Assembly (NCBI GenBank): GCA_003290465.1
Contig: CP030759.1
Location: 1,922,001 to 1,986,000, forward strand
From: Candidatus Sumerlaea chitinivorans
GTDB lineage: Bacteria > Sumerlaeota > Sumerlaeia > Sumerlaeales > Sumerlaeaceae
Direction of reading: 5' to 3'
Length of the DNA stretch: 64,000 nucleotides
Shown here: in pieces, positions 1-64,000 of the stretch
Layout: each line of letters starts with the position of its first letter
Position numbering within the stretch: position 1 is the stretch's first letter
Translations under genes and position numbers: made by a program
Notes under the pieces: generated by a model
Told to the model about the DNA's origin: nothing
Database searches by the model: none
The model's input: the letters and a program-made list of their open reading frames with translations, nothing else

Positions 1-1318
1 TCAGGACAGACGGGCAAACGGCGATGGCTGAAATCATGAGGCCGGGATAAGCAGGCAGTAGGAGGCGTGGACCAAAATTCAAGCCAATGGCTGAAGCTTG
101 CACACTCAACCAGACACTTGCCACGAGGAAGGCAAGACTGGTGGTGACGATACCCCAGCGGCGCCGATGCTGGGGAAGACTCCAGTTCCAGACCGACGGA
201 AGCCAAAGGAGTAGACCCAGAAACACAAAAGGTGTGGCGGCCGCCATGGAAATCACGTGGGACTGCACCACACCCGGTTTTCCGGGAGCCCACAAGTAAA
301 CGCGCACCAAGGCCGCTCCAAGAATTCCAATCCCGAGGAGTCGAGGAATCGTGCGTCCCGAGGCACGCGGAACCCACGCAAGCGCGCAAAGCAGAGCAAA
401 CATGAATAGGTCTGGAATTGCGGATACACCAAGGTAGCCACCCGTAACTCGAGCGAGATAGAGAAACGCCGTATTAGGCCGACTCGACAGGGACCACGAA
501 TACTCGGGCAAAAGACCACTTCCTGTGCTGGCCTGAAAAAACAAATAGTGTCCGACAATCAGGCGATTCACGAACATGAGCGCGCCGGCGGCGACAGCAA
601 AGCCTGCCCCCGCGAGAACGTATGCTCTCCAAGAACGAACAAGAGGAAAGACAGCTGCGAAGAGGCAGCATGCCCATAGCAGATACTCCTCGCGCATCGC
701 GAAGGCGAAAAACAAAGTAAGGGCGGCGAGGAGCGAATACTTTAGAAGGTTGGATTCCACCGCCTTCAGGCAAAAATACATCCCCCACACACCGGCGGCC
801 ATTGCTGGCACAATGTCCCAGAAGGTATAGACGTAGGGCAGGATCGGCGCGGCAAACACCACGGCCACCGCGGCCCACGCCGCCTGACGCACATGGGCGT
901 GCCGGGCCAGCGCGTAGCAACCGTAGAGAAGCAGGATGCCGGCAAGTAGCGTAACAATCCTAAGGCCAAAGCGGCCTGCCACGAGATAAAAGGGCGCTGC
1001 GAGATAACAAAACCAAGGGGGATACTGGCCGTAGAGTTTGCCGTCATGGACAAACGTTTGGATGACCTGAAAAGGCGCAAAGCGGTAAGTCGGATCGTAC
1101 GCCGCGAGCGGGTAGTCTAACCAGAATCCTCGCCAGTGATTTCGTTCAACAATGCTTTGCAGTTCAAGAAAGCGAAGCCCGCAATCCACCACCCACCAGC
1201 CGCGAAGAGGCACGGTGAAAGAGAGGGCCACCGTGCCCACAATGCCCAGCCCGAGCACCCAAGGCTCTGTAGATTTCGATGTAAGTTTTGAGCGCAAGCT
1301 CGCGCTTCCCCACATCAT
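1..1318 (-). CDS. Polytopic membrane glycosyltransferase-like protein, 3' end beyond the window (tandem paralog)
   Basis: The minus frame is open from an ATG at 1318 down to base 1 without a stop, so the C-terminus is missing and about 439 residues are visible. An in-frame TAG lies just upstream of the double ATG (1318 and 1315), and GGGAG sits 7 bases before it, which fixes the start. The translation runs parallel to the next gene (1528-3369) along its whole length: both share VPLRGWW, QTFVH, QYPPWFCYL, YTFWD, MREEYLLW, STGSG and LNFGPRLLLP in the same order. Many hydrophobic helices and the short acidic motif after the first helix (VVDCGLR) suggest a GT-C-fold sugar transferase acting on lipid-linked sugars. 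Substrate and exact family are unknown. It is the downstream member of a tandem duplication. Confidence 0.8.
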   Translation of the reverse strand, partial: MMWGSASLRSKLTSKSTEPWVLGLGIVGTVALSFTVPLRGWWVVDCGLRFLELQSIVERNHWRGFWLDYPLAAYDPTYRFAPFQVIQTFVHDGKLYGQYPPWFCYLAAPFYLVAGRFGLRIVTLLAGILLLYGCYALARHAHVRQAAWAAVAVVFAAPILPYVYTFWDIVPAMAAGVWGMYFCLKAVESNLLKYSLLAALTLFFAFAMREEYLLWACCLFAAVFPLVRSWRAYVLAGAGFAVAAGALMFVNRLIVGHYLFFQASTGSGLLPEYSWSLSSRPNTAFLYLARVTGGYLGVSAIPDLFMFALLCALAWVPRASGRTIPRLLGIGILGAALVRVYLWAPGKPGVVQSHVISMAAATPFVFLGLLLWLPSVWNWSLPQHRRRWGIVTTSLAFLVASVWLSVQASAIGLNFGPRLLLPAYPGLMISAIAVCPSVL

Positions 1319-1527
1319 TGGGCGTCTCCCAAAGACTCTTGCCGTCTACCCTCGAATCCGGCGGTGGTTCGCCGTGAGCACGGACAACTCGCAGCGCAGG
1401 ACGGGGTCACAAACTTTCGATGATTGAAACCAACTATGACGTCCACAGCAAACTCCCTTTCTGCTCTTCTTTCCATACATTGCCATCTCAGCATCGCGGC
1501 CCATCGCCAACGCGTCTTGGCCCGAGC

Positions 1528-3369
1528 CTAAGACGGAGGCGCGGTTTGCGCGTGAGCCGGCTCGACATGCTGGAGAGACGTAGGTGATTCGTTGCGATAG
1601 CGAAGAATGAAGGCGTAGCAAGGCATGCGAACGCCAAACATGTGGAACTCTTTCTCCAAATTGACTGGGAAGAGGTCTCCGTAATCTGTGAGCCACGGTG
1701 GCGGGGAATCTTTCGAGATGAGCAACAGGGCTTCGGTGGGATTGAGTTGCTTGCAAATCTCCATCAGTCGCTGTTGACGGGCGGAGTCCGAAGCTGCTTC
1801 AAGGGATAGTAAGTGTCGCGCGTAAAAGAGCTCGGCAGGGTCGGTCGCGATGTACCACATGTCCGTGAGAATGGGAGCCTGAGGCGCAATCGCGGATACG
1901 ACTTCGTAGAAGTGTTTCGAGGAATTGACCTTCCAGCGGAGTCGGCTGAGGAATACTGCGCTATCTATGCATCCAATCCCAACCAGAACCACAACAAACG
2001 CTGCGGCGACTTGACGCAACTTAGACGTGGGCATGCGGTCCAGCCATCCCGGCAGGAGCGCAAACACTGCAATGATGAGCCCAGGGTAAATGGGGAGAAG
2101 AAGGCGGGGACCGAAGTTCAATTTAGTTTCGGACCCGGGGACGCTCAGACAGACTGTGGCCGCCAAGAACAGAACACTGCCTGCGGCCAATGCGCAAGCA
2201 CGCAGATGTTCGGTCATCTGCCATCGCCAAAAGGCGGGGCGCCACAGATACAAACCAACGAAGACAAGAGGGGTTGCCGCAGACAACGAATTCGCCACCC
2301 ATTGCGTGGTTACCGGATTCCCGGGTGCCCACAGGTGTGTTCGTACGAGCACCGCCCCAAGAGTTCCCAAAACAAGAAGGGCAATGGCGGTTTTGCCGTT
2401 GGTGTGCGGAATCAATGCAAGGGTGCACAAATAGGAAAACTTCAGAAGATCATTAATGGCTAACGGGTTCAGCTGGGGGGCCTCAATGCGCGCCAAATAA
2501 TAAAACGCGGTGTTCAGGCGAGACGAGAGCGACCACGAAAACTCGGGAGCCACCCCACTGCCCGTGCTTGCATGGAAGAAAAGGTAGTGACCTACCAACG
2601 CACGGTTTGCAAGCATGACACTCGCCATGGCGGCGCCAGCGCATACCACCATAGCGAGGAAGGGACGCCAGCCCCTACGAAGAAAAACAGAGGGAAGAAG
2701 AGCAGCCCAGACACACGCGGTCCAAAGCAAATACTCCTCTCGCATCAAGAAGGCGAAAAAGAAAGCGAGGGCGGCCCACATCCAATCCGTTTTCGAGTGG
2801 CCTTCTACTACGCGCAGGGCGAAGTACGTCGCCCACACTGCAGCCGCAAGGGCAGGAATCACGTCCCAAAACGTGTAGATGTAAGGTAAGACTGGAGTGC
2901 CGAAGACCACGACGCTCGCCGCCCAGCTGGGCCGGCGCACCCCGACATACTTTGCGAGCTTATAGGCTCCATACAGAAGCAGTAAGCCGGCCACGACAGT
3001 GACGAAACGCATCCCCATGCGTCCTGCCAGCGCGTAAAACGGTGCTGATAAGTAGCAAAACCACGGTGGATATTGCGCAAACAGCTGACCTTTGTGGACA
3101 AATGTTTGAATGATCAGGAAAGGACGAAATTCATATTCAGGGTCAAGGTGTCTAAGCGGATATTCAAGCCAGAACCCCTGCCAAGGATGTCGATCCACGA
3201 TATTGTGCAAAATCAGATAACGTAAGCCGCAATCGCCTGTCCACCACCCGCGCAACGGCACCGCAAACGAGAGTAGGACAATGGCGAGGGAAGCCAAGAT
3301 CAGGACACGCAATTCGGAGCTGCGATGCCGTCGGTTGTCAGGGTGTTCTTGGGCGCATTCCGGGACCAT
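1528..3369 (-). CDS. Polytopic membrane glycosyltransferase-like protein (GT-C type)
   Basis: A 613-residue integral membrane protein. It has a short charged N-terminus, a first helix at about 20-37, then WWTGDCGLR with Asp46 in the first outside loop, where GT-C/GT39/GT83-type transferases usually keep a catalytic acid. About ten further hydrophobic segments follow, then a soluble C-terminal tail from about residue 480. The ATG at 3369 is preceded by GGAG about 9 bases upstream. The C-terminal tail (about 500-600) would face the periplasm in this fold. A close paralog lies 209 bases downstream on the same strand, so the pair probably arose by local duplication. The family assignment rests on topology and the acidic loop motif only; the sugar donor and acceptor cannot be read from the sequence. 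Confidence 0.75.
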   Translation of the reverse strand: MVPECAQEHPDNRRHRSSELRVLILASLAIVLLSFAVPLRGWWTGDCGLRYLILHNIVDRHPWQGFWLEYPLRHLDPEYEFRPFLIIQTFVHKGQLFAQYPPWFCYLSAPFYALAGRMGMRFVTVVAGLLLLYGAYKLAKYVGVRRPSWAASVVVFGTPVLPYIYTFWDVIPALAAAVWATYFALRVVEGHSKTDWMWAALAFFFAFLMREEYLLWTACVWAALLPSVFLRRGWRPFLAMVVCAGAAMASVMLANRALVGHYLFFHASTGSGVAPEFSWSLSSRLNTAFYYLARIEAPQLNPLAINDLLKFSYLCTLALIPHTNGKTAIALLVLGTLGAVLVRTHLWAPGNPVTTQWVANSLSAATPLVFVGLYLWRPAFWRWQMTEHLRACALAAGSVLFLAATVCLSVPGSETKLNFGPRLLLPIYPGLIIAVFALLPGWLDRMPTSKLRQVAAAFVVVLVGIGCIDSAVFLSRLRWKVNSSKHFYEVVSAIAPQAPILTDMWYIATDPAELFYARHLLSLEAASDSARQQRLMEICKQLNPTEALLLISKDSPPPWLTDYGDLFPVNLEKEFHMFGVRMPCYAFILRYRNESPTSLQHVEPAHAQTAPPS

Positions 3370-3427
3370 TGATTGCTACTCCACAATCAACCATACGCGC
3401 GCCCCGCTGGCTGGGTAGCTAATGACC

Positions 3428-4549
3428 CTACTCTGGTACAGCCGCGCTTTTGGGCTGAACCTCTAATCGCGTCACAAGCAAACCGGCGTCCCAAGCGGCG
3501 ACGCACACCCAATTATGCAACACGGCGGCGCTCATTGCCACGTCGGGAGTAAGAAAATCTGAGACGAGTAATGGTGCCTGCGGATCGCGTACGTCGTAGA
3601 GGTCCACTCCACCTTCGCTATTAAGAACCGCAAGGAAGTCGTTCTCGAGCGGCACGACGTCCCGCACATAATCCTTCGTGCGATAGAGCTGGCAGAGGAG
3701 CTCCAGAGTTGGGGGCGTGTCCAAAGCACTCTCGTTCGTAGGTACGTTCTTTAGGCGAAAGATTGCCGTCCCATAGGTCCGATACGCACAAAACACCAGA
3801 TCCTCCTTCACCGCCACCGCCTCGCAAAATCCTGGAATGCGCACTTGGTAGTAAGGCACGAGTTCGAGCGAATCGCGAAGCCCGAATACCTTCAACCCTC
3901 CATCAAAGTTATCAGCGAGCAAGATAAGGCGTCCCACGGTTTTGACGCGCCGGGAGTAATCCGTACCGCGGTTTGCATGTGCGACGATTCGGGGGGCACG
4001 AGGATCTGTGATATCGCAAACGGTGAGCCCCTCACCACCGCACGCTACTGCCGCAAGACGCCGCCCATTGAATGTAAAGACGTCCACATGCGTTGCGATG
4101 CCGGGAAGACGCAGCTCACTGAGCGAAGTAGGCTGATCAGGCGAGGCTACGTCCCAAATCACCAAGCCACGAAACCGATCCGCCACCACCAGTGTAGGTG
4201 GCTTGTCGACCACCTGAAAATGTAGTGGCTGGAGATCGGTGGGGGCGAATCGCCGAACGATGGTGGGAGAGGTGGGGTCAGATAAATCGAGCAGGGTTGC
4301 GCCCGCAAAATTCTGCGCCACCCATACAAATCGGCCCTGTAGCGCGACCGCTCGAGCCGTTGGAAGAGGTACGTGTGCGACCTGTATGAGGTGGGCTTTA
4401 CGTGGCGAGACAACCTTCGCACCGTTCCCTGAGAGAGATTCAGGCGAATTTCGGCATGCAACAAGCAAGACCATCGCGCTCGCGACGAGTGAGAGGGTTC
4501 CAAGGCTTGACACCACACGCCGGATGAATTTGCGTAACGCACGCTGCAT
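3428..4549 (-). CDS. Secreted lipoprotein with LVIVD-type beta-propeller repeats
   Basis: Starting at the ATG 4549 gives 373 residues; a TTG at 4561 would add four. The N-terminus has Arg/Lys, a hydrophobic stretch and a lipobox LVAC with Cys32, so the protein is probably lipid-anchored outside the inner membrane. The body contains repeated blade motifs of the LVIVD kind: TLLDLSDPTSP, LVIWDVASPDQP, LTVCDITDPRAP and VDLYDVRDPQAP. These repeats build beta-propellers in surface proteins of several phyla, usually without known catalysis. The start is almost back to back with the divergent gene at 4564, so the two genes must share a very compact promoter region or one start is misjudged. The partner is unknown. 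Confidence 0.8.
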   Translation of the reverse strand: MQRALRKFIRRVVSSLGTLSLVASAMVLLVACRNSPESLSGNGAKVVSPRKAHLIQVAHVPLPTARAVALQGRFVWVAQNFAGATLLDLSDPTSPTIVRRFAPTDLQPLHFQVVDKPPTLVVADRFRGLVIWDVASPDQPTSLSELRLPGIATHVDVFTFNGRRLAAVACGGEGLTVCDITDPRAPRIVAHANRGTDYSRRVKTVGRLILLADNFDGGLKVFGLRDSLELVPYYQVRIPGFCEAVAVKEDLVFCAYRTYGTAIFRLKNVPTNESALDTPPTLELLCQLYRTKDYVRDVVPLENDFLAVLNSEGGVDLYDVRDPQAPLLVSDFLTPDVAMSAAVLHNWVCVAAWDAGLLVTRLEVQPKSAAVPE

Positions 4550-4563
4550 AGAGAGACACAACT

Positions 4564-5055
4564 ATGACCAAAAGCCGTCCGACAGCAAATGGAATTCATG
4601 CAACGTCGGCAAGTTGGCGCGAAAAGAGTATCGTCCTCCTGCTGAGTTGGCTCATTCCCGGCTACGGTTTTTTCCGGTATGGGTACCGGCGCCGGGCAAT
4701 CTTTTTGTTTTTTTGCATTGAAGTGACATTTTTGCTTGGGGCGGCCTTGCGCGGCTCCGTTCTGGTGCCAGAGTTCCGATGGGATCGGGAAGGGTTCAAC
4801 ATTGTGGCGCTTCTCACATTCATCACGCAAATTTTCAACGGCGGCTTAGGACTCATCAGTATGTTGCCTGATGTTTTGGGGCCGCGCTTTGCGATCCTCC
4901 CCTACGACGAGGCGTATTGTTGGGCTGACCTTGGCGGTTTCTTCCTTTTGGTGTCGGGGGGACTCAATTATTTCGTGCTCACGAGCATTTATGACCATTT
5001 CTACGGACGAAAAACATTTCAGTCGTTTCCTCGCTCAGAGGAGGTCAGTGCGTAA
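4564..5055 (+). CDS. Small polytopic membrane protein of unknown function
   Basis: 163 residues. After a polar N-terminus there are hydrophobic segments at about 22-40 (LLLSWLIPGYGFF), 47-60, 80-105 and 122-142. The LSWLIPGxG-F-x-G start resembles the TM2-like or DUF6677-like proteins common in planctomycetes and related phyla, which have no assigned role; I could not confirm the family. The gene is followed after 2 bases by another small membrane protein, so the two are probably translated together. The start is tentative because the divergent lipoprotein gene starts within 15 bases of it. Confidence 0.65.
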   Translation: MTKSRPTANGIHATSASWREKSIVLLLSWLIPGYGFFRYGYRRRAIFLFFCIEVTFLLGAALRGSVLVPEFRWDREGFNIVALLTFITQIFNGGLGLISMLPDVLGPRFAILPYDEAYCWADLGGFFLLVSGGLNYFVLTSIYDHFYGRKTFQSFPRSEEVSA

Positions 5056-5057
5056 TC

Positions 5058-5249
5058 ATGGCTCCGGGATTCTTGTTTTTGGGTTCGCTGTTTTATCTGA
5101 CGGCGGTGGTAGTCGTCGTGTACTCGGTGGCACAGGAGCCGTTTGCGCCGGTGAGGCACCTTGTCCGCCAAGCGATGCGTCGCGCCGCAAAACTTCTTGG
5201 CGTTCTGGCGGCGCTCATGGTGGTCGTTTTTTTTCTAAGTCGCGTATGA
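5058..5249 (+). CDS. Very small membrane protein (63 residues)
   Basis: The ATG at 5058 follows the stop of the upstream gene by 2 bases. A GAGGAGGT stretch near 5038-5045, inside the end of the upstream gene, can act as its ribosome binding site. The product is almost entirely two hydrophobic helices (about 3-22 and 43-60) separated by a basic stretch RHLVRQAMRRAAK. I do not recognise a family. The tight spacing and the membrane character of both proteins support a real two-gene unit; a short length and lack of known relatives keep confidence moderate. Confidence 0.55.
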   Translation: MAPGFLFLGSLFYLTAVVVVVYSVAQEPFAPVRHLVRQAMRRAAKLLGVLAALMVVVFFLSRV

Positions 5250-5300
5250 TTTTTTGTATTGACACCCGCTTGGGGGCCACGTAAGCGCAGATTGTAATAT

Positions 5301-5313
5301 CGGGAAAATCCCG
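5301..5313 (+). promoter_or_regulatory. Small inverted repeat in the leader of the pilin gene
   Basis: CGGGA AAA TCCCG forms a 5-bp stem with a 3-base loop, followed by AAAATTTTAT, between the upstream gene and the pilin ribosome binding site. It could be an mRNA 5' hairpin or an operator. A TTGACA lies at 5259-5264 but no good -10 follows at normal spacing. Confidence 0.3.
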
Positions 5314-5347
5314 AAAATTTTATTCCCAGTGAAAGGAGGGAATTATT

Positions 5348-6022
5348 GTGAAGAAGGGCTTTACACTTATCGAACTTCTGATCGTGGTCGCGATCATTGC
5401 CATTCTGGCTGCTATCGCAGTCCCGAACTTCCTTGAGGCGCAGGTGCGCTCCAAGGTCTCCCGTGCGAAGGCGGATCAACGCTCCTTGGCCACGGCCATC
5501 GAGTCGTACTTTGTTGACAATAACCTGTACCCAGCCGCCGCACGTGAGGGTTCTGGTAACTGCGTAGCACCTAATAACACTGTGCCGGTGAACCCAGCGG
5601 GGGCAGGCAACTTCAATAAGTATGTCAAGACGTCGCCTCCGGCATCGAATCTGCAGAACGTCTTCTCGTTTGCAGTGAAGGGCAACACCCAGATGGCGCA
5701 GCTGACGACCCCGATCGGGTACATCACCAGCTATCCGGCTGACCCATTCGCCGACACGAAGGGTGCAACCTTCTGCTACTTCGCGAATGCGAACGGCTGG
5801 ATCCTCTGGAGCTGCGGGCCGGATACGGACGAGGCTCAGGGTACGGAGCTGGGTTATGTCACGTCGGCTGCCACCAATAAAGTGGAAACGCTCTACGACG
5901 TGTCGGTTGCTCAACCCAGCGCGGTCCTAATCGCGGGTGAAGCTGCAGCCGGACGGGCGTACACCTATGACCCGACCAATGGTACGGTCAGCCCGGGTGA
6001 CGTCTACCGCGTGAAGCAGTAA
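5348..6022 (+). CDS. Type IV pilin / type II pseudopilin-like protein, stand-alone
   Basis: 224 residues, GTG start at 5348 with a strong AAAGGAGG at 5332-5339. The leader MKKG is followed by FTLIELLIVV, with Glu5 of the mature protein and a class III prepilin cleavage site after Gly4. After the hydrophobic helix comes the NFLEAQ-RSKVSRAK segment typical of pilins from Sumerlaeota-like bacteria. The C-terminus ends in YDPTNGTVSPGDVYR, which is shared with the second stand-alone pilin at 57591. The central domain has Asp/Gly-rich turns (ADPFADTKG, GPDTDEAQG). It is monocistronic, with a strong terminator at 6045-6080, so it could be a highly expressed major pilin. That expression level is inference. 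Confidence 0.9.
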   Translation: MKKGFTLIELLIVVAIIAILAAIAVPNFLEAQVRSKVSRAKADQRSLATAIESYFVDNNLYPAAAREGSGNCVAPNNTVPVNPAGAGNFNKYVKTSPPASNLQNVFSFAVKGNTQMAQLTTPIGYITSYPADPFADTKGATFCYFANANGWILWSCGPDTDEAQGTELGYVTSAATNKVETLYDVSVAQPSAVLIAGEAAAGRAYTYDPTNGTVSPGDVYRVKQ

Positions 6023-6044
6023 TCCAGTCGTTTAGATGTCAATC

Positions 6045-6080
6045 GAGGCGACGGGTTTTCCCCGTCGCCTCTTTTCTTTT
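6045..6080 (+). terminator. Rho-independent terminator after the pilin gene
   Basis: A perfect 11-bp stem GAGGCGACGGG / CCCGTCGCCTC with a 5-base loop is followed by TTTTCTTTT. It begins 23 bases after the pilin stop codon. Confidence 0.95.
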
Positions 6081-6081
6081 G

Positions 6082-6426
6082 TACGGCTTTATTTGAAAAG
6101 GACTGGCCTCGCGCAATCCTGCTACTCGACCTTCAGAAAGGCTCAGACACACCTTCACTTGAGTGGCGGCCGGTTGAAGTCGTAGCTGTCCAAGGCTCTT
6201 GGTAGACGTTTGCTCGGAAGGTCGCCAGATCCCCACAGTTTGTGCAGCGGAGCAGGAAATTCATGCTCTTTGCAGGCCGCCTGAATCAATCCCCATCAGC
6301 CACTGCACCCACAGACTTTCTATCAACTGTGTGCAAACTGGAGCCATGGGCGTTCGACGACTCGTATTGCAGCCTCAACTGAACTTTTTTCCTTTACTCG
6401 CCCCATGAATCCGACGCATTTGCAGT
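6082..6426. other. Intergenic stretch, no gene seen
   Basis: About 345 bases between the pilin terminator and the next gene. Short frames here have no ribosome binding site or recognisable protein. It presumably holds the promoter of the downstream pair, but I see no clear -35/-10. Confidence 0.5.
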
Positions 6427-7599
6427 GTGCTGATGCCACCACAAGAGCCCACACTTTCCTCTGTTTCCGAAAACACGTTGAAACAACGACGGTGGGGGTG
6501 CACCTGCGGTTGCCTTGCGTCTCTTGCTGCCTTGGTGTTGGGCGGACTCGCATTCTTCTACTACGCCCTCCGCCCTTATCCTCTGTCGGGGGCCGAGCGC
6601 TGGCTCCAAGCCAATACGCAGGCACTGGGAGTTGTGCGAATCTCCTCGACCGACGCTGGGATGAGTGACTTGCAGCAAGTGTGGCTGAAAAAGGTAGAAG
6701 AGCAGGTCACGCGCAACCTCTCAGAAAAAGACGCCAAGGCGGCGCACTCAGCCTTTGTGTTGGCCCGTCAAATGACAGATTGGGCCTTCTATCCGGAGAT
6801 CTACTTCTACGAATACGGTGGCGGAGAGACCCGCAAGAATGTCACGGTTGTGCAGCTTCGGCATTTCTTTGGTTGGCTCCTCATGCGAAGCCTCTTGCAG
6901 CGTTATGGTTTTACGCCGATTCAGCTCGCAGGGGACTTAACGGAATTGCGGATCCCCGGTCTTGAGGAAACTACGGGACCGCTTGTTGGACTTTCCTCAA
7001 ATCTTCTTGTTATCGGCACGGACGAAGAGACCGTGCGAGCGGCAGTACGAGCGCCGGCGCGGCGCCCGATGACCGATTCTCCGGGGGAGAAATTTCTCTC
7101 CTACTTTGAGGACCTTCGATTGAGCAATCCCGAGGCTGGCGAGGATGCTGCATTCCTATTTGTGAATGTGGACGGGCGCGTGCGTAACCTCGTGGAACGC
7201 ATCGAGCACTGGACCGCGGTCGCAGGACTCACGCAGCGGTTCGAGCAAATGCTCGCCGCCCAGAGGCTCACTTTCGAGGATATTCTTGCCTTGCGACTGA
7301 GCATGGACGTGATGAGTTCAGATCGCATCCAGCTCACTTGGTTTGCGTATCTCCCCACGCCGGATCAAGCGCGGCGGCTTGCAGATGTGCTGCGTATGGT
7401 GAGTGAACAACTCAGTGCAAGTGCGCAAGGAAGCAAGCTGACCGTCAAAGCCGAGTCGCGTTCGGCAGGTCCGGTATGTCAGTTTTCGATGACTATTTCA
7501 GGGCTCCGCACCGTTCTGGAGCAACTTTTCTCCCAGTGGCTTCCCAAGGACTCGGGGAGCAACGAGGCTAAGCGCCCGGGACACTCGGCTGGGCAGTGA
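6427..7599 (+). CDS. Membrane-anchored protein of unknown function
   Basis: 390 residues from the GTG at 6427 (or 388 from the ATG at 6433; neither has a good Shine-Dalgarno). A Cys-containing basic segment RRWGCTCGC leads into one hydrophobic helix at about 27-47, so the protein is anchored with the remaining 340 residues probably outside. The soluble part is rich in helices and has no motif I recognise. It ends 22 bases before the GT4 gene and is probably co-transcribed with it, which hints at envelope or polysaccharide work. Confidence 0.65.
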   Translation: MLMPPQEPTLSSVSENTLKQRRWGCTCGCLASLAALVLGGLAFFYYALRPYPLSGAERWLQANTQALGVVRISSTDAGMSDLQQVWLKKVEEQVTRNLSEKDAKAAHSAFVLARQMTDWAFYPEIYFYEYGGGETRKNVTVVQLRHFFGWLLMRSLLQRYGFTPIQLAGDLTELRIPGLEETTGPLVGLSSNLLVIGTDEETVRAAVRAPARRPMTDSPGEKFLSYFEDLRLSNPEAGEDAAFLFVNVDGRVRNLVERIEHWTAVAGLTQRFEQMLAAQRLTFEDILALRLSMDVMSSDRIQLTWFAYLPTPDQARRLADVLRMVSEQLSASAQGSKLTVKAESRSAGPVCQFSMTISGLRTVLEQLFSQWLPKDSGSNEAKRPGHSAGQ

Positions 7600-7621
7600 T
7601 CCGGAACAGGTGAGGTGCGGA

Positions 7622-8761
7622 ATGGCTCGATATCGAGTGTTGCGGCTCATCACGTGGCTCCCGCGGGGAGGGATTGAGCGCAAGATTGTTGCTGTGTTGC
7701 CTCGCCTTGATCGCAATCTTTTCGATACCCACCTTTGTTGCATACGCGAGCGTGGGCCGCTCGCAGACGAGCTCGAGCAGCAAGGTATCCCCGTGCACGT
7801 TGTCCCCTTCCGCACTCGGTGGGATGTGAAAGGGCTGCGGGCGCTTGCGGAGCTCGTAAAACGTGAGCAAATTGACCTCATCCACGCGCACATGTACCGG
7901 GCGAACACTCCAGCCACGGCATTGAAACTGGCCGGGCTCGACGTTGCTGTCATTGGCCACTATCACAACATAGGGACGTGGGAGTCGTGGCGCCAGCGTT
8001 TTCTGGATCGCTTTCTTGCAAACAAACGCGACATGAACTTGGCTGTCTCTGAGGCGGTGCGGCAGGATGTATTGCGAACCCTGCAGCTTCCTGAGGAAAA
8101 AGTACGTGTTCTTCACAATGGCGTTGATTTAGAGGAATTTCGTCCCGTCGAACCAACGCAACGCATTCAACTGCGCGAAGAGCTTGGACTGCCGCGGAAT
8201 GCGACGGTCGTAATGATGGCGGCGCGATTCGTTACGCAAAAAAATCATGCATGGGTTGTAGCCAACATCCAACCCGTCATGGACGAGCACCCGGACCTTG
8301 TCGTTGCATTTGCCGGCACCGGCCCGGAGGAAGCTCGTGTTCGGCACCAGGCTGCAGCTTCGCGCCACGCGAAGCGTTTCGTCTTCCTTGGGCAACGCAC
8401 GGACATTGCGAACGTACTTGCAGCAGCAGACATTTCGATTCTGCCCTCGAGCCGAGAGGGATTCTCAAACGCCATCCTTGAATCGTTGGCATGTGGTCTC
8501 CCTGTTATTGCATCACGTGTCGGTGGCAACGCTGAGGTTCTTGTATCGGGAGAGAATGGATTCCTGTTGGATATGCACGATGCGGAACCCGCTCCACTCC
8601 CCGACCGCGATCAGTTTTTGGCTGCATTGCGGCTACTCGCCGGCGACGCAGAAAAACGAACGCAAATGGGGCAAGCTGCGCTTGCAACGGCAAGGCGTTT
8701 TAGCCTTGATACGATGGTGGAGGCAACGTCTCGACTTTATCTCGAGCTTCTCAGCAGGTAG
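7622..8761 (+). CDS. GT4-family glycosyltransferase
   Basis: 379 residues from the ATG at 7622; a GTG at 7610 would add four. The N-terminal Rossmann half starts with LRLITWLPRGGIERK, the Gly-rich acceptor loop of GT4 enzymes. The C-terminal half carries VMMAARFVTQKNH and the nucleotide-sugar binding EX7E motif in SREGFSNAILE, followed by ACGLPVIASRVGGNAE. These enzymes transfer a sugar from an NDP- or GDP-sugar with retention of configuration, in the cytoplasm at the membrane. The upstream membrane-anchored protein lies in the same direction 22 bases before it. The substrate is unknown. Confidence 0.9.
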   Translation: MARYRVLRLITWLPRGGIERKIVAVLPRLDRNLFDTHLCCIRERGPLADELEQQGIPVHVVPFRTRWDVKGLRALAELVKREQIDLIHAHMYRANTPATALKLAGLDVAVIGHYHNIGTWESWRQRFLDRFLANKRDMNLAVSEAVRQDVLRTLQLPEEKVRVLHNGVDLEEFRPVEPTQRIQLREELGLPRNATVVMMAARFVTQKNHAWVVANIQPVMDEHPDLVVAFAGTGPEEARVRHQAAASRHAKRFVFLGQRTDIANVLAAADISILPSSREGFSNAILESLACGLPVIASRVGGNAEVLVSGENGFLLDMHDAEPAPLPDRDQFLAALRLLAGDAEKRTQMGQAALATARRFSLDTMVEATSRLYLELLSR

Positions 8762-8946
8762 GGAAAATGCCATCACTGCGCTCTTCTTCCTGAAATCGCA
8801 GCCACCCGCAGCATATGTTCTGCCTAATGTGACAAATTGCGGAATTGTGCACTCCTCTCTGATCCATGCTTGCCAACAAGATGCCACGGCCAATAAGTAT
8901 GCATGTGATCTATGATTTTGGGCGATCGTGAAGGGAGGAACGGCGC

Positions 8947-10230
8947 ATGCCCAGCAAATCATTTGCACACGTGACCGCAGTCGTGCTGGGGGGAGGTCGA
9001 GGAACCCGGCTGGACCCACTCACGCGCTATCGTTCGAAACCAGCCGTGCCCCTTGCTGGCAAGTATCGTTTGATAGACGTCGCGATCTCGAACTGCATCA
9101 ACTCGGGGATTCGCAAAATCTACGTTCTCACACAGTTCAATTCTGCCTCGCTCAACCGCCATATTTCCCGGACCTACCAGTTTGACGCGTTCAGTCAGGG
9201 CTTTGTTGAGATTCTTGCAGCAGAACAAACCATCGAGACGGAGAAATGGTACCAAGGTACCGCGGATGCAGTTCGTCGGCAATTGCGTCACATCGTGGAC
9301 AAAGAGGTCACGCACTTTTTGATTTTGTCTGGTGACGCCCTCTACCGGCAGGATTTTCAGGCAATGATTGAAGAACACTTGGCCGACGACGCGGAGATTA
9401 CCATAAGCTGCAAACTCGTGGGTGAAGCGGAAGCGCCTTCGTTGGGCATTCTCGGCATCAACGAGAAACGCGAAATCATTTGGTTCCGCGAAAAGCCTGC
9501 TCCGGAAGAACTCCCTCGCCTCCGTGTGCCCGAAGGTGCGGTCGCGACGCTTGGGCTAAGTTCACCCGATCGTTGCTTTCTCGCTTCGATGGGGACTTAC
9601 CTGTTTCGCAAAGATGTGCTGCTGAAAGTCCTTGCAGAGAATCCGGCTCACGATTTCGGCAAGCAGATCATTCCGGGGGCGCTTGGTCAGTATCGCGTGA
9701 CCGCTCATCTTTTCGATGGCTATTGGGAAGACATCGGGACCATTCGCAGTTTCTTCCGTGCGAATCTGGATCTGCTGAGCGAAAATCCGCCCTTCGATTT
9801 CTATGACCCAGAGCGGCCAATTTTCTCCCATGCCCGGCTCCTTCCCTGCTCGTGGATAGTGGACTCGCACATCGAACGGACGATGGTGGCGGAGGGGTGT
9901 ATCATTCGCAATGCACAGATTCGGCACAGTGTGATTGGCATCCGTTCCGTTATCCGCGAGGGAAGCGTCGTGGAGAACACTGTGATGATGGGGGCGGACG
10001 ATTTGCTGCCTCGTGCCTCATTGAATACGGATGAGATGCCCAGCTTTGGCATTGGGCCGCATTGTGTCATACGCAATGCAATCATTGATAAGAATGCGTC
10101 CATTGGGGCGAACAGCCGGATTGTGAACGAGCAGGGGCTCCAGCGGGCCGATGGCGAGTTTTACGCCATTCGCGATGGTATTGTAGTGATTCCGAAAAAC
10201 GCTGTCGTGCCACCGAATACTGTGATCTGA
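8947..10230 (+). CDS. glgC: Glucose-1-phosphate adenylyltransferase
   Basis: 427 residues with a strong ribosome binding site (GAAGGGAGG) before the ATG at 8947. The enzyme makes ADP-glucose from ATP and glucose-1-phosphate for glycogen synthesis. The nucleotide-binding loop GGGRGTRLDPLT is at about 15-26, followed by SKPAVPLAGKYRLIDV, then YQGTADAVR and the catalytic region LILSGDALYR. The C-terminal left-handed beta-helix hexapeptide repeats (SHIERTMVAEGC, IRHSVIGIRS) are present. Length fits the family. No other glycogen gene is adjacent; it converges on the response regulator gene, 43 bases away. Confidence 0.95.
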   Translation: MPSKSFAHVTAVVLGGGRGTRLDPLTRYRSKPAVPLAGKYRLIDVAISNCINSGIRKIYVLTQFNSASLNRHISRTYQFDAFSQGFVEILAAEQTIETEKWYQGTADAVRRQLRHIVDKEVTHFLILSGDALYRQDFQAMIEEHLADDAEITISCKLVGEAEAPSLGILGINEKREIIWFREKPAPEELPRLRVPEGAVATLGLSSPDRCFLASMGTYLFRKDVLLKVLAENPAHDFGKQIIPGALGQYRVTAHLFDGYWEDIGTIRSFFRANLDLLSENPPFDFYDPERPIFSHARLLPCSWIVDSHIERTMVAEGCIIRNAQIRHSVIGIRSVIREGSVVENTVMMGADDLLPRASLNTDEMPSFGIGPHCVIRNAIIDKNASIGANSRIVNEQGLQRADGEFYAIRDGIVVIPKNAVVPPNTVI

Positions 10231-10273
10231 GGGAGGTGCCTCCGGTGACGTGGGGGCTGCTTGCGCACAGATC

Positions 10274-11092
10274 TCAGGCTGTCGGTGGAAGAGGGCGGGA
10301 TTGGACGCTCATAATCTTCCAGCCCGAAGGAGTGTGTCGCAGGAGGTAGCGTTCGTCCTTGGCTTGGGCCTGCCCGTCCATGACATCTTCGCGCAGGCAA
10401 TCCACGCACGCTGCATTGTGGGCAACCTTGACGGCTGAATCGAGCATGCGCCTGACGATACGCGCACCATTTGCACTCGCGTAGGCTGTTAGCCGGCTCT
10501 GGACGTACTCCTCGCGGCTCAAGCCAGCCTTCATTTCCTCGGCTAATGTTTCATACTCGAGAGCAAAATCACGTGTGTTCCAGCTTTCGATGAAAACGCG
10601 AACCACAGCAACTGGATCCTCTCGCCATCCCGAATCCTGCATGGGAGGGCGCCGGACTTCTGCCGCCGCCTGCTGCATCAAGGTCTCCCCCGCATGCGAA
10701 ATATACTCGCGCCGGCGCAATAAGTGCTCCACCCGGCCCAGAAGAGCCAGCGGATCAAAGGGCTTATAGAGAAAATCGTCGCACCGCAGGCCCGCTGCCC
10801 AAAAGGACTCTGGCTTGTCGGACGTTGCCCCGATACCTGAGATCACGATGAGCGGCATTTGAGCAATCTCTGGGGTCCGACGCACGCGCCTGCAAAACTC
10901 CAAACCACTCATGCCGGGCATACGAAGATCAATGATTGCCAGGTCGGGTCGCTCCCGAATGAGCAACTCCCAACCTTCCTTACCGTCATAGCCGCAAATC
11001 ACATGGTAGGACTTCGTTTTCAGGATTGCCTTGATGAACTCAACAACTTGGTAGTCGTCGTCGACAACAAGGATTTTCCGAGAGTTTGCCAT
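10274..11092 (-). CDS. Response regulator receiver fused to an NTF2-like domain
   Basis: 272 residues from the ATG at 11092; a TTG at 11098 would add two. The receiver domain spans about 6-125. It has the acidic triad VVDDD, the phosphorylatable Asp in IIDLRMPG (Asp55 from this start), the Thr/Ser position in VISGIGA, and the conserved Lys in DFLYKPFDP. After a linker the last about 110 residues look like an NTF2/SnoaL fold: VVRVFIESWNTRDF at its start and ERYLLRHTPSGWKI near its end. No DNA-binding or enzymatic output domain is present. It follows thrC by 12 bases on the same strand, so the two are probably one transcript. What the output domain binds is unknown. Confidence 0.85.
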   Translation of the reverse strand: MANSRKILVVDDDYQVVEFIKAILKTKSYHVICGYDGKEGWELLIRERPDLAIIDLRMPGMSGLEFCRRVRRTPEIAQMPLIVISGIGATSDKPESFWAAGLRCDDFLYKPFDPLALLGRVEHLLRRREYISHAGETLMQQAAAEVRRPPMQDSGWREDPVAVVRVFIESWNTRDFALEYETLAEEMKAGLSREEYVQSRLTAYASANGARIVRRMLDSAVKVAHNAACVDCLREDVMDGQAQAKDERYLLRHTPSGWKIMSVQSRPLPPTA

Positions 11093-11104
11093 CACCAATC
11101 CAAT

Positions 11105-12202
11105 TTACACAGTTTGCTTGCGTGGTTCAAGTTCCACGTGCTCAAGGATGGCCTCGACCGTTGCTGGGACCGAAATGGGCTTCGCTGAATACTGAATGGC
11201 ATTGTTCGGATCCTTGAGACCGTGACCTGTAAGGACGCATACGATGCGCAGTAGATCGTTACGCAGAGGCTCGAAGAATCCCGCACGAGCGTATTTGAGG
11301 AGCCCAGCGACGCTCGCAGCACTTGCTGGTTCGCAGAACACCCCTTCGCGTTGCGCCAAAAACTGATAGGCGGCCACAATCTCCGCGTCACTCACCATGT
11401 CGATCACTCCGCCGCTCTCGTCGCGTGCCGCCTCCGCCGCTCGCCAACTGGCAGGGTTTCCAATGCGGATCGCCGTGGCCAAAGTCTCGGGTTTCTCTAC
11501 TACATGTCCGCGGACGATGGGCGCTGCTCCTTCAGCCTGAAATCCCATCATCTTGGGCAGTTTTTGAGATCGTCCCCGCTCGCGATACTCCTTGTACCCC
11601 CTCCAGTAGGCGGTGATGTTGCCGGCGTTGCCGACGGGAATGAAATGGAAATCTGGCGCATCCCCCAACACATCACAGATTTCAAACGAGCCTGTTTTTT
11701 GTCCCTCAATGCGGTATGGATTGATCGAGTTGACAAGCGTGATGCGAAACCGAGTGGTCACTTCCCGAACGATACGTAACGCATCATCGAAATTCCCTTG
11801 TACGGCAAACACTTTTGCACCGTGCATGAGGGCTTGGGCAAGCTTCCCCAACGCGATGTTGCCATCGGGAATAATCACAATGCAGGCGAGACCTGCACGT
11901 GCTGCATAAGCCGCGGCGCTGGCGCTCGTATTCCCAGTGGAAGCACACATGACCGCGCTCGAGCCCTCCTCGACCGCCTTTGTCACAGCCATGGTCATGC
12001 CGCGATCTTTGAAGGAACCTGTCGGATTCAAGCCCTCAAACTTCAAAAACACTTCGGCCCGAGGGCCAATCTCCCGCGCGAGTGCGGGTGCAGGAATCAA
12101 AGGCGTATTCCCCTCGTTGAGAGAGATGATTGGAGTATCGTCCCCAACGGGCAAGAACTCGCGGTATGCTCGGATTACACCTTGCCAAGGCTCGGATGCC
12201 AC
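11105..12202 (-). CDS. thrC: Threonine synthase
   Basis: 365 residues with a GTG start at 12202 and a GGAAGAG just upstream. The enzyme converts O-phosphohomoserine to threonine with pyridoxal phosphate. The cofactor Lys65 is in [10 protein letters not shown], the phosphate-binding region is [17 protein letters not shown], and [18 protein letters not shown] and [14 protein letters not shown] follow in the family order. Length is that of the short (class II-like, plant/Thermus type) threonine synthases. It sits between thiE and the REC-NTF2 gene, all on the minus strand, the last only 12 bases away. Confidence 0.95.
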
Positions 12203-12340
12203 TGCTCTTCCACCTAATCATTAGTAGGATCGCAACGTGTAAAACACATTGCCGCACGTGCTCATTCTTTGGTCACGCGAACTTACTGAGTGCTTTCGAG
12301 TCCGAAACGAAAATCAAGGGAAACTACACAAAGAGGAGAA

Positions 12341-13027
12341 TCAAGTGCCTTGCCTCAATTCATTCTGGCGATCGCGCAAGCCAAGCTCGACCTGTTCGCG
12401 CAGTTGCCGTGCTGCCAGTTCGGGGTCAGGGGCCGCCATGATGGCACGGATCACAGCAATGCCGTCAGCCCCTGCTCGCACGACCTCGCGAGCATTCGTT
12501 CCATCAATACCGCCGAGAGCAACGATTGGAAATTCGCCCAGTGAGCCTCGTGCAAGTTTGAGCCATGCTGGCCCTCGGGGCTCAAGTATACCTCGCTTGG
12601 ATGGTGTGTCGTAGATGGGACTGAGTGTCACGTAGTGTGCGCCTTCTTGGGCAACCTGTTGCGCCTCGGCAATTTCGTGCGCAGAGTACCCGATTGAACG
12701 CAGCGTGTCTCGGGCTCCGCTTACGTACGAGTTTCGAAGATGCCACGTGGCCGCTCCGAAGTGGATGCCAACACTTAGCGGCAGCTCTGAGATATGGTGC
12801 AAGAGTGAGGCGTTCAGGAACAGAGCCACCTCGGCCCCCTGACACAACGCCGCAAGCTCGCCCACCAGCTCGCGGACGCGCTGTCCACTCGCTTGTTTTT
12901 CCCGGAGCTGGACACCTGTGACTCCGCCACGAATTGCGGCTTGGACAATTCGAAGTAACTCGGCGGGGCTCCGCCCGGAATCGTCGGTAATGAGGAGGAG
13001 ACGGAGGCTTTCGGCACTGAACATCAT
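12341..13027 (-). CDS. thiE: Thiamine-phosphate synthase-like protein (ThiE/TenI family)
   Basis: 228 residues from the ATG at 13027. The frame is open further upstream, but that part would overlap the divergent FMN reductase gene and has no family similarity. The TIM-barrel pattern is clear: LLLITDDSGRSPAEL, GVTGVQLREKQASG, IGYSAHEIAEA, YVTLSPIYDTPSKRG and IVALGGIDGTNAREVV. ThiE joins the pyrimidine and thiazole halves of thiamine. The usual pyrophosphate-site motif (H-x-GQ-x-D) is replaced here by GIHFGAATW, so a TenI-like role cannot be excluded. No other thiamine gene is in the window. Confidence 0.8.
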   Translation of the reverse strand: MMFSAESLRLLLITDDSGRSPAELLRIVQAAIRGGVTGVQLREKQASGQRVRELVGELAALCQGAEVALFLNASLLHHISELPLSVGIHFGAATWHLRNSYVSGARDTLRSIGYSAHEIAEAQQVAQEGAHYVTLSPIYDTPSKRGILEPRGPAWLKLARGSLGEFPIVALGGIDGTNAREVVRAGADGIAVIRAIMAAPDPELAARQLREQVELGLRDRQNELRQGT

Positions 13028-13186
13028 ACTAAGATCATGTCCGCTCGGTTTGGGATAGCAAGCGTAAGAAGGCGAGCTCAAAGCTGTGAGTTTCCCTCGG
13101 ACGCGAACTGGGGGCAGTTGAGCTCGTAGCGAATTTTGTCCCTCCCTCCTCACTAACTCATGCGCAAAACCGAAGGGACGTAGTTT

Positions 13187-13780
13187 ATGGCTCGAATCCT
13201 TGGGATCAGTGGGAGTCTTCGGGAAGGTTCCCACGCACACGTGTTGGTGCGCCTTGCATTGGATGCAGCCCGGAAAGCTGGTGCAGAAGTTGAACTCTTG
13301 GATTTGCGCGAGTGGTTTCTACCGCTTTTTGAAGCCCACAAATCCTATGGGGACCACCCTATCGTTTCCAAAGTGGTGCAGAAAATTCGTGATGCCGAAG
13401 GTTACATTGTCGGCAGCCCAGAGTACCACGCCAGCATGAGCGGTGCCCTCAAAAATCTCTTCGATTTTGTCTACACTGAGCTTTCGGGAAAGCTGTTTGG
13501 TCTGGTGATTGCGACCGGCGGATCCCAAGGCGTCGCGTGCGCTGATAATTTACGTGCGTGTATTCATTCGTGTCACGGGTGGACACTCCCCTACATTGCA
13601 GCTGCTCGCTTGGCGGATTTTGACGAACAGGGCAATTTGAGAAACGAGCAAGTCCGCGACCGCCTCGAGCGAATCGGCCGAGACGTCGCAATCTATGCGC
13701 CACTTCTGTGGCAGCAATTCAAAGCAGACCAAGCGCTGCCGCCGGGGCCAACGCGCGGCTTCGCTGAGTGGGCTCTCTAA
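13187..13780 (+). CDS. NADPH-dependent FMN reductase family protein
   Basis: 197 residues. The flavodoxin-like fold starts with ILGISGSLREGSHAH, the FMN phosphate loop, followed by the SPEYHASMSGALKNLFDF segment that defines the SsuE/ArsH/azoreductase-like family. Such proteins reduce FMN or quinones with NAD(P)H in the cytosol. It is divergent from thiE and stands alone. The exact electron acceptor is not evident. Confidence 0.9.
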   Translation: MARILGISGSLREGSHAHVLVRLALDAARKAGAEVELLDLREWFLPLFEAHKSYGDHPIVSKVVQKIRDAEGYIVGSPEYHASMSGALKNLFDFVYTELSGKLFGLVIATGGSQGVACADNLRACIHSCHGWTLPYIAAARLADFDEQGNLRNEQVRDRLERIGRDVAIYAPLLWQQFKADQALPPGPTRGFAEWAL

Positions 13781-13925
13781 GGTCAATTGCCAGCGCGTTA
13801 GTGACGACTCACGCAAGGTGAAGCGTTAGGCACCTGAGGGCGCGTTTTCGTGGATTCCGCTTGAAAGCAAGCGCTTCTTTTTGCATTTTCCGCCTAGAAC
13901 GATACTGTGAAGACCAGCTGAGTCC

Positions 13926-16900
13926 ATGATGCGAAAACGCCACGTAGGGGGGTATATCGTAAGTATTGCATGGCTGTTGTGCACACTTAGCGTATGGCCA
14001 GCCGACGTTAAGATCCGCACGACGACATTAGGTTTTCCGTCTCCCAATGATCCCTGCTTGTATGACGTGGACGGGGATGGGCGCTTTGAAGTAGTGGTGA
14101 GCGGCGTTCATGGGACGGTTAGGGCCTTTGAATTGCCCTCGCTCCGCTCACTCTGGAAGCAAACTGTGGGGGGCACGGGGTTGACGGCACCCGCAGTGGG
14201 AGACTTCACAGGCACGGGCGAACCGATCATTGCACTGGCCAGCCAACAGGGGGAGGTCGTCCTACTCCATGGAGCGTCGGGTGTTCCGCTCGCCCAGTAT
14301 CGTCTGCCACGTGGCGTGACGGTGGCGCCCACTGTTATGCCCGCCGAAACTTATCTCGGCAGAGTCTGTGACGCCCTCGTGCTGTGCGATGAGGTGGGCG
14401 ACATCCACGTGCTCGCATTCGAACAGGGACAAATAGTGGAGAAATTTCTCATTCCAAACAATTTCGCCCGCGGCAGTCTACTGCCACAAGGTATGGGGCG
14501 GATCAATTATCCTGCCTCGGTGGGTGACGTGGATGGAGATAGTCGGCCTGAGATCGTCGTGGGGACCGCATTAGGAAAGGTCGTCGCGTTGCGACCGGAC
14601 CGCCCAAACGAGTGCTACGTCTGGCATGGTCCACAAGGTTCAGCAATCAGTTCCAACATCGTCATTGCAGACTTCTTCGGCTTGGGGCGCAACGCCCTCG
14701 CCTTCGCCACCGACAAAGGAAATGTACCCATTGTCATAGTAGATCCCGACAACCCAACGGAACGCCCGATGCGAACGGTGGTGGAGCAGTTGGGCTTAGC
14801 AGGCCCGCCCAATGGCCACCTACTCGCTGCGGATTTCGACGGGGACGGCACCCCAGACTTGATCGGGGCCTCTGGGGTTGCGGTGACCGCTTTTCGCGCT
14901 TCCATGGGGATGGCGCTGTTCGGTCCACCCTATTCAGCCAATTTCCCACCGTTTAGCCCGTTTGGGTTAGCCCAACTCAGAAGCGGCCGCTTCTGCGCCG
15001 TCTTCGCGGATTCGGGCAAAATGGTCCACCTCTATACCCCAACCCACACCCAAGAGGGAACGCGCTTCAATTCTTCTGAAAGTTTCAACTCGCTACCGCT
15101 CGTGGGAAATCTTACCGGCGATGGCAGGGTCGAATGCGTGTTTCTGGCGCGCAATAAAGAGCGTTTAGCTTACGGCGTGCTCGAGGCAGCAGCCGCCTCC
15201 GATTGTCTTCCGACGCTGGCGTTTGGCGGAACGTTTCATCGCGACGGCTACCTAACGACGGCGGCGTTGGTTCAACTGGAGGCCCGGACGGCTCGATTCC
15301 GCGAGCTGGTCGAACAAAAAGTTCGCGTAGCTCAAGAACAGTACGACAATGGCAATTACGGCGAAGCACTGGCCTCCGCGCAGGATGCACTTACTCTCTT
15401 ACCCAGTCACCCTGTGGCAAAAAGCTTGGCCCACAAAGCGGATTTGCGCGTCTATTGGGTGCGGTATGTCAGCATTGCCGGGGCAATCATCACTGCCGTG
15501 GCTCTGGCGAGCTGGATCACGGCACGGCTTGTTCGGCGGCGCACTCGTTTGAGCCAAGCTTCCCGGTTATTAGCCATGCGCAATTATCTACCGGCAATCA
15601 GTCTCCTTAAAGAGCTGCTCTCGCGCCAGCCGAACAATCGCGAAGTGATCCTGTTGCTCGCACAGGCGTACGTAGATTGGCAGCATTATCCAGCCGAATC
15701 CATTCCAGTGTTACGAATTGCGCATAAGCTTCTGCCAGAGAATCAGGGGATCACGCTGGCCCTCGCTCACGCATACGCCGAAGCGGGTGCGGAAGACCAA
15801 GAAGCACTCGAACTCTATGAGATTGCGACCGCCTTGATGGAGAGCGGGCGCGGTGCGATTGCATATCGTGCAGGGCGAATTTTAGAGCGGAATGGAAAGC
15901 TCGAACAAGCGCTTCGCTACTACCGAGTTGCCGAACGAGATGGGTGCGAAGAAGCCGATGTGGTGGAACGCATGGCGGACCTGTATGTAGCCACTGGCAC
16001 TGCCAATGAGAAGTGCTTGCCAGTGCTTGAGAAGGTTGCGCCTTCGCGCACGCAAGACGCACGCTTCCTCGAGGCCCTTTGCCATGCCTATGCGGCTGCC
16101 AAACAAGTGGGCGACAAAGCCCGCTCCGCAGCAAGCAATCTACTTGCCCTCGAACCGAACTCTGTCATTGCCCTACGTCAGCTTGCAAAATGCGAACTCC
16201 AGGCCGGGCGGCCGGAGCAAGCCCTCTCCTTTGCGGAACGAGCGTACGAGATCGAGCCAACGGACGCAGAGAATCTATTGGTTCTGAGCTACTGTTACCT
16301 GAGCTGTGAGCGGCTGGATGGCCGAGCCATCGAAGTGTACCGTAAAGCGCTCACCATGGAACCGGAAAACCCCAGTCTGCTGCGGATGATTGGTCTGGCA
16401 CTGGCACAGTCGGGGGTGATGAACGACGAAGACTATGAACTTCTCCGCCGTGCAGTTGGGGCGAATCCAATTGTGGATGAGCTGTGGACAGCATTGGCAA
16501 CAGCAGCCCGTCAACGTGGGGATCACACGCTCGCGATTGAGGCCCTGGAGAAGCTCGTCGAGCTGGGCGTGGAGTCGAGTAACATTCTGTGTATGTTGGC
16601 CGAAGAGTACGCACTCATTGGCGACTACTCGGTGAAGACCATCCCCGCTTACGAGGGGGCGCTTCGCGTCGACCCGGCGAACTCCGCATATCAACGGGCT
16701 CTCGCCCGGGCCTACATCGCAGCGAAACGTGCCGACGCGCCCGTGCTCGAATTCATGGAAAACGTTTTTTCGCAAAATCCTACGGAATTGGCGATCGGGG
16801 AATATCTCGCGGAGCACTATTTGCAACACCAGCGATTCGACGACGCGACAAAATTAGCCCGCTGGCTCCTTCAGAGTGATAAGGAAAACGAACACTACCA

Positions 16901-18761
16901 GAAGCTCTATGCCCGAGCATCGCTGGGTGCCAACCGGCTGGACGAGGCCATCCGACACTACGAATTCCTGCTCCACTCGCATCCAGACGACCGAGAAGCT
17001 CAAATCAACCTTGCTGTAGCTTTGGCGGGGAAATTCCGCCTCGACGAGCAGGCCGCGCAGCACTATGTGAGCGCCCTGAGATTAGCGCCTAACCTGACCC
17101 AGGTGCGCTTGCTTTTGGCCCGCCATTACGCGCAACAGGGGCATTACGGCTCCGCACTCGATCAACTGCGGGAAGTTCTGCGGATCGACCCGAAGCATCA
17201 GCCGCGGGTACTCGAAGAAGTCCGCTATTATCTCGTGCAAGCGCCCGACCGCCCGGATCTCAGGTGGTTTTTGGTCGATTTGCTCATTGAGGCCGGCTCG
17301 CTTGACGAAGCTTGCGAACAGTTGGAGGAACTTTTTGCGCTGGATCCGACTCAAACACGTGCAATGCTTCAAGCTTACGATCGCATTCTGAGCAAAGACC
17401 CGAACCGCTTTGCTGCCTTGCTACAAAAGGGACGCATTCTCATGGCTCAAGGCCGCATTGAGGAAGCGCGACCTTTACTGGAGCGCGCCCACCAGATCGA
17501 GCCGCGCGACGCCGAAGTGCGAAACGAACTCGAGTCGCTCTACGAGCATCTGCTCACAAAATCCGATAATATCGGCATTCGGTTCGAGCTGGCCAAACTC
17601 TACTATAGCGAAGGGAACTACGACCGGGCAATTGCCGAGTTTCAAAAAACAGCGCAGGATTTCCGTTTTGAGAACGAATCGCTAAAAATGCTCGGCCTGT
17701 GCTTCATGGGCAAGGGCATGCTGGAGTTTGCGTTGCAAGAGTTTCAGAAGCTGGTGCTCGACAACGAATTGAAGGAAATCCTCTACGAACTGGGCCAACG
17801 CTACGAAGCGAAAGGCGACTTTGTGGGTGCGAAGCAGGTGTATCGGATGCTCTTCACAGCGGATGTGACATTCCGCGACGTCAAACAGAAGTTTGAAATG
17901 CTGGCGGGAGCAACGAGTGACCCACTCCAATTCGAACGCTCCACACTGATCACGCAATTGAGCGAACGTGCACAGTCGCGCTATGAGCTCATTGAAGAAG
18001 TGGGACGTGGAGCCATGGGAATCGTGTACCGAGCCCACGACCATGAGTTGGACGAAATCGTGGCCCTTAAGATTCTGCCAGACAATCTATCCCAAAACCC
18101 TGACGCCCTCAATCGCTTCCGTGCGGAGGCACGCGCAGCACGCCGGCTGTCGCATCCACATATCGTGCGCATTCACGATATCGGGGAGGAAAAAGGGCGA
18201 AAGTACATCTCCATGGAGTATGTCAAGGGGACCGACCTGAAGCGCTACTTGCGCCAGAAAAAGAAACTCTCGCCGGAAGAAGTGGTGCGGCTCATGATCC
18301 CAGTGTGCGAGGCCCTCGACTATGCACACTCCAAGAACATTGTGCACCGCGATATCAAACCAGCGAATATCATGCTCACAGATCAGGGCGTACCGAAAGT
18401 CAGTGACTTTGGGATTGCAAAGGCTCTTGAGGCTACGGGCGAAACGATTGCGGGCGCAATTATCGGGACTCCGCTCTACATGAGCCCAGAACAGATCCAA
18501 GGACAACCTGTGGATCACCGGGCGGATATTTACTCACTCGGCATTATGATGTACGAACTGCTGAATGGCGCTCCGCCCTTTACGGCAGGGGACTTGGCCT
18601 ACCAGCACTGCCGTGTCATGCCACCACCTATCGAGGGGATCCCTCAGGAACTCAACGCAATCGTGCTCAAGTGCTTGGAGAAGGATCGCGAAAAGCGCTG
18701 GTCGAGCGCAGGCGAATTGGCGCGCGCGCTGCGTGCCACGGGACTTGCGGGGAACGCCTGA
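13926..18761 (+). CDS. FG-GAP propeller / transmembrane / TPR array / Ser-Thr protein kinase
   Basis: 1611 residues. A signal-like N-terminus (about 9-27) is followed by an extracytoplasmic beta-propeller with calcium-binding FG-GAP/VCBS loops DVDGDGRFE (about 47), DVDGDSRPE (about 201) and DFDGDGTPD (about 303). A short repeat-like segment precedes one membrane helix at about 515-535, flanked by RLVRRR. Then some 800 residues of tetratricopeptide repeats follow. The kinase domain occupies about 1352-1605: Gly loop GRGAMGIVY, ATP-binding Lys1382 in VALK, catalytic Asp1476 in HRDIKPAN, DFG Asp1494 and GTPLYMSPEQ. All catalytic residues are present, so it should be active. The kinase being C-terminal to the sensor and TPRs is the reverse of the usual PknB-type order. 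It is monocistronic. Confidence 0.95.
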   Translation: MMRKRHVGGYIVSIAWLLCTLSVWPADVKIRTTTLGFPSPNDPCLYDVDGDGRFEVVVSGVHGTVRAFELPSLRSLWKQTVGGTGLTAPAVGDFTGTGEPIIALASQQGEVVLLHGASGVPLAQYRLPRGVTVAPTVMPAETYLGRVCDALVLCDEVGDIHVLAFEQGQIVEKFLIPNNFARGSLLPQGMGRINYPASVGDVDGDSRPEIVVGTALGKVVALRPDRPNECYVWHGPQGSAISSNIVIADFFGLGRNALAFATDKGNVPIVIVDPDNPTERPMRTVVEQLGLAGPPNGHLLAADFDGDGTPDLIGASGVAVTAFRASMGMALFGPPYSANFPPFSPFGLAQLRSGRFCAVFADSGKMVHLYTPTHTQEGTRFNSSESFNSLPLVGNLTGDGRVECVFLARNKERLAYGVLEAAAASDCLPTLAFGGTFHRDGYLTTAALVQLEARTARFRELVEQKVRVAQEQYDNGNYGEALASAQDALTLLPSHPVAKSLAHKADLRVYWVRYVSIAGAIITAVALASWITARLVRRRTRLSQASRLLAMRNYLPAISLLKELLSRQPNNREVILLLAQAYVDWQHYPAESIPVLRIAHKLLPENQGITLALAHAYAEAGAEDQEALELYEIATALMESGRGAIAYRAGRILERNGKLEQALRYYRVAERDGCEEADVVERMADLYVATGTANEKCLPVLEKVAPSRTQDARFLEALCHAYAAAKQVGDKARSAASNLLALEPNSVIALRQLAKCELQAGRPEQALSFAERAYEIEPTDAENLLVLSYCYLSCERLDGRAIEVYRKALTMEPENPSLLRMIGLALAQSGVMNDEDYELLRRAVGANPIVDELWTALATAARQRGDHTLAIEALEKLVELGVESSNILCMLAEEYALIGDYSVKTIPAYEGALRVDPANSAYQRALARAYIAAKRADAPVLEFMENVFSQNPTELAIGEYLAEHYLQHQRFDDATKLARWLLQSDKENEHYQKLYARASLGANRLDEAIRHYEFLLHSHPDDREAQINLAVALAGKFRLDEQAAQHYVSALRLAPNLTQVRLLLARHYAQQGHYGSALDQLREVLRIDPKHQPRVLEEVRYYLVQAPDRPDLRWFLVDLLIEAGSLDEACEQLEELFALDPTQTRAMLQAYDRILSKDPNRFAALLQKGRILMAQGRIEEARPLLERAHQIEPRDAEVRNELESLYEHLLTKSDNIGIRFELAKLYYSEGNYDRAIAEFQKTAQDFRFENESLKMLGLCFMGKGMLEFALQEFQKLVLDNELKEILYELGQRYEAKGDFVGAKQVYRMLFTADVTFRDVKQKFEMLAGATSDPLQFERSTLITQLSERAQSRYELIEEVGRGAMGIVYRAHDHELDEIVALKILPDNLSQNPDALNRFRAEARAARRLSHPHIVRIHDIGEEKGRKYISMEYVKGTDLKRYLRQKKKLSPEEVVRLMIPVCEALDYAHSKNIVHRDIKPANIMLTDQGVPKVSDFGIAKALEATGETIAGAIIGTPLYMSPEQIQGQPVDHRADIYSLGIMMYELLNGAPPFTAGDLAYQHCRVMPPPIEGIPQELNAIVLKCLEKDREKRWSSAGELARALRATGLAGNA

Positions 18762-19026
18762 TCTGGCACCAGAAGCAGTGAGCATTCCGTCGGGGGCTGG
18801 GAGACTTGCCATACTCAAGGCGTGCCGCGAGGGCAATAATGTTCCAATCGTTTCGCTCGCTTACTGATGCTCCCAAATTCTGCCGGTTGGTCCGCCTTCC
18901 TTCCCCAGAGTGCGTGGTCGAGGCGATCGCACCGAGCACACCTCAACAAATTCTCATGCGGTGAGGAGGCTACCCCAACCTGTCAAACGAGCTTCGTTTC
19001 TGGCAAAGCTTATTCACGGAATAGCG

Positions 19027-19674
19027 TTAGGCCACAGCCGTGGGTGGGGGGCCTGCTGCAACTTGAAAATGTCCGTGTGTCTCGAGGTAATCCATGATTG
19101 CTGCCACGCATTCCTCGACGCTCATCTGGTCTGTCCGGAGGTGAAGCTCGGGGGCAAGGGGTGGTTCGTAGGGGGCGTCGGGAGATACCCCAGTAAAACC
19201 TTTGATTTCACCCCGCATGGCCTTCTCGTAGAGCCCTTTGGGATCACGAGAGGCGCACACTTCGATGGGCGCATCCACAAAGACTTCGATGAACTCCCCG
19301 GGGGCCAACAACTGACGAACCCGGTCACGATCCTCTCGATACGGGCTAATGAAGCTGGTAATCACGATGAGCCCAGCATCCACAAATAACTTCGCCACTT
19401 CGCCTATGCGCCGGATATTCTCCGCACGATCCTCGGGCGAGAAGCCAAGGTTCTTGTTGAGGCCGTGCCGAATGTTGTCGCCATCGAGGACATAAGCAAC
19501 GTGCCCCTGTTGGATGAGCACTTGCTCAAGGGCCATCGCAATCGTGCTTTTGCCGCAAGCAGACAAGCCGGTCAGCCAAACGCAGCATGGTTTCTGGCGA
19601 GTGAGCGCCATACGTTCTTCGCGTGTCACGTGACCAGGATGCCACGTGATATTGGTCGCCTTCTGTTGGGTCAT
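19027..19674 (-). CDS. cysC: Adenylylsulfate kinase
   Basis: 215 residues. The enzyme phosphorylates adenosine 5'-phosphosulfate to PAPS using ATP. The P-loop GLSACGKST is at 36-44, followed by [17 protein letters not shown], the phosphate-acceptor region [16 protein letters not shown], and [19 protein letters not shown]. The start at 19674 places [14 protein letters not shown] before the P-loop, as usual for stand-alone CysC. No sulfate adenylyltransferase gene is adjacent. The Pro/Ala-rich last ten residues are not typical but harmless. Confidence 0.95.
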
Positions 19675-20199
19675 CGTCGTTAGGTGACTCCTGTTTGAGC
19701 ATTCAGTGATTTGCCAACCGCGTTACAGAACACAACACGGCAAACTGAGTCCTGGCTTTGCATCCGCGAGATCGCCCTCGCGTGATTGGCCACACGGACT
19801 AACACAGTCCTAAATTCAAAATTCTTCACGCCAAGTGTGAGAAAAATTCGTTGGGGGCCTGCTTTGAGGCATGCGGCTAAGTGACGATTTTTCAGTTTAT
19901 TGTTTGACAAGAATCGCACGTGACTTTGGTGAAAGGAGACGCACGAAAGCACCTAAATTGCTGTCACAGCGGAATTTGTAAACCACAATTCTTGTCGGCC
20001 GCCGGCCATGCCGTTAGCTCTCGGCACGCCGTTTGCTTGGCGGATCCCGCTTCGCAAAAGCCGTAAATTTTGGGCGCTCGACAGCGTATTGCTATGCCGG
20101 GCGAGCGGGCAGCAGCCACGACGCAGCGCTCGAATGAGTGCAAGCAGACTGCAAGGAAGACCGCGAGCTCGAGTTCAACACAGTAGTACGGCCACCACC
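19675..20199. other. Divergent intergenic region between cysC and the M16 peptidase
   Basis: About 525 bases, of which 20008-20199 is open in frame with the peptidase but Arg-rich and unlike its family. A TTGACA at 19904-19909 and an AAAGGAG at 19932-19938 are present, but no -10 and no start codon follow at proper distance. No RNA gene is recognised. Confidence 0.45.
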
Positions 20200-21465
20200 A
20201 TGGAACAAGTTCGCAAAATCGTCCTACCGAATGGCGTGCGCATCGTCCTTGAGAGGATTCCGTACGTCCGCAGTGCGTCGGTGGGGATCTGGTTGGAAGT
20301 GGGAAGCCGGAACGAACACGAGCACGAGCACGGGCTGTCGCACTTTATCGAGCACATGCTTTTCAAGGGCACGCGCCGCAAGGATGCTCTCGCCCTCTCG
20401 AACGAAATGAACGCTCTCGGCGGCAATTTCAACGCGTTCACCACACAGGAAAACATCGTTATTTCGGCGAAGGTGATGGACGAGCATCTTTCGGCCGCGA
20501 TTGATCTGCTGGCGGAGATCTATTTCGAGAGCACGTTCTTACCCGCAGAAATCGACCGCGAACGCAATGTGGTGCTCGAGGAAATCAAGATGTATAACGA
20601 CACGCCAGACGAGCTGGTGCTCGACGTGTACCTCGACCACTTATACGCGGAACACTCGTTGGGACGGCCGATTCTGGGCACTCCGGAACGGGTTGAGAAC
20701 TTTACTCAGGCGGACATTCTGCGCTACATTGCTCGCGAATTCGCCCCTGACCGTATCGTGGTCGCGATTGCTGGGAATTTCGATCAGCGGCGCATCGAAC
20801 CTCAGCTTCGGCGCATTTTCGAGCGACTCCATCCCAACGGCTGGGAGCGAAATCCCCTAGTGCCCCCCGCTCCAACTTACCGAAGCCACAACGTGGATCG
20901 AATGACCGAACAGGTGCATTTCTGCATGGGGACCGATGGGCCGCCACGCAATAGCGAGGACCGTTACGCGTTTGCAATTCTGAGCACCATCCTCGGTGGC
21001 GGAACCTCCTCGCGTATCTTTCAGGAAGTGCGCGAAAAACGGGGTCTCGCGTACTCAATTGGGACCTTTGATTGCTCATTCCGGGACGCTGGGTGCATCG
21101 CTGTGACGGGCGGGACGAGCCCGCGCAACATCCACAAGGTGATTCACATTTGCCTCGAGCAGGTGAAGAAGCTCTACACGGAAGGGGTGACCACTGAAGA
21201 GGTCGAAAGCGCGCGTCAGCAGATCAAAAGCTCCATCATTCTTGGTATGGAGAATAGCTCGACGCGTATGGCGCGGTTAGCGGAGTGTGAGATTTTCTTT
21301 GGCGAATATCTGCCGGTGGATGATGTGATCGCGCGGCTCAATGCAATCACGCCCGAAGACGTTCAGGCGACGGCAGAGAAATATCTGAAAGATCGGCCGA
21401 TCTCGTTTGCCTCCATTGGCCCTGAGAAGAAGTTCGAACCCTATCTCGGAGGCATGACGTTCTAA
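20200..21465 (+). CDS. M16 family zinc peptidase (processing-peptidase-like)
   Basis: 421 residues from the ATG at 20200, where family similarity begins (KIVLPNGVRIVLERI). An in-frame start at 20008 would add 64 residues, Arg-rich and of no known type; neither start has a clear Shine-Dalgarno. The inverted zinc motif HFIEH is at 48-52 and FKGT follows. The third ligand region is DRERNVVLEEIKMYNDTP. The C-terminal half has GTSSRIFQEVREKRGLAYSIG, the R/Y pair of active M16 subunits. The order matches the bacterial homologs of mitochondrial processing peptidase beta subunit. It is not next to other M16 genes or to pnp/rpsO. Confidence 0.93.
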   Translation: MEQVRKIVLPNGVRIVLERIPYVRSASVGIWLEVGSRNEHEHEHGLSHFIEHMLFKGTRRKDALALSNEMNALGGNFNAFTTQENIVISAKVMDEHLSAAIDLLAEIYFESTFLPAEIDRERNVVLEEIKMYNDTPDELVLDVYLDHLYAEHSLGRPILGTPERVENFTQADILRYIAREFAPDRIVVAIAGNFDQRRIEPQLRRIFERLHPNGWERNPLVPPAPTYRSHNVDRMTEQVHFCMGTDGPPRNSEDRYAFAILSTILGGGTSSRIFQEVREKRGLAYSIGTFDCSFRDAGCIAVTGGTSPRNIHKVIHICLEQVKKLYTEGVTTEEVESARQQIKSSIILGMENSSTRMARLAECEIFFGEYLPVDDVIARLNAITPEDVQATAEKYLKDRPISFASIGPEKKFEPYLGGMTF

Positions 21466-21748
21466 ACGTTTTGCATCTTTAGCCGTATCCCGAGTGGACT
21501 TTTTGCAGGTGCCCCCTGCAGGATTCTTGCCAGCCGCCCGCTGAGGAGTGATGAGAAAATACACACCTTTGCAGTATCCACGCACCTTGAAAGCTACCTG
21601 CCTTGCCTCCCACAAAAAACGCCAAGGGTGACAGCAAAAGTCTTGTGCTTGCCCCGCACGTTGCTGCAGTTGTGGATGTCAAAGCAGCTTTCATCTTGTG
21701 CGCCATTGGCTCAGGCAGAAAGCCTGCGAAATTAAAGGAGAGTTGAGC

Positions 21749-23140
21749 ATGCGTGTGACACTTTATGGCGCAGCGCGGACTGTGACGGGGTCTGCGTACC
21801 ATGTGGAGACACAAACTGGCAGTGTTCTCGTGGATTTCGGGATGGTGCAAGGCCACGACAAAGAGAACCACGCGAATGCCATACCACCGACGTTAGATTT
21901 AGATAAACTTGGGGCAGTGCTACTCACCCATGCGCATCTCGACCATTGCGGTCGGCTACCTCTGCTCATCAAAGCTGGCTGGAAAGGGCCGATCTATGCT
22001 ACTCCCGCCACGCGCGAGATGGCCTCTCTGATTCTTCATGATGCGGCAAAGGTTCAAGCGCAGGATTTGGAGCGCGAGAACCGTCGGCGCATGCGGGCTG
22101 GGGAAGAGCCTGTCGGCCCACTTTACACGCAGGACGATGTCGACGCCACCATGGCGCTGTTTCGGACCGTGGAATATGACTCTCCTATTCCGATCCTGCC
22201 GGGGATAACTGCGAAGTGGGTGGAGGCTGGTCACATTTTGGGGTCCACAAGCATCGAGCTCACACTGGAGGAAAACGGTCGCCGACACGTCGCGATTTTC
22301 TCCGGCGATATTGGGCACTTGGGAGCACCCGTCCTGCGTGACCCCGTACGTTTTTGTGCCGCAGATTCAGTGTTTATGGAGTCCACCTATGGCGACCGTG
22401 ACCACAAGAGCCTTGCCGAAACCTTGAAAGAAACCGAGGATATTATTCGAGAGGCAGTGGCGAGGAAGGCCAAGATCCTTGTCCCTTCCTTTGCGGTGGG
22501 GCGCACGCAGCAGCTTATTTATCACCTTGCAGCGCTCTTTCGGGATGGGCGACTCCCCCAATTTCCAATTTACCTCGATAGCCCCATGGCACAGGAGGCC
22601 ACGCGGATTTATTTGCGCCATCCCGAGCTGTACGATGAGGAAGCGATGGAACTGCATCGCACCGGACAACTCGAGCGTGATTTCTCGGCGGTACGCTTCT
22701 GCGCGACCGCCGACGAGTCGCGTGCGCTGAACAGCATGGAAGGCCCCATGTTGATTATGGCGGGGTCGGGAATGTGCACCGCTGGGCGAATCCTGCATCA
22801 CCTGCGCAACAACCTTTGGAAGCCGAACACGTACGTTCTGATTGTTGGTTTTCAGGCACAAGGAACATTGGGAAGGCTGTTGGTGGAAGGCCGGCCTAAG
22901 GTGAAAATTTTTGGAGAAGAGATCGCAGTGAAGGCCTCCATTCACACACTCAACGGGTTTAGCGCTCACGCTGGGCAATCGGAACTTCTGGCGTGGCTGG
23001 GTTGTGTCGCACACACGAAGCCGCAAGTGTATCTGACCCACGGCGAACCTCACGCTCAAGAGGCGCTGGCCGCCACTATCGAGCGCGCGTATGGGCTGAC
23101 GCCGCAAATGCCTGAATACGGAATACCTATTGCCCTTTAG
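21749..23140 (+). CDS. Metallo-beta-lactamase / beta-CASP ribonuclease-like protein
   Basis: 463 residues from the ATG at 21749, chosen because AAAGGAG lies 8 bases upstream; the frame is open to 21698. The metal site HAHLDH is at 61-66, with VEAGHILGS and the acidic FSGDIG following. The beta-CASP part contains FMESTYGDR, LVPSFAVGRTQQL, and the C-terminal RMMBL segment has SGMCTAGRILHHL, LNGFSAHAGQ and YLTHGEP. Relatives are RNA-processing nucleases (CPSF73-like, TTHA0252). All metal-binding motifs are intact, so nuclease activity is expected. A 9-bp GC hairpin follows the stop by about 20 bases. Confidence 0.92.
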   Translation: MRVTLYGAARTVTGSAYHVETQTGSVLVDFGMVQGHDKENHANAIPPTLDLDKLGAVLLTHAHLDHCGRLPLLIKAGWKGPIYATPATREMASLILHDAAKVQAQDLERENRRRMRAGEEPVGPLYTQDDVDATMALFRTVEYDSPIPILPGITAKWVEAGHILGSTSIELTLEENGRRHVAIFSGDIGHLGAPVLRDPVRFCAADSVFMESTYGDRDHKSLAETLKETEDIIREAVARKAKILVPSFAVGRTQQLIYHLAALFRDGRLPQFPIYLDSPMAQEATRIYLRHPELYDEEAMELHRTGQLERDFSAVRFCATADESRALNSMEGPMLIMAGSGMCTAGRILHHLRNNLWKPNTYVLIVGFQAQGTLGRLLVEGRPKVKIFGEEIAVKASIHTLNGFSAHAGQSELLAWLGCVAHTKPQVYLTHGEPHAQEALAATIERAYGLTPQMPEYGIPIAL

Positions 23141-23161
23141 GGGTGCGTGAGAAAGCGAGGT

Positions 23162-23184
23162 GAGGCGGCGTTGACCGCCGCCTC
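23162..23184 (+). terminator. GC-rich hairpin after the MBL gene (possible terminator)
   Basis: GAGGCGGCG and CGCCGCCTC pair perfectly around a TTGAC loop, 21 bases after the stop codon. No T-run follows on either strand, so it may only be a 3' stabilising hairpin. Confidence 0.45.
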
Positions 23185-23227
23185 GTGCCAACAATTCCCT
23201 CGGTTGCCCCAAGCCTGCGTCCAAGCC

Positions 23228-23245
23228 TTGTGAAAAATCTCACGA
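23228..23245 (+). promoter_or_regulatory. Rex-like operator upstream of cydA
   Basis: The sequence TTGTGAAAAATCTCACGA matches the Rex consensus TTGTGAA-N4-TTCACAA at 12 of 14 fixed positions. It lies 143 bases upstream of cydA. Rex is an NADH-sensing repressor that controls cytochrome bd genes in several Gram-positive bacteria. Whether this organism has Rex cannot be seen here. Confidence 0.5.
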
Positions 23246-23388
23246 AGACGTTCGTTCACACTTGATTTGCGGGTTTTGCGGGCGCATGGGGAGAGTTGAA
23301 ATGGTAGGAGTTGGGTCCAGAATCGTTGGGCTCGGGCCAAACGCTAAGCCCCCTACCCCTTAGAATGATGGATGGAAGGGCTCTCGCA

Positions 23389-24798
23389 ATGGACGCTGTC
23401 ACCCTCAGTCGCTTGCAGTTTGCACTCACGGTGGCCTTTCACTATATCTTTGTCCCCCTCTCAATCGGCTTAGGAGCCATTATGGTGATTGTGGAGGCGA
23501 TGTACCTGAAGACGCGCTTAAAAGTTTACGAGAATATGGCGCGGTTCTGGACGCGCATCTTCGCAGTGACTTTTGCGATGGGAGTCGCCAGCGGCATCGT
23601 GATGGAGTTTCAGTTTGGAACCAATTGGGCAACCTATTCGCGATTCGTAGGCGATGTGTTTGGATCGGCACTTGCTGCGGAGGGAATCTTTGCCTTTTTC
23701 CTCGAATCAGGCTTTCTGGCAGTGCTGGTGTTTGGCTGGGACCGTGTCTCACCGCGAGTGCACTTTTTTGCTACGCTCATGGTCTGCCTTGGCTCGATTT
23801 TCTCCGCGGTATGGATTATTGTCGCGAACTCATGGCAGCAGACGCCGGCAGGGTTTCACATCGTTGAGCATATGGGGGAACAACGCGCGGAGATCACGAA
23901 TTTCTGGGAAGTCGTCTTCAATCCCTCAAGCGTCAACCGCCTCACCCACACGGTGATCGGGGCGTTCCTTCTTGGCGCGTTCTTCGTGATGAGTGTCTGT
24001 GCTTACTACATTTTGAAGAATCGTCATGTGGATGGTGCAAAACGCTCGTTCACGATTGCTTTAGTTTTTGCCACGGTGATGGCCATTGCCCAGCTTCTCA
24101 CGGGACATTCCAGCGCGCGGCAAGTAGCGTTTACGCAGCCGGCCAAACTTGCCGCCTTTGAGGGATTATTCAAAACGCCCGAGGGTGGCGCACCCTTGTA
24201 TCTTTTCGGCCACCCCGATTCAGTTCGAGAAGAAGTGCGCTTTGGGGTGCAAATTCCCAAGGCACTGAGCATCCTCGTGCATGGAGATCCCAATAAACCG
24301 GTTACAGGGCTGGACAAGTTCAAACCTGAAGACCGTCCGCCGGTTGCCATCACTTTCCATAGCTACCACATCATGGTGGGGCTGGGGATGCTGTTCATCG
24401 CGGTGACACTCTATGCGTCGTTCCTACGTTGGCGCGGCACACTGTTTGAAAAGCGGTGGCTTATGTGGTTCTTTGTCTTCGCGGTGGCGCTTCCGTACAT
24501 CGCGAACCAGCTTGGATGGATTGCCGCGGAAGTTGGACGTCAGCCTTGGGTTGTGTATGGGCTTTTGCGCACAGCCGATGCCGTTTCAAAGTCGGTAAGC
24601 GCCAGCGAGGTGGCGGCCTCGATCGTCATGTTCAGTGTCATCTACATTTTGTTGTTCATCATCTGGATCTATGTGATGAACGACAAGATCCAGCACGGGC
24701 CGGACGAGGTTCCTGAGGCCCCTGAGAAAACAGAAGTAAAAGAATTGCTCGGCACCGCAGCCGAGATCAAATCCCCTGCTTCGTTGGAGAATGCGTAA
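23389..24798 (+). CDS. cydA: Cytochrome bd ubiquinol oxidase subunit I
   Basis: 469 residues from the ATG at 23389, which has GGAAGGG 8 bases upstream and gives the usual family N-terminus ([19 protein letters not shown]). The protein carries hemes b558, b595 and d and oxidises quinol while reducing oxygen. His18 and His187 (in [10 protein letters not shown]) match E. coli ligands His19 and His186. The quinol loop has [20 protein letters not shown] with the conserved Lys and Glu, and GRQPW is present. It lacks the long Q-loop insertion of the E. coli type. It starts an operon with cydB and the AKR-HemQ gene. Confidence 0.97.
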
Positions 24799-24799
24799 G

Positions 24800-25834
24800 A
24801 TGAACGAGACGGGTATGCTTGATCTGAACTTGTTGTGGTATTTCCTCGTCGGAGCACTATTGACAGGCTATGCGGTTTTGGATGGGTTCGATTTGGGGGT
24901 TGGGACCCTGCACCTGTTCGCGCGCACAGATCTTGAGCGACGCATTCTAATGAACTCCATCGGCCCCGTATGGGATGGCAATGAAGTCTGGCTTGTCACA
25001 GCGGGAGGAGCGCTCTTTGCAGCATTTCCCAAAGCCTATGCGACGGCGTTCTCAGGATTCTATCTGGCGTTTATGATTTTGCTCTGGGCGCTGATCTTCC
25101 GTGCAGTCGCATTGGAGTTCAGGAGCAAACGCCCCTCAAGAGTTTGGCGCAATGCATGGGATGTCGCCTTCTTTCTCGCAAGCACGGTCTCGTCGTTCCT
25201 CTTTGGGGTGGCAGTTGGAAATATGATGCAGGGCCTTCCCATTGGACCGGATGGAGAATACGCCGGCACGCTGATTGACCTGCTGACGCCGTATCCGATT
25301 CTGGTCGGGGTATTCAACGTCGCGATGTTCGCCATGCACGGGGCCATCTACCTTTACCTGAAAACCGAAGGCGAACTGCAGGAGCGGGTGCGCGGGTGGA
25401 TTTGGCGAGCCTACGGCACCTTTTTGTTCCTCTACGTGCTCACGACGATCGTCACCCTTATCCAAGTGCCCAATGCGACCCGGAATTTCCGCGACTTTCC
25501 GTGGGTTTGGGCCATCGTGATTCTCACGGTGCTTGCGATCGCGAATATCCCGCGAGCAGTCTACCACGGCTATCCAGTGCGAGCATTGATTAGCTCCGGG
25601 TGCGCCATGGCAGGGCTCATTTTCCTATTCGGAATCGCGTTATTCCCCAACCTCATCATCTCGACGATTAGTCCGGAATACAACCTCACGGCCTACACGG
25701 CGGCTTCTTCGCAGAAGACACTGGGGATCATGGCAATTATGGCTGCGATTGGAATGCCTTTCGTGTTGGGTTATACCTCCATCATCTACTGGATTTTCCG
25801 GGGCAAAGTAAAACTCGACAAAATGAGTTACTAA
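24800..25834 (+). CDS. cydB: Cytochrome bd ubiquinol oxidase subunit II
   Basis: 344 residues from the ATG at 24800, one base after the cydA stop; an ATG at 24791 would overlap cydA by 8 bases. The start at 24800 has GGAG about 10 bases upstream. It shows LDGFDLGVGTLHLF, GPVWDGNEVWLVTAGGALFAAFP and nine hydrophobic helices, all typical of CydB. It forms the heterodimer with CydA. No cydC/cydD transporter genes follow; instead the next gene, 17 bases away, encodes a HemQ-type heme enzyme fusion. Confidence 0.97.
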   Translation: MNETGMLDLNLLWYFLVGALLTGYAVLDGFDLGVGTLHLFARTDLERRILMNSIGPVWDGNEVWLVTAGGALFAAFPKAYATAFSGFYLAFMILLWALIFRAVALEFRSKRPSRVWRNAWDVAFFLASTVSSFLFGVAVGNMMQGLPIGPDGEYAGTLIDLLTPYPILVGVFNVAMFAMHGAIYLYLKTEGELQERVRGWIWRAYGTFLFLYVLTTIVTLIQVPNATRNFRDFPWVWAIVILTVLAIANIPRAVYHGYPVRALISSGCAMAGLIFLFGIALFPNLIISTISPEYNLTAYTAASSQKTLGIMAIMAAIGMPFVLGYTSIIYWIFRGKVKLDKMSY

Positions 25835-25850
25835 AAGGTGAATTGCCAGC

Positions 25851-27740
25851 ATGACTCAACAACAAGGAATGGATCTCGGGACGGTCGCGCTCGGCACGTG
25901 GAGCGGCGGCCGCTTCATGCACTTTGGGGCTGACGTCGGCGAAGAGCGTTTCATTGGGCTTTTCCGAAAGGCGTACGATCTTGGAATCCGCACCTTTGTG
26001 ACGGCCGACGTCTACGGCATGGGCGAGGCCGATCGGTTGCTGGGGCAAGCCCTTGCCGATCTGGGCCGTTCGAGCTACTGCCTCGTCGGGGCGGTGGGCC
26101 ACGACTTCTATACGGGCTCACGGGCAGGCGAAAAGGGGTTTCCGCGCTTCACTGACCCCGAGCTTCGCGACGACACGCAGTATGCCTCCTATCTTCAGAT
26201 GGCGACTGAGAAGGCGCTTCAGAGGCTGGGCACCGATTACTTCGACCTCCTTCTCCTACACAATCCCGACTGGCTAGGTTACTCTCACCCAAAGGTGTGG
26301 GAGGCGCTTGCCGACCTCATGGAATCCAAGGTGACCCGAATGCTTGGCATTGCACCGGGACCCGCGAATGGATTCACGCTCGATATCCTGAGCGCATTCG
26401 AGCGTTACTCGTCGCTGATTGATTGGGTCATGCTGATCCTCAATCCCCTCGAGCCATGGCCAAGCAACCTCGTGCTACCTGCAGCTGAGCAACTGGGGGT
26501 GAAAGTTCTTGCGCGGGTCGTAGATCACGGCGGCCTTTTCCTTGATAGTCTGCGGCCCGGCGATCCGATCCCGCGCAATGACCATCGTGCCTTCCGCCCC
26601 CCAAACTGGATCGAAGCGGCACAACCGAAGCTGGAACGTATGCGGGAAATTGCGGAAGGCCACGGCATGACCCTTCTTCAGCTTGCATGCCAGTGGACCT
26701 TGGCACAACCGGCCGTAGCCTCGGTGGTTCCGACGTTGATTCAAGAACTCGCACCCCATGCAAAACCAATTGAGAGCTTACTGGAGGAACTGGCGGCCGT
26801 TCCGAAATGCCCCAAGTTGACAGCCACGGAAGTCGAGGAAATCTCGCGATTGGGCGACAACCGCGGCTGCATGCCCCTGAAGGGCGCTTCTTCGCAGTAT
26901 TTGGGGCCGCCAAAGGCAGATCAGTGGCCACTTATGGAGCACCACCGCGAAGCAGCCGAACGGTGGGGCATCGAGCCGGATCGTGATCTCTATTGTCCGC
27001 ACGATCCGCGTGATGTTCGCGAGATCGGCGCCCCTCGCAACGGTGTCGTGCAAGCCATGGATCGGCGCTTGTACCTGCAGTTGCTGGCCTTTGGGGAGTG
27101 CGAGGACACCCCCGCGCTTGCGCATGAGTTGCGCGAGGTCTCGCGCGAGTTTACCGACCCGCCGCTCGAGTGGGTGCTCTATGAGGACCTCGCAGATCCC
27201 CAAGGCGTGGCACTTGTGCTCTTGGACGAAGATCCTCGGCGGCTGATGGAGCGACAACGTTACCTCTGTCGCGCCACCGCACTCGCGCACATGGTGCTGA
27301 AAGAAGACCTTGTGATGTTTGGACGAACGTACGCGACGGGGCGCGATCCAGACTTGAATGAAGTGCTCTTTGAGCGGCCGCGCAATTACCTCTTCAATCG
27401 CTCGTGGCCGTGGGCGGTGTGGTATCCTCTGCGGCGCAAACCCGAGTTCGAAAGGCTTCCGCGGGAAGAGCAGGTTCGGATTTTAATGGAGCACGCCTCG
27501 ATGGGGCGCGTCTTCGGCGAATGCGATTATGCCCACGATGTTCGGCTGGCGTGCTATGGGATGGATCGCAACGACAATGAGTTTGTGGTGGGGCTCGTGG
27601 GGCCAGATCTTCACCGCCTCTCCCGCCTTGTGCAGGAAATGCGCAAGAGCCGTCAGACGAGCGAGTACATCCAATCCCTTGGGCCATTTCTCGTGGGATA
27701 CGCGGTGGCACGCAGCACGGACCAAGCCAACGTCAAATAA
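25851..27740 (+). CDS. Aldo-keto-reductase-like domain fused to a HemQ/chlorite-dismutase-like domain
   Basis: 629 residues. Residues about 8-345 follow the aldo-keto reductase barrel (LGIRTF, TADVYGMGEADRLLG, LGTDYFDLLLLHNPD). The usual tetrad Asp and Lys appear replaced: FDTA is FVTA (Val50) and the ATK-VG Lys falls on Ala81. Tyr55 and His137 are kept. From about 403 the protein resembles HemQ (coproheme decarboxylase): YATGRDPDLNEVLF, WYPLRRKPEFERLPREEQ with the Tyr-Pro-x-x-Arg-Lys motif, and LMEHASMGR with His548 at the proximal heme ligand position, then NEFVVGLVGPDLHRL. It follows cydB by 17 bases, so it probably serves heme supply or maturation for cytochrome bd. Function of the N-terminal half is uncertain. 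Confidence 0.85.
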   Translation: MTQQQGMDLGTVALGTWSGGRFMHFGADVGEERFIGLFRKAYDLGIRTFVTADVYGMGEADRLLGQALADLGRSSYCLVGAVGHDFYTGSRAGEKGFPRFTDPELRDDTQYASYLQMATEKALQRLGTDYFDLLLLHNPDWLGYSHPKVWEALADLMESKVTRMLGIAPGPANGFTLDILSAFERYSSLIDWVMLILNPLEPWPSNLVLPAAEQLGVKVLARVVDHGGLFLDSLRPGDPIPRNDHRAFRPPNWIEAAQPKLERMREIAEGHGMTLLQLACQWTLAQPAVASVVPTLIQELAPHAKPIESLLEELAAVPKCPKLTATEVEEISRLGDNRGCMPLKGASSQYLGPPKADQWPLMEHHREAAERWGIEPDRDLYCPHDPRDVREIGAPRNGVVQAMDRRLYLQLLAFGECEDTPALAHELREVSREFTDPPLEWVLYEDLADPQGVALVLLDEDPRRLMERQRYLCRATALAHMVLKEDLVMFGRTYATGRDPDLNEVLFERPRNYLFNRSWPWAVWYPLRRKPEFERLPREEQVRILMEHASMGRVFGECDYAHDVRLACYGMDRNDNEFVVGLVGPDLHRLSRLVQEMRKSRQTSEYIQSLGPFLVGYAVARSTDQANVK

Positions 27741-27865
27741 TATCCTCCGTTTGCTAAAGGTACAGATCCACTATCCGATTTACGGGGTTGCTCAGTGCAG
27801 CAGCAATTCAGCGAGCGTTGTGGTCAGACCTTAGTCTCAGCCAGAGAAAGCGAGGTTTCCTTAGA

Positions 27866-28363
27866 ATGAAAGCAGTCATTCAACGGGTACGCGAAGCAAG
27901 TGTGAGCGTTGACGGCAAGGTAGTGGGTGAAATCGGAGAGGGCCTCCTGGTGCTCGCGGGGATTGCCAGAGACGACACAGAGGCCACCCTGCGAAGTGTC
28001 GCATCGAAGATTGTCAACCTGCGGATTTTTGAAGACGAAGAAGGACGCATGAACCGCTCCTTGCTTGAAATCTGCGGCCAGTTGCTGGTGGTGAGCCAGT
28101 TCACGCTCATGGCAGATTGCCGACGGGGTCGCCGACCAAGCTTCACGGACGCAGCGCCGCCGGAAGTCGCGGCAGGCTTGTTCGAGCGGTTTGTCGAAAT
28201 CCTGCGCGAACACCCCTGCAAGGTGGAGACCGGAGTTTTTCAGGCCATGATGGAAGTCCGGCTCAACAATTGGGGGCCGGTGACCATCATCTTAGATTCG
28301 GCGGATCTTTTGGCGCCGCGGCGGGGAAAACCTGAGCCGAGCGAGTTCGACAAAACTTCTTGA
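27866..28363 (+). CDS. dtd: D-aminoacyl-tRNA deacylase
   Basis: 165 residues from the ATG at 27866, where the canonical N-terminus [16 protein letters not shown] begins; the open frame extends to 27788 but without similarity. The enzyme removes D-amino acids from mischarged tRNA. The signature [17 protein letters not shown] is present, as is the C-terminal [12 protein letters not shown], which varies from the usual N-x-GPVT by one residue. The C-terminal tail after LDS is about 20 residues longer than usual. It may be read through from the cyd operon; the 125-base gap leaves this open. Confidence 0.95.
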
Positions 28364-28428
28364 ACAACTGCCGGTGAGTCCATGTAGGCTCGATGCCCAG
28401 AGCGTGGCAACAAGGATGGCCAACAAAA

Positions 28429-29301
28429 ATGAAAATCTGGATTGACGGTCAGCTCTACGACAAACACGAGGCAAAGATCAGCGTCTTTGATCACTGCCTG
28501 CTTTACGGCGACGGGGTTTTCGAAGGAATCCGGATTTACAACGGATGCATTTATCGGCTTGAGCAACATTTGGACCGGCTATGGTCCTCGGCGAAATACA
28601 TCAAACTTGCCATCCCTCTCTCACGCGAGGAGATGGTCGCCGCCATCGCTGAAACGGTGCGCGCAAATGGTCTGCGCGACGGATACATTCGCTTGGTTGT
28701 TACGCGCGGGGTGGGCGACCTCGGTTTGAATCCCAATTTGTGTCCGCGACCAACGGTATTTATCATCGCCGATCAGATCCGACTTTTCCCGCAGGAGCTT
28801 TATGAAAAGGGGATTCACGTGATTTCGGCGGCGGTGCAGCGTCAACCCGTGAGCGCGCTGAATCCAAGGGTGAAATCCTGCAATTACCTGAATAGCATCC
28901 TTGCACGGATCGAAGCCAACAATGCGGGAGCTCACGAAGCCCTGATTTTAGACTTGCGGGGATTCGTGGTCGAGGGAACGGCGGATAACGTCTTTGTGGT
29001 TCGTAATGGAGTCATCACTACGCCCCCGGTGTATCTGGGAGCCCTGCGGGGGATCACCCGCGACGCAGTGATTGAAATTGCTCAAGAAAAAGGCCTGCCC
29101 GTCCGGGAAGAACCCTTCACCCTCTACGAAGTTTACGATGCAGATGAGCTATTCCTGACGGGAACAGCCGCAGAAGTGGTGCCGGTGGTGCAAGTGGATG
29201 GTCGCACGATTGGGTCGGGAAAACCCGGCCCTATTTACGCCTGTCTGCTGGAAGAATTTCGCAAGCGAGCCCCTCGAGACGGCTACCAAGTGTACGAATA
29301 A
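28429..29301 (+). CDS. ilvE: Class IV aminotransferase, branched-chain type
   Basis: 290 residues from the ATG at 28429; an earlier in-frame start at 28393 would add 12 residues without similarity. The PLP-dependent class IV fold shows LLYGDGVFEGIRIYNG, the cofactor Lys149 in NPRVKSCNYLNSIL, and FVVEGTADNVFVV and LFLTGTAAEVVPV in the expected order. VFEGIRIY favours a branched-chain amino acid transaminase over D-amino-acid transaminase or aminodeoxychorismate lyase, but the substrate is not certain. It lies 65 bases after dtd on the same strand. Confidence 0.88.
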   Translation: MKIWIDGQLYDKHEAKISVFDHCLLYGDGVFEGIRIYNGCIYRLEQHLDRLWSSAKYIKLAIPLSREEMVAAIAETVRANGLRDGYIRLVVTRGVGDLGLNPNLCPRPTVFIIADQIRLFPQELYEKGIHVISAAVQRQPVSALNPRVKSCNYLNSILARIEANNAGAHEALILDLRGFVVEGTADNVFVVRNGVITTPPVYLGALRGITRDAVIEIAQEKGLPVREEPFTLYEVYDADELFLTGTAAEVVPVVQVDGRTIGSGKPGPIYACLLEEFRKRAPRDGYQVYE

Positions 29302-29330
29302 GCGCTGTCACTGGGCGTCGCCCCGCGTCC

Positions 29331-30104
29331 TCAGGCAGGTTTTCTTGCGATGCAGACGATGGATAGACCGCAGGGCATGGAATAGCGCCGGAGGAGGGGG
29401 GCTTCTGCGGACACAACCGCCCGAAGTAGTGCGTTGACCCATACTGGCAATGGAAACTCATCGGTCTTGGGGGAGGCGGAAGGGCGCAAAAAGTGCTTCT
29501 TCAGTCGGCGATAGATCGCCGCGGGCCAATAAATACTCGCCATCATGTAGGAGCACTTTTCAATCTCTAATCCGGCCCCTAAGACAAGTTGTCGGAATTC
29601 AGACTTTTCGTAGCGGCGAAAATGGTGAAGAGCCACATCGTGGTTGCTCCAAAGCCTTTTGTGCGCCGGCACGCTCATCAAGGCGTAACCGCCGGGGCGT
29701 AATACCCGATGGATTTCCCCCATGAGCTTGCGGTCGTCCTCAACATGTTCAACGAGATCAAGTGCTGTGAGCAGATCCACGGAGTTGCTGCGCACGGGTA
29801 ACCGTTGCACATCGGCGCGAGCCAAGTTGGGAAGGCGCCGTTCTCGGCAATAGGCAAGGGCCACTGGGGAAAAATCCAAACCGGCCACCCAGCCGTAAGC
29901 CTGCAGATCTTCCATTAGCATGCCGGTGCCGCAGCCGATATCGAGAATACGCAGGGCCGGGCGGGATGCCAGCGCTGCGTCGGCAGGCACCCGACACTTG
30001 GGTACAAGCTCAGCGAGCAGCGTTCGTATCATTTTTCTGCGCGCCTGGAACCACCAGTAGTTCTTCTCCAATGCGTGCATTTTGTGGTATTCTTCGATGT
30101 TCAC
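29331..30104 (-). CDS. Class I SAM-dependent methyltransferase
   Basis: 257 residues from a GTG at 30104 that has GAGG about 9 bases upstream; a TTG at 30113 is the alternative. The SAM-binding loop is LRILDIGCGTGMLMEDL, followed by the acidic GLDFSPVAL and LDLVEHVEDDRKLMGEIHRVLRPGGY. The N-terminal MHALEKNYWWFQARRKMI is typical of methyltransferases found near glycosyltransferases in polysaccharide or lipid clusters. The C-terminal third has a hydrophobic, basic segment (YWPAAIYRRLKKHFL) that may touch the membrane. It converges on ilvE; its substrate is unknown. Confidence 0.9.
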   Translation of the reverse strand: MNIEEYHKMHALEKNYWWFQARRKMIRTLLAELVPKCRVPADAALASRPALRILDIGCGTGMLMEDLQAYGWVAGLDFSPVALAYCRERRLPNLARADVQRLPVRSNSVDLLTALDLVEHVEDDRKLMGEIHRVLRPGGYALMSVPAHKRLWSNHDVALHHFRRYEKSEFRQLVLGAGLEIEKCSYMMASIYWPAAIYRRLKKHFLRPSASPKTDEFPLPVWVNALLRAVVSAEAPLLRRYSMPCGLSIVCIARKPA

Positions 30105-30481
30105 GAGCAGCAACCTCGGGCGCTGAATAACAACGGGAGGCGTCGTTTGGGCAAGCGTAGTTTTTCAAAAAGTTGCGAAAACGTAACCAGCATGGCCTTC
30201 CTCGGTCTACGTTCTCGCTTGCAGCCCACCAGACGTAGTCTTTGCTTTGCTCCGCTAATTCCTACGCATAGTTTTGTTGCAAATGGAATTGCTGACTCAC
30301 AGGAAAGTATGCATTGAAGCGTTTGAAAGCTATGCTGTGAGAGGCTGCGGGTTTACACGTCAGGGGGAAGTGATATAGACTTGCTGCGGGTGAACATTCC
30401 CCATTATGCTGCACGAGCGCACCAAGAGCCGTGAGCAGTGGCGTGCCGCAGGAATCCAATTGTGGGTAAAGGACGCAAAAT
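30105..30481. other. Divergent intergenic region before the pseudopilin cluster
   Basis: About 377 bases between the methyltransferase start and the TTG start of the GspK-like gene. No protein, RNA gene or convincing hairpin is seen. It should hold the promoter of the secretion cluster. Confidence 0.5.
30468..30473 (+). promoter_or_regulatory. Ribosome binding site fixing the TTG start of the GspK-like gene
   Basis: AAAGGA lies 8 bases before TTG 30482. An in-frame TAA at 30467-30469 excludes any earlier start. Confidence 0.75.
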
Positions 30482-32638
30482 TTGAAGCTTAGCAGAAACG
30501 AAGAACGAGGATCCACGCTGATTGTCGTGGCAGCGTTGCTGTCGGTTCTGCTGCTCATGGTGGCGATGCTGTCCGTGAGCGCAAAAATGGATATGGTGGC
30601 AAGTAGAAACTACGCGGACGCCACCGAGGCGCGTGCAGCAACGATTGGCGCGTTGCCCCGGGCTCTCGCCTACGTTAGCGAAGCAACGACCCTTACAAGC
30701 TTACTGCAACCGTGGAATACTGTCGCAAACGCCCGACCAGAGAAGCAAGTCTCGGCCAACAAGAATCTGAACGGGAAAGCCCCCTCAACCTTTGCGGCGG
30801 ACAACTCATTGGCCCAGCTCTCGATTACCGATCTTGGCAGCAAAGTGAACTTGAATGTTTTTCGTAGCGAACGCGCTTTGGCGCGGTTTCTCGCAGCCGT
30901 TTTCCCTCAAGCCTCGACAGGAGTGCCCGTAGAGGCGCGTGCACACGCGCTTGCAAGCATTCTGGACTTGCGAGAGGACAATTCCACTACCCGCGAGCTT
31001 GATCTGCGCCTACCTCCGACGAAGAGCGGGCGGCGCATCCAGTCCCTGTGGGAACTGCTGGCGGATCCCGCCAAAACGCCTGACCTTTTCTCTTATGAGG
31101 AGGTGCTGGCATTAGCTAATTACGCGACCTGTTTTTCGTTAGCTCCAGAAGTCTTCACAACTGCCGACGGGACAAGTTGGCCTAAAACGCCGCTGGCCGG
31201 CCTGACACCACAGCGCGCTTATGAGGCGTTGCGGCGGGCATTCCCGGAAAAAGACGAGCGGCTGCTCCGCCAATATTCGGTCAATCTGGCGGATTTTTTG
31301 GATGCGGACGATGTGCCAACGCTCATGACCGACCCGCAACACCCTGAGCCATGGAACACGCTGATCGGACTGGAAGAGACACCGTTGATTACCGAAGTGT
31401 ACCCCGATGCTGCGACAAGCGTGGGGGGCGACGAAGGCCAGTTTGTGGAAATTTATAATCCGTGGAGCCACCCCATCACAATGAACAACTGGCGGTTCGT
31501 AATTGGGGGCACCGAGGGCAACAGTATTTTGCTCAACGCCACCTTGCCGCCCAAGGGGTTCTTGATACTCACGGATAACTACGAAACGCCGCGCCAAGAA
31601 ACTCCACCGAGCACTGGGTGCTTTCTGGCCATCTTCGGGGCCCGACGCGACGAAGCCCAAAGGCAGCTCATCGAAGTTCCAAGCTTGAACCTGCCAGATA
31701 AGAACTCGTTCGTCTCTCTTTTGGACGACCGGGGCAATCTGATCGACGTTTTCAGCTATACGAACACTGCCCAAGAAAACTCAGAGCAAAGCTATCAGCG
31801 AAGCGACCCAACCGTGCGCGCCTTCCTTGTGGCAAAAGCGACACCCTTCGAGCTTCCAGAAGGAGCGACATCGAAGACAGTGCGCGCGACGGCCCTGATT
31901 GAGACGGTTCGCAAAGAACTGCGTGCGGATCGGTCCCAAGGTAAAGGGCTTGCGTGGCTGCTTTATGTCCCCACTTCCTATGTGGGCTTCGAGCACAGCG
32001 ACGGGCGCAGCCGATTTAAACCCGCTCTTTGGCAAACCCCGGATCGGCGAGTGGCTGGCCAGCTCGGACAGCAAGGAGCCGTAACAAACCTCGACGCGCG
32101 GGTGCTCGATGTCTTTACGGTTGAGGAGCTTCGCCCCCGCCCGGCTGCGTCGGGTGGCAAACAACCTTTTGGATCGGAGGAACTGAGTAAAGTCTCCTCT
32201 GCGAAGCAGTCTCCCTCCGCGGGCGAGACGACTGCTTACGCTTACGGGCGGCTCAATTTGAACACGTGCTCGAAGCAGGCGCTTTATGCTCTCGATGCAG
32301 AAGCAAATGGGATCAATCTTTTGCCCCCAGAAGTCATTCAGCAAATCGAGCAATATCGTGTTCAACGTTATAGCGCTGGGGAAACGCCTTTCCGCAACGT
32401 GAGTGAATTTGTTGCCGCCTTTTTCGCGAACGTGGAGCCTGATGCGCTGCCTGCACTGGATAAGCTCCTGAGCCAAGTCACCGTCAGCAGTGCCGCTTTC
32501 GAGATCATCGCCGAAACGCGCCCTCCTGCGCTCGAGGCAACGAAGGATTCGCGCGCACCCGCTGTCGTGCTTGCGAAATGGACAGTTGCACTTGATTTTG
32601 CCCCTTGGGCACTTCTTGATTTCAGGGTAAAGCCGTGA
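30482..32638 (+). CDS. GspK-like minor pseudopilin with an inserted lamin-tail domain
   Basis: 718 residues with a TTG start. The N-terminus ERGSTLIVVAALLSVLLLMVAML is a pseudopilin-like leader and helix, without a clear Gly/Phe class III site but with the GST-L-I-V-V pattern of GspK. The alpha-helical GspK body follows. At about 300-445 a lamin-tail domain is inserted: LITEVYPDAATS, EGQFVEIYNPWSHPI, NNWRF and PPKGFLILTDN. The C-terminal part (about 589-640) has the helix-hairpin-helix GRLNLNTCSKQALYAL and LPPEVIQQIEQYR, characteristic of GspK. It heads a row of five pseudopilin genes, so it likely caps the pseudopilus tip. GspK proteins are usually near 300-350 residues, so this is about twice as long. 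Confidence 0.85.
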   Translation: MKLSRNEERGSTLIVVAALLSVLLLMVAMLSVSAKMDMVASRNYADATEARAATIGALPRALAYVSEATTLTSLLQPWNTVANARPEKQVSANKNLNGKAPSTFAADNSLAQLSITDLGSKVNLNVFRSERALARFLAAVFPQASTGVPVEARAHALASILDLREDNSTTRELDLRLPPTKSGRRIQSLWELLADPAKTPDLFSYEEVLALANYATCFSLAPEVFTTADGTSWPKTPLAGLTPQRAYEALRRAFPEKDERLLRQYSVNLADFLDADDVPTLMTDPQHPEPWNTLIGLEETPLITEVYPDAATSVGGDEGQFVEIYNPWSHPITMNNWRFVIGGTEGNSILLNATLPPKGFLILTDNYETPRQETPPSTGCFLAIFGARRDEAQRQLIEVPSLNLPDKNSFVSLLDDRGNLIDVFSYTNTAQENSEQSYQRSDPTVRAFLVAKATPFELPEGATSKTVRATALIETVRKELRADRSQGKGLAWLLYVPTSYVGFEHSDGRSRFKPALWQTPDRRVAGQLGQQGAVTNLDARVLDVFTVEELRPRPAASGGKQPFGSEELSKVSSAKQSPSAGETTAYAYGRLNLNTCSKQALYALDAEANGINLLPPEVIQQIEQYRVQRYSAGETPFRNVSEFVAAFFANVEPDALPALDKLLSQVTVSSAAFEIIAETRPPALEATKDSRAPAVVLAKWTVALDFAPWALLDFRVKP

Positions 32639-32813
32639 GCGAACATGTGATTTTTGCGAGTTTAGGCCGCAAGAGGGTGCGGTGGTGGCGAGTTTCTTTT
32701 GTGCGCGATGGAGCATTGCCTGAGGGAATCCAGCTTTTTGCGCACGCAAGGTTGACACCTTCAAAGGGTGGGTCATATACGTTGGCAGGACAGAACGCGG
32801 AAGCCTGAGACAA

Positions 32814-33623
32814 ATGAGATACACCAGACCATACTCGTCCGGACAAAAGGGTTTCACCCTTGCGGAAATGCTTATTGTGGCGGCGCTGATCGCCTTGTTC
32901 TCAGGCATCGCGATCTTCAGCATCGAGACCCAGTACACGCTGAACAAACAGAAGGCGGCGGTGGCGGAGTGTCGCCAAATTGCCACCGCAATGAGTTTCG
33001 CCCAACAAGACCTTGGGTTTTATCCGAAAATCTGCTTTTTGCGCCACAACTCCATTAATCTGATTTCGCTACTCACAGGAATGGGGTTCGATGCCGTCGA
33101 ATATCACAGTTACCCGATTGGCGATCTGCAGAGCCGGCTACTGAAACAATGGAAAGGCCCATACGCCGCGTTTTCGCAGGATCGGCTCATCCGCATGCAA
33201 TTCACCAGCAACAGTGTGACAAAAGAGTTCGATTGGCCCGCGGATCCGTTTGGGAATCCGTATGTGGCGTACTTCATCACGACCGACCCGCCGGGTCCGG
33301 GGAATCCGACGATCCGCCATCGCTTTATCTCGAACGCGGGTGAAAAACCCAACGAGTTTGCCGGCATCGTGAGTTACGGACGCAATCGTGTTCCCGGCCT
33401 TGGCGACATGCCTGACCCCACGGCGGTCAACACGCGCAAGGGCTATCGGCTGTATACGGAAACGGCGAATCCGCGTCTATTCACGCTGCTGGGGCCGACG
33501 GATTACAATGCGTTTCCGGGGTTGGTGAACATGATTCTAATCGATCCCTTGGCACCCCCGGTCGACACGTTGGGACCCCGAATTCGCGAAACAGGGTCGG
33601 ATGACCGGTACGTAGAATTCTAA
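32814..33623 (+). CDS. Pseudopilin 1 of the cluster
   Basis: 269 residues. The leader MRYTRPYSSGQKG is cut before FTLAEMLIVAALIALF; Glu5 of the mature form is present. The C-terminal domain keeps the GspG-like WPADPFGNPYVAYF turn and ends in GSDDRYVEF. The 175-base gap from the GspK-like gene could hold a second promoter. It is followed by four more pseudopilins at short intervals, so all should be assembled together into a pseudopilus or minor-pilin tip. Confidence 0.88.
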   Translation: MRYTRPYSSGQKGFTLAEMLIVAALIALFSGIAIFSIETQYTLNKQKAAVAECRQIATAMSFAQQDLGFYPKICFLRHNSINLISLLTGMGFDAVEYHSYPIGDLQSRLLKQWKGPYAAFSQDRLIRMQFTSNSVTKEFDWPADPFGNPYVAYFITTDPPGPGNPTIRHRFISNAGEKPNEFAGIVSYGRNRVPGLGDMPDPTAVNTRKGYRLYTETANPRLFTLLGPTDYNAFPGLVNMILIDPLAPPVDTLGPRIRETGSDDRYVEF

Positions 33624-33646
33624 GGAAAGTAAATGAGAAGGGGCTC

Positions 33647-34450
33647 ATGAGCGCACAACGAATCAAAAAACTACAAAGTCGAGGACGGGCGACGAGCCGC
33701 GGTTTCACGGCAATTGAAATCGCGATGGTCGCCACGGTGATCGCCATTTTTGCGCTGATGGTTCTGCCACTTTTCCGCAACCGGGTCGAGGAGGCAAAGA
33801 TCGCTGCGGCGAAAGCGGATCTCGCCAGCTTGATGAAAGCGCAGGAACTCGCCCATGCGGATACCGGATTCTATTTCCGGCTTGAGGACCTCGACAACGT
33901 CATTAATAATGATCCTAACCCCTTCCCGCCGGCAGGATGGACGGGTGTGACGATTGAGACCCCTCCTCTCGTTTACGTGCCGGGAGCCGACAACCGTACC
34001 CCGCGGAATCTCACCGTTCAGGAATGGCGCGCGCTGGCCGGCACGATCGCTAGTCCGAAGTGGAAAGGCCCGTATGTGACCATGTCACGCACGATCACTT
34101 ATGGTGAGCTGCGCGCGACAGGAAGTCCGCTGCTGAGAAGCTTCAACGGCGGGCAGTACTCGGCAATCCGCGACATCCCCGCCGGTGGCGTTGGGGGTGG
34201 GGATCCCAACCTCTACGACAGCGATAAAAACCGGATCCCAATTGATCCGTGGGGCAATCCGTATCTGTACTTCCCACCCACGGGTGAAACGCGCTATAAT
34301 TATAATTCGATCTTCTCGCTTGGGCCTGATGGCTTGCCCGGAAACGGTCTGCCATTCACGCGGGAAAACTTGCTGCGGGAAGGCGCAAACATCAACGATC
34401 CCAACGACGACTATTTGGGAACAGGCGACGATCTTGAGGTGCGATTCTGA
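33647..34450 (+). CDS. Pseudopilin 2 of the cluster (GspG-like)
   Basis: 267 residues. The basic leader ends RG and the mature protein begins FTAIEIAMVATVIAIF with Glu5. The segment ADTGFYFRLEDLDNV after the helix has a counterpart in the next two pseudopilins. The calcium-site region DPWGNPYLYF and SLGPDGLPGNG is typical of GspG major pseudopilins, but here the N-terminal loop is longer. Its TGA overlaps the next ATG by one base (TGATG), so translation of the two is coupled. Confidence 0.9.
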   Translation: MSAQRIKKLQSRGRATSRGFTAIEIAMVATVIAIFALMVLPLFRNRVEEAKIAAAKADLASLMKAQELAHADTGFYFRLEDLDNVINNDPNPFPPAGWTGVTIETPPLVYVPGADNRTPRNLTVQEWRALAGTIASPKWKGPYVTMSRTITYGELRATGSPLLRSFNGGQYSAIRDIPAGGVGGGDPNLYDSDKNRIPIDPWGNPYLYFPPTGETRYNYNSIFSLGPDGLPGNGLPFTRENLLREGANINDPNDDYLGTGDDLEVRF

Positions 34451-35187
34451 TGACACAGCAAATTAAAGACAGAGTTCGTCAACGTGCCGGCGGCTTTACG
34501 ATTATCGAGCTGCTGATCTCGGTCATCATCATCGGGATTCTGGTTGCCGTCATCATCCCTGTCTATATCACTCGCGCCGATGAGGCACGTCTGAGCGCTT
34601 GTCAGCAGGATCTCGACGCACTTCAAACCGCCCAACAGCACGCTGCGATTGATACCGGATATTTTTACCGATTGTATGTGCTCGATGACGTTCGCGGCGG
34701 CGATGGAGTGCCGGCCTCGAATCTGACTGCCGACCGTATCGACGGCATTGCAGACGAGCAACTGCGGACGGACGTCCTGAACCCGAAACTGCTGTTCATT
34801 GATACACAATCGGGGCTGGTGCTTGCCGCTGGGAGTGCCATTTTCGACCGAATGGCCGCGAATGAGACCGCGTTCAATTGGAACGGCCCATACATCAACG
34901 TGCCACGCAAGGTTGGACTGAAAAACCCGGTGGCAGGTGTACCTGCCGGCATTCCTCTCGATCCGTGGGGAAATCCGTATCTGTTTTTCACAAAGGAAGG
35001 ACTCGTTCGCGATCGCGAAGGTGACATTTCCACGACCTATATCGGTCTGGACGGCAACAGTTACGCCACGACACGCTTCGATCGCCCAACGATTCTGAGT
35101 CTGGGTCCGAACGGTTTGCCGGGTAACGGCGCCGGAAGCACTGAACCGAATTTTGGTCAAGGGGACGATTTGTACCGTCAGTTCTGA
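34450..35187 (+). CDS. Pseudopilin 3 of the cluster (GspG-like)
   Basis: 245 residues. The leader ends AGG, followed by FTIIELLISVIIIGILVAVI with Glu5. It shares IDTGYFYRLYVLDDV, DPWGNPYLFF, SLGPNGLPGNG and the GDDLYRQF end with pseudopilin 2, strongly suggesting duplication. The start overlaps the preceding stop. Such GspG-like proteins bind calcium at the Asp-rich C-terminal loop; here GQGDDL provides the acidic residues. Confidence 0.9.
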   Translation: MTQQIKDRVRQRAGGFTIIELLISVIIIGILVAVIIPVYITRADEARLSACQQDLDALQTAQQHAAIDTGYFYRLYVLDDVRGGDGVPASNLTADRIDGIADEQLRTDVLNPKLLFIDTQSGLVLAAGSAIFDRMAANETAFNWNGPYINVPRKVGLKNPVAGVPAGIPLDPWGNPYLFFTKEGLVRDREGDISTTYIGLDGNSYATTRFDRPTILSLGPNGLPGNGAGSTEPNFGQGDDLYRQF

Positions 35188-35203
35188 AAGGATGTTTTGA
35201 ACC

Positions 35204-35968
35204 ATGAAACGAATTGCGCGTAATCGAAATCGAGGTCTCACCCTCACTGAGCTGTTGGTGGTGATGCTGATCATCGGCCTGCTTTCGAGCATCGCCGTGC
35301 CAGTGTACATCAACCGTATGGAGGATGCCCGTGTGCGCTTGGCTATGGCAGAATGCCGAGAAATAGCCATGGCTGAAGAGCAGTGTGCGATGATTCATGG
35401 ATTCTACGTTCCTTTCCAGATTTTGGACGACCTGCCTCATCCGCGCAATCTTTCGCTGCAGGGCGACACGATCCGCAACGAGCCTGACGGTACGATTCTG
35501 CTCATCAACCCCTTGATTCGTCCGGAAGACCAACGCGGCAGCCAACTCGTGCTGAGCACTGCAAGCGGCAACCCGCGCGTGCGCGACATGATTGACCACT
35601 GGGCTGGGCCATTTATCAACTATCAGCGCGTCTACACAGGCAACCAAGATCCGAAAGATCCCAATTTTATCAACACGACGGAAGTGCGGTTGGATTTCCC
35701 GCTGGATCCGTGGGGCCAACCCTATCGCTTCTATTCACCGCTCGGCATCATTGGGTCGAATGCACTGAACACCGACCTCACCAATCTGACCTTTAGCTTC
35801 AGTGATGGCTCCTTGACCACAAATGACGACAGAAACTTCCAGCGCTACGCGGTGGTGAGTTTCGGGCGCGACAACCTCCCGGAAACGCTCACGGGAACCA
35901 GCCGGGATGACGTTATCTATTTCTTCGGCGTGACGGGTGTTGAATCCGAATTTGGACTCCGAATTTAA
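35204..35968 (+). CDS. Pseudopilin 4 of the cluster
   Basis: 254 residues, ATG at 35204. The leader MKRIARNRNRG is followed by LTLTELLVVMLIIGLLSSIA, so the first mature residue is Leu instead of Phe, while Glu5 is kept. MIHGFYVPFQILDDL aligns with the matching segment of pseudopilins 2 and 3. DPWGQPYRFY and VSFGRDNLPE correspond to the GspG calcium region, but the final acidic loop differs. Spacing of 16 bases from the preceding gene supports one operon. Confidence 0.9.
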   Translation: MKRIARNRNRGLTLTELLVVMLIIGLLSSIAVPVYINRMEDARVRLAMAECREIAMAEEQCAMIHGFYVPFQILDDLPHPRNLSLQGDTIRNEPDGTILLINPLIRPEDQRGSQLVLSTASGNPRVRDMIDHWAGPFINYQRVYTGNQDPKDPNFINTTEVRLDFPLDPWGQPYRFYSPLGIIGSNALNTDLTNLTFSFSDGSLTTNDDRNFQRYAVVSFGRDNLPETLTGTSRDDVIYFFGVTGVESEFGLRI

Positions 35969-35979
35969 GGCGTGTGCAC

Positions 35980-36618
35980 ATGAGTCGAACAAGCGAAAAA
36001 GCCTTTACGTTGGTCGAGCTTCTGGCGGTGGTGTTGATCCTCGGCATTCTCGCCTCCATTTCTGTCGGGGTTTATACGACCCAAGTTGAGCGCGCGAGGA
36101 TCGCTGCGGCTCGCGCGATGATCAGTGAGATTGAAATTGCAGTCAATCGCTACCAGATCGACACAGGCCAGTATCCGCCGAGCGGGAGCGGCAGCGGCTC
36201 CTTCCCAGCCGCAAGTCCGGCCGCGGGATGCGGATATCTTCAGCTGGCGTTAACGCACGGGCTTGGAAACACCTCCGGGACCCTGTGGCATGGGCCTTAC
36301 CTGACGATCAAACGGGAAATGCTTGGCGACATCAATGGCACACCCCTGGAGGTCTTAGGTGGGTCCATTTCGCCGGGGGAGGTTCAGATTCTTGATCCGT
36401 GGCGTTCCCCATACCGGTACGTGCGGTCTGGACCAGCCCCCGATGATTATGCAACAATGAAGGGGACGCGCCTGCCTTCGGGCCACCCCTACGCTTTGAC
36501 GGATGTCTACTATAATCCCTCGACCTTCCAGATTTCTTCACGCGGTCCAAACGGCAGCCCAGCGGACTGGCAAGACGTGGGAAGCGACGCAGACGATATT
36601 ACGAATTTTGGGATCTAA
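35980..36618 (+). CDS. Pseudopilin 5 of the cluster (GspG-like)
   Basis: 212 residues from the ATG at 35980; a GTG at 35974 would add two. The leader MSRTSEKA is followed by FTLVELLAVVLILGILASIS; the residue before the cleavage site is Ala instead of the usual Gly. The rest is the closest of the five to true GspG: INRY-like AVNRYQIDTGQYPP, GPYLTIK, DPWRSPYRYV and SRGPNGSPADWQDVGSDADDITNF, the calcium-binding end. It closes the operon. Confidence 0.9.
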   Translation: MSRTSEKAFTLVELLAVVLILGILASISVGVYTTQVERARIAAARAMISEIEIAVNRYQIDTGQYPPSGSGSGSFPAASPAAGCGYLQLALTHGLGNTSGTLWHGPYLTIKREMLGDINGTPLEVLGGSISPGEVQILDPWRSPYRYVRSGPAPDDYATMKGTRLPSGHPYALTDVYYNPSTFQISSRGPNGSPADWQDVGSDADDITNFGI

Positions 36619-36801
36619 TTAGATCGCAAACCCCAGATTCGACGCCTTCGCTACCGCATGGACCCATCTCCAGCAAAACGTAGGACGGCGCTGACACATA
36701 GCTTCATTCACGTCCGCCATGACATATCCCCTATCCCTGCTACGAAGCGCTATGGGTGGATACATCAGCAGAAGTCTCCGAGTGCTAAAACCGCCCCCTA
36801 C

Positions 36802-36836
36802 AAAAAACACTTGGGCAAGCCCGAGAGGGCTCGCCC
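36802..36836 (-). terminator. Probable terminator of the rpoZ-like gene
   Basis: On the minus strand GGGCGAGCCC, a CTCT-type loop and GGGCTTGCCC form a 10-bp stem with one mismatch, followed by AAGTG and six T. It lies 44 bases beyond the rpoZ-like stop codon and could also help stop the convergent pseudopilin operon. Confidence 0.6.
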
Positions 36837-36879
36837 GGCGTTCAAGCGCAATCTTTAAACAAGCGAACGAACTACCCCG

Positions 36880-37146
36880 CTACTCTGCTTGAATCAACGG
36901 AGCCGTTTCTTCGATCTTGGGGGTTGTCCTCGGTTGGATCACGAGCTTATCGGCGAGGAACTCTTGGGTGGCAATTTTTACATAGTCCCGATGCTCATCC
37001 GAGAGTGGCACCTGTGGTTTTTCGCCGGCATGCAACTGCGCAGACCGCTTCGCAATTGCGTTCACCATCAAACACATCATGCGATGCTCTCGGAGAAATA
37101 CAGAGGGTTTTTCGTCAAAAAACCACTCCCTCGTCGCTTCACTCAT
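36880..37146 (-). CDS. rpoZ: Putative RNA polymerase omega subunit
   Basis: 88 residues, ATG at 37146 with GGGAG 9 bases upstream. The segment MCLMVNAIAKRSAQLHAGEKPQV resembles the omega core (xLVxxAAKRARQL...KP), and the following KIATQEFLADKLVI resembles its second helix (ALEEI-x-x-GKI). Omega wraps the beta' C-terminus and stabilises the polymerase. The match is to a short family and is by eye only, so the call is moderate. It is divergent from the YhaO-like gene; gmk and spoT, frequent neighbours of rpoZ, are absent. Confidence 0.6.
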   Translation of the reverse strand: MSEATREWFFDEKPSVFLREHRMMCLMVNAIAKRSAQLHAGEKPQVPLSDEHRDYVKIATQEFLADKLVIQPRTTPKIEETAPLIQAE

Positions 37147-37314
37147 GCCCGAAAACTCCCATCAAATTCTCGCTTGTCGCGCTTCTACAACGCCATGCAC
37201 TTTTCTCTTCAACCGGAAACGATTCGCACGGCTTCGAATGAGGACGTTACATAGCGGTAAAAGCGAGATTGCTTGCAACGACTTTTTCGCTGGGGGACCA
37301 TTGCACGACGTGTG

Positions 37315-38562
37315 ATGAACGATCAATCGGTACGCTTTCTACAGTTCTCTGATTTGCATTTGGACAGCCGGCTCAGTAGCTCGCGGCTTTGCCTTCCTGC
37401 GACAAAACGTAGCATACGCCAGCGGGAAACGCTCCGGTTTTTGGATTCCCTCCCCGAACTTGTGCGTGAGCACCGGGTGCAGGTGGTTTTATGCCCGGGC
37501 GATCTTTGGGATGAGGAATCGGTCTCACTCGAAACGGTGACCCACCTCTTCGACGCTTTTGAGAAACTTGCGCCTGTGCCGGTCATCCTCGCACCGGGCA
37601 ATCACGATTTTTACCACGACTGCAGTTATTATGAACCGGGCTACTATGAACGTAAGACAGGCCGGCGCCACCCATCGAACGTACGCGTTTTCACCTCTCC
37701 GGTGGTTGAGTCGCTTCGCATCCCCGAACTCCCCCACGTGGATTTCTACGGATGCTGCTTCGAACACAACGTCCCACAAACCGAGCGCATACTGGCGGGA
37801 TTGCAACGGCTCAACCGTCCAGAAAACCTGAATGTGCTCCTGCTCCATGGATCGCTGGACGATCGTCTCGCGGTGCAGCGCTCAGGCAAGGATTTAACGA
37901 ATCCGTTCTCGCGCGAGGAACTTTTGGCGTCACCCTTCGATTATGTCGCGCTTGGACACTATCATCGTTACATCACGATAGCGGGGAGCGACGGCTGCGT
38001 GCGCGGCGCCTACGGTGGCATTCCCCTTGCCCGCGGATTGGACGAAACCGACGAGCACTATGTGCTGGTGGGAGAAATTCGAAAAGGAGGCGTCCCCTCA
38101 ACCGAGTTTAAGGAGATTTCAGTCGACCCGCGCCGAATCTGGCGAATCACGGTAGCCTTAGACCGGTCGATCACGAACTCTCGCGCAACTTTTGAGCGAA
38201 TTGCAGCCGAGTTTCGGCGGCAGGGTGTTGGCAAGGACGACATGGTATTCATCGAGCTCGAGGGGCTGGTTCACCCGGACACAGAGGCATTCTTTTTCGA
38301 TAGTCAGGATTTCGAGTCGTTGTGCTTCCACGCCGTGGTGGACCAATCAAAGCTGGAACCGGACTACGATTTGGCTTCGATTTTGGCAGATGAAGCCTCC
38401 AGCAAACAGGTTGTGGGGCAGTTCGTTCGACAAATGAAAGAGGAGATCGAGAGCGCCAAGGATGATGCCCAGAAGCAGATTCTGCGAGCGGCGCTTCTCT
38501 ACGGCCTCGATGCGCTGAATGGCAAACCGATTCGGAGACGCTATGTGGATTCGAAGCATTGA
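37315..38562 (+). CDS. SbcD/YhaO-like metallophosphoesterase (nuclease subunit)
   Basis: 415 residues from the ATG at 37315; the frame is open to 37273. The calcineurin-type metal ligands are all visible: FSDLHLD, CPGDLWD, APGNHDF, LLHGSLDD and LGHYHRY. A C-terminal region of about 150 residues follows, ending KPIRRRYVDSKH. It overlaps the start of the SbcC-like ATPase gene by 20 bases. This organisation matches the Bacillus yhaO-yhaN pair more than classical sbcDC, since the partner has a membrane hairpin. The expected role is ATP-controlled DNA-end processing, possibly at the membrane. Confidence 0.88.
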   Translation: MNDQSVRFLQFSDLHLDSRLSSSRLCLPATKRSIRQRETLRFLDSLPELVREHRVQVVLCPGDLWDEESVSLETVTHLFDAFEKLAPVPVILAPGNHDFYHDCSYYEPGYYERKTGRRHPSNVRVFTSPVVESLRIPELPHVDFYGCCFEHNVPQTERILAGLQRLNRPENLNVLLLHGSLDDRLAVQRSGKDLTNPFSREELLASPFDYVALGHYHRYITIAGSDGCVRGAYGGIPLARGLDETDEHYVLVGEIRKGGVPSTEFKEISVDPRRIWRITVALDRSITNSRATFERIAAEFRRQGVGKDDMVFIELEGLVHPDTEAFFFDSQDFESLCFHAVVDQSKLEPDYDLASILADEASSKQVVGQFVRQMKEEIESAKDDAQKQILRAALLYGLDALNGKPIRRRYVDSKH

Positions 38563-41422
38563 GTTGGTGGGATTCGGGCGCCTGCGGGGAAGCTACACGT
38601 TCCAAAAGAGCGCCTGTAACATCCTGTGTCACGAAAATGAGTTCGGCAAAACCACGGTCGTGGATGCCATCCTCTACACCCTTTTCGGCATGCCTGACAC
38701 AGGCTTCGGCCGGTCTGAGCTCAAGCCGCGGGATCGTTATCGGCCATGGGGAGGCGGGGGGAGCAGCGAGTACCGCACCGTCCTCGAGGTGGAGCTCGAC
38801 AGCGGGACCGGCTACCGGATCTTGGCGGATTTTTCTCAGCAAAAGAACTGGTTCAAAGTCCTTGACGCATCAACAGGGAAACCCGTCGGCGGTGTGGCTG
38901 AATCCTTTGGGCGACATTTTCTCCGGATGTCGGATAAAGCTTTCCTCAGCTGCTTTCTGCTCAAGCAGGACAGCCGGAGCGACGCGAAGGATCGCGATGA
39001 GCTCGTGCAAACAATTGAGCATTTTGTGAGTTCGAGTGCAAACCAACAGGGGGCTTCGGTCAGTGCTGCGATTGCCCGCCTTAGTGACGTGAAGCTCACG
39101 TATCCCAGCCTCGCGGAATCGCCCGTGAAGCTTGAGACGCTGCTTACGCGCATGGAGGACCGTCTTCGCGACTTGGCAAGCCAAATGCGTCAGATTGAAG
39201 TGACCGAAGAGGAGCGAAATCGGCTCGAGCACGAGCTTGAGGAGTTTCAACAGGAGCTGCGCAAACTCGAACACCAAGAACGCAAATTGCAGGCAGCCCT
39301 GCTTATCCGTGAAACGCGTGAGCTCGAAGAGCAATTAAAAGCGGCCGAGTTGCGGGAGCTGGATTATCGGAGCCAAGTCAACGAGTGCCGGACGTTGGAA
39401 GCTTTCAAGGCGTTCGCCCCCGAACAGGTTCCTCGGCTTCACGAACTCGCAGCCAAAATTCGCCAACTGGAATCTGAGCTGAAGCAACAAAAAACGTATC
39501 GCGCAACGCGCTACGATGAACCCATTCAAACGCTGGAGCGAGAATTAGCTGATTTCCCATCGGCTTTGGAGAATCTTGAGCCGGAAACCCCTCGCCAGCT
39601 GGAGCGCGACGCTGCGTTCCTGCGCTCGCGCGAAGAAGAGGCGGAAGCGCGTCGACGTGAGCTCCGCGAAGTCGAGGCACGATTGAGCGCCGCCGGCCTC
39701 CCCCTCGATGAATTGCGTGCGCTCCAAGAGCGGATGGATCAGATTTCGCCCGATGATATTCAGGTATTGGTAAACTATCGGCGGCGCCGACTCGAGCTCG
39801 ACACCAACATTGCTCAACAAGCGCGCGAAGAAGCTGAAGCCACAACCCGGGTGACGGCCATTCGGGGCCGCATCTCCGCTCAGCGCAATCTGGTGGGAGC
39901 CATCATCCTTGGCACAGTAGTTTCCGCTGGCTTGGCGATTGCCGCATTCTTGCTCAAGAAATACGCACTGGTCGGCACCGCCTTCGGTGTGCTCGCGCTC
40001 GTCCTCACGGGTGCAGCCTTGGTTCTTAGCGCACGCTTGCGCAGGTTGTCGGGTTCCGAATTGGAGCTGGCGTTGCATGAAGAAAGCACAAAGCGAAGCG
40101 AGGTGCGGCGGTTAGAGGAGAAGCGGGCAGAGCTGGATAATGCTTTCCGGCGCGTGCTGTCGGCAAGTGGTCTCACAGAGGAGAACGTCGCAGAATTTGA
40201 GCGTCTTGCGCACATCATCGGTGAGGTGCGCGACTACCTGCGGCTTCGACAACGATTAGAAGACTTGGAGTCGAGTTTGCAGGAACTTTACGCGCGGACG
40301 AGTGAGACCGTGCGACTGGTAGAGCCCACGTTGGGCACAGAACGTTTGGATGCCGCTGTAGCTGAGCGGTGTGCGCGGAAGCTCGAGCGCTATTTTGAGG
40401 TCCGCCAGCAATTGAAAACCCTGCGCTCGGAGCAGGCCGAATTGTCCCAGAAGATCGCAGTTCAGCAAGCCGAACTCGAAGCCAGTCTCACAGAAATCAA
40501 CGCAATCCTGAACGATGCTCACACAGAGGGTCTGGATCTCGACGAGCGAGTCCGCAACTACGTACGCAACAGCGAAAAAGCCGCAAAATGGCGTAAGCTC
40601 TTCGAGGAACTCAAGGAGGCCAAATTACTTAGCGAAGACGAAAAAGCGGAAAAACGCGCAACGCTGGAGGAGAAACGACGGCGACTGGATATCCTCTTTT
40701 CTCAAGACGCTCTGCTGGAGCGCGAAAGTTTGGGGGCCGCTACGCGCCCTACACCCGATCTGATGAATGAATTGGCGTCTGTGCAGCAACGCCTTGCGGA
40801 AAAACGTGAGGAGTATGGCCGGAGGCTTCAGCTCGTAGACAGCAAGCTCGAGCAATGGCGAACACGCTACCCTGCTCTGAAAGACGAATACGATCGACTC
40901 CAAGACGACAAGCTCCAGTTCGACCAAATGCGTGAAGCTCTTGCGATCGCAGCAGCGAAACTCGAAGCCATTTCGAAGCAGTTGGCCGAAAATTGGAGCC
41001 AAGCTCTCAACGAGCGTTTCAGCGCCCTGCTGCGGAGTTTTGCTCCCAATTACTCCCGAGCCTCAATCCAAAAGGGATGGGAAGTGGCTGTTTACTCCGA
41101 GGATGCGGACAAGTGGCTGGAAAACAAACTGCTTGGGCATCTCAGCCGCGGCGCGCGTGATCAGGTTGAACTGGCTTTGCGGGTCGCAGCCAGTGAGTAT
41201 CTGTCGGAACACGTAGGTAGGGTCCCAATTGTGCTCGATGAACCTTTCGCTCATTGGGATGATGAACGTTTTGTGCTTGGAATGGTTGCGCTGAGCCAGC
41301 TCGCTGCCAGCCATCAGGTGATTTTGCTCACCTGCCACCGTCAGAGGATGGAGTGGCTGCAGGAGAAGCACCCGGCGCTGGCGAGCCGCCTGCATTTCTG
41401 TGAATTCTCACCCTCTGGATAG
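38543..41422 (+). CDS. YhaN/SbcC-like coiled-coil ATPase with a central membrane hairpin
   Basis: 959 residues from the ATG at 38543 (GGAG just upstream). The N-terminal ATPase half has IRSIELVGFGRL and a Walker A of the form H-E-N-E-F-G-K-T-T, where the first Gly of GxxxxGKT is His. Long coiled coils surround two hydrophobic helices at about 450-505 (GAIILGTVVSAGLAIAAFLL and GTAFGVLALVLTGAALVL). The C-terminal half has the ABC signature LSRGARDQVELALR, Walker B/D-loop VPIVLDEPFAHWDDER and LLTCHRQR. YhaN of Bacillus has the same hairpin in the coil. It acts with the overlapping YhaO-like nuclease gene. Confidence 0.88.
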   Translation: MWIRSIELVGFGRLRGSYTFQKSACNILCHENEFGKTTVVDAILYTLFGMPDTGFGRSELKPRDRYRPWGGGGSSEYRTVLEVELDSGTGYRILADFSQQKNWFKVLDASTGKPVGGVAESFGRHFLRMSDKAFLSCFLLKQDSRSDAKDRDELVQTIEHFVSSSANQQGASVSAAIARLSDVKLTYPSLAESPVKLETLLTRMEDRLRDLASQMRQIEVTEEERNRLEHELEEFQQELRKLEHQERKLQAALLIRETRELEEQLKAAELRELDYRSQVNECRTLEAFKAFAPEQVPRLHELAAKIRQLESELKQQKTYRATRYDEPIQTLERELADFPSALENLEPETPRQLERDAAFLRSREEEAEARRRELREVEARLSAAGLPLDELRALQERMDQISPDDIQVLVNYRRRRLELDTNIAQQAREEAEATTRVTAIRGRISAQRNLVGAIILGTVVSAGLAIAAFLLKKYALVGTAFGVLALVLTGAALVLSARLRRLSGSELELALHEESTKRSEVRRLEEKRAELDNAFRRVLSASGLTEENVAEFERLAHIIGEVRDYLRLRQRLEDLESSLQELYARTSETVRLVEPTLGTERLDAAVAERCARKLERYFEVRQQLKTLRSEQAELSQKIAVQQAELEASLTEINAILNDAHTEGLDLDERVRNYVRNSEKAAKWRKLFEELKEAKLLSEDEKAEKRATLEEKRRRLDILFSQDALLERESLGAATRPTPDLMNELASVQQRLAEKREEYGRRLQLVDSKLEQWRTRYPALKDEYDRLQDDKLQFDQMREALAIAAAKLEAISKQLAENWSQALNERFSALLRSFAPNYSRASIQKGWEVAVYSEDADKWLENKLLGHLSRGARDQVELALRVAASEYLSEHVGRVPIVLDEPFAHWDDERFVLGMVALSQLAASHQVILLTCHRQRMEWLQEKHPALASRLHFCEFSPSG

Positions 41423-41541
41423 CCTCAGCCAACCTGCCGAGAATGAAAAACTTTTGACACCTCAGCCCCACGTGTTCCACACATACTATCGGAAGCGATC
41501 ACAACGCTAAGTTCTCGGTTGGAAGAGGCGACGCGAGGGCT

Positions 41542-42888
41542 ATGCCCGAACTCATTTTAAAGCTGGGTGATACGATCGTACAGCGCTATGTCGTCGACAA
41601 GGACCTCATCAGCATTGGCCGTTCGCGCGATAATGATATTGTCATCGAGAACTTGAGTGTATCGCGCAATCACGCCCGGATTCGCCGACAGGGCAACAAA
41701 TTCGTGCTTACGGACCTAAACAGCGCGAATGGGACCTTCGTGAATAACGTCCGAATTTCAAAAACGGAGATTGTAGACGGCGACGTCATCTCGATCGGGA
41801 AGCACCGGATTGAGTTCATTAACAAGGAAATAAGTGATTCCGATCTGATCGTCGAGGCGCTGGGGGCAGATCGCACGATGGTGTTGGACAAGTCGCCGCT
41901 TGCGGTGCTGTCCATCATTGAGGGGAAACAAAAAGGACGTGAGTACCAACTCACCAAGTTCGAAACAAGCATCGGCAAAGCTCCGTCGAATGACATCGTA
42001 TTGAGTGACGACTGGTTCCTTTCGAAAAAGCAGGCGATCATCACACGGCGTGGCAACGAATACGAAATTCGTGACTTGGGGGGATTTCGCAAAACACGGG
42101 TCAACGGTGTAACCCTCGGAGAGCCACGCGTGTTGAAACACGGGGATGTGATCGAGTTTGGAACGACCCGATGTTTGTTCCAAATCACCGACGTGCCCCC
42201 TGCCGGCGAACCCTCTGGGCGTGTTCCCAAGGAGCTTGGGCTGGAGGACAGCATTTTTGCGAGTGTCTCCGACTTGCCCCCTGAGCTGATCCCGCAGCCA
42301 GAGCCTCCAGCGGAAGCCGCGCCGCCCCCAGCATCTCGCGACGACGAAGAGTGGTCGGAAGCGGAGCGCCTCCTTGCCAAAGAAGAAGGAGCTCTAACCA
42401 ATGAGGCAGGAATTCGTTTGGCTGACATTGATGTCCCCGAGGCAGGAGCCGCTGTGGCTGAGGAAGTCGCGGCCGAGGCGATGAAGGGGCAAGAAGAAGT
42501 GGAGAAGAAGGAGCCTGCGCCCATGAGCCGAAAGAAGAAACGGGAGCGAGAATTCACAACACACCAGTTTGCCTCTGCCGCCGAGCAAATAATTCGTCAG
42601 CCAACGGAAGAGAGCCGACAAGAGGATGTTGAGGGAGCGGGCGCTGCGCCAGAGGAGGATAAGCGGGTTGTTTCTGAGGTGGAAGGAACAGAAGCGAGAC
42701 AACTGACAGGGGATGAAGAAAAGCCCCAAGCCCAAATAAGTGTGGTGGTTAGCGAACAAGGCGAGCTAAGCGCTGACGAAAAGGAAATTGCCCTGTGGGA
42801 AGCTGCGCTGCAGAATGAGAGCCCGGTAATCCGCAGGCATGCTGCGAAAATGCTCAAGAAATTGACTGGGAAAGACTATGCTTATTGA
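41542..42888 (+). CDS. Protein with two FHA domains and an acidic tail
   Basis: 448 residues. FHA domain 1 (about 24-95) has ISIGRSRDNDIVI, SRNHARI and NSANGTFVN, the full phosphothreonine-binding set. FHA domain 2 (about 135-215) has TSIGKAPSNDIVL and RVNG but SKKQAII in place of S-x-x-H, so its binding may be weakened. From about 220 the chain is Pro/Glu-rich and probably disordered until a short C-terminal helix ESPVIRRHAAKMLKKLTG. It likely reads Ser/Thr phosphorylation, and a Ser/Thr kinase exists at 13926. Its last 11 bases overlap the next phosphoesterase gene. Confidence 0.9.
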   Translation: MPELILKLGDTIVQRYVVDKDLISIGRSRDNDIVIENLSVSRNHARIRRQGNKFVLTDLNSANGTFVNNVRISKTEIVDGDVISIGKHRIEFINKEISDSDLIVEALGADRTMVLDKSPLAVLSIIEGKQKGREYQLTKFETSIGKAPSNDIVLSDDWFLSKKQAIITRRGNEYEIRDLGGFRKTRVNGVTLGEPRVLKHGDVIEFGTTRCLFQITDVPPAGEPSGRVPKELGLEDSIFASVSDLPPELIPQPEPPAEAAPPPASRDDEEWSEAERLLAKEEGALTNEAGIRLADIDVPEAGAAVAEEVAAEAMKGQEEVEKKEPAPMSRKKKREREFTTHQFASAAEQIIRQPTEESRQEDVEGAGAAPEEDKRVVSEVEGTEARQLTGDEEKPQAQISVVVSEQGELSADEKEIALWEAALQNESPVIRRHAAKMLKKLTGKDYAY

Positions 42889-43627
42889 GGGAGTGGCCCC
42901 TCGCCGCGTCGCGGTGTTCTCAGACATTCATGGTAATCTTCCCGCGCTGGAGCGAGTCCTCGCTGAAATTGACGCATCGGACGTGGACTTTATCGTCTGC
43001 TGTGGCGACGTCGTGGGGTATGGAGCCCACCCAAACGAATGTTGCGAGCTACTCCGCTCACGTAACATTCCTACCATTGCGGGAAATCATGATTACGCTG
43101 CTTTGTCCCTCATCGATATCACCTATTTTAATGAAATTGCCAAGCGTTCGATTCAGTGGACGCGTAAAGTTCTAAAACCTGAAAACGAGAAGTTTTTGCG
43201 AGATCTGCCCCTGTCCATCGAAGTCGCAGACATGCTCTTTGTCCATGCTTCGCCCCGATCTCCGGAAGCTTGGAACTACGTCATTACCCTTGGAGATGCG
43301 CGCCAGAGCTTCAAAAGCTTTGGTCAACGAGTATGCTTCATTGGGCACTCCCACACACCCTTTGTGGTCGAGAATTTGGATGGCGATTTGACGTGTCCGA
43401 CGTCTCCTGTCGTTGAAGTTAAGCCGGGGCGTCGGTATCTCGTGAATGTCGGGAGTGTGGGGCAACCCCGGGACCGGAATCCGGACGCATGCTTATGCAT
43501 TTATGATCGTGAAAAGCACCTGTTGGAAATCCGCCGGGTCGAATACGATCTTGAGCGTGCGCAAAACGCGATTCGCGAGGCGGGGCTTCCTGCGGAGTTA
43601 GCTGAACGGCTGGCCTACGGCATGTGA
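42878..43627 (+). CDS. Metallophosphoesterase of the calcineurin superfamily
   Basis: 249 residues, ATG at 42878 overlapping the FHA gene by 11 bases. All metal motifs are present: FSDIHGN, CGDVVGYG, GNHDYAA, LFVHASP and GHSHTP. Size and motif spacing fit the YfcE/MJ0936-like cyclic-nucleotide or phosphoprotein phosphatase group. Translational coupling with an FHA protein suggests a phosphoprotein-linked role, but the substrate is not known. NVGSVGQPRDRNP is the family's C-terminal signature. Confidence 0.92.
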   Translation: MLIEGVAPRRVAVFSDIHGNLPALERVLAEIDASDVDFIVCCGDVVGYGAHPNECCELLRSRNIPTIAGNHDYAALSLIDITYFNEIAKRSIQWTRKVLKPENEKFLRDLPLSIEVADMLFVHASPRSPEAWNYVITLGDARQSFKSFGQRVCFIGHSHTPFVVENLDGDLTCPTSPVVEVKPGRRYLVNVGSVGQPRDRNPDACLCIYDREKHLLEIRRVEYDLERAQNAIREAGLPAELAERLAYGM

Positions 43628-44055
43628 GCCCGACCCCTTCGAGCTGAAGAGATAGCCATCGCTTCCAGCAAAGACGCTACACCTCAGCGACCGTGTCCCC
43701 CTAAGGAAAACTGTCCAACGAAGGACGTTTGGACACCTTATTTGTACTTGGTGCGGTGACCTGCCGGAAGCAGGCGCTTTCCCAAGCCCAAAGGGGAGTT
43801 TGCAGAATAAATCCAACGCCGGGCTTTCTGGTCCACGGACTGCAAACCATTGAAGGTGCAAGCCACGACGCTGGGCGATATCGCCATCTCAAGCCGAGAG
43901 AATGAAGCTCCTACAGTACCCCACACGGGCTTACGCAGGCCATCTCACTTGAGAGTGGTCAACGGCCCAAAACACCGCCGTAACTCACCTTCCGAGTCCA
44001 GCTCAGTTTCAGTTCCCAAACGTTGGTTGCAGCCTCCACCCTAAGGGAACGCGCA
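43628..44055. other. Convergent 428-base intergenic region with inverted repeats
   Basis: It lies between two gene 3' ends. TGTCCAACG and CGTTTGGACA (43713-43736) can pair with one bulge, and GTTTGCAG (about 43798-43805) pairs perfectly with CTGCAAAC about 35 bases later. Only short frames without ribosome binding sites exist. No tRNA, SRP, tmRNA or RNase P signature could be confirmed. Confidence 0.4.
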
Positions 44056-46041
44056 TCACTGTAAACGCCGGCCCCGCGTGAGCGCCTGATTCTGCCTCAC
44101 GACAGCGGCAGGTTGCGCGGCGGCCACAAGCGGATTGAGCTGCTGAGCCTGCTCGAGAACGACACGCCGGAATGTTTCAGCTGCTGCCAGTGCATCCTGA
44201 GTATAGTGGAGGGCAATTTGCACGCATTGCTCTGCAAGCACTTTTGCCTGTTCGTTGATGTTGAGCCGCACCAGCAGCGGCACGTCCGGTGCAACCTCTT
44301 CCGGTTTGATTTTGGCCTCACTACCGCAGTCAGTTGGAACCACGACGAAATCCACCTCGTCGCGCCGCAGCCAACCTTTATCCGCAAGGTATTCGGGGAT
44401 GCGGGCACGCACTTCTTCCCACCGGCTTTGCCCTTGAGCAAGCAGATCGCCTAAGCCGGCGCGGGAATGCTCGACGCGCACCCCGATTTCGGCAAAAAAG
44501 CGATCAATCGTGTCGCGCAACGCCAGACTTGCTTCGGTGTGGGCAATGACGATCCGACGGCGAAGAACCCGAATCTTCTCGGCAACCTGCTGCTTGGGTT
44601 CTTCCAACTGACGGCGCAGCATTTCCAGATACTGGCGATTCTCAGGAGTCTTGAACCATTTGCGAATCAGGAAATGCCCCTCGAGGCGCATGATGAATTC
44701 CACAAAATCGCCTTTTAGGAGGCGCCCAAAAGCCCTTGGAAGCGTATAAAAGCCGCGCATGGTCTCCAGTGCCAACAGGTTTGCCTCGTAGGCGGTCATG
44801 AGTTTCGGTACCTGAATGACATGATGGCCATCGAACTTTGACCACTCGCGCGTGATCATCGGCCGACGCCCGTCGCCAAAACCTTCGTTGTGCCAATCAC
44901 GCGTTCCGGGCAAGGGGGTGAGAAGCATGAGCTGGAACGAATCCAGATGATGTTTTTTCACAAAGGCGAGGGTGTCGCGGAAGGTCTGCGGTGTATCCGT
45001 GTCAAAGCCCGCGACGAACATTCCGTGGACCTTGATTCCGTAGCGGTGGAATTCGCGAATGGCATGTTCAATCTGCTCAACTGTTTCGCGCTTCCCGCAG
45101 AGATCGAGCGAGGCTTGATTGATGGACTCGAACCCCACCATCGCGCGGTCAAAACCCGCCTCGCGCATAAGTTCGAGGAATTCCTTGTCGTGCACGACCT
45201 CGTGCCTCATCTGCGCCCCAAAGCCAATCGAGGGGCGAATTTTCCGTTCGATGAGACCCCGCATGATCTCCTTTGCGCGAGTACGCATTTGATTGAAGAT
45301 ATCCTCGGCAAAGAAGATGTAGTGCGGCTTGTAGCGCTTCCAGTAGTCCTCGATCATATCAAGGCTTCGCTGGGCGCTAATCGTGCGAATGGCAGCTCCG
45401 TTGAACTTGGTGACGGAACAGAAGGAGCAATTGAAGGGGCAGCCGCGCGCGAGCGCAAAGCTGGCAACGCCTCCGTGGAGATTCGTCTCCCATAAGAGTT
45501 CATAATTCGGGAACGGATTCGCTTCGAGAACAGCGGACGAGGGAAGTTTTGCATCCGGATTATGACGCACCTCTCCACTCTTGTCGCGCCATGTGAGGCC
45601 TGGGACCGTGGCGAAGTCGCCATCAGATTCCAAAACGTCCATGAAGAGGGGGAAACTCTCATCGCACTCGCCGCGCATGACGTAATCGGCGTGTTCGATG
45701 GCTTCCTCCGGGAAATAGGTCACATGCGTGCCACCCATGACGACGGGAATGCCGGCGGCACGCGCCCGATCCGCCCACATATAACAGCGCAAGGCCGTCG
45801 ACGTGATCGAAGAAATGCATAACAGGTCGGCCTGAAGGATTTTTTGCCACACCATCTCCTCCGTGACCTTCTTATGAAGCATGTCTTCGATGATCACGGT
45901 GACGTCATGGCCTCGCTCCTGAAGGATGGTGGCGAGGAGGATCGAACCGACCCGCGGGATATGCACGGAACTATAGACGTGAATGTGTGTGGATTTCGGT
46001 TCGATGAAAACAACGCGCTGAAAGCGCTTACGGGACTTCAT
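44056..46041 (-). CDS. B12-binding-domain radical SAM protein
   Basis: 661 residues. Residues about 10-140 form a cobalamin-binding-like Rossmann domain (VGSILLATILQERGHDV, VMGGTHVTYFPEEAIEHADYVMRGE). The radical SAM barrel has the cluster motif CPFNCSFC (Cys201, Cys205, Cys208), then MVGFESINQASLDLCGKRE and FVAGFDTDTPQTF. Such enzymes modify lipids, natural products or cofactors by radical chemistry. Beyond the barrel, from about 485 to the end, an extra basic-helical domain contains VDFVVVPTDCGSEAKIKPEE, which I do not recognise. A GGAGAAAG lies 9 bases before the ATG. A 59-codon frame overlaps its start (ATGA). Confidence 0.9.
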   Translation of the reverse strand: MKSRKRFQRVVFIEPKSTHIHVYSSVHIPRVGSILLATILQERGHDVTVIIEDMLHKKVTEEMVWQKILQADLLCISSITSTALRCYMWADRARAAGIPVVMGGTHVTYFPEEAIEHADYVMRGECDESFPLFMDVLESDGDFATVPGLTWRDKSGEVRHNPDAKLPSSAVLEANPFPNYELLWETNLHGGVASFALARGCPFNCSFCSVTKFNGAAIRTISAQRSLDMIEDYWKRYKPHYIFFAEDIFNQMRTRAKEIMRGLIERKIRPSIGFGAQMRHEVVHDKEFLELMREAGFDRAMVGFESINQASLDLCGKRETVEQIEHAIREFHRYGIKVHGMFVAGFDTDTPQTFRDTLAFVKKHHLDSFQLMLLTPLPGTRDWHNEGFGDGRRPMITREWSKFDGHHVIQVPKLMTAYEANLLALETMRGFYTLPRAFGRLLKGDFVEFIMRLEGHFLIRKWFKTPENRQYLEMLRRQLEEPKQQVAEKIRVLRRRIVIAHTEASLALRDTIDRFFAEIGVRVEHSRAGLGDLLAQGQSRWEEVRARIPEYLADKGWLRRDEVDFVVVPTDCGSEAKIKPEEVAPDVPLLVRLNINEQAKVLAEQCVQIALHYTQDALAAAETFRRVVLEQAQQLNPLVAAAQPAAVVRQNQALTRGRRLQ

Positions 46042-46217
46042 TGTAGGTCTTTCTCCAGTCGGTTAAAAGAGTTGCTGCGGTTGATATGCTTCGCGGTTTT
46101 CAAGAAAATGAGCTCTGCTTTATCAATCACTGTGACACTGACAATATTCGCAAAAATGCACCAACGCAATACGAATTTTCGCAGTGCAGCCAGTAATTCG
46201 CAATCGTCCTCTAACAC
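46038..46217 (-). CDS. Possible 59-residue leader protein coupled to the radical SAM gene
   Basis: A GTG at 46217 has AGGGGAG 9 bases upstream, and its TGA overlaps the radical SAM ATG as ATGA. The predicted product (FVLRWCIFANIVSVTVI in the middle) has one weak hydrophobic stretch and no known family. The overlap and ribosome binding site are suggestive, but such overlaps also occur by chance. Confidence 0.35.
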   Translation of the reverse strand: MLEDDCELLAALRKFVLRWCIFANIVSVTVIDKAELIFLKTAKHINRSNSFNRLEKDLQ

Positions 46218-46435
46218 TGCCTTTTGCTCCCCTATTGCAAGCCCAATTGCAGCCAATACCCTCGGTTCTTCTCAGGGGTTGAAGCGGGAGAGACAACCTC
46301 GGCGAACCCAGGAACGCGGGTGTCCTTAAAATGGTACGCCTTCACCCAAAAAGCGCGCTTAAAAGAGAATCCCCGCCCGCCTCTTTTCAGAGGCTGGGGG
46401 GGAAAACACCTGAGGTAAAGTGCTGAACAAATCCC
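46218..46435. repeat. Intergenic region with a hairpin after pilQ
   Basis: At 46379-46394 GCCTCT and AGAGGC pair perfectly around a 4-base loop, 41 bases beyond the pilQ stop. No clean T-run follows on the minus strand, so termination is only possible. Confidence 0.4.
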
Positions 46436-48367
46436 CTATTCGGCCTTTGCGTTTTTGGACAGCTCAGGTACCTTGACGGGCTCAGGGCTGTAAGCCCGCG
46501 GATCACCGTCCACTTCGCCACGGTGACGCCGTTCACGAAGCTCGATCGAGTCATCGAAGAAGTAGTCTGGGAGGTCCCAATGGGCGTCGAGGCGAGAATA
46601 CCGATAGTTCTCTGCTGCCGTCATAACGGGGGTCTTGATGATGTGGGGTGTAACGAAAAGCATGAGGTCGTTCTTCAGGAAGCCTCGGGAGCTGCCCTTG
46701 TAGAACCATCCGATCACTGGCACCTGACCAAGCCACGGTACCTGCGAGCGCGCATCTGAACTATCAATTTCGCGCAGTCCGCCGAGCACCACCGTGTCCT
46801 CGTCCTTCACGATCACGTTGGTCAAGGCCTCACGTTTATCAATAATCGGGATGTTGGAGCCTGTGGTCGGGTTCTTGAAGTCACCCGCGTAAATTTCCTG
46901 ACGGGGCTGGAGCTTCATTCGCACGTACCCATTATCCGTGATATTTGGGGTGACGAGAAGCTCGACGCCGGATTGCTTGAACTTCACGCTTGCCGCGACC
47001 GCCTGCTGGCCAACACCCTGCTGAGCTTCGATATACGGATTGTCGCGTGTAATGCTGATTTGGGCCGTTTCGTTGTCGAGAGTGATCACCTTAGGATTCG
47101 CGAGAATGTTAGCGATGCGGCGCGATTCAAGCGCATCGAGAGTCCCTGCCACATCGAAATCCTTGCCCAAGATCGAAATCACTTTTCCAAACGAGAAGCT
47201 TGGGGCACCGCCCCCCACCAGCAAGTTGCTTACGAGGGTATTGACGGGGGTTGCCGGGACCGTGATTTCCTCGGTGACGATGGTGGGCTTGCCATCTTCG
47301 CCGATGACAACTTTGTTCACTGTTTCCTTGTGTTCCGCATTGTCCCCCAAGGTGCCAAGCGCTCGGCTATTTCCGGACTTATCCGGACGCTCGATCGTGG
47401 TGGCGGAGCCAAGCTGACGGCCATTGTTGATGAGGAGCTCCACAAGGCGCGCCTCGATCATCACCTGTTTTTGGGGAACATCGAGCTGAGCAATAATGTC
47501 GCGCATCAGCGCCACATTCGGTGGGGTATCCGTGATGATCACCGTGTTGGACTCTTTGTGGGCTTTGACTTCCCCAACTTTGGTGCCAACACCCGCTCCC
47601 ATGATGTCTTTTAGGGTATCAGCAATCGTCTGAGCAGGCACCCAGTTCACTTTCACGTAGATCGTCTTGGTTTCGACGGCCGTCTGTTGAATATCCTGAC
47701 GACGAACGATGCGGAAGACATTGGCTCCTTCGCGCACCAATGCAAGATCATGGGCCGCAAGCAAGCTCTGTAAGGCAACCCCAAGGGGTACATCCTTCAG
47801 GTTCAGAGTCACCCGCCCCTTGATCACGCCTTCGGCATAGATGAAGTTGAGTTGAGCACGTTCAGCCAACAGACGGATGATGTTCGCGAGTTCTTCGTCT
47901 GGAGGGGTCACGATATTGATCCGCAAATTGAAGACTTCCTCACCAAGGACAGCGCGCAACTCCCGCCCCGTTTCCTCGCTGCGCTCAGACATGGTTTTCT
48001 GAATCGGTGGCGGAACAAAGGCCACGCTTTCCCCCTTTGAGGGTTTGAAATAGGGGGAGCGCTCGATTTCTTCACCTGACGGATAGGCATCATCGCCGAC
48101 CGGCACTGCCGGCTGCGCGGGCTCCTCAACGGCACCGGGAATTGCTTGTGCGGCTGAGCCCATCTGTCCGGCAAAGAATTCTGAGGCCGCTGTGGTCGCC
48201 TGTTCGGTTTGGGTCGTTGCGGTCGTAAACTCGATATCTTGTCGGATGACTCCACCCGCCTGCTTATCACTTGGGCGCTGCGGAGCAGCGTAGGAGTTGG
48301 CCTGAAGGGCACACATTGCCCCCAGAGCTGCTACAACCGCGAATGTGCTAATCCGAGACCGTTCCAT
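46436..48367 (-). CDS. pilQ: Type IV pilus secretin
   Basis: 643 residues. A signal peptide ends near SYAA (about 28). A Gln/Thr-rich linker leads to the STN domain at about 150-225 (LAERAQLNFIYAEGVIKG, LKDVPLGVALQSLL), then an N1 domain (about 230-300) and the secretin barrel at about 305-590. The barrel shows QVMIEARLVEL, ANPKVITLDNETAQI, GVELLVTPNI, REALTNVIVKDEDTVVLGGL and VPVIGWFYKG. It forms the outer-membrane gate for the pilus. The start has GAGGAAA close upstream, 26 bases after the PilP-like gene. It is the last gene of pilMNOPQ. Confidence 0.95.
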   Translation of the reverse strand: MERSRISTFAVVAALGAMCALQANSYAAPQRPSDKQAGGVIRQDIEFTTATTQTEQATTAASEFFAGQMGSAAQAIPGAVEEPAQPAVPVGDDAYPSGEEIERSPYFKPSKGESVAFVPPPIQKTMSERSEETGRELRAVLGEEVFNLRINIVTPPDEELANIIRLLAERAQLNFIYAEGVIKGRVTLNLKDVPLGVALQSLLAAHDLALVREGANVFRIVRRQDIQQTAVETKTIYVKVNWVPAQTIADTLKDIMGAGVGTKVGEVKAHKESNTVIITDTPPNVALMRDIIAQLDVPQKQVMIEARLVELLINNGRQLGSATTIERPDKSGNSRALGTLGDNAEHKETVNKVVIGEDGKPTIVTEEITVPATPVNTLVSNLLVGGGAPSFSFGKVISILGKDFDVAGTLDALESRRIANILANPKVITLDNETAQISITRDNPYIEAQQGVGQQAVAASVKFKQSGVELLVTPNITDNGYVRMKLQPRQEIYAGDFKNPTTGSNIPIIDKREALTNVIVKDEDTVVLGGLREIDSSDARSQVPWLGQVPVIGWFYKGSSRGFLKNDLMLFVTPHIIKTPVMTAAENYRYSRLDAHWDLPDYFFDDSIELRERRHRGEVDGDPRAYSPEPVKVPELSKNAKAE

Positions 48368-48393
48368 CGGTTTCCTCTCTGACGTCTTTTTTC

Positions 48394-49410
48394 TTATTCT
48401 TCTGACTCAGGCTTGCGGACCTTGAGGGTGAACTCGCGTCTCGCACCACCCGCTTCGACCTCGATTATCACAGCCTGATCCATGATTTTTACCACTCGAT
48501 GATTCGGGAATCCCCGAATCGTATCCCCAGCGCGATAACTCCGACCATTTATCATCACGCGATTTTCAGCTGGATTTGATGAATCGGCCAAAATGGAACT
48601 CACGCGAACGTTTGGGTCAACCATAATTTGGACGGGGGGCGGGGTGGGGGTTGCCCGAACCGTGACGGCCTTGCCCTTTGGAGTCGCCAGTTCTTGGTCA
48701 AGCTTTGCCAGCAACTCTTGGGCTTGGCGGGCATAATCCGTGTTGGGGAATTCGGTGATAATCGCAAGCAATGCCTGTCGCCCTTGCTGGATTTTATTCT
48801 GCCCCAGCAAACTCACTGCTTCGTCAAAACGCTCCTTGAGAACGATCGCATTCCGCACCCACGGGATGATCATCGGGTCGGGAAGCGTTTTCCCCTCGTA
48901 GACCACTTGATACACCACAGTTGGATTGTCACCAAGCAGCTTACGTACTTCGGCTTGATTGAACAGTGGGGTTGGCCCTGTCTCGTCGGATTCGCGCTGC
49001 CCTTTTGGCTTCGCGCTTGGGGGCGCCACGATATTCAGTCGCCGCAGCAACTCCGCGCCGCTCGAGACGTCAAGAACTTCTGTAGTTCCCTCGCTCGCAA
49101 CGACAATTTTATCTCCGCTGACCTGAACCGCTGGGGTTGGCACCACCACTCTCCCCGGCCCTAATTCTGGTTCGTCGGTAGTTTGCACGGCCTCACCGGG
49201 TCGAGCAACAAGCTTTTCGGCTTCGCGTGCGGCCTCGGTGGTGGTGTAGTCCTGTTGGGCAGGGGCTGTCGTCTGAGCGCACACCGGCACAACAGCGAAC
49301 AGGAGAACTATCAGGTATGCTCTGGCACACAGGCCGACTTGCCAGCCTCGCCTTCTTTGCCGTAGGGAAGAGTCAGATCTTCCCGTCACCATGGAAGCTA
49401 TGTACCGCAT
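48394..49410 (-). CDS. pilP: PilP/GspC-like periplasmic alignment-complex protein
   Basis: 338 residues, longer than classical PilP (about 175). The N-terminus has a hydrophobic segment RAYLIVLLFAVVPVCAQ (about 30-46), without a lipobox. A helical middle resembles a TPR-like hairpin pair (about 190-245). The C-terminal beta domain, about 275-335 (MINGRSYRAGDTIRGF, VVKIMDQAVIIEV), is the HR/GspC-PilP-type fold that contacts the secretin. Position between pilO and pilQ supports the PilP role. The gene name is by context plus the C-terminal fold. Confidence 0.75.
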   Translation of the reverse strand: MRYIASMVTGRSDSSLRQRRRGWQVGLCARAYLIVLLFAVVPVCAQTTAPAQQDYTTTEAAREAEKLVARPGEAVQTTDEPELGPGRVVVPTPAVQVSGDKIVVASEGTTEVLDVSSGAELLRRLNIVAPPSAKPKGQRESDETGPTPLFNQAEVRKLLGDNPTVVYQVVYEGKTLPDPMIIPWVRNAIVLKERFDEAVSLLGQNKIQQGRQALLAIITEFPNTDYARQAQELLAKLDQELATPKGKAVTVRATPTPPPVQIMVDPNVRVSSILADSSNPAENRVMINGRSYRAGDTIRGFPNHRVVKIMDQAVIIEVEAGGARREFTLKVRKPESEE

Positions 49411-49417
49411 CGTCGTA

Positions 49418-49993
49418 TTAGCCTCTTTTCACAAACATAAACGTCGCCAACTCAATCGTCACTGGATGGACACTGGGCCGATCATCGCGATTTTCGATGG
49501 TAAAGGTTCGGACGCGCATGAAACGGTCCGGATTATCCTCAATCAGGTTCAAGAAGTGACCGAAATCGTGGTACCGTGCGGTACCTTTGATGCGATAAGG
49601 GATTTCCACGTAAGCAGAGCGCGATACTTCTTTTAGCGGCTCCAACTCCGTGTAATCCACCCGCGTAACCTGAAGAACCTTGCTGAGGGCTTGGAAGAAA
49701 CCCGGCGCATCAGGAGAATCCGGAAGTTTGGCCGCGATCTTTTTGAGAAATTCCTGCTTCGCCTTCAGTTCCTCGGGGTTGCCAAGGGCAGCCTGTAGAT
49801 CCCGGATTTTGGCGTCGATGTCCTTGATCTCTTTCTGAACTGCCTCGATCTGCTTCTGGTTGCGACTAATCTTATCCGCCATGAAGAACCAGTTGTAGTA
49901 GGCCACTCCAGCAAAGATAAGGACGGCAAGAACCACTCCTGCTTTTGCCAGATCCTTCTCTTGAGGGGTAAGTGCTGCCCAAACGTTCATCAT
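49418..49993 (-). CDS. pilO: Type IV pilus inner-membrane protein PilO
   Basis: 191 residues. One membrane helix at about 16-36 (AGVVLAVLIFAGVAYYNWFF), then a coiled coil (about 40-75, with IEAVQKEIKDIDAKIRDL) and a ferredoxin-like domain. In pilus machines PilO pairs with PilN to form the periplasmic alignment ring. It overlaps pilN by 4 bases (ATGA), and the next gene starts 7 bases after its stop. A second ATG two residues in is an equally possible start. Confidence 0.92.
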   Translation of the reverse strand: MMNVWAALTPQEKDLAKAGVVLAVLIFAGVAYYNWFFMADKISRNQKQIEAVQKEIKDIDAKIRDLQAALGNPEELKAKQEFLKKIAAKLPDSPDAPGFFQALSKVLQVTRVDYTELEPLKEVSRSAYVEIPYRIKGTARYHDFGHFLNLIEDNPDRFMRVRTFTIENRDDRPSVHPVTIELATFMFVKRG

Positions 49994-50808
49994 TTGGAGC
50001 CACCTCCTTTTGCCGTCGTCGAAGCGGATTGGGGCTGCTCGCCTGTATAGGTTTGGGGCTCGGCGCGTACTACCACGCCGAACCGCAAGACCTCAACTCC
50101 CCCCACCATGTCTGTTTTTTGGCGTAATTGGCCAAAATCGTTGTTCATTCCGTCCATAAAGCGAACGATTTCCCCGCTCTCCCGCCGCCACTTCAGGTTG
50201 CGCAGGGCAAACTGGAATGCGATCACGTTGTTGAGCTTCTCTTGCGAATCCCGACCGTAGGCAATGGCATCGATCGTAAGCGACTGATTGATGATCGGGC
50301 GCTTGATCGGCGCGGGCTCGGGCACGCCAGCGGGCTTCTTCTTTCGCCATTCCTCACGCCGCTTTGCGGACTCGGGGGTTTCGACTTCGTCTACTTTCTC
50401 CGTTAGGCTCAGCTTTGTGATGTAGACGGCGAGGTCCATTCGAGCCTTCGCCAACATGTTGAGCTTCTCGGACCAGTAGATGCGGTTGTCGGGATTCAGG
50501 GCTTTTGCAACCTCATAACGGGCTTCGATCTCTTCGCGGTCGGCTGCAGCGGCTGCCAACTCCTTCTCTAGGCGCTGAAGCTCTTTTTGCTTCTTTTCTT
50601 TTTTGGCTCGTTCCTGAGCAAGCTTTCGATCAGATTCAACGCCAGAAGAGTAAACCAGATAGCCCATGTACCCACCCACTGCATACAGGAGGAGCAACAC
50701 CACTCCAATCACAAGCAATGGGCTCTTGGGGGCTGCCGGAGCTCCCTTGGCAGCTCCAGCGGCCTTCTTTGCGGCTAATTCCGGTGGCAAAAGGTTGATC
50801 TTAATCAT
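49990..50808 (-). CDS. pilN: Type IV pilus inner-membrane protein PilN
   Basis: 272 residues, about 80 more than usual because of a Lys/Pro-rich insertion (RREEWRKKKPAGVPEPAP). The N-terminus MIKINLLPPE is the PilM-binding motif of PilN. One membrane helix lies at about 30-52 and a coiled coil at about 55-95. It should bridge PilM in the cytoplasm and PilO in the periplasm. The gene starts 18 bases after pilM and overlaps pilO by 4 bases. Confidence 0.93.
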   Translation of the reverse strand: MIKINLLPPELAAKKAAGAAKGAPAAPKSPLLVIGVVLLLLYAVGGYMGYLVYSSGVESDRKLAQERAKKEKKQKELQRLEKELAAAAADREEIEARYEVAKALNPDNRIYWSEKLNMLAKARMDLAVYITKLSLTEKVDEVETPESAKRREEWRKKKPAGVPEPAPIKRPIINQSLTIDAIAYGRDSQEKLNNVIAFQFALRNLKWRRESGEIVRFMDGMNNDFGQLRQKTDMVGGVEVLRFGVVVRAEPQTYTGEQPQSASTTAKGGGSK

Positions 50809-50826
50809 CGCGTGTAACCGCTCCCG

Positions 50827-51990
50827 CTATTCGTCAAAAACTCGCAAGCCAAGGCCAATAGCCACCCCCAGCTGCGAACGCACTCGCTCAAGTTTCTGTC
50901 GGTCGGCTTCTCTGCCGGCGAACCCAATGCTGCGCAGTGGGTCCATCGTCTCAACCGGCAACCCAAGCTCATGAGCCAAGAATGCGTCGATGTTTTTCAT
51001 TTTCGAGGTGCCGCCGCCAATGTACACCTTCTGGACCGGCTTGCCGTTGGGCTGGTTCTCGTAGAAGGAAATGGAGCGCCTGACTTCATTGGCAAGGTTG
51101 AGCAAAGTACGCCGAGTCACCGTCGACGCGACGAACTCGGGACTCTCCTCGTCGAGGTCTTCTCCCGTAATGCGTTCCACCGTACCCCGAATGGTGTCCA
51201 GCAGGGAGGCATCCGTGCTGAACTCTGTGTCCATGTCTTCATGTTCCAGATCGGGGAGCCCTTCTTTGATTTTTAGCTCCTCGGCACGTTGGAAAGAGCA
51301 GTTTAGGCGCTGTTGAATGCCATTGGTGATCGTATCCCCCGCAATACTAATGTCGCGGGAAAACCGTGAAACTCCAGCGTGGTAGATATTGATACTGGTG
51401 ACCTCGGCGCCGATATCCAGCAACGCAATGACGTCCGATGCTGGGGGAAGATAGTTGACTTCGAAGCAGTTCAAAAAGGCAAACGAGTTGACGTCCACAA
51501 CCGCAGGCTGAAGCTCAACGGCTTTCAGAAGCTCAATGTGCTCTGCCACCAGTTCTTTCTTGGCAGCAACTAACAGCACATCGATCTTCACCTGTCCCCC
51601 GACCTCGGTCCGCCCAAGGACCATAGAGTCGAGATTTACTTCCTCGAGTGGAAAGGGGATATAATCTTCGGCTTCCCAACGAATCGCCCCTTCGAGCTCA
51701 TTTTCGGGCATGTCGGGCAACTGGATATAGCGGACAATAATCGACTCGCCGCTCACAGCCGAGATCGATTGTTTGGCAGAAATTTCACCGTCGTTGAGCG
51801 CCTGGCGGATGGCCTCGATTTTGGCTTCGCGCCGGTCGCCGGCTGCAGTTTTCTTGTCAATTCCCGGATAAATCTCAGCGAGCCCAAACTTCTCGAGCTC
51901 GTAGGTTCGGCCAGCGCGCCGCAGCTGCACGGCTTTTACCACACTCGAACCAATGTCCAAGGCAACGACCTTCTTCGGGTTGAGTGCCAA
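50827..51990 (-). CDS. pilM: Type IV pilus actin-like ATPase PilM
   Basis: 387 residues with a TTG start at 51990. The actin-like fold is seen in VVALDIGSSVVKAVQL, ALLDIGAEVTSINIYHAG and KVYIGGGTSKMKNIDAF. The signature PILM/competence segment IQLPDMPENELEGAIRWEAEDYIPFPLEEV is complete but interrupted here only for brevity. PilM binds ATP and the PilN N-terminus on the cytoplasmic face. It heads the five-gene pilMNOPQ operon; the promoter should lie in the 51991-52323 region. Confidence 0.95.
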   Translation of the reverse strand: MALNPKKVVALDIGSSVVKAVQLRRAGRTYELEKFGLAEIYPGIDKKTAAGDRREAKIEAIRQALNDGEISAKQSISAVSGESIIVRYIQLPDMPENELEGAIRWEAEDYIPFPLEEVNLDSMVLGRTEVGGQVKIDVLLVAAKKELVAEHIELLKAVELQPAVVDVNSFAFLNCFEVNYLPPASDVIALLDIGAEVTSINIYHAGVSRFSRDISIAGDTITNGIQQRLNCSFQRAEELKIKEGLPDLEHEDMDTEFSTDASLLDTIRGTVERITGEDLDEESPEFVASTVTRRTLLNLANEVRRSISFYENQPNGKPVQKVYIGGGTSKMKNIDAFLAHELGLPVETMDPLRSIGFAGREADRQKLERVRSQLGVAIGLGLRVFDE

Positions 51991-52323
51991 GTTCGACCTC
52001 CCAGCAATTTACCTAACGTTTGTACTCCGCGGATACAACGCTACACAGGCTTTGGCCGTCGGCCGGATTTGAGTTCGCAATCATTCGACCTACACTTTGG
52101 CCCGAACCGGGGTGTTGGCGCAAGGATTATTTTCGTTACGCAAGATATTCGCCATGGGCCACTTTCCCCCTGATTTGGGTTTCGGACCCCGAAGGCCGCT
52201 CGTGAGCTCCCTCGGTCCTCGTGCTGCAACGATTCATTTCGGAGCTTGGGAACGCAGAGGGTTTGCTCGCATTCGTTTGCTTTTCCTTGCGCTTGAGGAA
52301 AAGCAGCCCATGGATGTCCAGGT
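51991..52323. other. Divergent intergenic region pilM / argJ
   Basis: About 333 bases that must hold the promoters of pilM (minus) and argJ (plus). On the minus strand TTGTAT and TAGGTA stand 17 bases apart upstream of pilM, a weak promoter at best. No other gene is seen; one frame (52097-52327) lacks support. Confidence 0.45.
51996..52002 (-). promoter_or_regulatory. Ribosome binding site fixing the TTG start of pilM
   Basis: GGGAGGT stands 5 bases before the TTG at 51990 on the minus strand, an almost full Shine-Dalgarno sequence. Confidence 0.85.
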
Positions 52324-53550
52324 ATGAGAATTTTTCCAGATCCAAATATCGCCATTCCGCTCCCGAAAGGGTTCTCGTGGGGGACAGCGGCAGCAGGAAT
52401 TCGTTACAAGAATCGCGATGACTTGGCTGTGATCGATCCGGGGTGCGAGGCCACAGCGGCGGCTGTGTTTACACAAAACACGTTTTGTGCGGCCCCTGTG
52501 CGCGTATCGCGCGAAATACTCTCCGCAAGCAAGGGGCGCATCCGTGGCGTGGTGGTGAATTCGGGCTGCGCAAACGCCGCGACGGGTGAGCAAGGACTTC
52601 GCGACGCTCGGGCAATGGCGGAAGAACTTGGCAAGTGTCTGGCCCCTTCGGGAAAGACGCATTGCCTCGTGTGTTCCACTGGCACGATTGGGGTGCGGTT
52701 GCCGATGGAAAAAGTGTTGCCGGCAATCCACGCGGCTGTGGCAAACCGCTCCGAGTCCGCCCCGGGGTTCTTGGCGTTCGCGCGCGCAATCCTTACGACC
52801 GACACCCGCGAGAAATACGCATGGAAGGTTCTCACGATTGCGGGGAAACCCGTGACCATCCTTGCATGCGCTAAAGGTTCGGGAATGATCTACCCCCGCA
52901 TGGCCACCCTGTTAGGATTTGTGGCCACCGACGCTGAGCTACCACCTGAAACTGCCCAGACACTCCTCCGCTATGCGGTGAATCGCAGTCTGAACTGCCT
53001 CACCGTGGATGCCGACACGAGCACGAACGACACCACGATACTGTTAGCGAACGGTGCGAGTGGCGCTTCAATCCAGGACATAGATTCGGCCGACGGACAG
53101 TGCTTCGCCGAGGCACTCACCGAAGTGCTCCAGTGTTTAGCCCGCCAACTGGCTCGCGATGGGGAAGGAGCGACAAAACTCATCGAAATCACGGTGCGCG
53201 AGGCGCGGTCCTACGAAGAGGCACATCAAGTGGCGATGAGCATCGCCAACTCAAATCTTGTGAAAACTGCAATCTACGGCAGAGACGCGAATTGGGGACG
53301 CATCGTATGTGCCATTGGGAATTCGGGCGTGAGCCTTGAACCCGAACGGGTCCGCGTTCGGCTCGGCGACCTTCTGCTTTTCGAGAAGGGTGAGCCGGTC
53401 CCCTTCGACGAGGGCGTAGCGCTTCAGGTGCTGAGCGAGGAATTTGTGCCAATCACGGTGGATTTAGGGCTTGGCGAGAACTCGGCGACAGCATGGACCT
53501 GTGATCTCACCGAAAAATACGTTGAAATCAACGGCGCTTACCGCACGTGA
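52324..53550 (+). CDS. argJ: Glutamate N-acetyltransferase / ornithine acetyltransferase
   Basis: 408 residues. ArgJ recycles the acetyl group from N-acetylornithine to glutamate in arginine synthesis; some forms also use acetyl-CoA. The precursor self-cleaves before the catalytic Thr: here KGSGMIYPRMATLLGF has Thr195 as the expected nucleophile. CSTGTIGV (118-125) supplies the oxyanion hole, and VNSGCANAATG and AIYGRDANWGRI match the family. Length fits. No other arg gene is adjacent. Confidence 0.97.
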   Translation: MRIFPDPNIAIPLPKGFSWGTAAAGIRYKNRDDLAVIDPGCEATAAAVFTQNTFCAAPVRVSREILSASKGRIRGVVVNSGCANAATGEQGLRDARAMAEELGKCLAPSGKTHCLVCSTGTIGVRLPMEKVLPAIHAAVANRSESAPGFLAFARAILTTDTREKYAWKVLTIAGKPVTILACAKGSGMIYPRMATLLGFVATDAELPPETAQTLLRYAVNRSLNCLTVDADTSTNDTTILLANGASGASIQDIDSADGQCFAEALTEVLQCLARQLARDGEGATKLIEITVREARSYEEAHQVAMSIANSNLVKTAIYGRDANWGRIVCAIGNSGVSLEPERVRVRLGDLLLFEKGEPVPFDEGVALQVLSEEFVPITVDLGLGENSATAWTCDLTEKYVEINGAYRT

Positions 53551-53604
53551 ACACGCTTGCGCTGGGGCAAGCTCGTTGCAAAGACTCTTTACTGAGCGAC
53601 TTAC

Positions 53605-55005
53605 ATGACAGAGGGACGCATACTTGTCATCACGCCTGAGCCCTTACCGCTGCCCGGCCAACCCACAAACGGGGCGGGCTTGCGGGCGTGGGGGCTTGCC
53701 GAGGGGTTGCGTTCGCGTGGCTTTGATGCCCACGTGGCAAGCTGGATTTCCTCCTTCGCTGACCCCTATGTTTCAGGAAACCGGCCTTTGCCCGCTCACG
53801 TGCACATGTTCCGGCGCGATCGGATTGGGGAACTCATCGCGGAGGTAGCGCCAAGTGCTTTGGTTTTGCAGCATTGGGGGCTCGCGCGAGAAATCCCGGA
53901 GCTTGACCTCCCCATCGCGATGGACCTTGCAGGTCCGCATCTTTTGGAACGCCTGTTTTGGGGTGAGTCGGACTTGCTCCGGCACGCAGAAGAGAAGCTG
54001 GAGGCGCTGCGACGAGCGGATTTCTTCGTGTGCAGTGGCGAATACCAAAGGCATTACTTCTATGCTTGGCTCACACTTGCGGGCCTTACCCCGTCGGAGA
54101 TCGAGTTGCCCGTCATCCCTTTTTCAGTGCCTCCGTATTCACCACCGCCGGCCACGTCACGCAAGTGGGACGCGTTTGTCTACGGGGGGCTCTTTCTGGC
54201 GTGGCAGGACCCCTCGGCAGCCATCCGAGCGACCCTTGAGGAAATGAGCGCCCTCGGCAAGGGAACTTTGCACCTTCATGTGGGGGCTCACCCAGCACTG
54301 GATGCCTCCGGGGGGCGTTTTGCGCAGGTTCTAAAGGAGATTTCCGTGCATTCGCAAGTGCGCACCTACGACATCTTGCCGTTCGACGAGCTTGTAGCGC
54401 ACTACGTAAATGATGGCGTAGCGTTGGACCTCATGGAATGGAACTGCGAACGCGAGCTTGCCTTCACCACCCGCACCATGATCTACCTCTGGTGTGGTCT
54501 ACCTGTGATTCACGACGACTACTCGGAGCTGGGCCGCCTCATCCAAGAGGCGCGGTGCGGCTGGGCACTCAACCCTCAAGACGAAAACGCCGTGCGGCAG
54601 GTGGTGCGCGACATTTTGAGCGACCGCATTGACCTCGCCGCCATGAGCCGGGCGGCTCGAGAATTCGCCGAGCGCTATACGTGGGACAAAACGATCGGAC
54701 CTCTGGCTGAGTTTTGCGCGAATCCGCAAACGCGACCCCGCAAGAGCCGATCCTCGATGCAGTGGGAGGCTCAGACTCGTGAGCTCGTCCAACTTCGTCA
54801 CGAATGCGCGATGTTACGCGCCGATCTTGAGCGGCTGCGTGGAAATTGGTTTGTGCGAGTCGCTGAAAGAATTCCTTGCTTGCTGCGGCGCCTGCTGGCT
54901 CCCGCGCTCAGAGTAGTGCTGTGGCCGGTAGCCCGATGGATTGAATGGCGGCTCAAGAAAACAGCGGCCGCACCTGCTTCTGCGGAACGTGGAAAAGCTG
55001 AGTGA
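53605..55005 (+). CDS. GT4-like glycosyltransferase with a C-terminal coiled coil
   Basis: 466 residues. The first half starts ILVITPEPLPLPG and has a Gly-rich loop NGAGLRAWGLAEGLRSRG. The donor-binding half has FVYGGLFLAWQDP, LMEWNCERELAFTTRTMIYL and LPVIHDDYSELG in place of the canonical EX7E region, so the subfamily is divergent. After about 385, a coiled coil (LVQLRHECAMLRADLERLR) leads to an amphipathic segment (RLLAPALRVVLWPVARWIEW) that may anchor it to the membrane. It overlaps a small Cys-rich gene by 4 bases. Confidence 0.82.
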   Translation: MTEGRILVITPEPLPLPGQPTNGAGLRAWGLAEGLRSRGFDAHVASWISSFADPYVSGNRPLPAHVHMFRRDRIGELIAEVAPSALVLQHWGLAREIPELDLPIAMDLAGPHLLERLFWGESDLLRHAEEKLEALRRADFFVCSGEYQRHYFYAWLTLAGLTPSEIELPVIPFSVPPYSPPPATSRKWDAFVYGGLFLAWQDPSAAIRATLEEMSALGKGTLHLHVGAHPALDASGGRFAQVLKEISVHSQVRTYDILPFDELVAHYVNDGVALDLMEWNCERELAFTTRTMIYLWCGLPVIHDDYSELGRLIQEARCGWALNPQDENAVRQVVRDILSDRIDLAAMSRAAREFAERYTWDKTIGPLAEFCANPQTRPRKSRSSMQWEAQTRELVQLRHECAMLRADLERLRGNWFVRVAERIPCLLRRLLAPALRVVLWPVARWIEWRLKKTAAAPASAERGKAE

Positions 55006-55280
55006 CGGGGGGATGGAATCTATGCCTCAGCGAATCCTCGTGTGCAGCGCGGAACGTGTGGGAAGTTCGCGGTCTGGTTCAGCCGAAAGTCTCCGTCGAA
55101 GTCTGCGTAACGCCCTCCACTTGCGGATGCAAGCTTTACGAGGTGGCTCGCTTTGGTTTGGAATTCGGTGAGGACGTTCTGTCGTTGCATCCCCCAAAAT
55201 CGTGTGTCAGGGTTGGGGCGATAAAGTTGCAGTGTTCGGCGAGCGAATTCGAGCTCAACGCGGAGTCGGGTAAGGGATGA
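55002..55280 (+). CDS. Small Cys-rich protein of unknown function
   Basis: 92 residues from a GTG at 55002 with GGAAAAG about 7 bases upstream. Its start overlaps the glycosyltransferase stop by 4 bases (GTGA) and its TGA overlaps the next ATG by 4 bases (ATGA), so it fills the gap exactly. It has seven Cys, including a Cys-x-Cys pair in PSTCGCKLYE, and otherwise looks like a short beta-rich domain (VSVEVCV, ARFGLEFGEDVL, VRVGAIKLQC). I recognise no family. Its codon ends are mostly G or C, like the neighbours. Confidence 0.55.
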   Translation: MTGGWNLCLSESSCAARNVWEVRGLVQPKVSVEVCVTPSTCGCKLYEVARFGLEFGEDVLSLHPPKSCVRVGAIKLQCSASEFELNAESGKG

Positions 55281-57244
55281 AAAACCGCGGCGTAATGTGG
55301 GTAGCTCTTGCGCTTTGTTTGGTGACGTTGGGGCTTTGGTCTTTGCGGCGACAAGTCGAACGTTTGCCCAAGGAATCCAAGCAAGAAGAAGTCGTGAGTG
55401 CCGACGATGAAGCCGCGTACGACGAGGATGTGGCGCGAAGTCGGGCGGCGAAGGTAAGACTCACTTCGTTAGATTTGGAGCCCCTTCCGACCCCACGAGC
55501 GACGGCTCAGGTAAAGCGTCTGGTTGAAGTTGAGCGTCGAGAAGGGCACGACGCGGACAAGGTTCGCGCCGTAGGCGACGCACTTCTCTATGGCACCGTG
55601 CGCTCCGAGGATCGTCAACCGATCCCCGGCGCCACCGTGCAACTTCTCAGCCCCGACCCCGAAGCCACCGATCCGCCACTTCGCGAGTGTGTGACCGACA
55701 CTTCGGGCACCTACCGAATCGAGAAAATCAACGGATCGGGAATGCTATATTGTTTTTTAGCACGCGCAGAAGGCTTTGCCCCCACCGCCGGACTCTTCTT
55801 CTTGAATCAGCAGGAGCGGGAACACAATGTCACCTTGGAGCGTGGGGATGAGCTTTCGGGGCGAGTCGTGGACGCTGTGACTTCGCTTCCCATTCCGCGC
55901 GCGAAGGTCTACTTTCCTGTAAAGAACAAACCCTCCTACGCCGTTCTGGGTACCATTTCCACCAGCGCCATGGGAGAGTTCCGTTTCGACCACGCCCCCA
56001 AGGGGAACGTAATAGTGACCGTCGAAGCGGACGGTTACATGCGTACCGAAGCTCGCCTTCGGGTTCCCACGAAGGATGCGGTGATCCCGCTCCGCGCGGG
56101 AGGAGCGGTGGTGCGGGGCGTTACTGTGTCGCGACTGACACGCAAACCTGAAGGGGGCGCAAAGGTGCTCGCTATCCTCGAAGGAGGTAGCATCACCACG
56201 ACGCGAACGGATGATGAGGGGCGCTTCGAACTCAAGGACCTCCCAGCCGGCCAAATCAAGCTAATCGGCTACAAGGGCATGCCGGGGGAGGCGGTCGATC
56301 TCACGCTCCGCGAGCGGGAAGTGAAAGAAGGCGTGGAACTTGTTCTCCCCTCGCCGCTCTTTGTCAGTGGAAAAGTCGTTCACGCCTTCAATGGCAAACC
56401 GTTACCGGGGATACGCATTTACTATGCAGGACCTGCTGGGAAAGGCTCCGTATTGAGCGACGAGCAGGGGCTTTTCGCATTTGAAACGCTGGTCGTTGAC
56501 GAGTACGTGCTCGAGATCCACGAGAAAGGGTTCCTTCCGCTCTTCGATCGCGAAACGACGGGAAGTGGCGAGCGGATCACCCGCAAAATCTCGCGCAATG
56601 CGTCTTCGGATCAGGTGCGGATCCGACTTCGCCCCGTGCCCTGCATTGAGGGGAAAGTCGTTCGCGCCGACCGCAACGGCAAAGTCGTTGGGCCCGCGAT
56701 GTGGATAGATGTACCGGTAACCTACCAACAACGTGGCAATATCGAACGGGTAATGACGCGCACGGATTCCCTTGGGCAATTCTTCATCAATTTGTCGAGT
56801 GGCAGGCGGGGCAATGCAAAAATCATCGTCCAGCGAGGGCGCAGCATTGGCGCAGCTTCCACGCGGATTCCCACACGCAGACCCGTCGAAATTGTGCTTC
56901 GCTCAACACGCATGGCAGGCGAGCTTTTCCTTGTGGATCAAACTCCCCTCGCAGGGGTTCTCGTCACATCCAGCTATCTGTTTCCTGATGGTGTAGCCCC
57001 GGAGAAAGCAACACGTTTGCCCGGTGCAAGCGACTTTGTGGGCAATCGGGGCGATTTTTACCTGCTCATGCCGGAAAAGGATAAAGTGGAACTGGCGTTC
57101 CACCTGCCGGACGGCAAAACGGTAACGAAGATTTTTGATACGGACGCGCTGCTACGTCGCCGCCAGATTTTCATTTATGACCCCATTAGCGGAGATATCT
57201 TGCACGACGTGGGACGACAAAATCCCCGCACCAATCCCCGCTAA
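55277..57244 (+). CDS. Carboxypeptidase-regulatory-like repeat protein, membrane-anchored
   Basis: 655 residues. A signal anchor lies at about 6-22. From about 100 the chain consists of repeated Ig-like carboxypeptidase-regulatory domains: LYGTVRSEDRQPIPGATVQL, LSGRVVDAVTSLPIPRAKVYF, FVSGKVVHAFNGKPLPGIRI and IEGKVVRADRNGKVVGP mark the starts of successive units, with G-x-F/Y-x-x and EADGYMRT between them. Such modules bind or present surface polymers and are not catalytic. It ends the operon that begins with the glycosyltransferase at 53605. Confidence 0.85.
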   Translation: MKNRGVMWVALALCLVTLGLWSLRRQVERLPKESKQEEVVSADDEAAYDEDVARSRAAKVRLTSLDLEPLPTPRATAQVKRLVEVERREGHDADKVRAVGDALLYGTVRSEDRQPIPGATVQLLSPDPEATDPPLRECVTDTSGTYRIEKINGSGMLYCFLARAEGFAPTAGLFFLNQQEREHNVTLERGDELSGRVVDAVTSLPIPRAKVYFPVKNKPSYAVLGTISTSAMGEFRFDHAPKGNVIVTVEADGYMRTEARLRVPTKDAVIPLRAGGAVVRGVTVSRLTRKPEGGAKVLAILEGGSITTTRTDDEGRFELKDLPAGQIKLIGYKGMPGEAVDLTLREREVKEGVELVLPSPLFVSGKVVHAFNGKPLPGIRIYYAGPAGKGSVLSDEQGLFAFETLVVDEYVLEIHEKGFLPLFDRETTGSGERITRKISRNASSDQVRIRLRPVPCIEGKVVRADRNGKVVGPAMWIDVPVTYQQRGNIERVMTRTDSLGQFFINLSSGRRGNAKIIVQRGRSIGAASTRIPTRRPVEIVLRSTRMAGELFLVDQTPLAGVLVTSSYLFPDGVAPEKATRLPGASDFVGNRGDFYLLMPEKDKVELAFHLPDGKTVTKIFDTDALLRRRQIFIYDPISGDILHDVGRQNPRTNPR

Positions 57245-57590
57245 CAAGAGGCGCGTCACTCTGCAGGCAACAGCTCTTCGGCCCATCTATCTCTCAAAAC
57301 AAAAGCGTGGCCCAATCAGCACTTCTGCGATATATGTTATCCAAAATATCAATTTTATCCGGTATGTTAAATAAGACTGATCTTGTACTGTATTTTGCCA
57401 ACGCGATGGCACACTTGGGACACAGGGCGAGTCAAGGAGAATCAGTGCAAGACTTGAGATTCATTTTTCCCTCTGAAGAGGTGGCCCCCATGCCCTCTCA
57501 GTAATACTCTTGGTCGCACACCACTCGCTCTACCCCGCTTGTGCCATCCGACTTGAAGTTACCATATCATCACAAAGTTGGAGGATCATC
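57245..57590. other. Intergenic region upstream of the second stand-alone pilin
   Basis: About 346 bases. The part 57330-57400 is strikingly AT-rich compared with its surroundings (TTATCC, TATGTTAAATAAG), as expected of a strong promoter region, but no canonical -35/-10 pair with 17-base spacing stands out. GGAGG at 57580-57584 is the pilin ribosome binding site. Confidence 0.5.
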
Positions 57591-58313
57591 ATGACCAAGC
57601 ATCGGGCGGTCAGGCCAACCGCCTTCACTCTCATCGAGCTCCTGATCGTTGTGGCAATTATCGCCATTCTCGCAGCAATCGCCGTGCCCAATTTCCTCGA
57701 GGCACAAACACGGGCTAAGGTGTCACGGGTCAAATCCGATCTACGCTCGATTGCGACTGCAGTTGAGGCTTATCGGGTAGACCACAACGAATACCCTGAG
57801 GGGACCGATAACCCAAATAACTACGACCCACAAATCGTGGCTTTCCTCGGCCCCCTCGCTCCGGGATACTACACTTTCCGCACGCGCGGCGCCGGTGGGC
57901 TTACCGTTGGACGGGACTTTCACGGAATCACCACTCCCGTCGCCTACCTCACGTCGATTCCGGCCGATCCTTTTGCCAAAGCGGGAGCCTACCTCACATA
58001 CTGCTACCGCAATGCCAAGATCACAAAAAATAGTTACATCATCACATCAGCTGGACCCGACGCTGATTTGCTGGCACCCAATGGGATGGGAAACAGTAAC
58101 GTTGGGAATCCGCTGAGCACAGCCGCCAGCGTAACGATTCCTGCACGTTTGGCGGATATTGACGAGCGGATGGTCATTCGGTTCATTGAGGGGGATCTGG
58201 TGGCCCCAGCAACGCCTGCCGACGTTCCCTTCATGAACCAGTACCTGACCGACCTAACTTACGATCCCACAAACGGCACGATTTCGGACGGTGACCTCTG
58301 GCGTATGCCCTGA
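57591..58313 (+). CDS. Type IV pilin / pseudopilin-like protein, stand-alone
   Basis: 240 residues from the ATG at 57591, set by GGAGG 6 bases upstream; the frame is open to 57510. The leader MTKHRAVRPTA is followed by FTLIELLIVVAIIAILAAIA with Glu5, so the residue before cleavage is Ala rather than Gly. NFLEAQTRAKVSRVKSDLRS matches the pilin at 5348. The C-terminus LTYDPTNGTISDGDLWR is shared with that pilin, while the middle differs (YFTFR-type turn, SAGPDADLL). A strong terminator follows, so it is monocistronic. Confidence 0.9.
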   Translation: MTKHRAVRPTAFTLIELLIVVAIIAILAAIAVPNFLEAQTRAKVSRVKSDLRSIATAVEAYRVDHNEYPEGTDNPNNYDPQIVAFLGPLAPGYYTFRTRGAGGLTVGRDFHGITTPVAYLTSIPADPFAKAGAYLTYCYRNAKITKNSYIITSAGPDADLLAPNGMGNSNVGNPLSTAASVTIPARLADIDERMVIRFIEGDLVAPATPADVPFMNQYLTDLTYDPTNGTISDGDLWRMP

Positions 58314-58399
58314 CCACAGAAGCCGGTAACGGGTTAGATTCAGGGACGTAACGGAGGCGGCCCAAGTCTGAACACTTGCTTCCTGTTTCCCTCAAAATC

Positions 58400-58442
58400 G
58401 CCGGTGAGAATTCGTTCCATCTCTCACCGGCACTTTTGTTTT
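58400..58442 (+). terminator. Rho-independent terminator after the second pilin
   Basis: GCCGGTGAGA and TCTCACCGGC form a 10-bp perfect stem with a 12-base loop, followed by ACTTTTGTTTT. It lies 87 bases after the stop codon. Confidence 0.9.
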
Positions 58443-58470
58443 AGTGCACACAGTCGGTGGTACTTCCAAA

Positions 58471-58740
58471 CTAAGCAGTGATTGAGAAACCTTTATAGTT
58501 TTTCGTGATATCGTGGTACCGGCAGTCAACATTGGTCACACGAGCGAGGGTTGGTCCGCGCCAAAGCTTTTGCTCGAACTGGAAAAGCGCATCCTCCTCG
58601 CCCTCGGCTTCGACTTCGACGCTGCCATCCCGAAGATTCCGCACCCAGCCTTTCAGTCCGAGCGCCTCGGCCTCTTCTTTCACCCAATAGCGAAATCCAA
58701 CTCCTTGGACCCGCCCTGAAACGATTGCATGCAGTATCAT
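58471..58740 (-). CDS. acyP: Acylphosphatase
   Basis: 89 residues. The enzyme hydrolyses acyl phosphates such as 1,3-bisphosphoglycerate or acetyl phosphate. The phosphate-binding loop is [13 protein letters not shown] with the catalytic Arg, and the catalytic Asn is in [17 protein letters not shown]. Length fits the family. It converges on the pilin terminator and diverges from the ArnT-like gene. Confidence 0.95.
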
Positions 58741-58901
58741 TCGTGAGCCTCGTTTGTCGTCGCGATGTCGTGCTATTCAGGCTGAAATTCAAGCAAGGAA
58801 CGCGTCATCGAACATGCAAGGGCTTTTCGAGTAGTGAATGCGTGAAACCTCGGTCCCAACAAAGACCGCTGCAGACCAAACATGACCATTAGGATCAAGA
58901 A

Positions 58902-60389
58902 ATGACATCAGATACGGAGCGACGACCACAACTGCTCATTCTTCTCGGCGTCGCAATCCTGCTTATTTTTACATTCTCCGGAACTCGGCCGTTGATGGAC
59001 ACGAGCGAGGCTCGCTACGCAGAAACCGCACGCGAGATGGCTGCGGAAGGCCATTGGCTCATTCCCCACCTTGAGGGACATCCTCACCTCACGAAACCAC
59101 CTCTCACTTACTGGTTGGTGGCTGTCCCTATGGCGCTTTTTGGACGCAGTGAGTTTGTTGCGCGTCTGACGGTCGGAGCTTTCTCGATTCTTACGGTCCT
59201 GCTCACGTGGCGCATTGGGACCGCGCTTTTCGGGCATTCGGTGGGACTGCTGGCGGGATGGATTCAACTCCTCGCCGTTGTCCCGTTGGCAGCAGCAAAT
59301 GTTGTGACAACCGACCCGATTTTGACGGTCTTTGAGACAGCTTTCATGGGATGCGCATGGCAGGCCATCGCTGGCAGCGATGCGATCGTCAACGCCAGTT
59401 GGAAACGATGGGCGATCGCGGCGCATGTTTTTCTCGGGCTTGCCTTCTTGACCAAAGGACCCGCTGGGTTTGCCGTCCCCGCAGCCATTTTGGTTTTCGC
59501 TCTTTTGGCAAGAAAACAAGTTCGCCTGAGCCGGCTTTTCTGGCCCCCAGCCCTTCTGGTGTTCTTGGGGGTTGCCTTACCGTGGTATGCTTACGTCTTG
59601 GCAACCGTGCCCCATGCTCTTCAGGTCTGGCGCGAGGAAGCGATCACGAACGTGCTTGAAGACTCGAATCACCAATTCTCACGTTTGGGCTATTTGGCCA
59701 TGCTCACGCTCGGTGCCCTGCCGGGTGCTGCCGCCCTTCCCTTTGTGGCAAAGGACTTGCGGCAGGAGCGTCTCTCGAAAGCCCTCTCGTTACCCACCCT
59801 TTTCTTGGTCACGTGGATTCTCGTTCCGCTGATCATCCTCAGTGCGCAAAAAACTCGCCTTCCCCTTTACGTGCTTCCCCTTTATCCGCCTCTGAGCATC
59901 CTTTGCGCCAGAAGCCTCGCGCAACGATGGACTCAACCGGCGCGCTCTGAGGCGCATTTACCCCGATGGGTGAAACCTGCTGTTGTGGGATACTGCATCC
60001 TTGCTTTGGCGCTCAAGTACGGCGTCAGTTCCAGCACGCAACGGTGGAGCCCAAGCCGTGACTTTAAACCGGTTGCGGAAACAATTCTTCGCGACGCCGC
60101 TGCCCGCGGGAGTCAACCGGTGCCCGTCATCAGAGAAAATAAGCTCGGCCACGGCTTGTGCTACTATCTAAATTCCTCGCAAATTGTACGCATAAATTCA
60201 AAGAACCCCGGGACTCCAACCGCGCCCCGCAGTCTTATGGAGCTCATGAAAGAGAATCCGCCACCGGGCAAAACGTACTACGCAATTATAGATCGCGACA
60301 AGGTGCATCGCGTGTTGGATCACGTTTTCGATCGCGTGACGACAGTAGGTTTGTCGCCGGCCTATGCGGTTTATCGGCTCGACCATTAA
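58902..60389 (+). CDS. ArnT-like polytopic glycosyltransferase (GT-C, PMT type)
   Basis: 495 residues. The N-terminal helix is followed by the catalytic-loop motif RPLMDTSEARYAETAREM and then GHWLIPHLEG, HLTKPPLTYWLV, the hallmark of ArnT/GT83-type enzymes, which move a sugar from a polyprenyl-phosphate donor to lipid A or protein. About eleven hydrophobic helices follow, and a C-terminal periplasmic domain begins at about 375. Acceptor specificity is unknown. It differs from the two GT-C-like genes at 1-3369, which lack the KPPL motif. Confidence 0.9.
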   Translation: MTSDTERRPQLLILLGVAILLIFTFSGTRPLMDTSEARYAETAREMAAEGHWLIPHLEGHPHLTKPPLTYWLVAVPMALFGRSEFVARLTVGAFSILTVLLTWRIGTALFGHSVGLLAGWIQLLAVVPLAAANVVTTDPILTVFETAFMGCAWQAIAGSDAIVNASWKRWAIAAHVFLGLAFLTKGPAGFAVPAAILVFALLARKQVRLSRLFWPPALLVFLGVALPWYAYVLATVPHALQVWREEAITNVLEDSNHQFSRLGYLAMLTLGALPGAAALPFVAKDLRQERLSKALSLPTLFLVTWILVPLIILSAQKTRLPLYVLPLYPPLSILCARSLAQRWTQPARSEAHLPRWVKPAVVGYCILALALKYGVSSSTQRWSPSRDFKPVAETILRDAAARGSQPVPVIRENKLGHGLCYYLNSSQIVRINSKNPGTPTAPRSLMELMKENPPPGKTYYAIIDRDKVHRVLDHVFDRVTTVGLSPAYAVYRLDH

Positions 60390-60513
60390 GCTGGAGAACC
60401 GACGTTCGCAGATTCGCGAAGACGCGCACGTAAATTTATGCGCACGTCGGAAAATCGTGCTTGCACCGAGGATTGCAGGCACCCCATAGAAGCGGTCGGT
60501 TTAGAACGAATGA

Positions 60514-60537
60514 GGAAAAGCTTAGGGAAAAGCTTAG
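60514..60537. repeat. 12-base direct tandem repeat upstream of carA
   Basis: GGAAAAGCTTAG occurs twice without a gap, 118 bases before the carA start. Confidence 0.8.
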
Positions 60538-60654
60538 CTTGTCGCTCACGTGACAGGGACGAATCTCTTGCCGTGCACGTAATAAACATTCTCGATCTTT
60601 TTCGGCGCTGAGAGCATTGGACGCAAAGCGACATGGATGCAAAGGAACGAACTG

Positions 60655-61815
60655 ATGCGTGAACGCGTTCGAGCAACGCTGGTTTTAGAAGACGGCACCA
60701 CCTTCGAGGGATGGAGCTTTGGGGCTCGCGGGGAAACGACCGGTGAACTCATTTTTCACACGGGGATGTCGGGCTACCAAGAAGTCCTCACCGACCCTTC
60801 GTACCGCGGGCAGATCGTGATCATGACCTACCCGCTCATTGGCAACACTGGCGTGAACGCGATCGACGAAGAATCGGCGCGCCCCCAAGTGGCAGGGTTT
60901 GTGGTGAAAGAGTTGTCGCTGATCGCGTCGAACTGGCGAAGCGAAGAGGATCTGCATTCCTATCTCAAGCGCCATGGTATCGTGGGAATCGAGGGCATCG
61001 ATACGCGCTCCGCCGTCCTTCACGTGCGAAGTGCTGGTGCCATGCGAGCGGCGATTTCCACGGAAAGGCACGACCGAGAGACGCTTCGGCAACTTGCATT
61101 GAGCGAACCGCCGATGGATGGGCGTGATCTTGTGCGCGATGTGACAACTTCCGAACCGTTTGTTTACCGCCCCGCGGAAAGCAAACCTGCGCTTCTCCGC
61201 AAACTTGGCGGCGCAGAAATGGTGCCGGATGTGGAGCACGCCACCGACCAGGCACGCCCCCACGTCGTGGCATTCGATTTCGGCGTCAAACGCAACATTC
61301 TTGATCTCCTCGTTGCGGCAGGTTTCCGCGTGACAGTGGTGCCCGCGCGCACATCCGCAGCGGATGTGTTGTCTCTCCAGCCACAAGGCGTGTTCCTGTC
61401 GAACGGGCCGGGCGACCCAGCGGCACTCGAGGACATTGTCGAGGAGATTCGCAAGCTCATGGGGCGCGTGCCGATGTTTGGCATCTGCCTTGGCCATCAG
61501 CTACTTGGGTTGGCTCTCGAAGCCCGCACGTTCAAGCTGAAGTTCGGCCACCACGGCGCGAATCATCCGGTCAAAGACTTGCTCACCAATCGGGTCGAGA
61601 TTACCTCTCAAAATCACGGTTTTGCTGTCGATCCCGAGACCTTGCCTTCTACCTGCAAAATCACGCATATAAACCTAAATGATGGAACGCTGGAGGGTTT
61701 TGCGGACGAGACGCTGCGCCTGTTCTGCGTCCAGTACCATCCAGAGGCCGCGCCGGGACCACACGATTCGGCGTACTTATTTCACCGTTTCCGGGAGGCT
61801 GTCGCGCGGACATAA
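60655..61815 (+). CDS. carA: Carbamoyl-phosphate synthase small subunit
   Basis: 386 residues from the ATG at 60655, which has AAAGGA 8 bases upstream; an ATG at 60637 would add six. The subunit hydrolyses glutamine and feeds ammonia to CarB for arginine and pyrimidine synthesis. The N-terminal CPSase domain shows [19 protein letters not shown]. The amidotransferase triad is Cys278 in [14 protein letters not shown] and the His/Glu in [10 protein letters not shown], with [10 protein letters not shown] in front. No carB follows in this window. Confidence 0.97.
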
Positions 61816-62109
61816 CATGGCCATTGGGGCCTTCATCATCGCTTTCTGCCAGTATCCTCATTAGCCCCGTTCGGCTCAGCCTCTCTCCCCTTTTGAGTCT
61901 GGATAGGAGATCCCTATCGTTTGACGGGACTCTGCGAACGAAGATGTGGGGGATGGTTCGTTCGTCCTCAGAACTCTTCTGGTAGAGCCCCTCTTTTCGC
62001 TTCCGAGCGGCCCGTCTTGCTTTGTGCCTGCAAGAACCGTATTTTTTCTTGTCAACCGGACCAACCCTTGACTAACGTTAGCGTAGGTTCTTCTTGAAGG
62101 AAGCGTGCT

Positions 62110-62724
62110 ATGGCAAGTGGCGTTCATGGGGTGATATTGGCAGGTGGGATTTCGAGCCGAATGGGCTTCCCAAAGGCTCTCATGCCTCTTGGGAATTCCT
62201 TTTTCCTGCATCGTGTGTATGAGAACCTTGTGGCAGCCGAGCTTGAGCCTGTCCACATCGTCGTGAATTCAGGTCTCATGGTCTCGCTGCAGGCGCAACT
62301 CAGCAAGTTCCCCACAGCGAAATTTGTCTCGAATACGCAACCCGCCTTAGGCCAAATCCACTCGCTCAAACTTGGGCTAAAATCCGCACAAGAAGCAGGG
62401 GCATCGGCCGCTCTCGTTGCGTTGGTGGATCAACCGGGAATCGCGATCTCGACCCTGACGAAGCTTGCGGAGCAGACTCTGAACGCGCCCGACAGCATCT
62501 ACGTCGCCACCTACCAATCCCGGCACGGTCACCCCGTCGTCATTCCATCCAAATTTTTTGAGAAATTTCTAAACGCACCGCAGGGCAAGACAGCCCGCGA
62601 CGTGCTTGCTGAACTCAGCGAGCACGTGCAGTATGTCGAGTGCGAGGACCCTCAGGTGTTAGCGGATGTTGATTCGCCTGAGGATCTTGCCAAGCTGAAG
62701 CTCGACGACGACGAACTCGACTGA
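62110..62724 (+). CDS. MobA-like nucleotidyltransferase
   Basis: 204 residues. The N-terminal nucleotide-binding signature VILAGGISSRMGFPKALMPL is that of MobA/MocA-type enzymes, and LVALVDQPGIAIS, SRHGHPVVIPS and ADVDSPEDLAKLK follow in order. DQPG rather than D-x-P fits CTP:molybdopterin or related cytidylyltransferases. The true substrate could also be a sugar phosphate. It stands alone between carA and the minus-strand heparinase-like gene, with about 294 bases upstream. Confidence 0.85.
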   Translation: MASGVHGVILAGGISSRMGFPKALMPLGNSFFLHRVYENLVAAELEPVHIVVNSGLMVSLQAQLSKFPTAKFVSNTQPALGQIHSLKLGLKSAQEAGASAALVALVDQPGIAISTLTKLAEQTLNAPDSIYVATYQSRHGHPVVIPSKFFEKFLNAPQGKTARDVLAELSEHVQYVECEDPQVLADVDSPEDLAKLKLDDDELD

Positions 62725-62738
62725 GCACCGGCCGCCCG

Positions 62739-64000
62739 TTAGCTCAGCGGCTGAATTGTTGCGCGTAGTACCGGCTTCCACTTCGTGACAGCTCGGACGG
62801 TTCGCAATTCAAGATGGAACTGCTGCGGATACTCCTCGGGATCATCCAGAACGCGACTGACTAAGCCGGGCTGCACGGGGAACGTGTTTCTAAGGATTGC
62901 CTCGATTGGCTCGTTCGTCTCGAATACTGCCCTCAGCTCATAGAGCTTGCCCACAATCCGCAGCGTGTTGGTGCCGTTCTCAAAATGAATGGGAAACATG
63001 CTGTGCAGAAGAATGGAAAAGCGCAGGGGATCGCGGGCTTCAATGTCATCGCGGACCACCAGCTCGCGGGCATTCACATACTCGAACCGCCGGATGAACC
63101 ACGCCAGGCGCCCATAGTAGAGTTCTTCATTCGTCTCGCCGACGACAATTAAGCGCGAGGCGTCGGCCTCAAAATGCGTAATCCGCCCCCGTTGCGCACT
63201 CCAGTGGGGTGCCTGCCCAACTCCATCCACCAACAACGTGTTATGTGCCATGGAGTGGCGGGTGTAATTGCGGTGGTGTGGACTAAAATAGGAATCGTAA
63301 TACCCAGCATCCCAAAGAAGCCGATCGCCTCCGGCACACCAGACGAAGCTGTTGAGATCGGCATGACCATGGGGACGCCCTGTTCCGCAGTGGAGCGCGA
63401 ACAGCACTTGCCTGGGCTCGTCGTGGTAGTTCGCAACACTCACCACCCAGCCACAATCCTCGTAATGTTGAACAAAGGGCATGTCAGGCTTCGGAGCCGG
63501 GTAGGGAACATCGCCCCGGTCGGACCACAGGACCGCATAGAAGAGATACCGCGTAGTGGTAATTGGGGCTTGGATCGCATCCACATAGGCCCAAATGGCG
63601 GGGTCGCGCTGGGCCGAGGCCAAGCGCATGGCATTGAGTTTGTCGAACGCGTTGGGCGGACGATGCTTGCAGTCGCCAAAGGGGACCCACGCGCCAGCAG
63701 GAGGATGGGTGTAGGCCTTGAAAGCAGCAGTTCGCGCCAACCACCAGTGGCGATAAAAATTAATTCCCGTGGCGTTCAGCAAGGCGTCAGCGAAATGGAA
63801 GACGAAGAACAACCCGTACGACCAATAGTCAATTCCCTCGTGCCAAGCTCCACTGCGGCCGCCCCGGCACAAAAAGTTGCCGAGGAAGAGCTGTGCGGCA
63901 AAGCTCACCCACTCGCTCGCCTTGGGGTGCTTGCCCATGAGGGCAAGCGCGCCAATGCCCATCGCTGATGCCACGAACCATGGGTGATTGTTTTCGGGGT
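62739..64000 (-). CDS. Heparinase II/III-like protein, N-terminus beyond the window
   Basis: The frame is open from its TAA at 62739 to the right edge, so only the last about 420 residues are visible; upstream of a GTG at 63974 the reading continues through NNHPWFV. The N-terminal part is an (alpha/alpha) toroid (NNHPWFVASAMGIGALALM). The second part has GTGRPHGHADLNSFVWCAGGDRLLWDAGYY, typical of the heparinase II/III-like beta domain, including HGHADLNS with a possible metal-binding His. It probably cleaves uronic-acid polysaccharides, but many family members are uncharacterised. Confidence 0.8.
   Translation of the reverse strand, partial: PENNHPWFVASAMGIGALALMGKHPKASEWVSFAAQLFLGNFLCRGGRSGAWHEGIDYWSYGLFFVFHFADALLNATGINFYRHWWLARTAAFKAYTHPPAGAWVPFGDCKHRPPNAFDKLNAMRLASAQRDPAIWAYVDAIQAPITTTRYLFYAVLWSDRGDVPYPAPKPDMPFVQHYEDCGWVVSVANYHDEPRQVLFALHCGTGRPHGHADLNSFVWCAGGDRLLWDAGYYDSYFSPHHRNYTRHSMAHNTLLVDGVGQAPHWSAQRGRITHFEADASRLIVVGETNEELYYGRLAWFIRRFEYVNARELVVRDDIEARDPLRFSILLHSMFPIHFENGTNTLRIVGKLYELRAVFETNEPIEAILRNTFPVQPGLVSRVLDDPEEYPQQFHLELRTVRAVTKWKPVLRATIQPLS

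Follow-up and report, generated by a model that had tools for sequence, protein, structure and literature searches.

In Haloferax volcanii, whose genome has the Ahb (siroheme) route and lacks UroD, CgoX and CpfC, a ChdC domain is joined to a second domain in PitA, a protein that is needed for aerobic growth, with rescue by heme, while AhbD serves anaerobic growth; the second, ABM domain held heme in the purified protein, and Kosugi et al. left the source of PitA's coproheme open (PMC5746218). Adjoining ahbD and hemQ genes have also been recorded (PMC10548856). The catalytic Tyr of ChdC lies near propionate 2 (Tyr147 in Listeria; for the roles of individual residues see PMC7611857 and PMC10427985), at a position that is occupied by Ile in chlorite dismutases (PMC7611857). 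Here we describe a protein of Candidatus Sumerlaea chitinivorans in which a ChdC/HemQ domain follows an aldo-keto reductase (AKR) barrel on a single chain, and compare its residues, gene neighbourhood and host genomes with these systems.

An AKR barrel and a ChdC domain on one chain

The window, a 64,000-nucleotide stretch of contig CP030759.1, carries on its forward strand an uninterrupted open reading frame of 629 codons (25851..27740), of which four homologues with an identical architecture are known from other genomes. A preliminary description had read it as an AKR-like domain fused to HemQ, and both the domain search and the structures agree: PF00248 (residues 13-295, E 2.5e-26, 92.9 bits against a cut-off of 24) and PF06778 (residues 517-617, E 2.6e-13, 50.5 bits against a cut-off of 25) match the same chain, the latter inside residues 400-625, where the HemQ half had been placed, and over the second half of the Cld domain only. 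PF06778 is also detected in the L009 and L010 fusions. The chain divides into an AKR-like TIM barrel (residues 1-345; 25851..26885), a linker (residues 346-387; 26886..27011) and a ChdC/HemQ domain (residues 388-622; 27012..27716), the last of which is supported by structure prediction and fold search as well as by PF06778. A model of the full-length fusion (pLDDT 81, pTM 0.69) consists of the AKR barrel and a poorly ordered linker, with pLDDT below 50 at residues 339-359; the linker can nevertheless be aligned in all five known fusions, with 52-75% identity among them over residues 336-387. A chance fusion or assembly error is ruled out, as five assemblies agree. The Pfam scan found no ABM domain in the fusion, which is thus not a member of the PitA family, the likeness lying in layout and pathway setting.

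Modelled separately with AlphaFold2 and 31 homologues, residues 386-629 are predicted to form a full double ferredoxin fold of the ChdC type (pLDDT 93.6), for which ChdCs are the top fold matches (Z 18.9-20.6, rmsd 2.4-3.7, 201-212 residues aligned), followed by chlorite dismutases (Z ~17) and DyPs (Z below 14). Both motifs singled out in the preliminary description are present, WYPLRRK at residues 524-530 and LMEHASMGR with His548. In the HMM alignment, Tyr525 to Arg529 (Tyr-Pro-Leu-Arg-Arg; 27423..27437) fall on the FYPMSKK segment of Listeria ChdC, with Tyr525 as the catalytic Tyr, and the proximal heme ligand His548 (27492..27494) on the His of RDHGLIGR; Tyr525, Arg529 and His548 are invariant across 36 homologous sequences. 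The C-terminal half is considered ChdC-like because Tyr525 stands where chlorite dismutases have Ile. Leu527 and Arg529 correspond to what we take to be Met149 and Lys151 of Listeria ChdC. Scores against the NCBIfam HemQ equivalogs HemQ_actino and PRK12276 are far below the cut-offs (31.2 and 24.4 bits against 235 and 253), and by such sequence comparison the ChdC half lies outside the actinobacterial and firmicute HemQ clades, in a different ChdC clade.

Upstream on the same strand lie cydA (23389..24798; PF01654, E 8.1e-172), whose reading frame opens with a TTG at 23311 and has its likely start at about 23389, and cydB (24791..25834; PF02322, E 7.8e-103; TIGR00203 above cut-off), encoding cytochrome bd oxidase subunits I and II. 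The fusion had been described as starting 17 bases after cydB, a figure that is correct when counted from stop to ATG and leaves 16 bases in between (25835..25850), among which is a Shine-Dalgarno-like AGGTGA. Downstream, also on the forward strand, are genes whose products were read from sequence as a D-aminoacyl-tRNA deacylase-like protein (dtd, 27866..28363) and a branched-chain/D-amino-acid aminotransferase-like protein (28429..29301). The order cydA-cydB-fusion-dtd-aminotransferase recurs in all three Sumerlaeota genomes with the fusion (compare L004 and L005), which represent two genera. At the cydB/fusion junction no terminator-like site was found, the regional count of such sites being at the level of shuffled sequence. 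Gene order and spacing suggest that cydAB and the fusion are probably co-transcribed, as had been proposed. Further along the window, a large open reading frame at 30482-33623 reads as a GspK-like minor pseudopilin and is followed by a type II secretion pseudopilin-like frame.

Residue conservation in the AKR half

The AKR half matches AKR11/Kv-beta AKRs at Z 26-27, with AKR11A (1pyf) at Z 26.7. The Asp-Tyr-Lys-His tetrad of functional AKRs is incomplete in all five fusions, and the proposal that Asp and Lys are lost and Tyr and His kept holds throughout the alignments. The Asp position, where PDB AKRs align with Val50 (25998..26000), is Val in three fusions and Met in two (V/V/V/M/M), and Tyr55 (26013..26015) and His137 (26259..26261) are invariant. 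The tetrad Lys is replaced by Ala81 in alignments to AKR11B4 and MtmW and by the invariant His84 in the alignment to Kv-beta-2; under either alignment, the segment between them (26091..26102) contains no Lys. In addition, the Kv-beta-type Q-x-x-E-N adenine-binding motif is unrecognisable in the profile alignment of the AKR half, and the loop after the last AKR strand carries an insertion.

Despite its broken tetrad, the AKR half is the better conserved of the two, with pairwise identities of 59-76% against 47-70% for the ChdC half and the higher value in nine of ten fusion pairs; in the L008/L010 pair the halves are about equal (73% and 74%). The C-terminal face of the barrel is the side on which AKRs bind cofactor and substrate. 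In the fusions this face, defined as the C-terminal ends of the eight strands plus the eight positions after them, is 70% invariant compared to 41% elsewhere, a contrast that is reached by 5 of 327 circular shifts. Because conservation exceeds that of the ChdC half and falls mostly on the catalytic face, the AKR half is not a decayed passenger, and selection on this face in spite of the lost tetrad residues implies that a ligand site is still maintained. The residues invariant in the five fusions include His24, His84, His137, His245, Arg99, Arg222, Arg246 and Arg249, a His and Arg set that would suit a propionate-bearing tetrapyrrole; Asp85 is likewise invariant and shares the conserved face with Tyr55, His84 and His137. 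Constraint at the barrel mouth thus speaks more for ligand binding or catalysis than for a bare scaffold. The AKR half probably binds a ligand, and NADPH not in the usual way; that the ligand may be a tetrapyrrole is suggested by the constraint together with the analogy to PitA.

Distribution of the fusion and heme genes of its hosts

PF06778 genes occur in 3 of 40 Candidatus Sumerlaeota genomes, and all three are AKR-ChdC fusions. The genomes (G000, 96% complete and in one contig, G029 and G030) belong to one family. A wider scan of 84,980 species genomes for exact matches to the two most conserved peptides, which divergent fusions could escape, found full-length fusions at L007 and L009 (Sumerlaeota), L008 (labelled Gemmatimonadetes) and L010 (labelled Latescibacteria), so that five genomes carry the fusion in total, three from Sumerlaeota plus those of L008 and L010. 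The other 76 loci kept from the scan comprise 75 stand-alone ChdCs and one ferrochelatase fusion (L013); L051, L075 and L044 were rejected as further fusions, their N-terminal extensions being out-of-frame or unrelated translations. Across 75 genomes searched with a profile of the AKR half, only the five fusion loci match at E up to 1e-45, and there is no stand-alone copy of this AKR subfamily among them. Plasmids contained neither the fusion nor a match to its ChdC half, viral contigs no relative of the fusion, and PADLOC gave no match; a literature search on AKR-ChdC fusions, TIGR04053 or tetrad-less heme-binding AKRs found nothing.

In a tree of ChdC halves the two fusion groups stand apart. 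Since the AKR halves and linker align without gaps across the five fusions, a single fusion event followed by transfer or loss appears likelier than two events. Around the L008 and L010 fusions there are no cyd genes within 10 kb, the neighbours reading instead as a deaminase gene and corrinoid-type transporter genes; the suggested link to cytochrome bd therefore holds for all three Sumerlaeota genomes and is not general.

None of G000, G029 and G030 has a ferrochelatase (CpfC) or a CgoX/PPOX above cut-off, and UroD gives at most weak partial matches; as Sumerlaeota have many UroD paralogues, those in G000 and G029 were not taken as HemE. HemB is present in all three, and each genome has two PF17805 copies, representing the siroheme decarboxylases AhbA/AhbB (PF22451/PF17805 confirmed for the L137 proteins of G029). 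The AhbC candidates of G000 and G029 score best to NirJ1 (625 and 604 bits, against 520 and 531 for TIGR04546), yet stay under both equivalog cut-offs, each of which is 650; in G030 the AhbC/NirJ1-type radical SAM copy is truncated at a contig end. With ferrochelatase and CgoX absent and no convincing UroD found, any coproheme made by the Sumerlaeota host would come from the siroheme (Ahb) route.

No protein in the three genomes qualifies as the AhbD equivalog (TIGR04545, 289-299 bits against a cut-off of 500), and their nearest AhbD relative is TIGR04053 (425-447 bits against a cut-off of 395). An Ahb route that lacks an AhbD equivalog makes the fusion the best candidate for an oxygen- or peroxide-dependent last step. 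Six other scanned Sumerlaeota AhbD-like proteins score best to AhbD, and their genomes are without Cld; this exchange of AhbD and ChdC counts as one evolutionary event, as the three fusion genomes belong to one family. An independent case of the same pathway pattern is the complete Planctomycete chromosome CP087563 (L018, G049), which has AhbC, TIGR04053 followed by a fused AhbAB, and a stand-alone ChdC, and in which ferrochelatase was not found. On this chromosome the TIGR04053 gene directly precedes fused AhbA-AhbB at L136:7830-11683, and AhbC is divergent, an arrangement pointing to a role of TIGR04053 in heme synthesis. Genomes with ChdC of the fusion's clade often also encode AhbD-like radical SAM proteins of ~260-340 bits, under the AhbD cut-off, and those scanned from G000, G029, G030 and G049 are TIGR04053. 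In the genomes of L008 and L010 (G040 and G041), neither ferrochelatase nor an AhbC/AhbD-type radical SAM protein was found. According to PMC8092238, Sumerlaeota are facultative anaerobes that possess bd-type oxidases, a lifestyle in keeping with a need for both an oxic and an anoxic last heme step.

The stand-alone relatives (L011-L086) come from Acidobacteriota, Myxococcota, Planctomycetota, Elusimicrobiota, Omnitrophota and others; they share ~43-55% identity with the fusion over residues 388-622, together with its WxWAVWYPLRR and EH motifs, but have no AKR domain. Members of this clade can sit in ordinary coproporphyrin operons: the ferrochelatase-joined L013 (Omnitrophota MAG; fusion at 9005-10711) belongs to a compact coproporphyrin-pathway operon, hemDE-cgoX-[ferrochelatase::ChdC], and L064 has the order hemA-hemCD-hemB-chdC-hemE-ferrochelatase. 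L035 reads cobA/hemD-hemB-ahbD-chdC and L069 is similar. In these two deltaproteobacterial MAGs, ahbD (TIGR04545 above cut-off) lies directly upstream of chdC (L035:5653-7852; L069:8586-10702), so that a coproheme decarboxylase that works without oxygen is encoded next to one that depends on peroxide.

Proposed role and relation to known systems

Taken together, sequences, models and analogy lead us to favour, with some confidence, a two-part heme-biosynthesis protein, whose ChdC half would finish coproheme made by the siroheme route and whose AKR half would bind a ligand. AhbA/AhbB would convert siroheme to didecarboxysiroheme, and the AhbC/NirJ1-type radical SAM enzyme would convert the latter to coproheme, which the ChdC half would bind through His548 and oxidise with H2O2, so that a radical on Tyr525 could turn two propionates into vinyls and yield heme b. 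Given oxygen or peroxide, the ChdC half would thereby perform the last step, replacing or acting beside an AhbD-type enzyme, and co-occurrence and neighbourhood make the TIGR04053 radical SAM protein a possible anaerobic counterpart. The AKR barrel would bind a ligand, likely coproheme or heme b, which it would hold or pass on in the manner proposed for the PitA ABM domain, and the position behind cydAB in Sumerlaeota would let heme finishing rise together with demand from cytochrome bd. A bolder and more doubtful version has the barrel turned from an NADPH reductase into a tetrapyrrole binder that takes heme b from the fused decarboxylase, guards it against peroxide and passes it on to apoproteins, cytochrome bd among them; if true, this would be an AKR-fold heme chaperone within a hybrid siroheme/ChdC heme pathway. 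Several observations weigh against the two-part reading: the AhbC candidates are sub-cut-off, Lys151 and Met149 are exchanged for Arg529 and Leu527, the HemQ equivalog scores are far too low, and G040 and G041 yielded no ferrochelatase and no Ahb-type radical SAM protein that could account for coproheme there.

How far the barrel takes part is where alternatives concerning the AKR half diverge. The ChdC half might make heme b while the AKR half serves only as a scaffold for oligomerisation or targeting, for example by stabilising the ChdC pentamer or by bringing the enzyme close to the membrane oxidase. In favour of this are the two missing tetrad residues and the lack of a recognisable adenine-binding motif, the gene order with cydAB in Sumerlaeota and the fact that Kv-beta, a close fold match, is a channel subunit; against it, the invariant residues cluster on the catalytic face of the barrel rather than on the outer helices, and conservation is higher in the AKR half than in the enzyme half, so that we consider it possible and rather doubtful. 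The same face, which carries Tyr55, His84, Asp85 and His137 unchanged in every one of the five fusions, could also belong to an active redox enzyme with a rebuilt site (Tyr55, His137, His84-Asp85), for instance for NAD(P)H-linked peroxide supply or a tetrapyrrole side-chain step; with neither Lys nor Asp at the tetrad places, Q-x-x-E-N unrecognisable and an insertion in the loop after the last strand, such an activity seems distinctly unlikely.

Other alternatives concern the ChdC half. Coproheme decarboxylation may instead be the task of TIGR04053, with the fusion in some other or secondary role, such as that of a peroxide scavenger or heme sensor encoded in the oxidase operon; the standing of TIGR04053 as nearest AhbD relative in the fusion-bearing Sumerlaeota genomes and the adjacency of its gene to ahbAB in the Planctomycete chromosome lend this some weight, yet neither the catalytic Tyr nor the proximal His of ChdC varies among the fusion and its homologues, these homologues lie in heme operons and in one case are joined to ferrochelatase, and the coexistence of AhbD with ChdC is on record (PMC5746218; PMC10548856), all of which makes us regard this alternative as unlikely. 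The preliminary description had proposed a heme-supply or heme d role, of which heme supply is backed by the heme-gene content and heme d specificity is unsupported: a maturation factor for heme d specific to cytochrome bd would explain the place behind cydAB in three genomes, but no cyd genes lie near two of the five fusions, and in the same family four of the five remaining Sumerlaeota genomes encode cydA and no Cld. To our knowledge, most bd-containing bacteria have no AKR-ChdC-like protein, and we consider the heme d function highly improbable. Hardly credible, too, is a true chlorite dismutase, for which the family name of PF06778 and Arg565, two residues past the distal column (Asp563 in the HMM alignment), could be cited; it was rejected on the Tyr that replaces Ile and on the better fit of ChdC structures, and the heme-operon context of the homologues also opposes it.

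On the two-part reading, the locus provides a bacterial example of what appears to be the haloarchaeal ending of the siroheme route, with coproheme passing to a peroxide-dependent decarboxylase; lacking CgoX, CpfC and a convincing UroD, this bacterium becomes a second system for testing where PitA-type proteins obtain coproheme. The AKR half is a clear instance of an enzyme fold that loses its chemistry and keeps a highly conserved pocket, and since its partner enzyme makes a toxic product that requires a carrier, heme hand-over becomes a testable idea.

Compared to ChdC/HemQ of Listeria, Geobacillus and Corynebacterium, the fusion shares fold, catalytic Tyr and proximal His, but has only ~15-20% identity by structural alignment, Leu for Met149 and Arg for Lys151 (Listeria numbering), an N-terminal AKR domain and a host that is not a CPD genome. 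With AKR11/AKR6 proteins (IolS, GSP69, Kv-beta-2) it has in common the TIM barrel (Z 24-27, ~20% identity) and the tetrad Tyr and His; it differs in lacking the tetrad Asp and Lys and a recognisable adenine-binding motif, and in being always ChdC-fused in the genomes searched. AhbD, the radical SAM heme synthase of the siroheme pathway, would carry out the same reaction as that proposed here, coproheme to heme b, but is an unrelated, oxygen-independent protein whose equivalog is absent from the fusion-bearing Sumerlaeota genomes. Closest in design is PitA, which likewise joins a ChdC half to a second domain in an Ahb-route genome; there, however, the partner is a C-terminal ABM domain after a His-rich linker instead of an N-terminal AKR barrel, and Haloferax also has AhbD, in whose place the Sumerlaeota fusion genomes have TIGR04053. 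In summary, the fusion looks like a new version, with another partner, of the ChdC-plus-partner design so far described only in salt-loving archaea.
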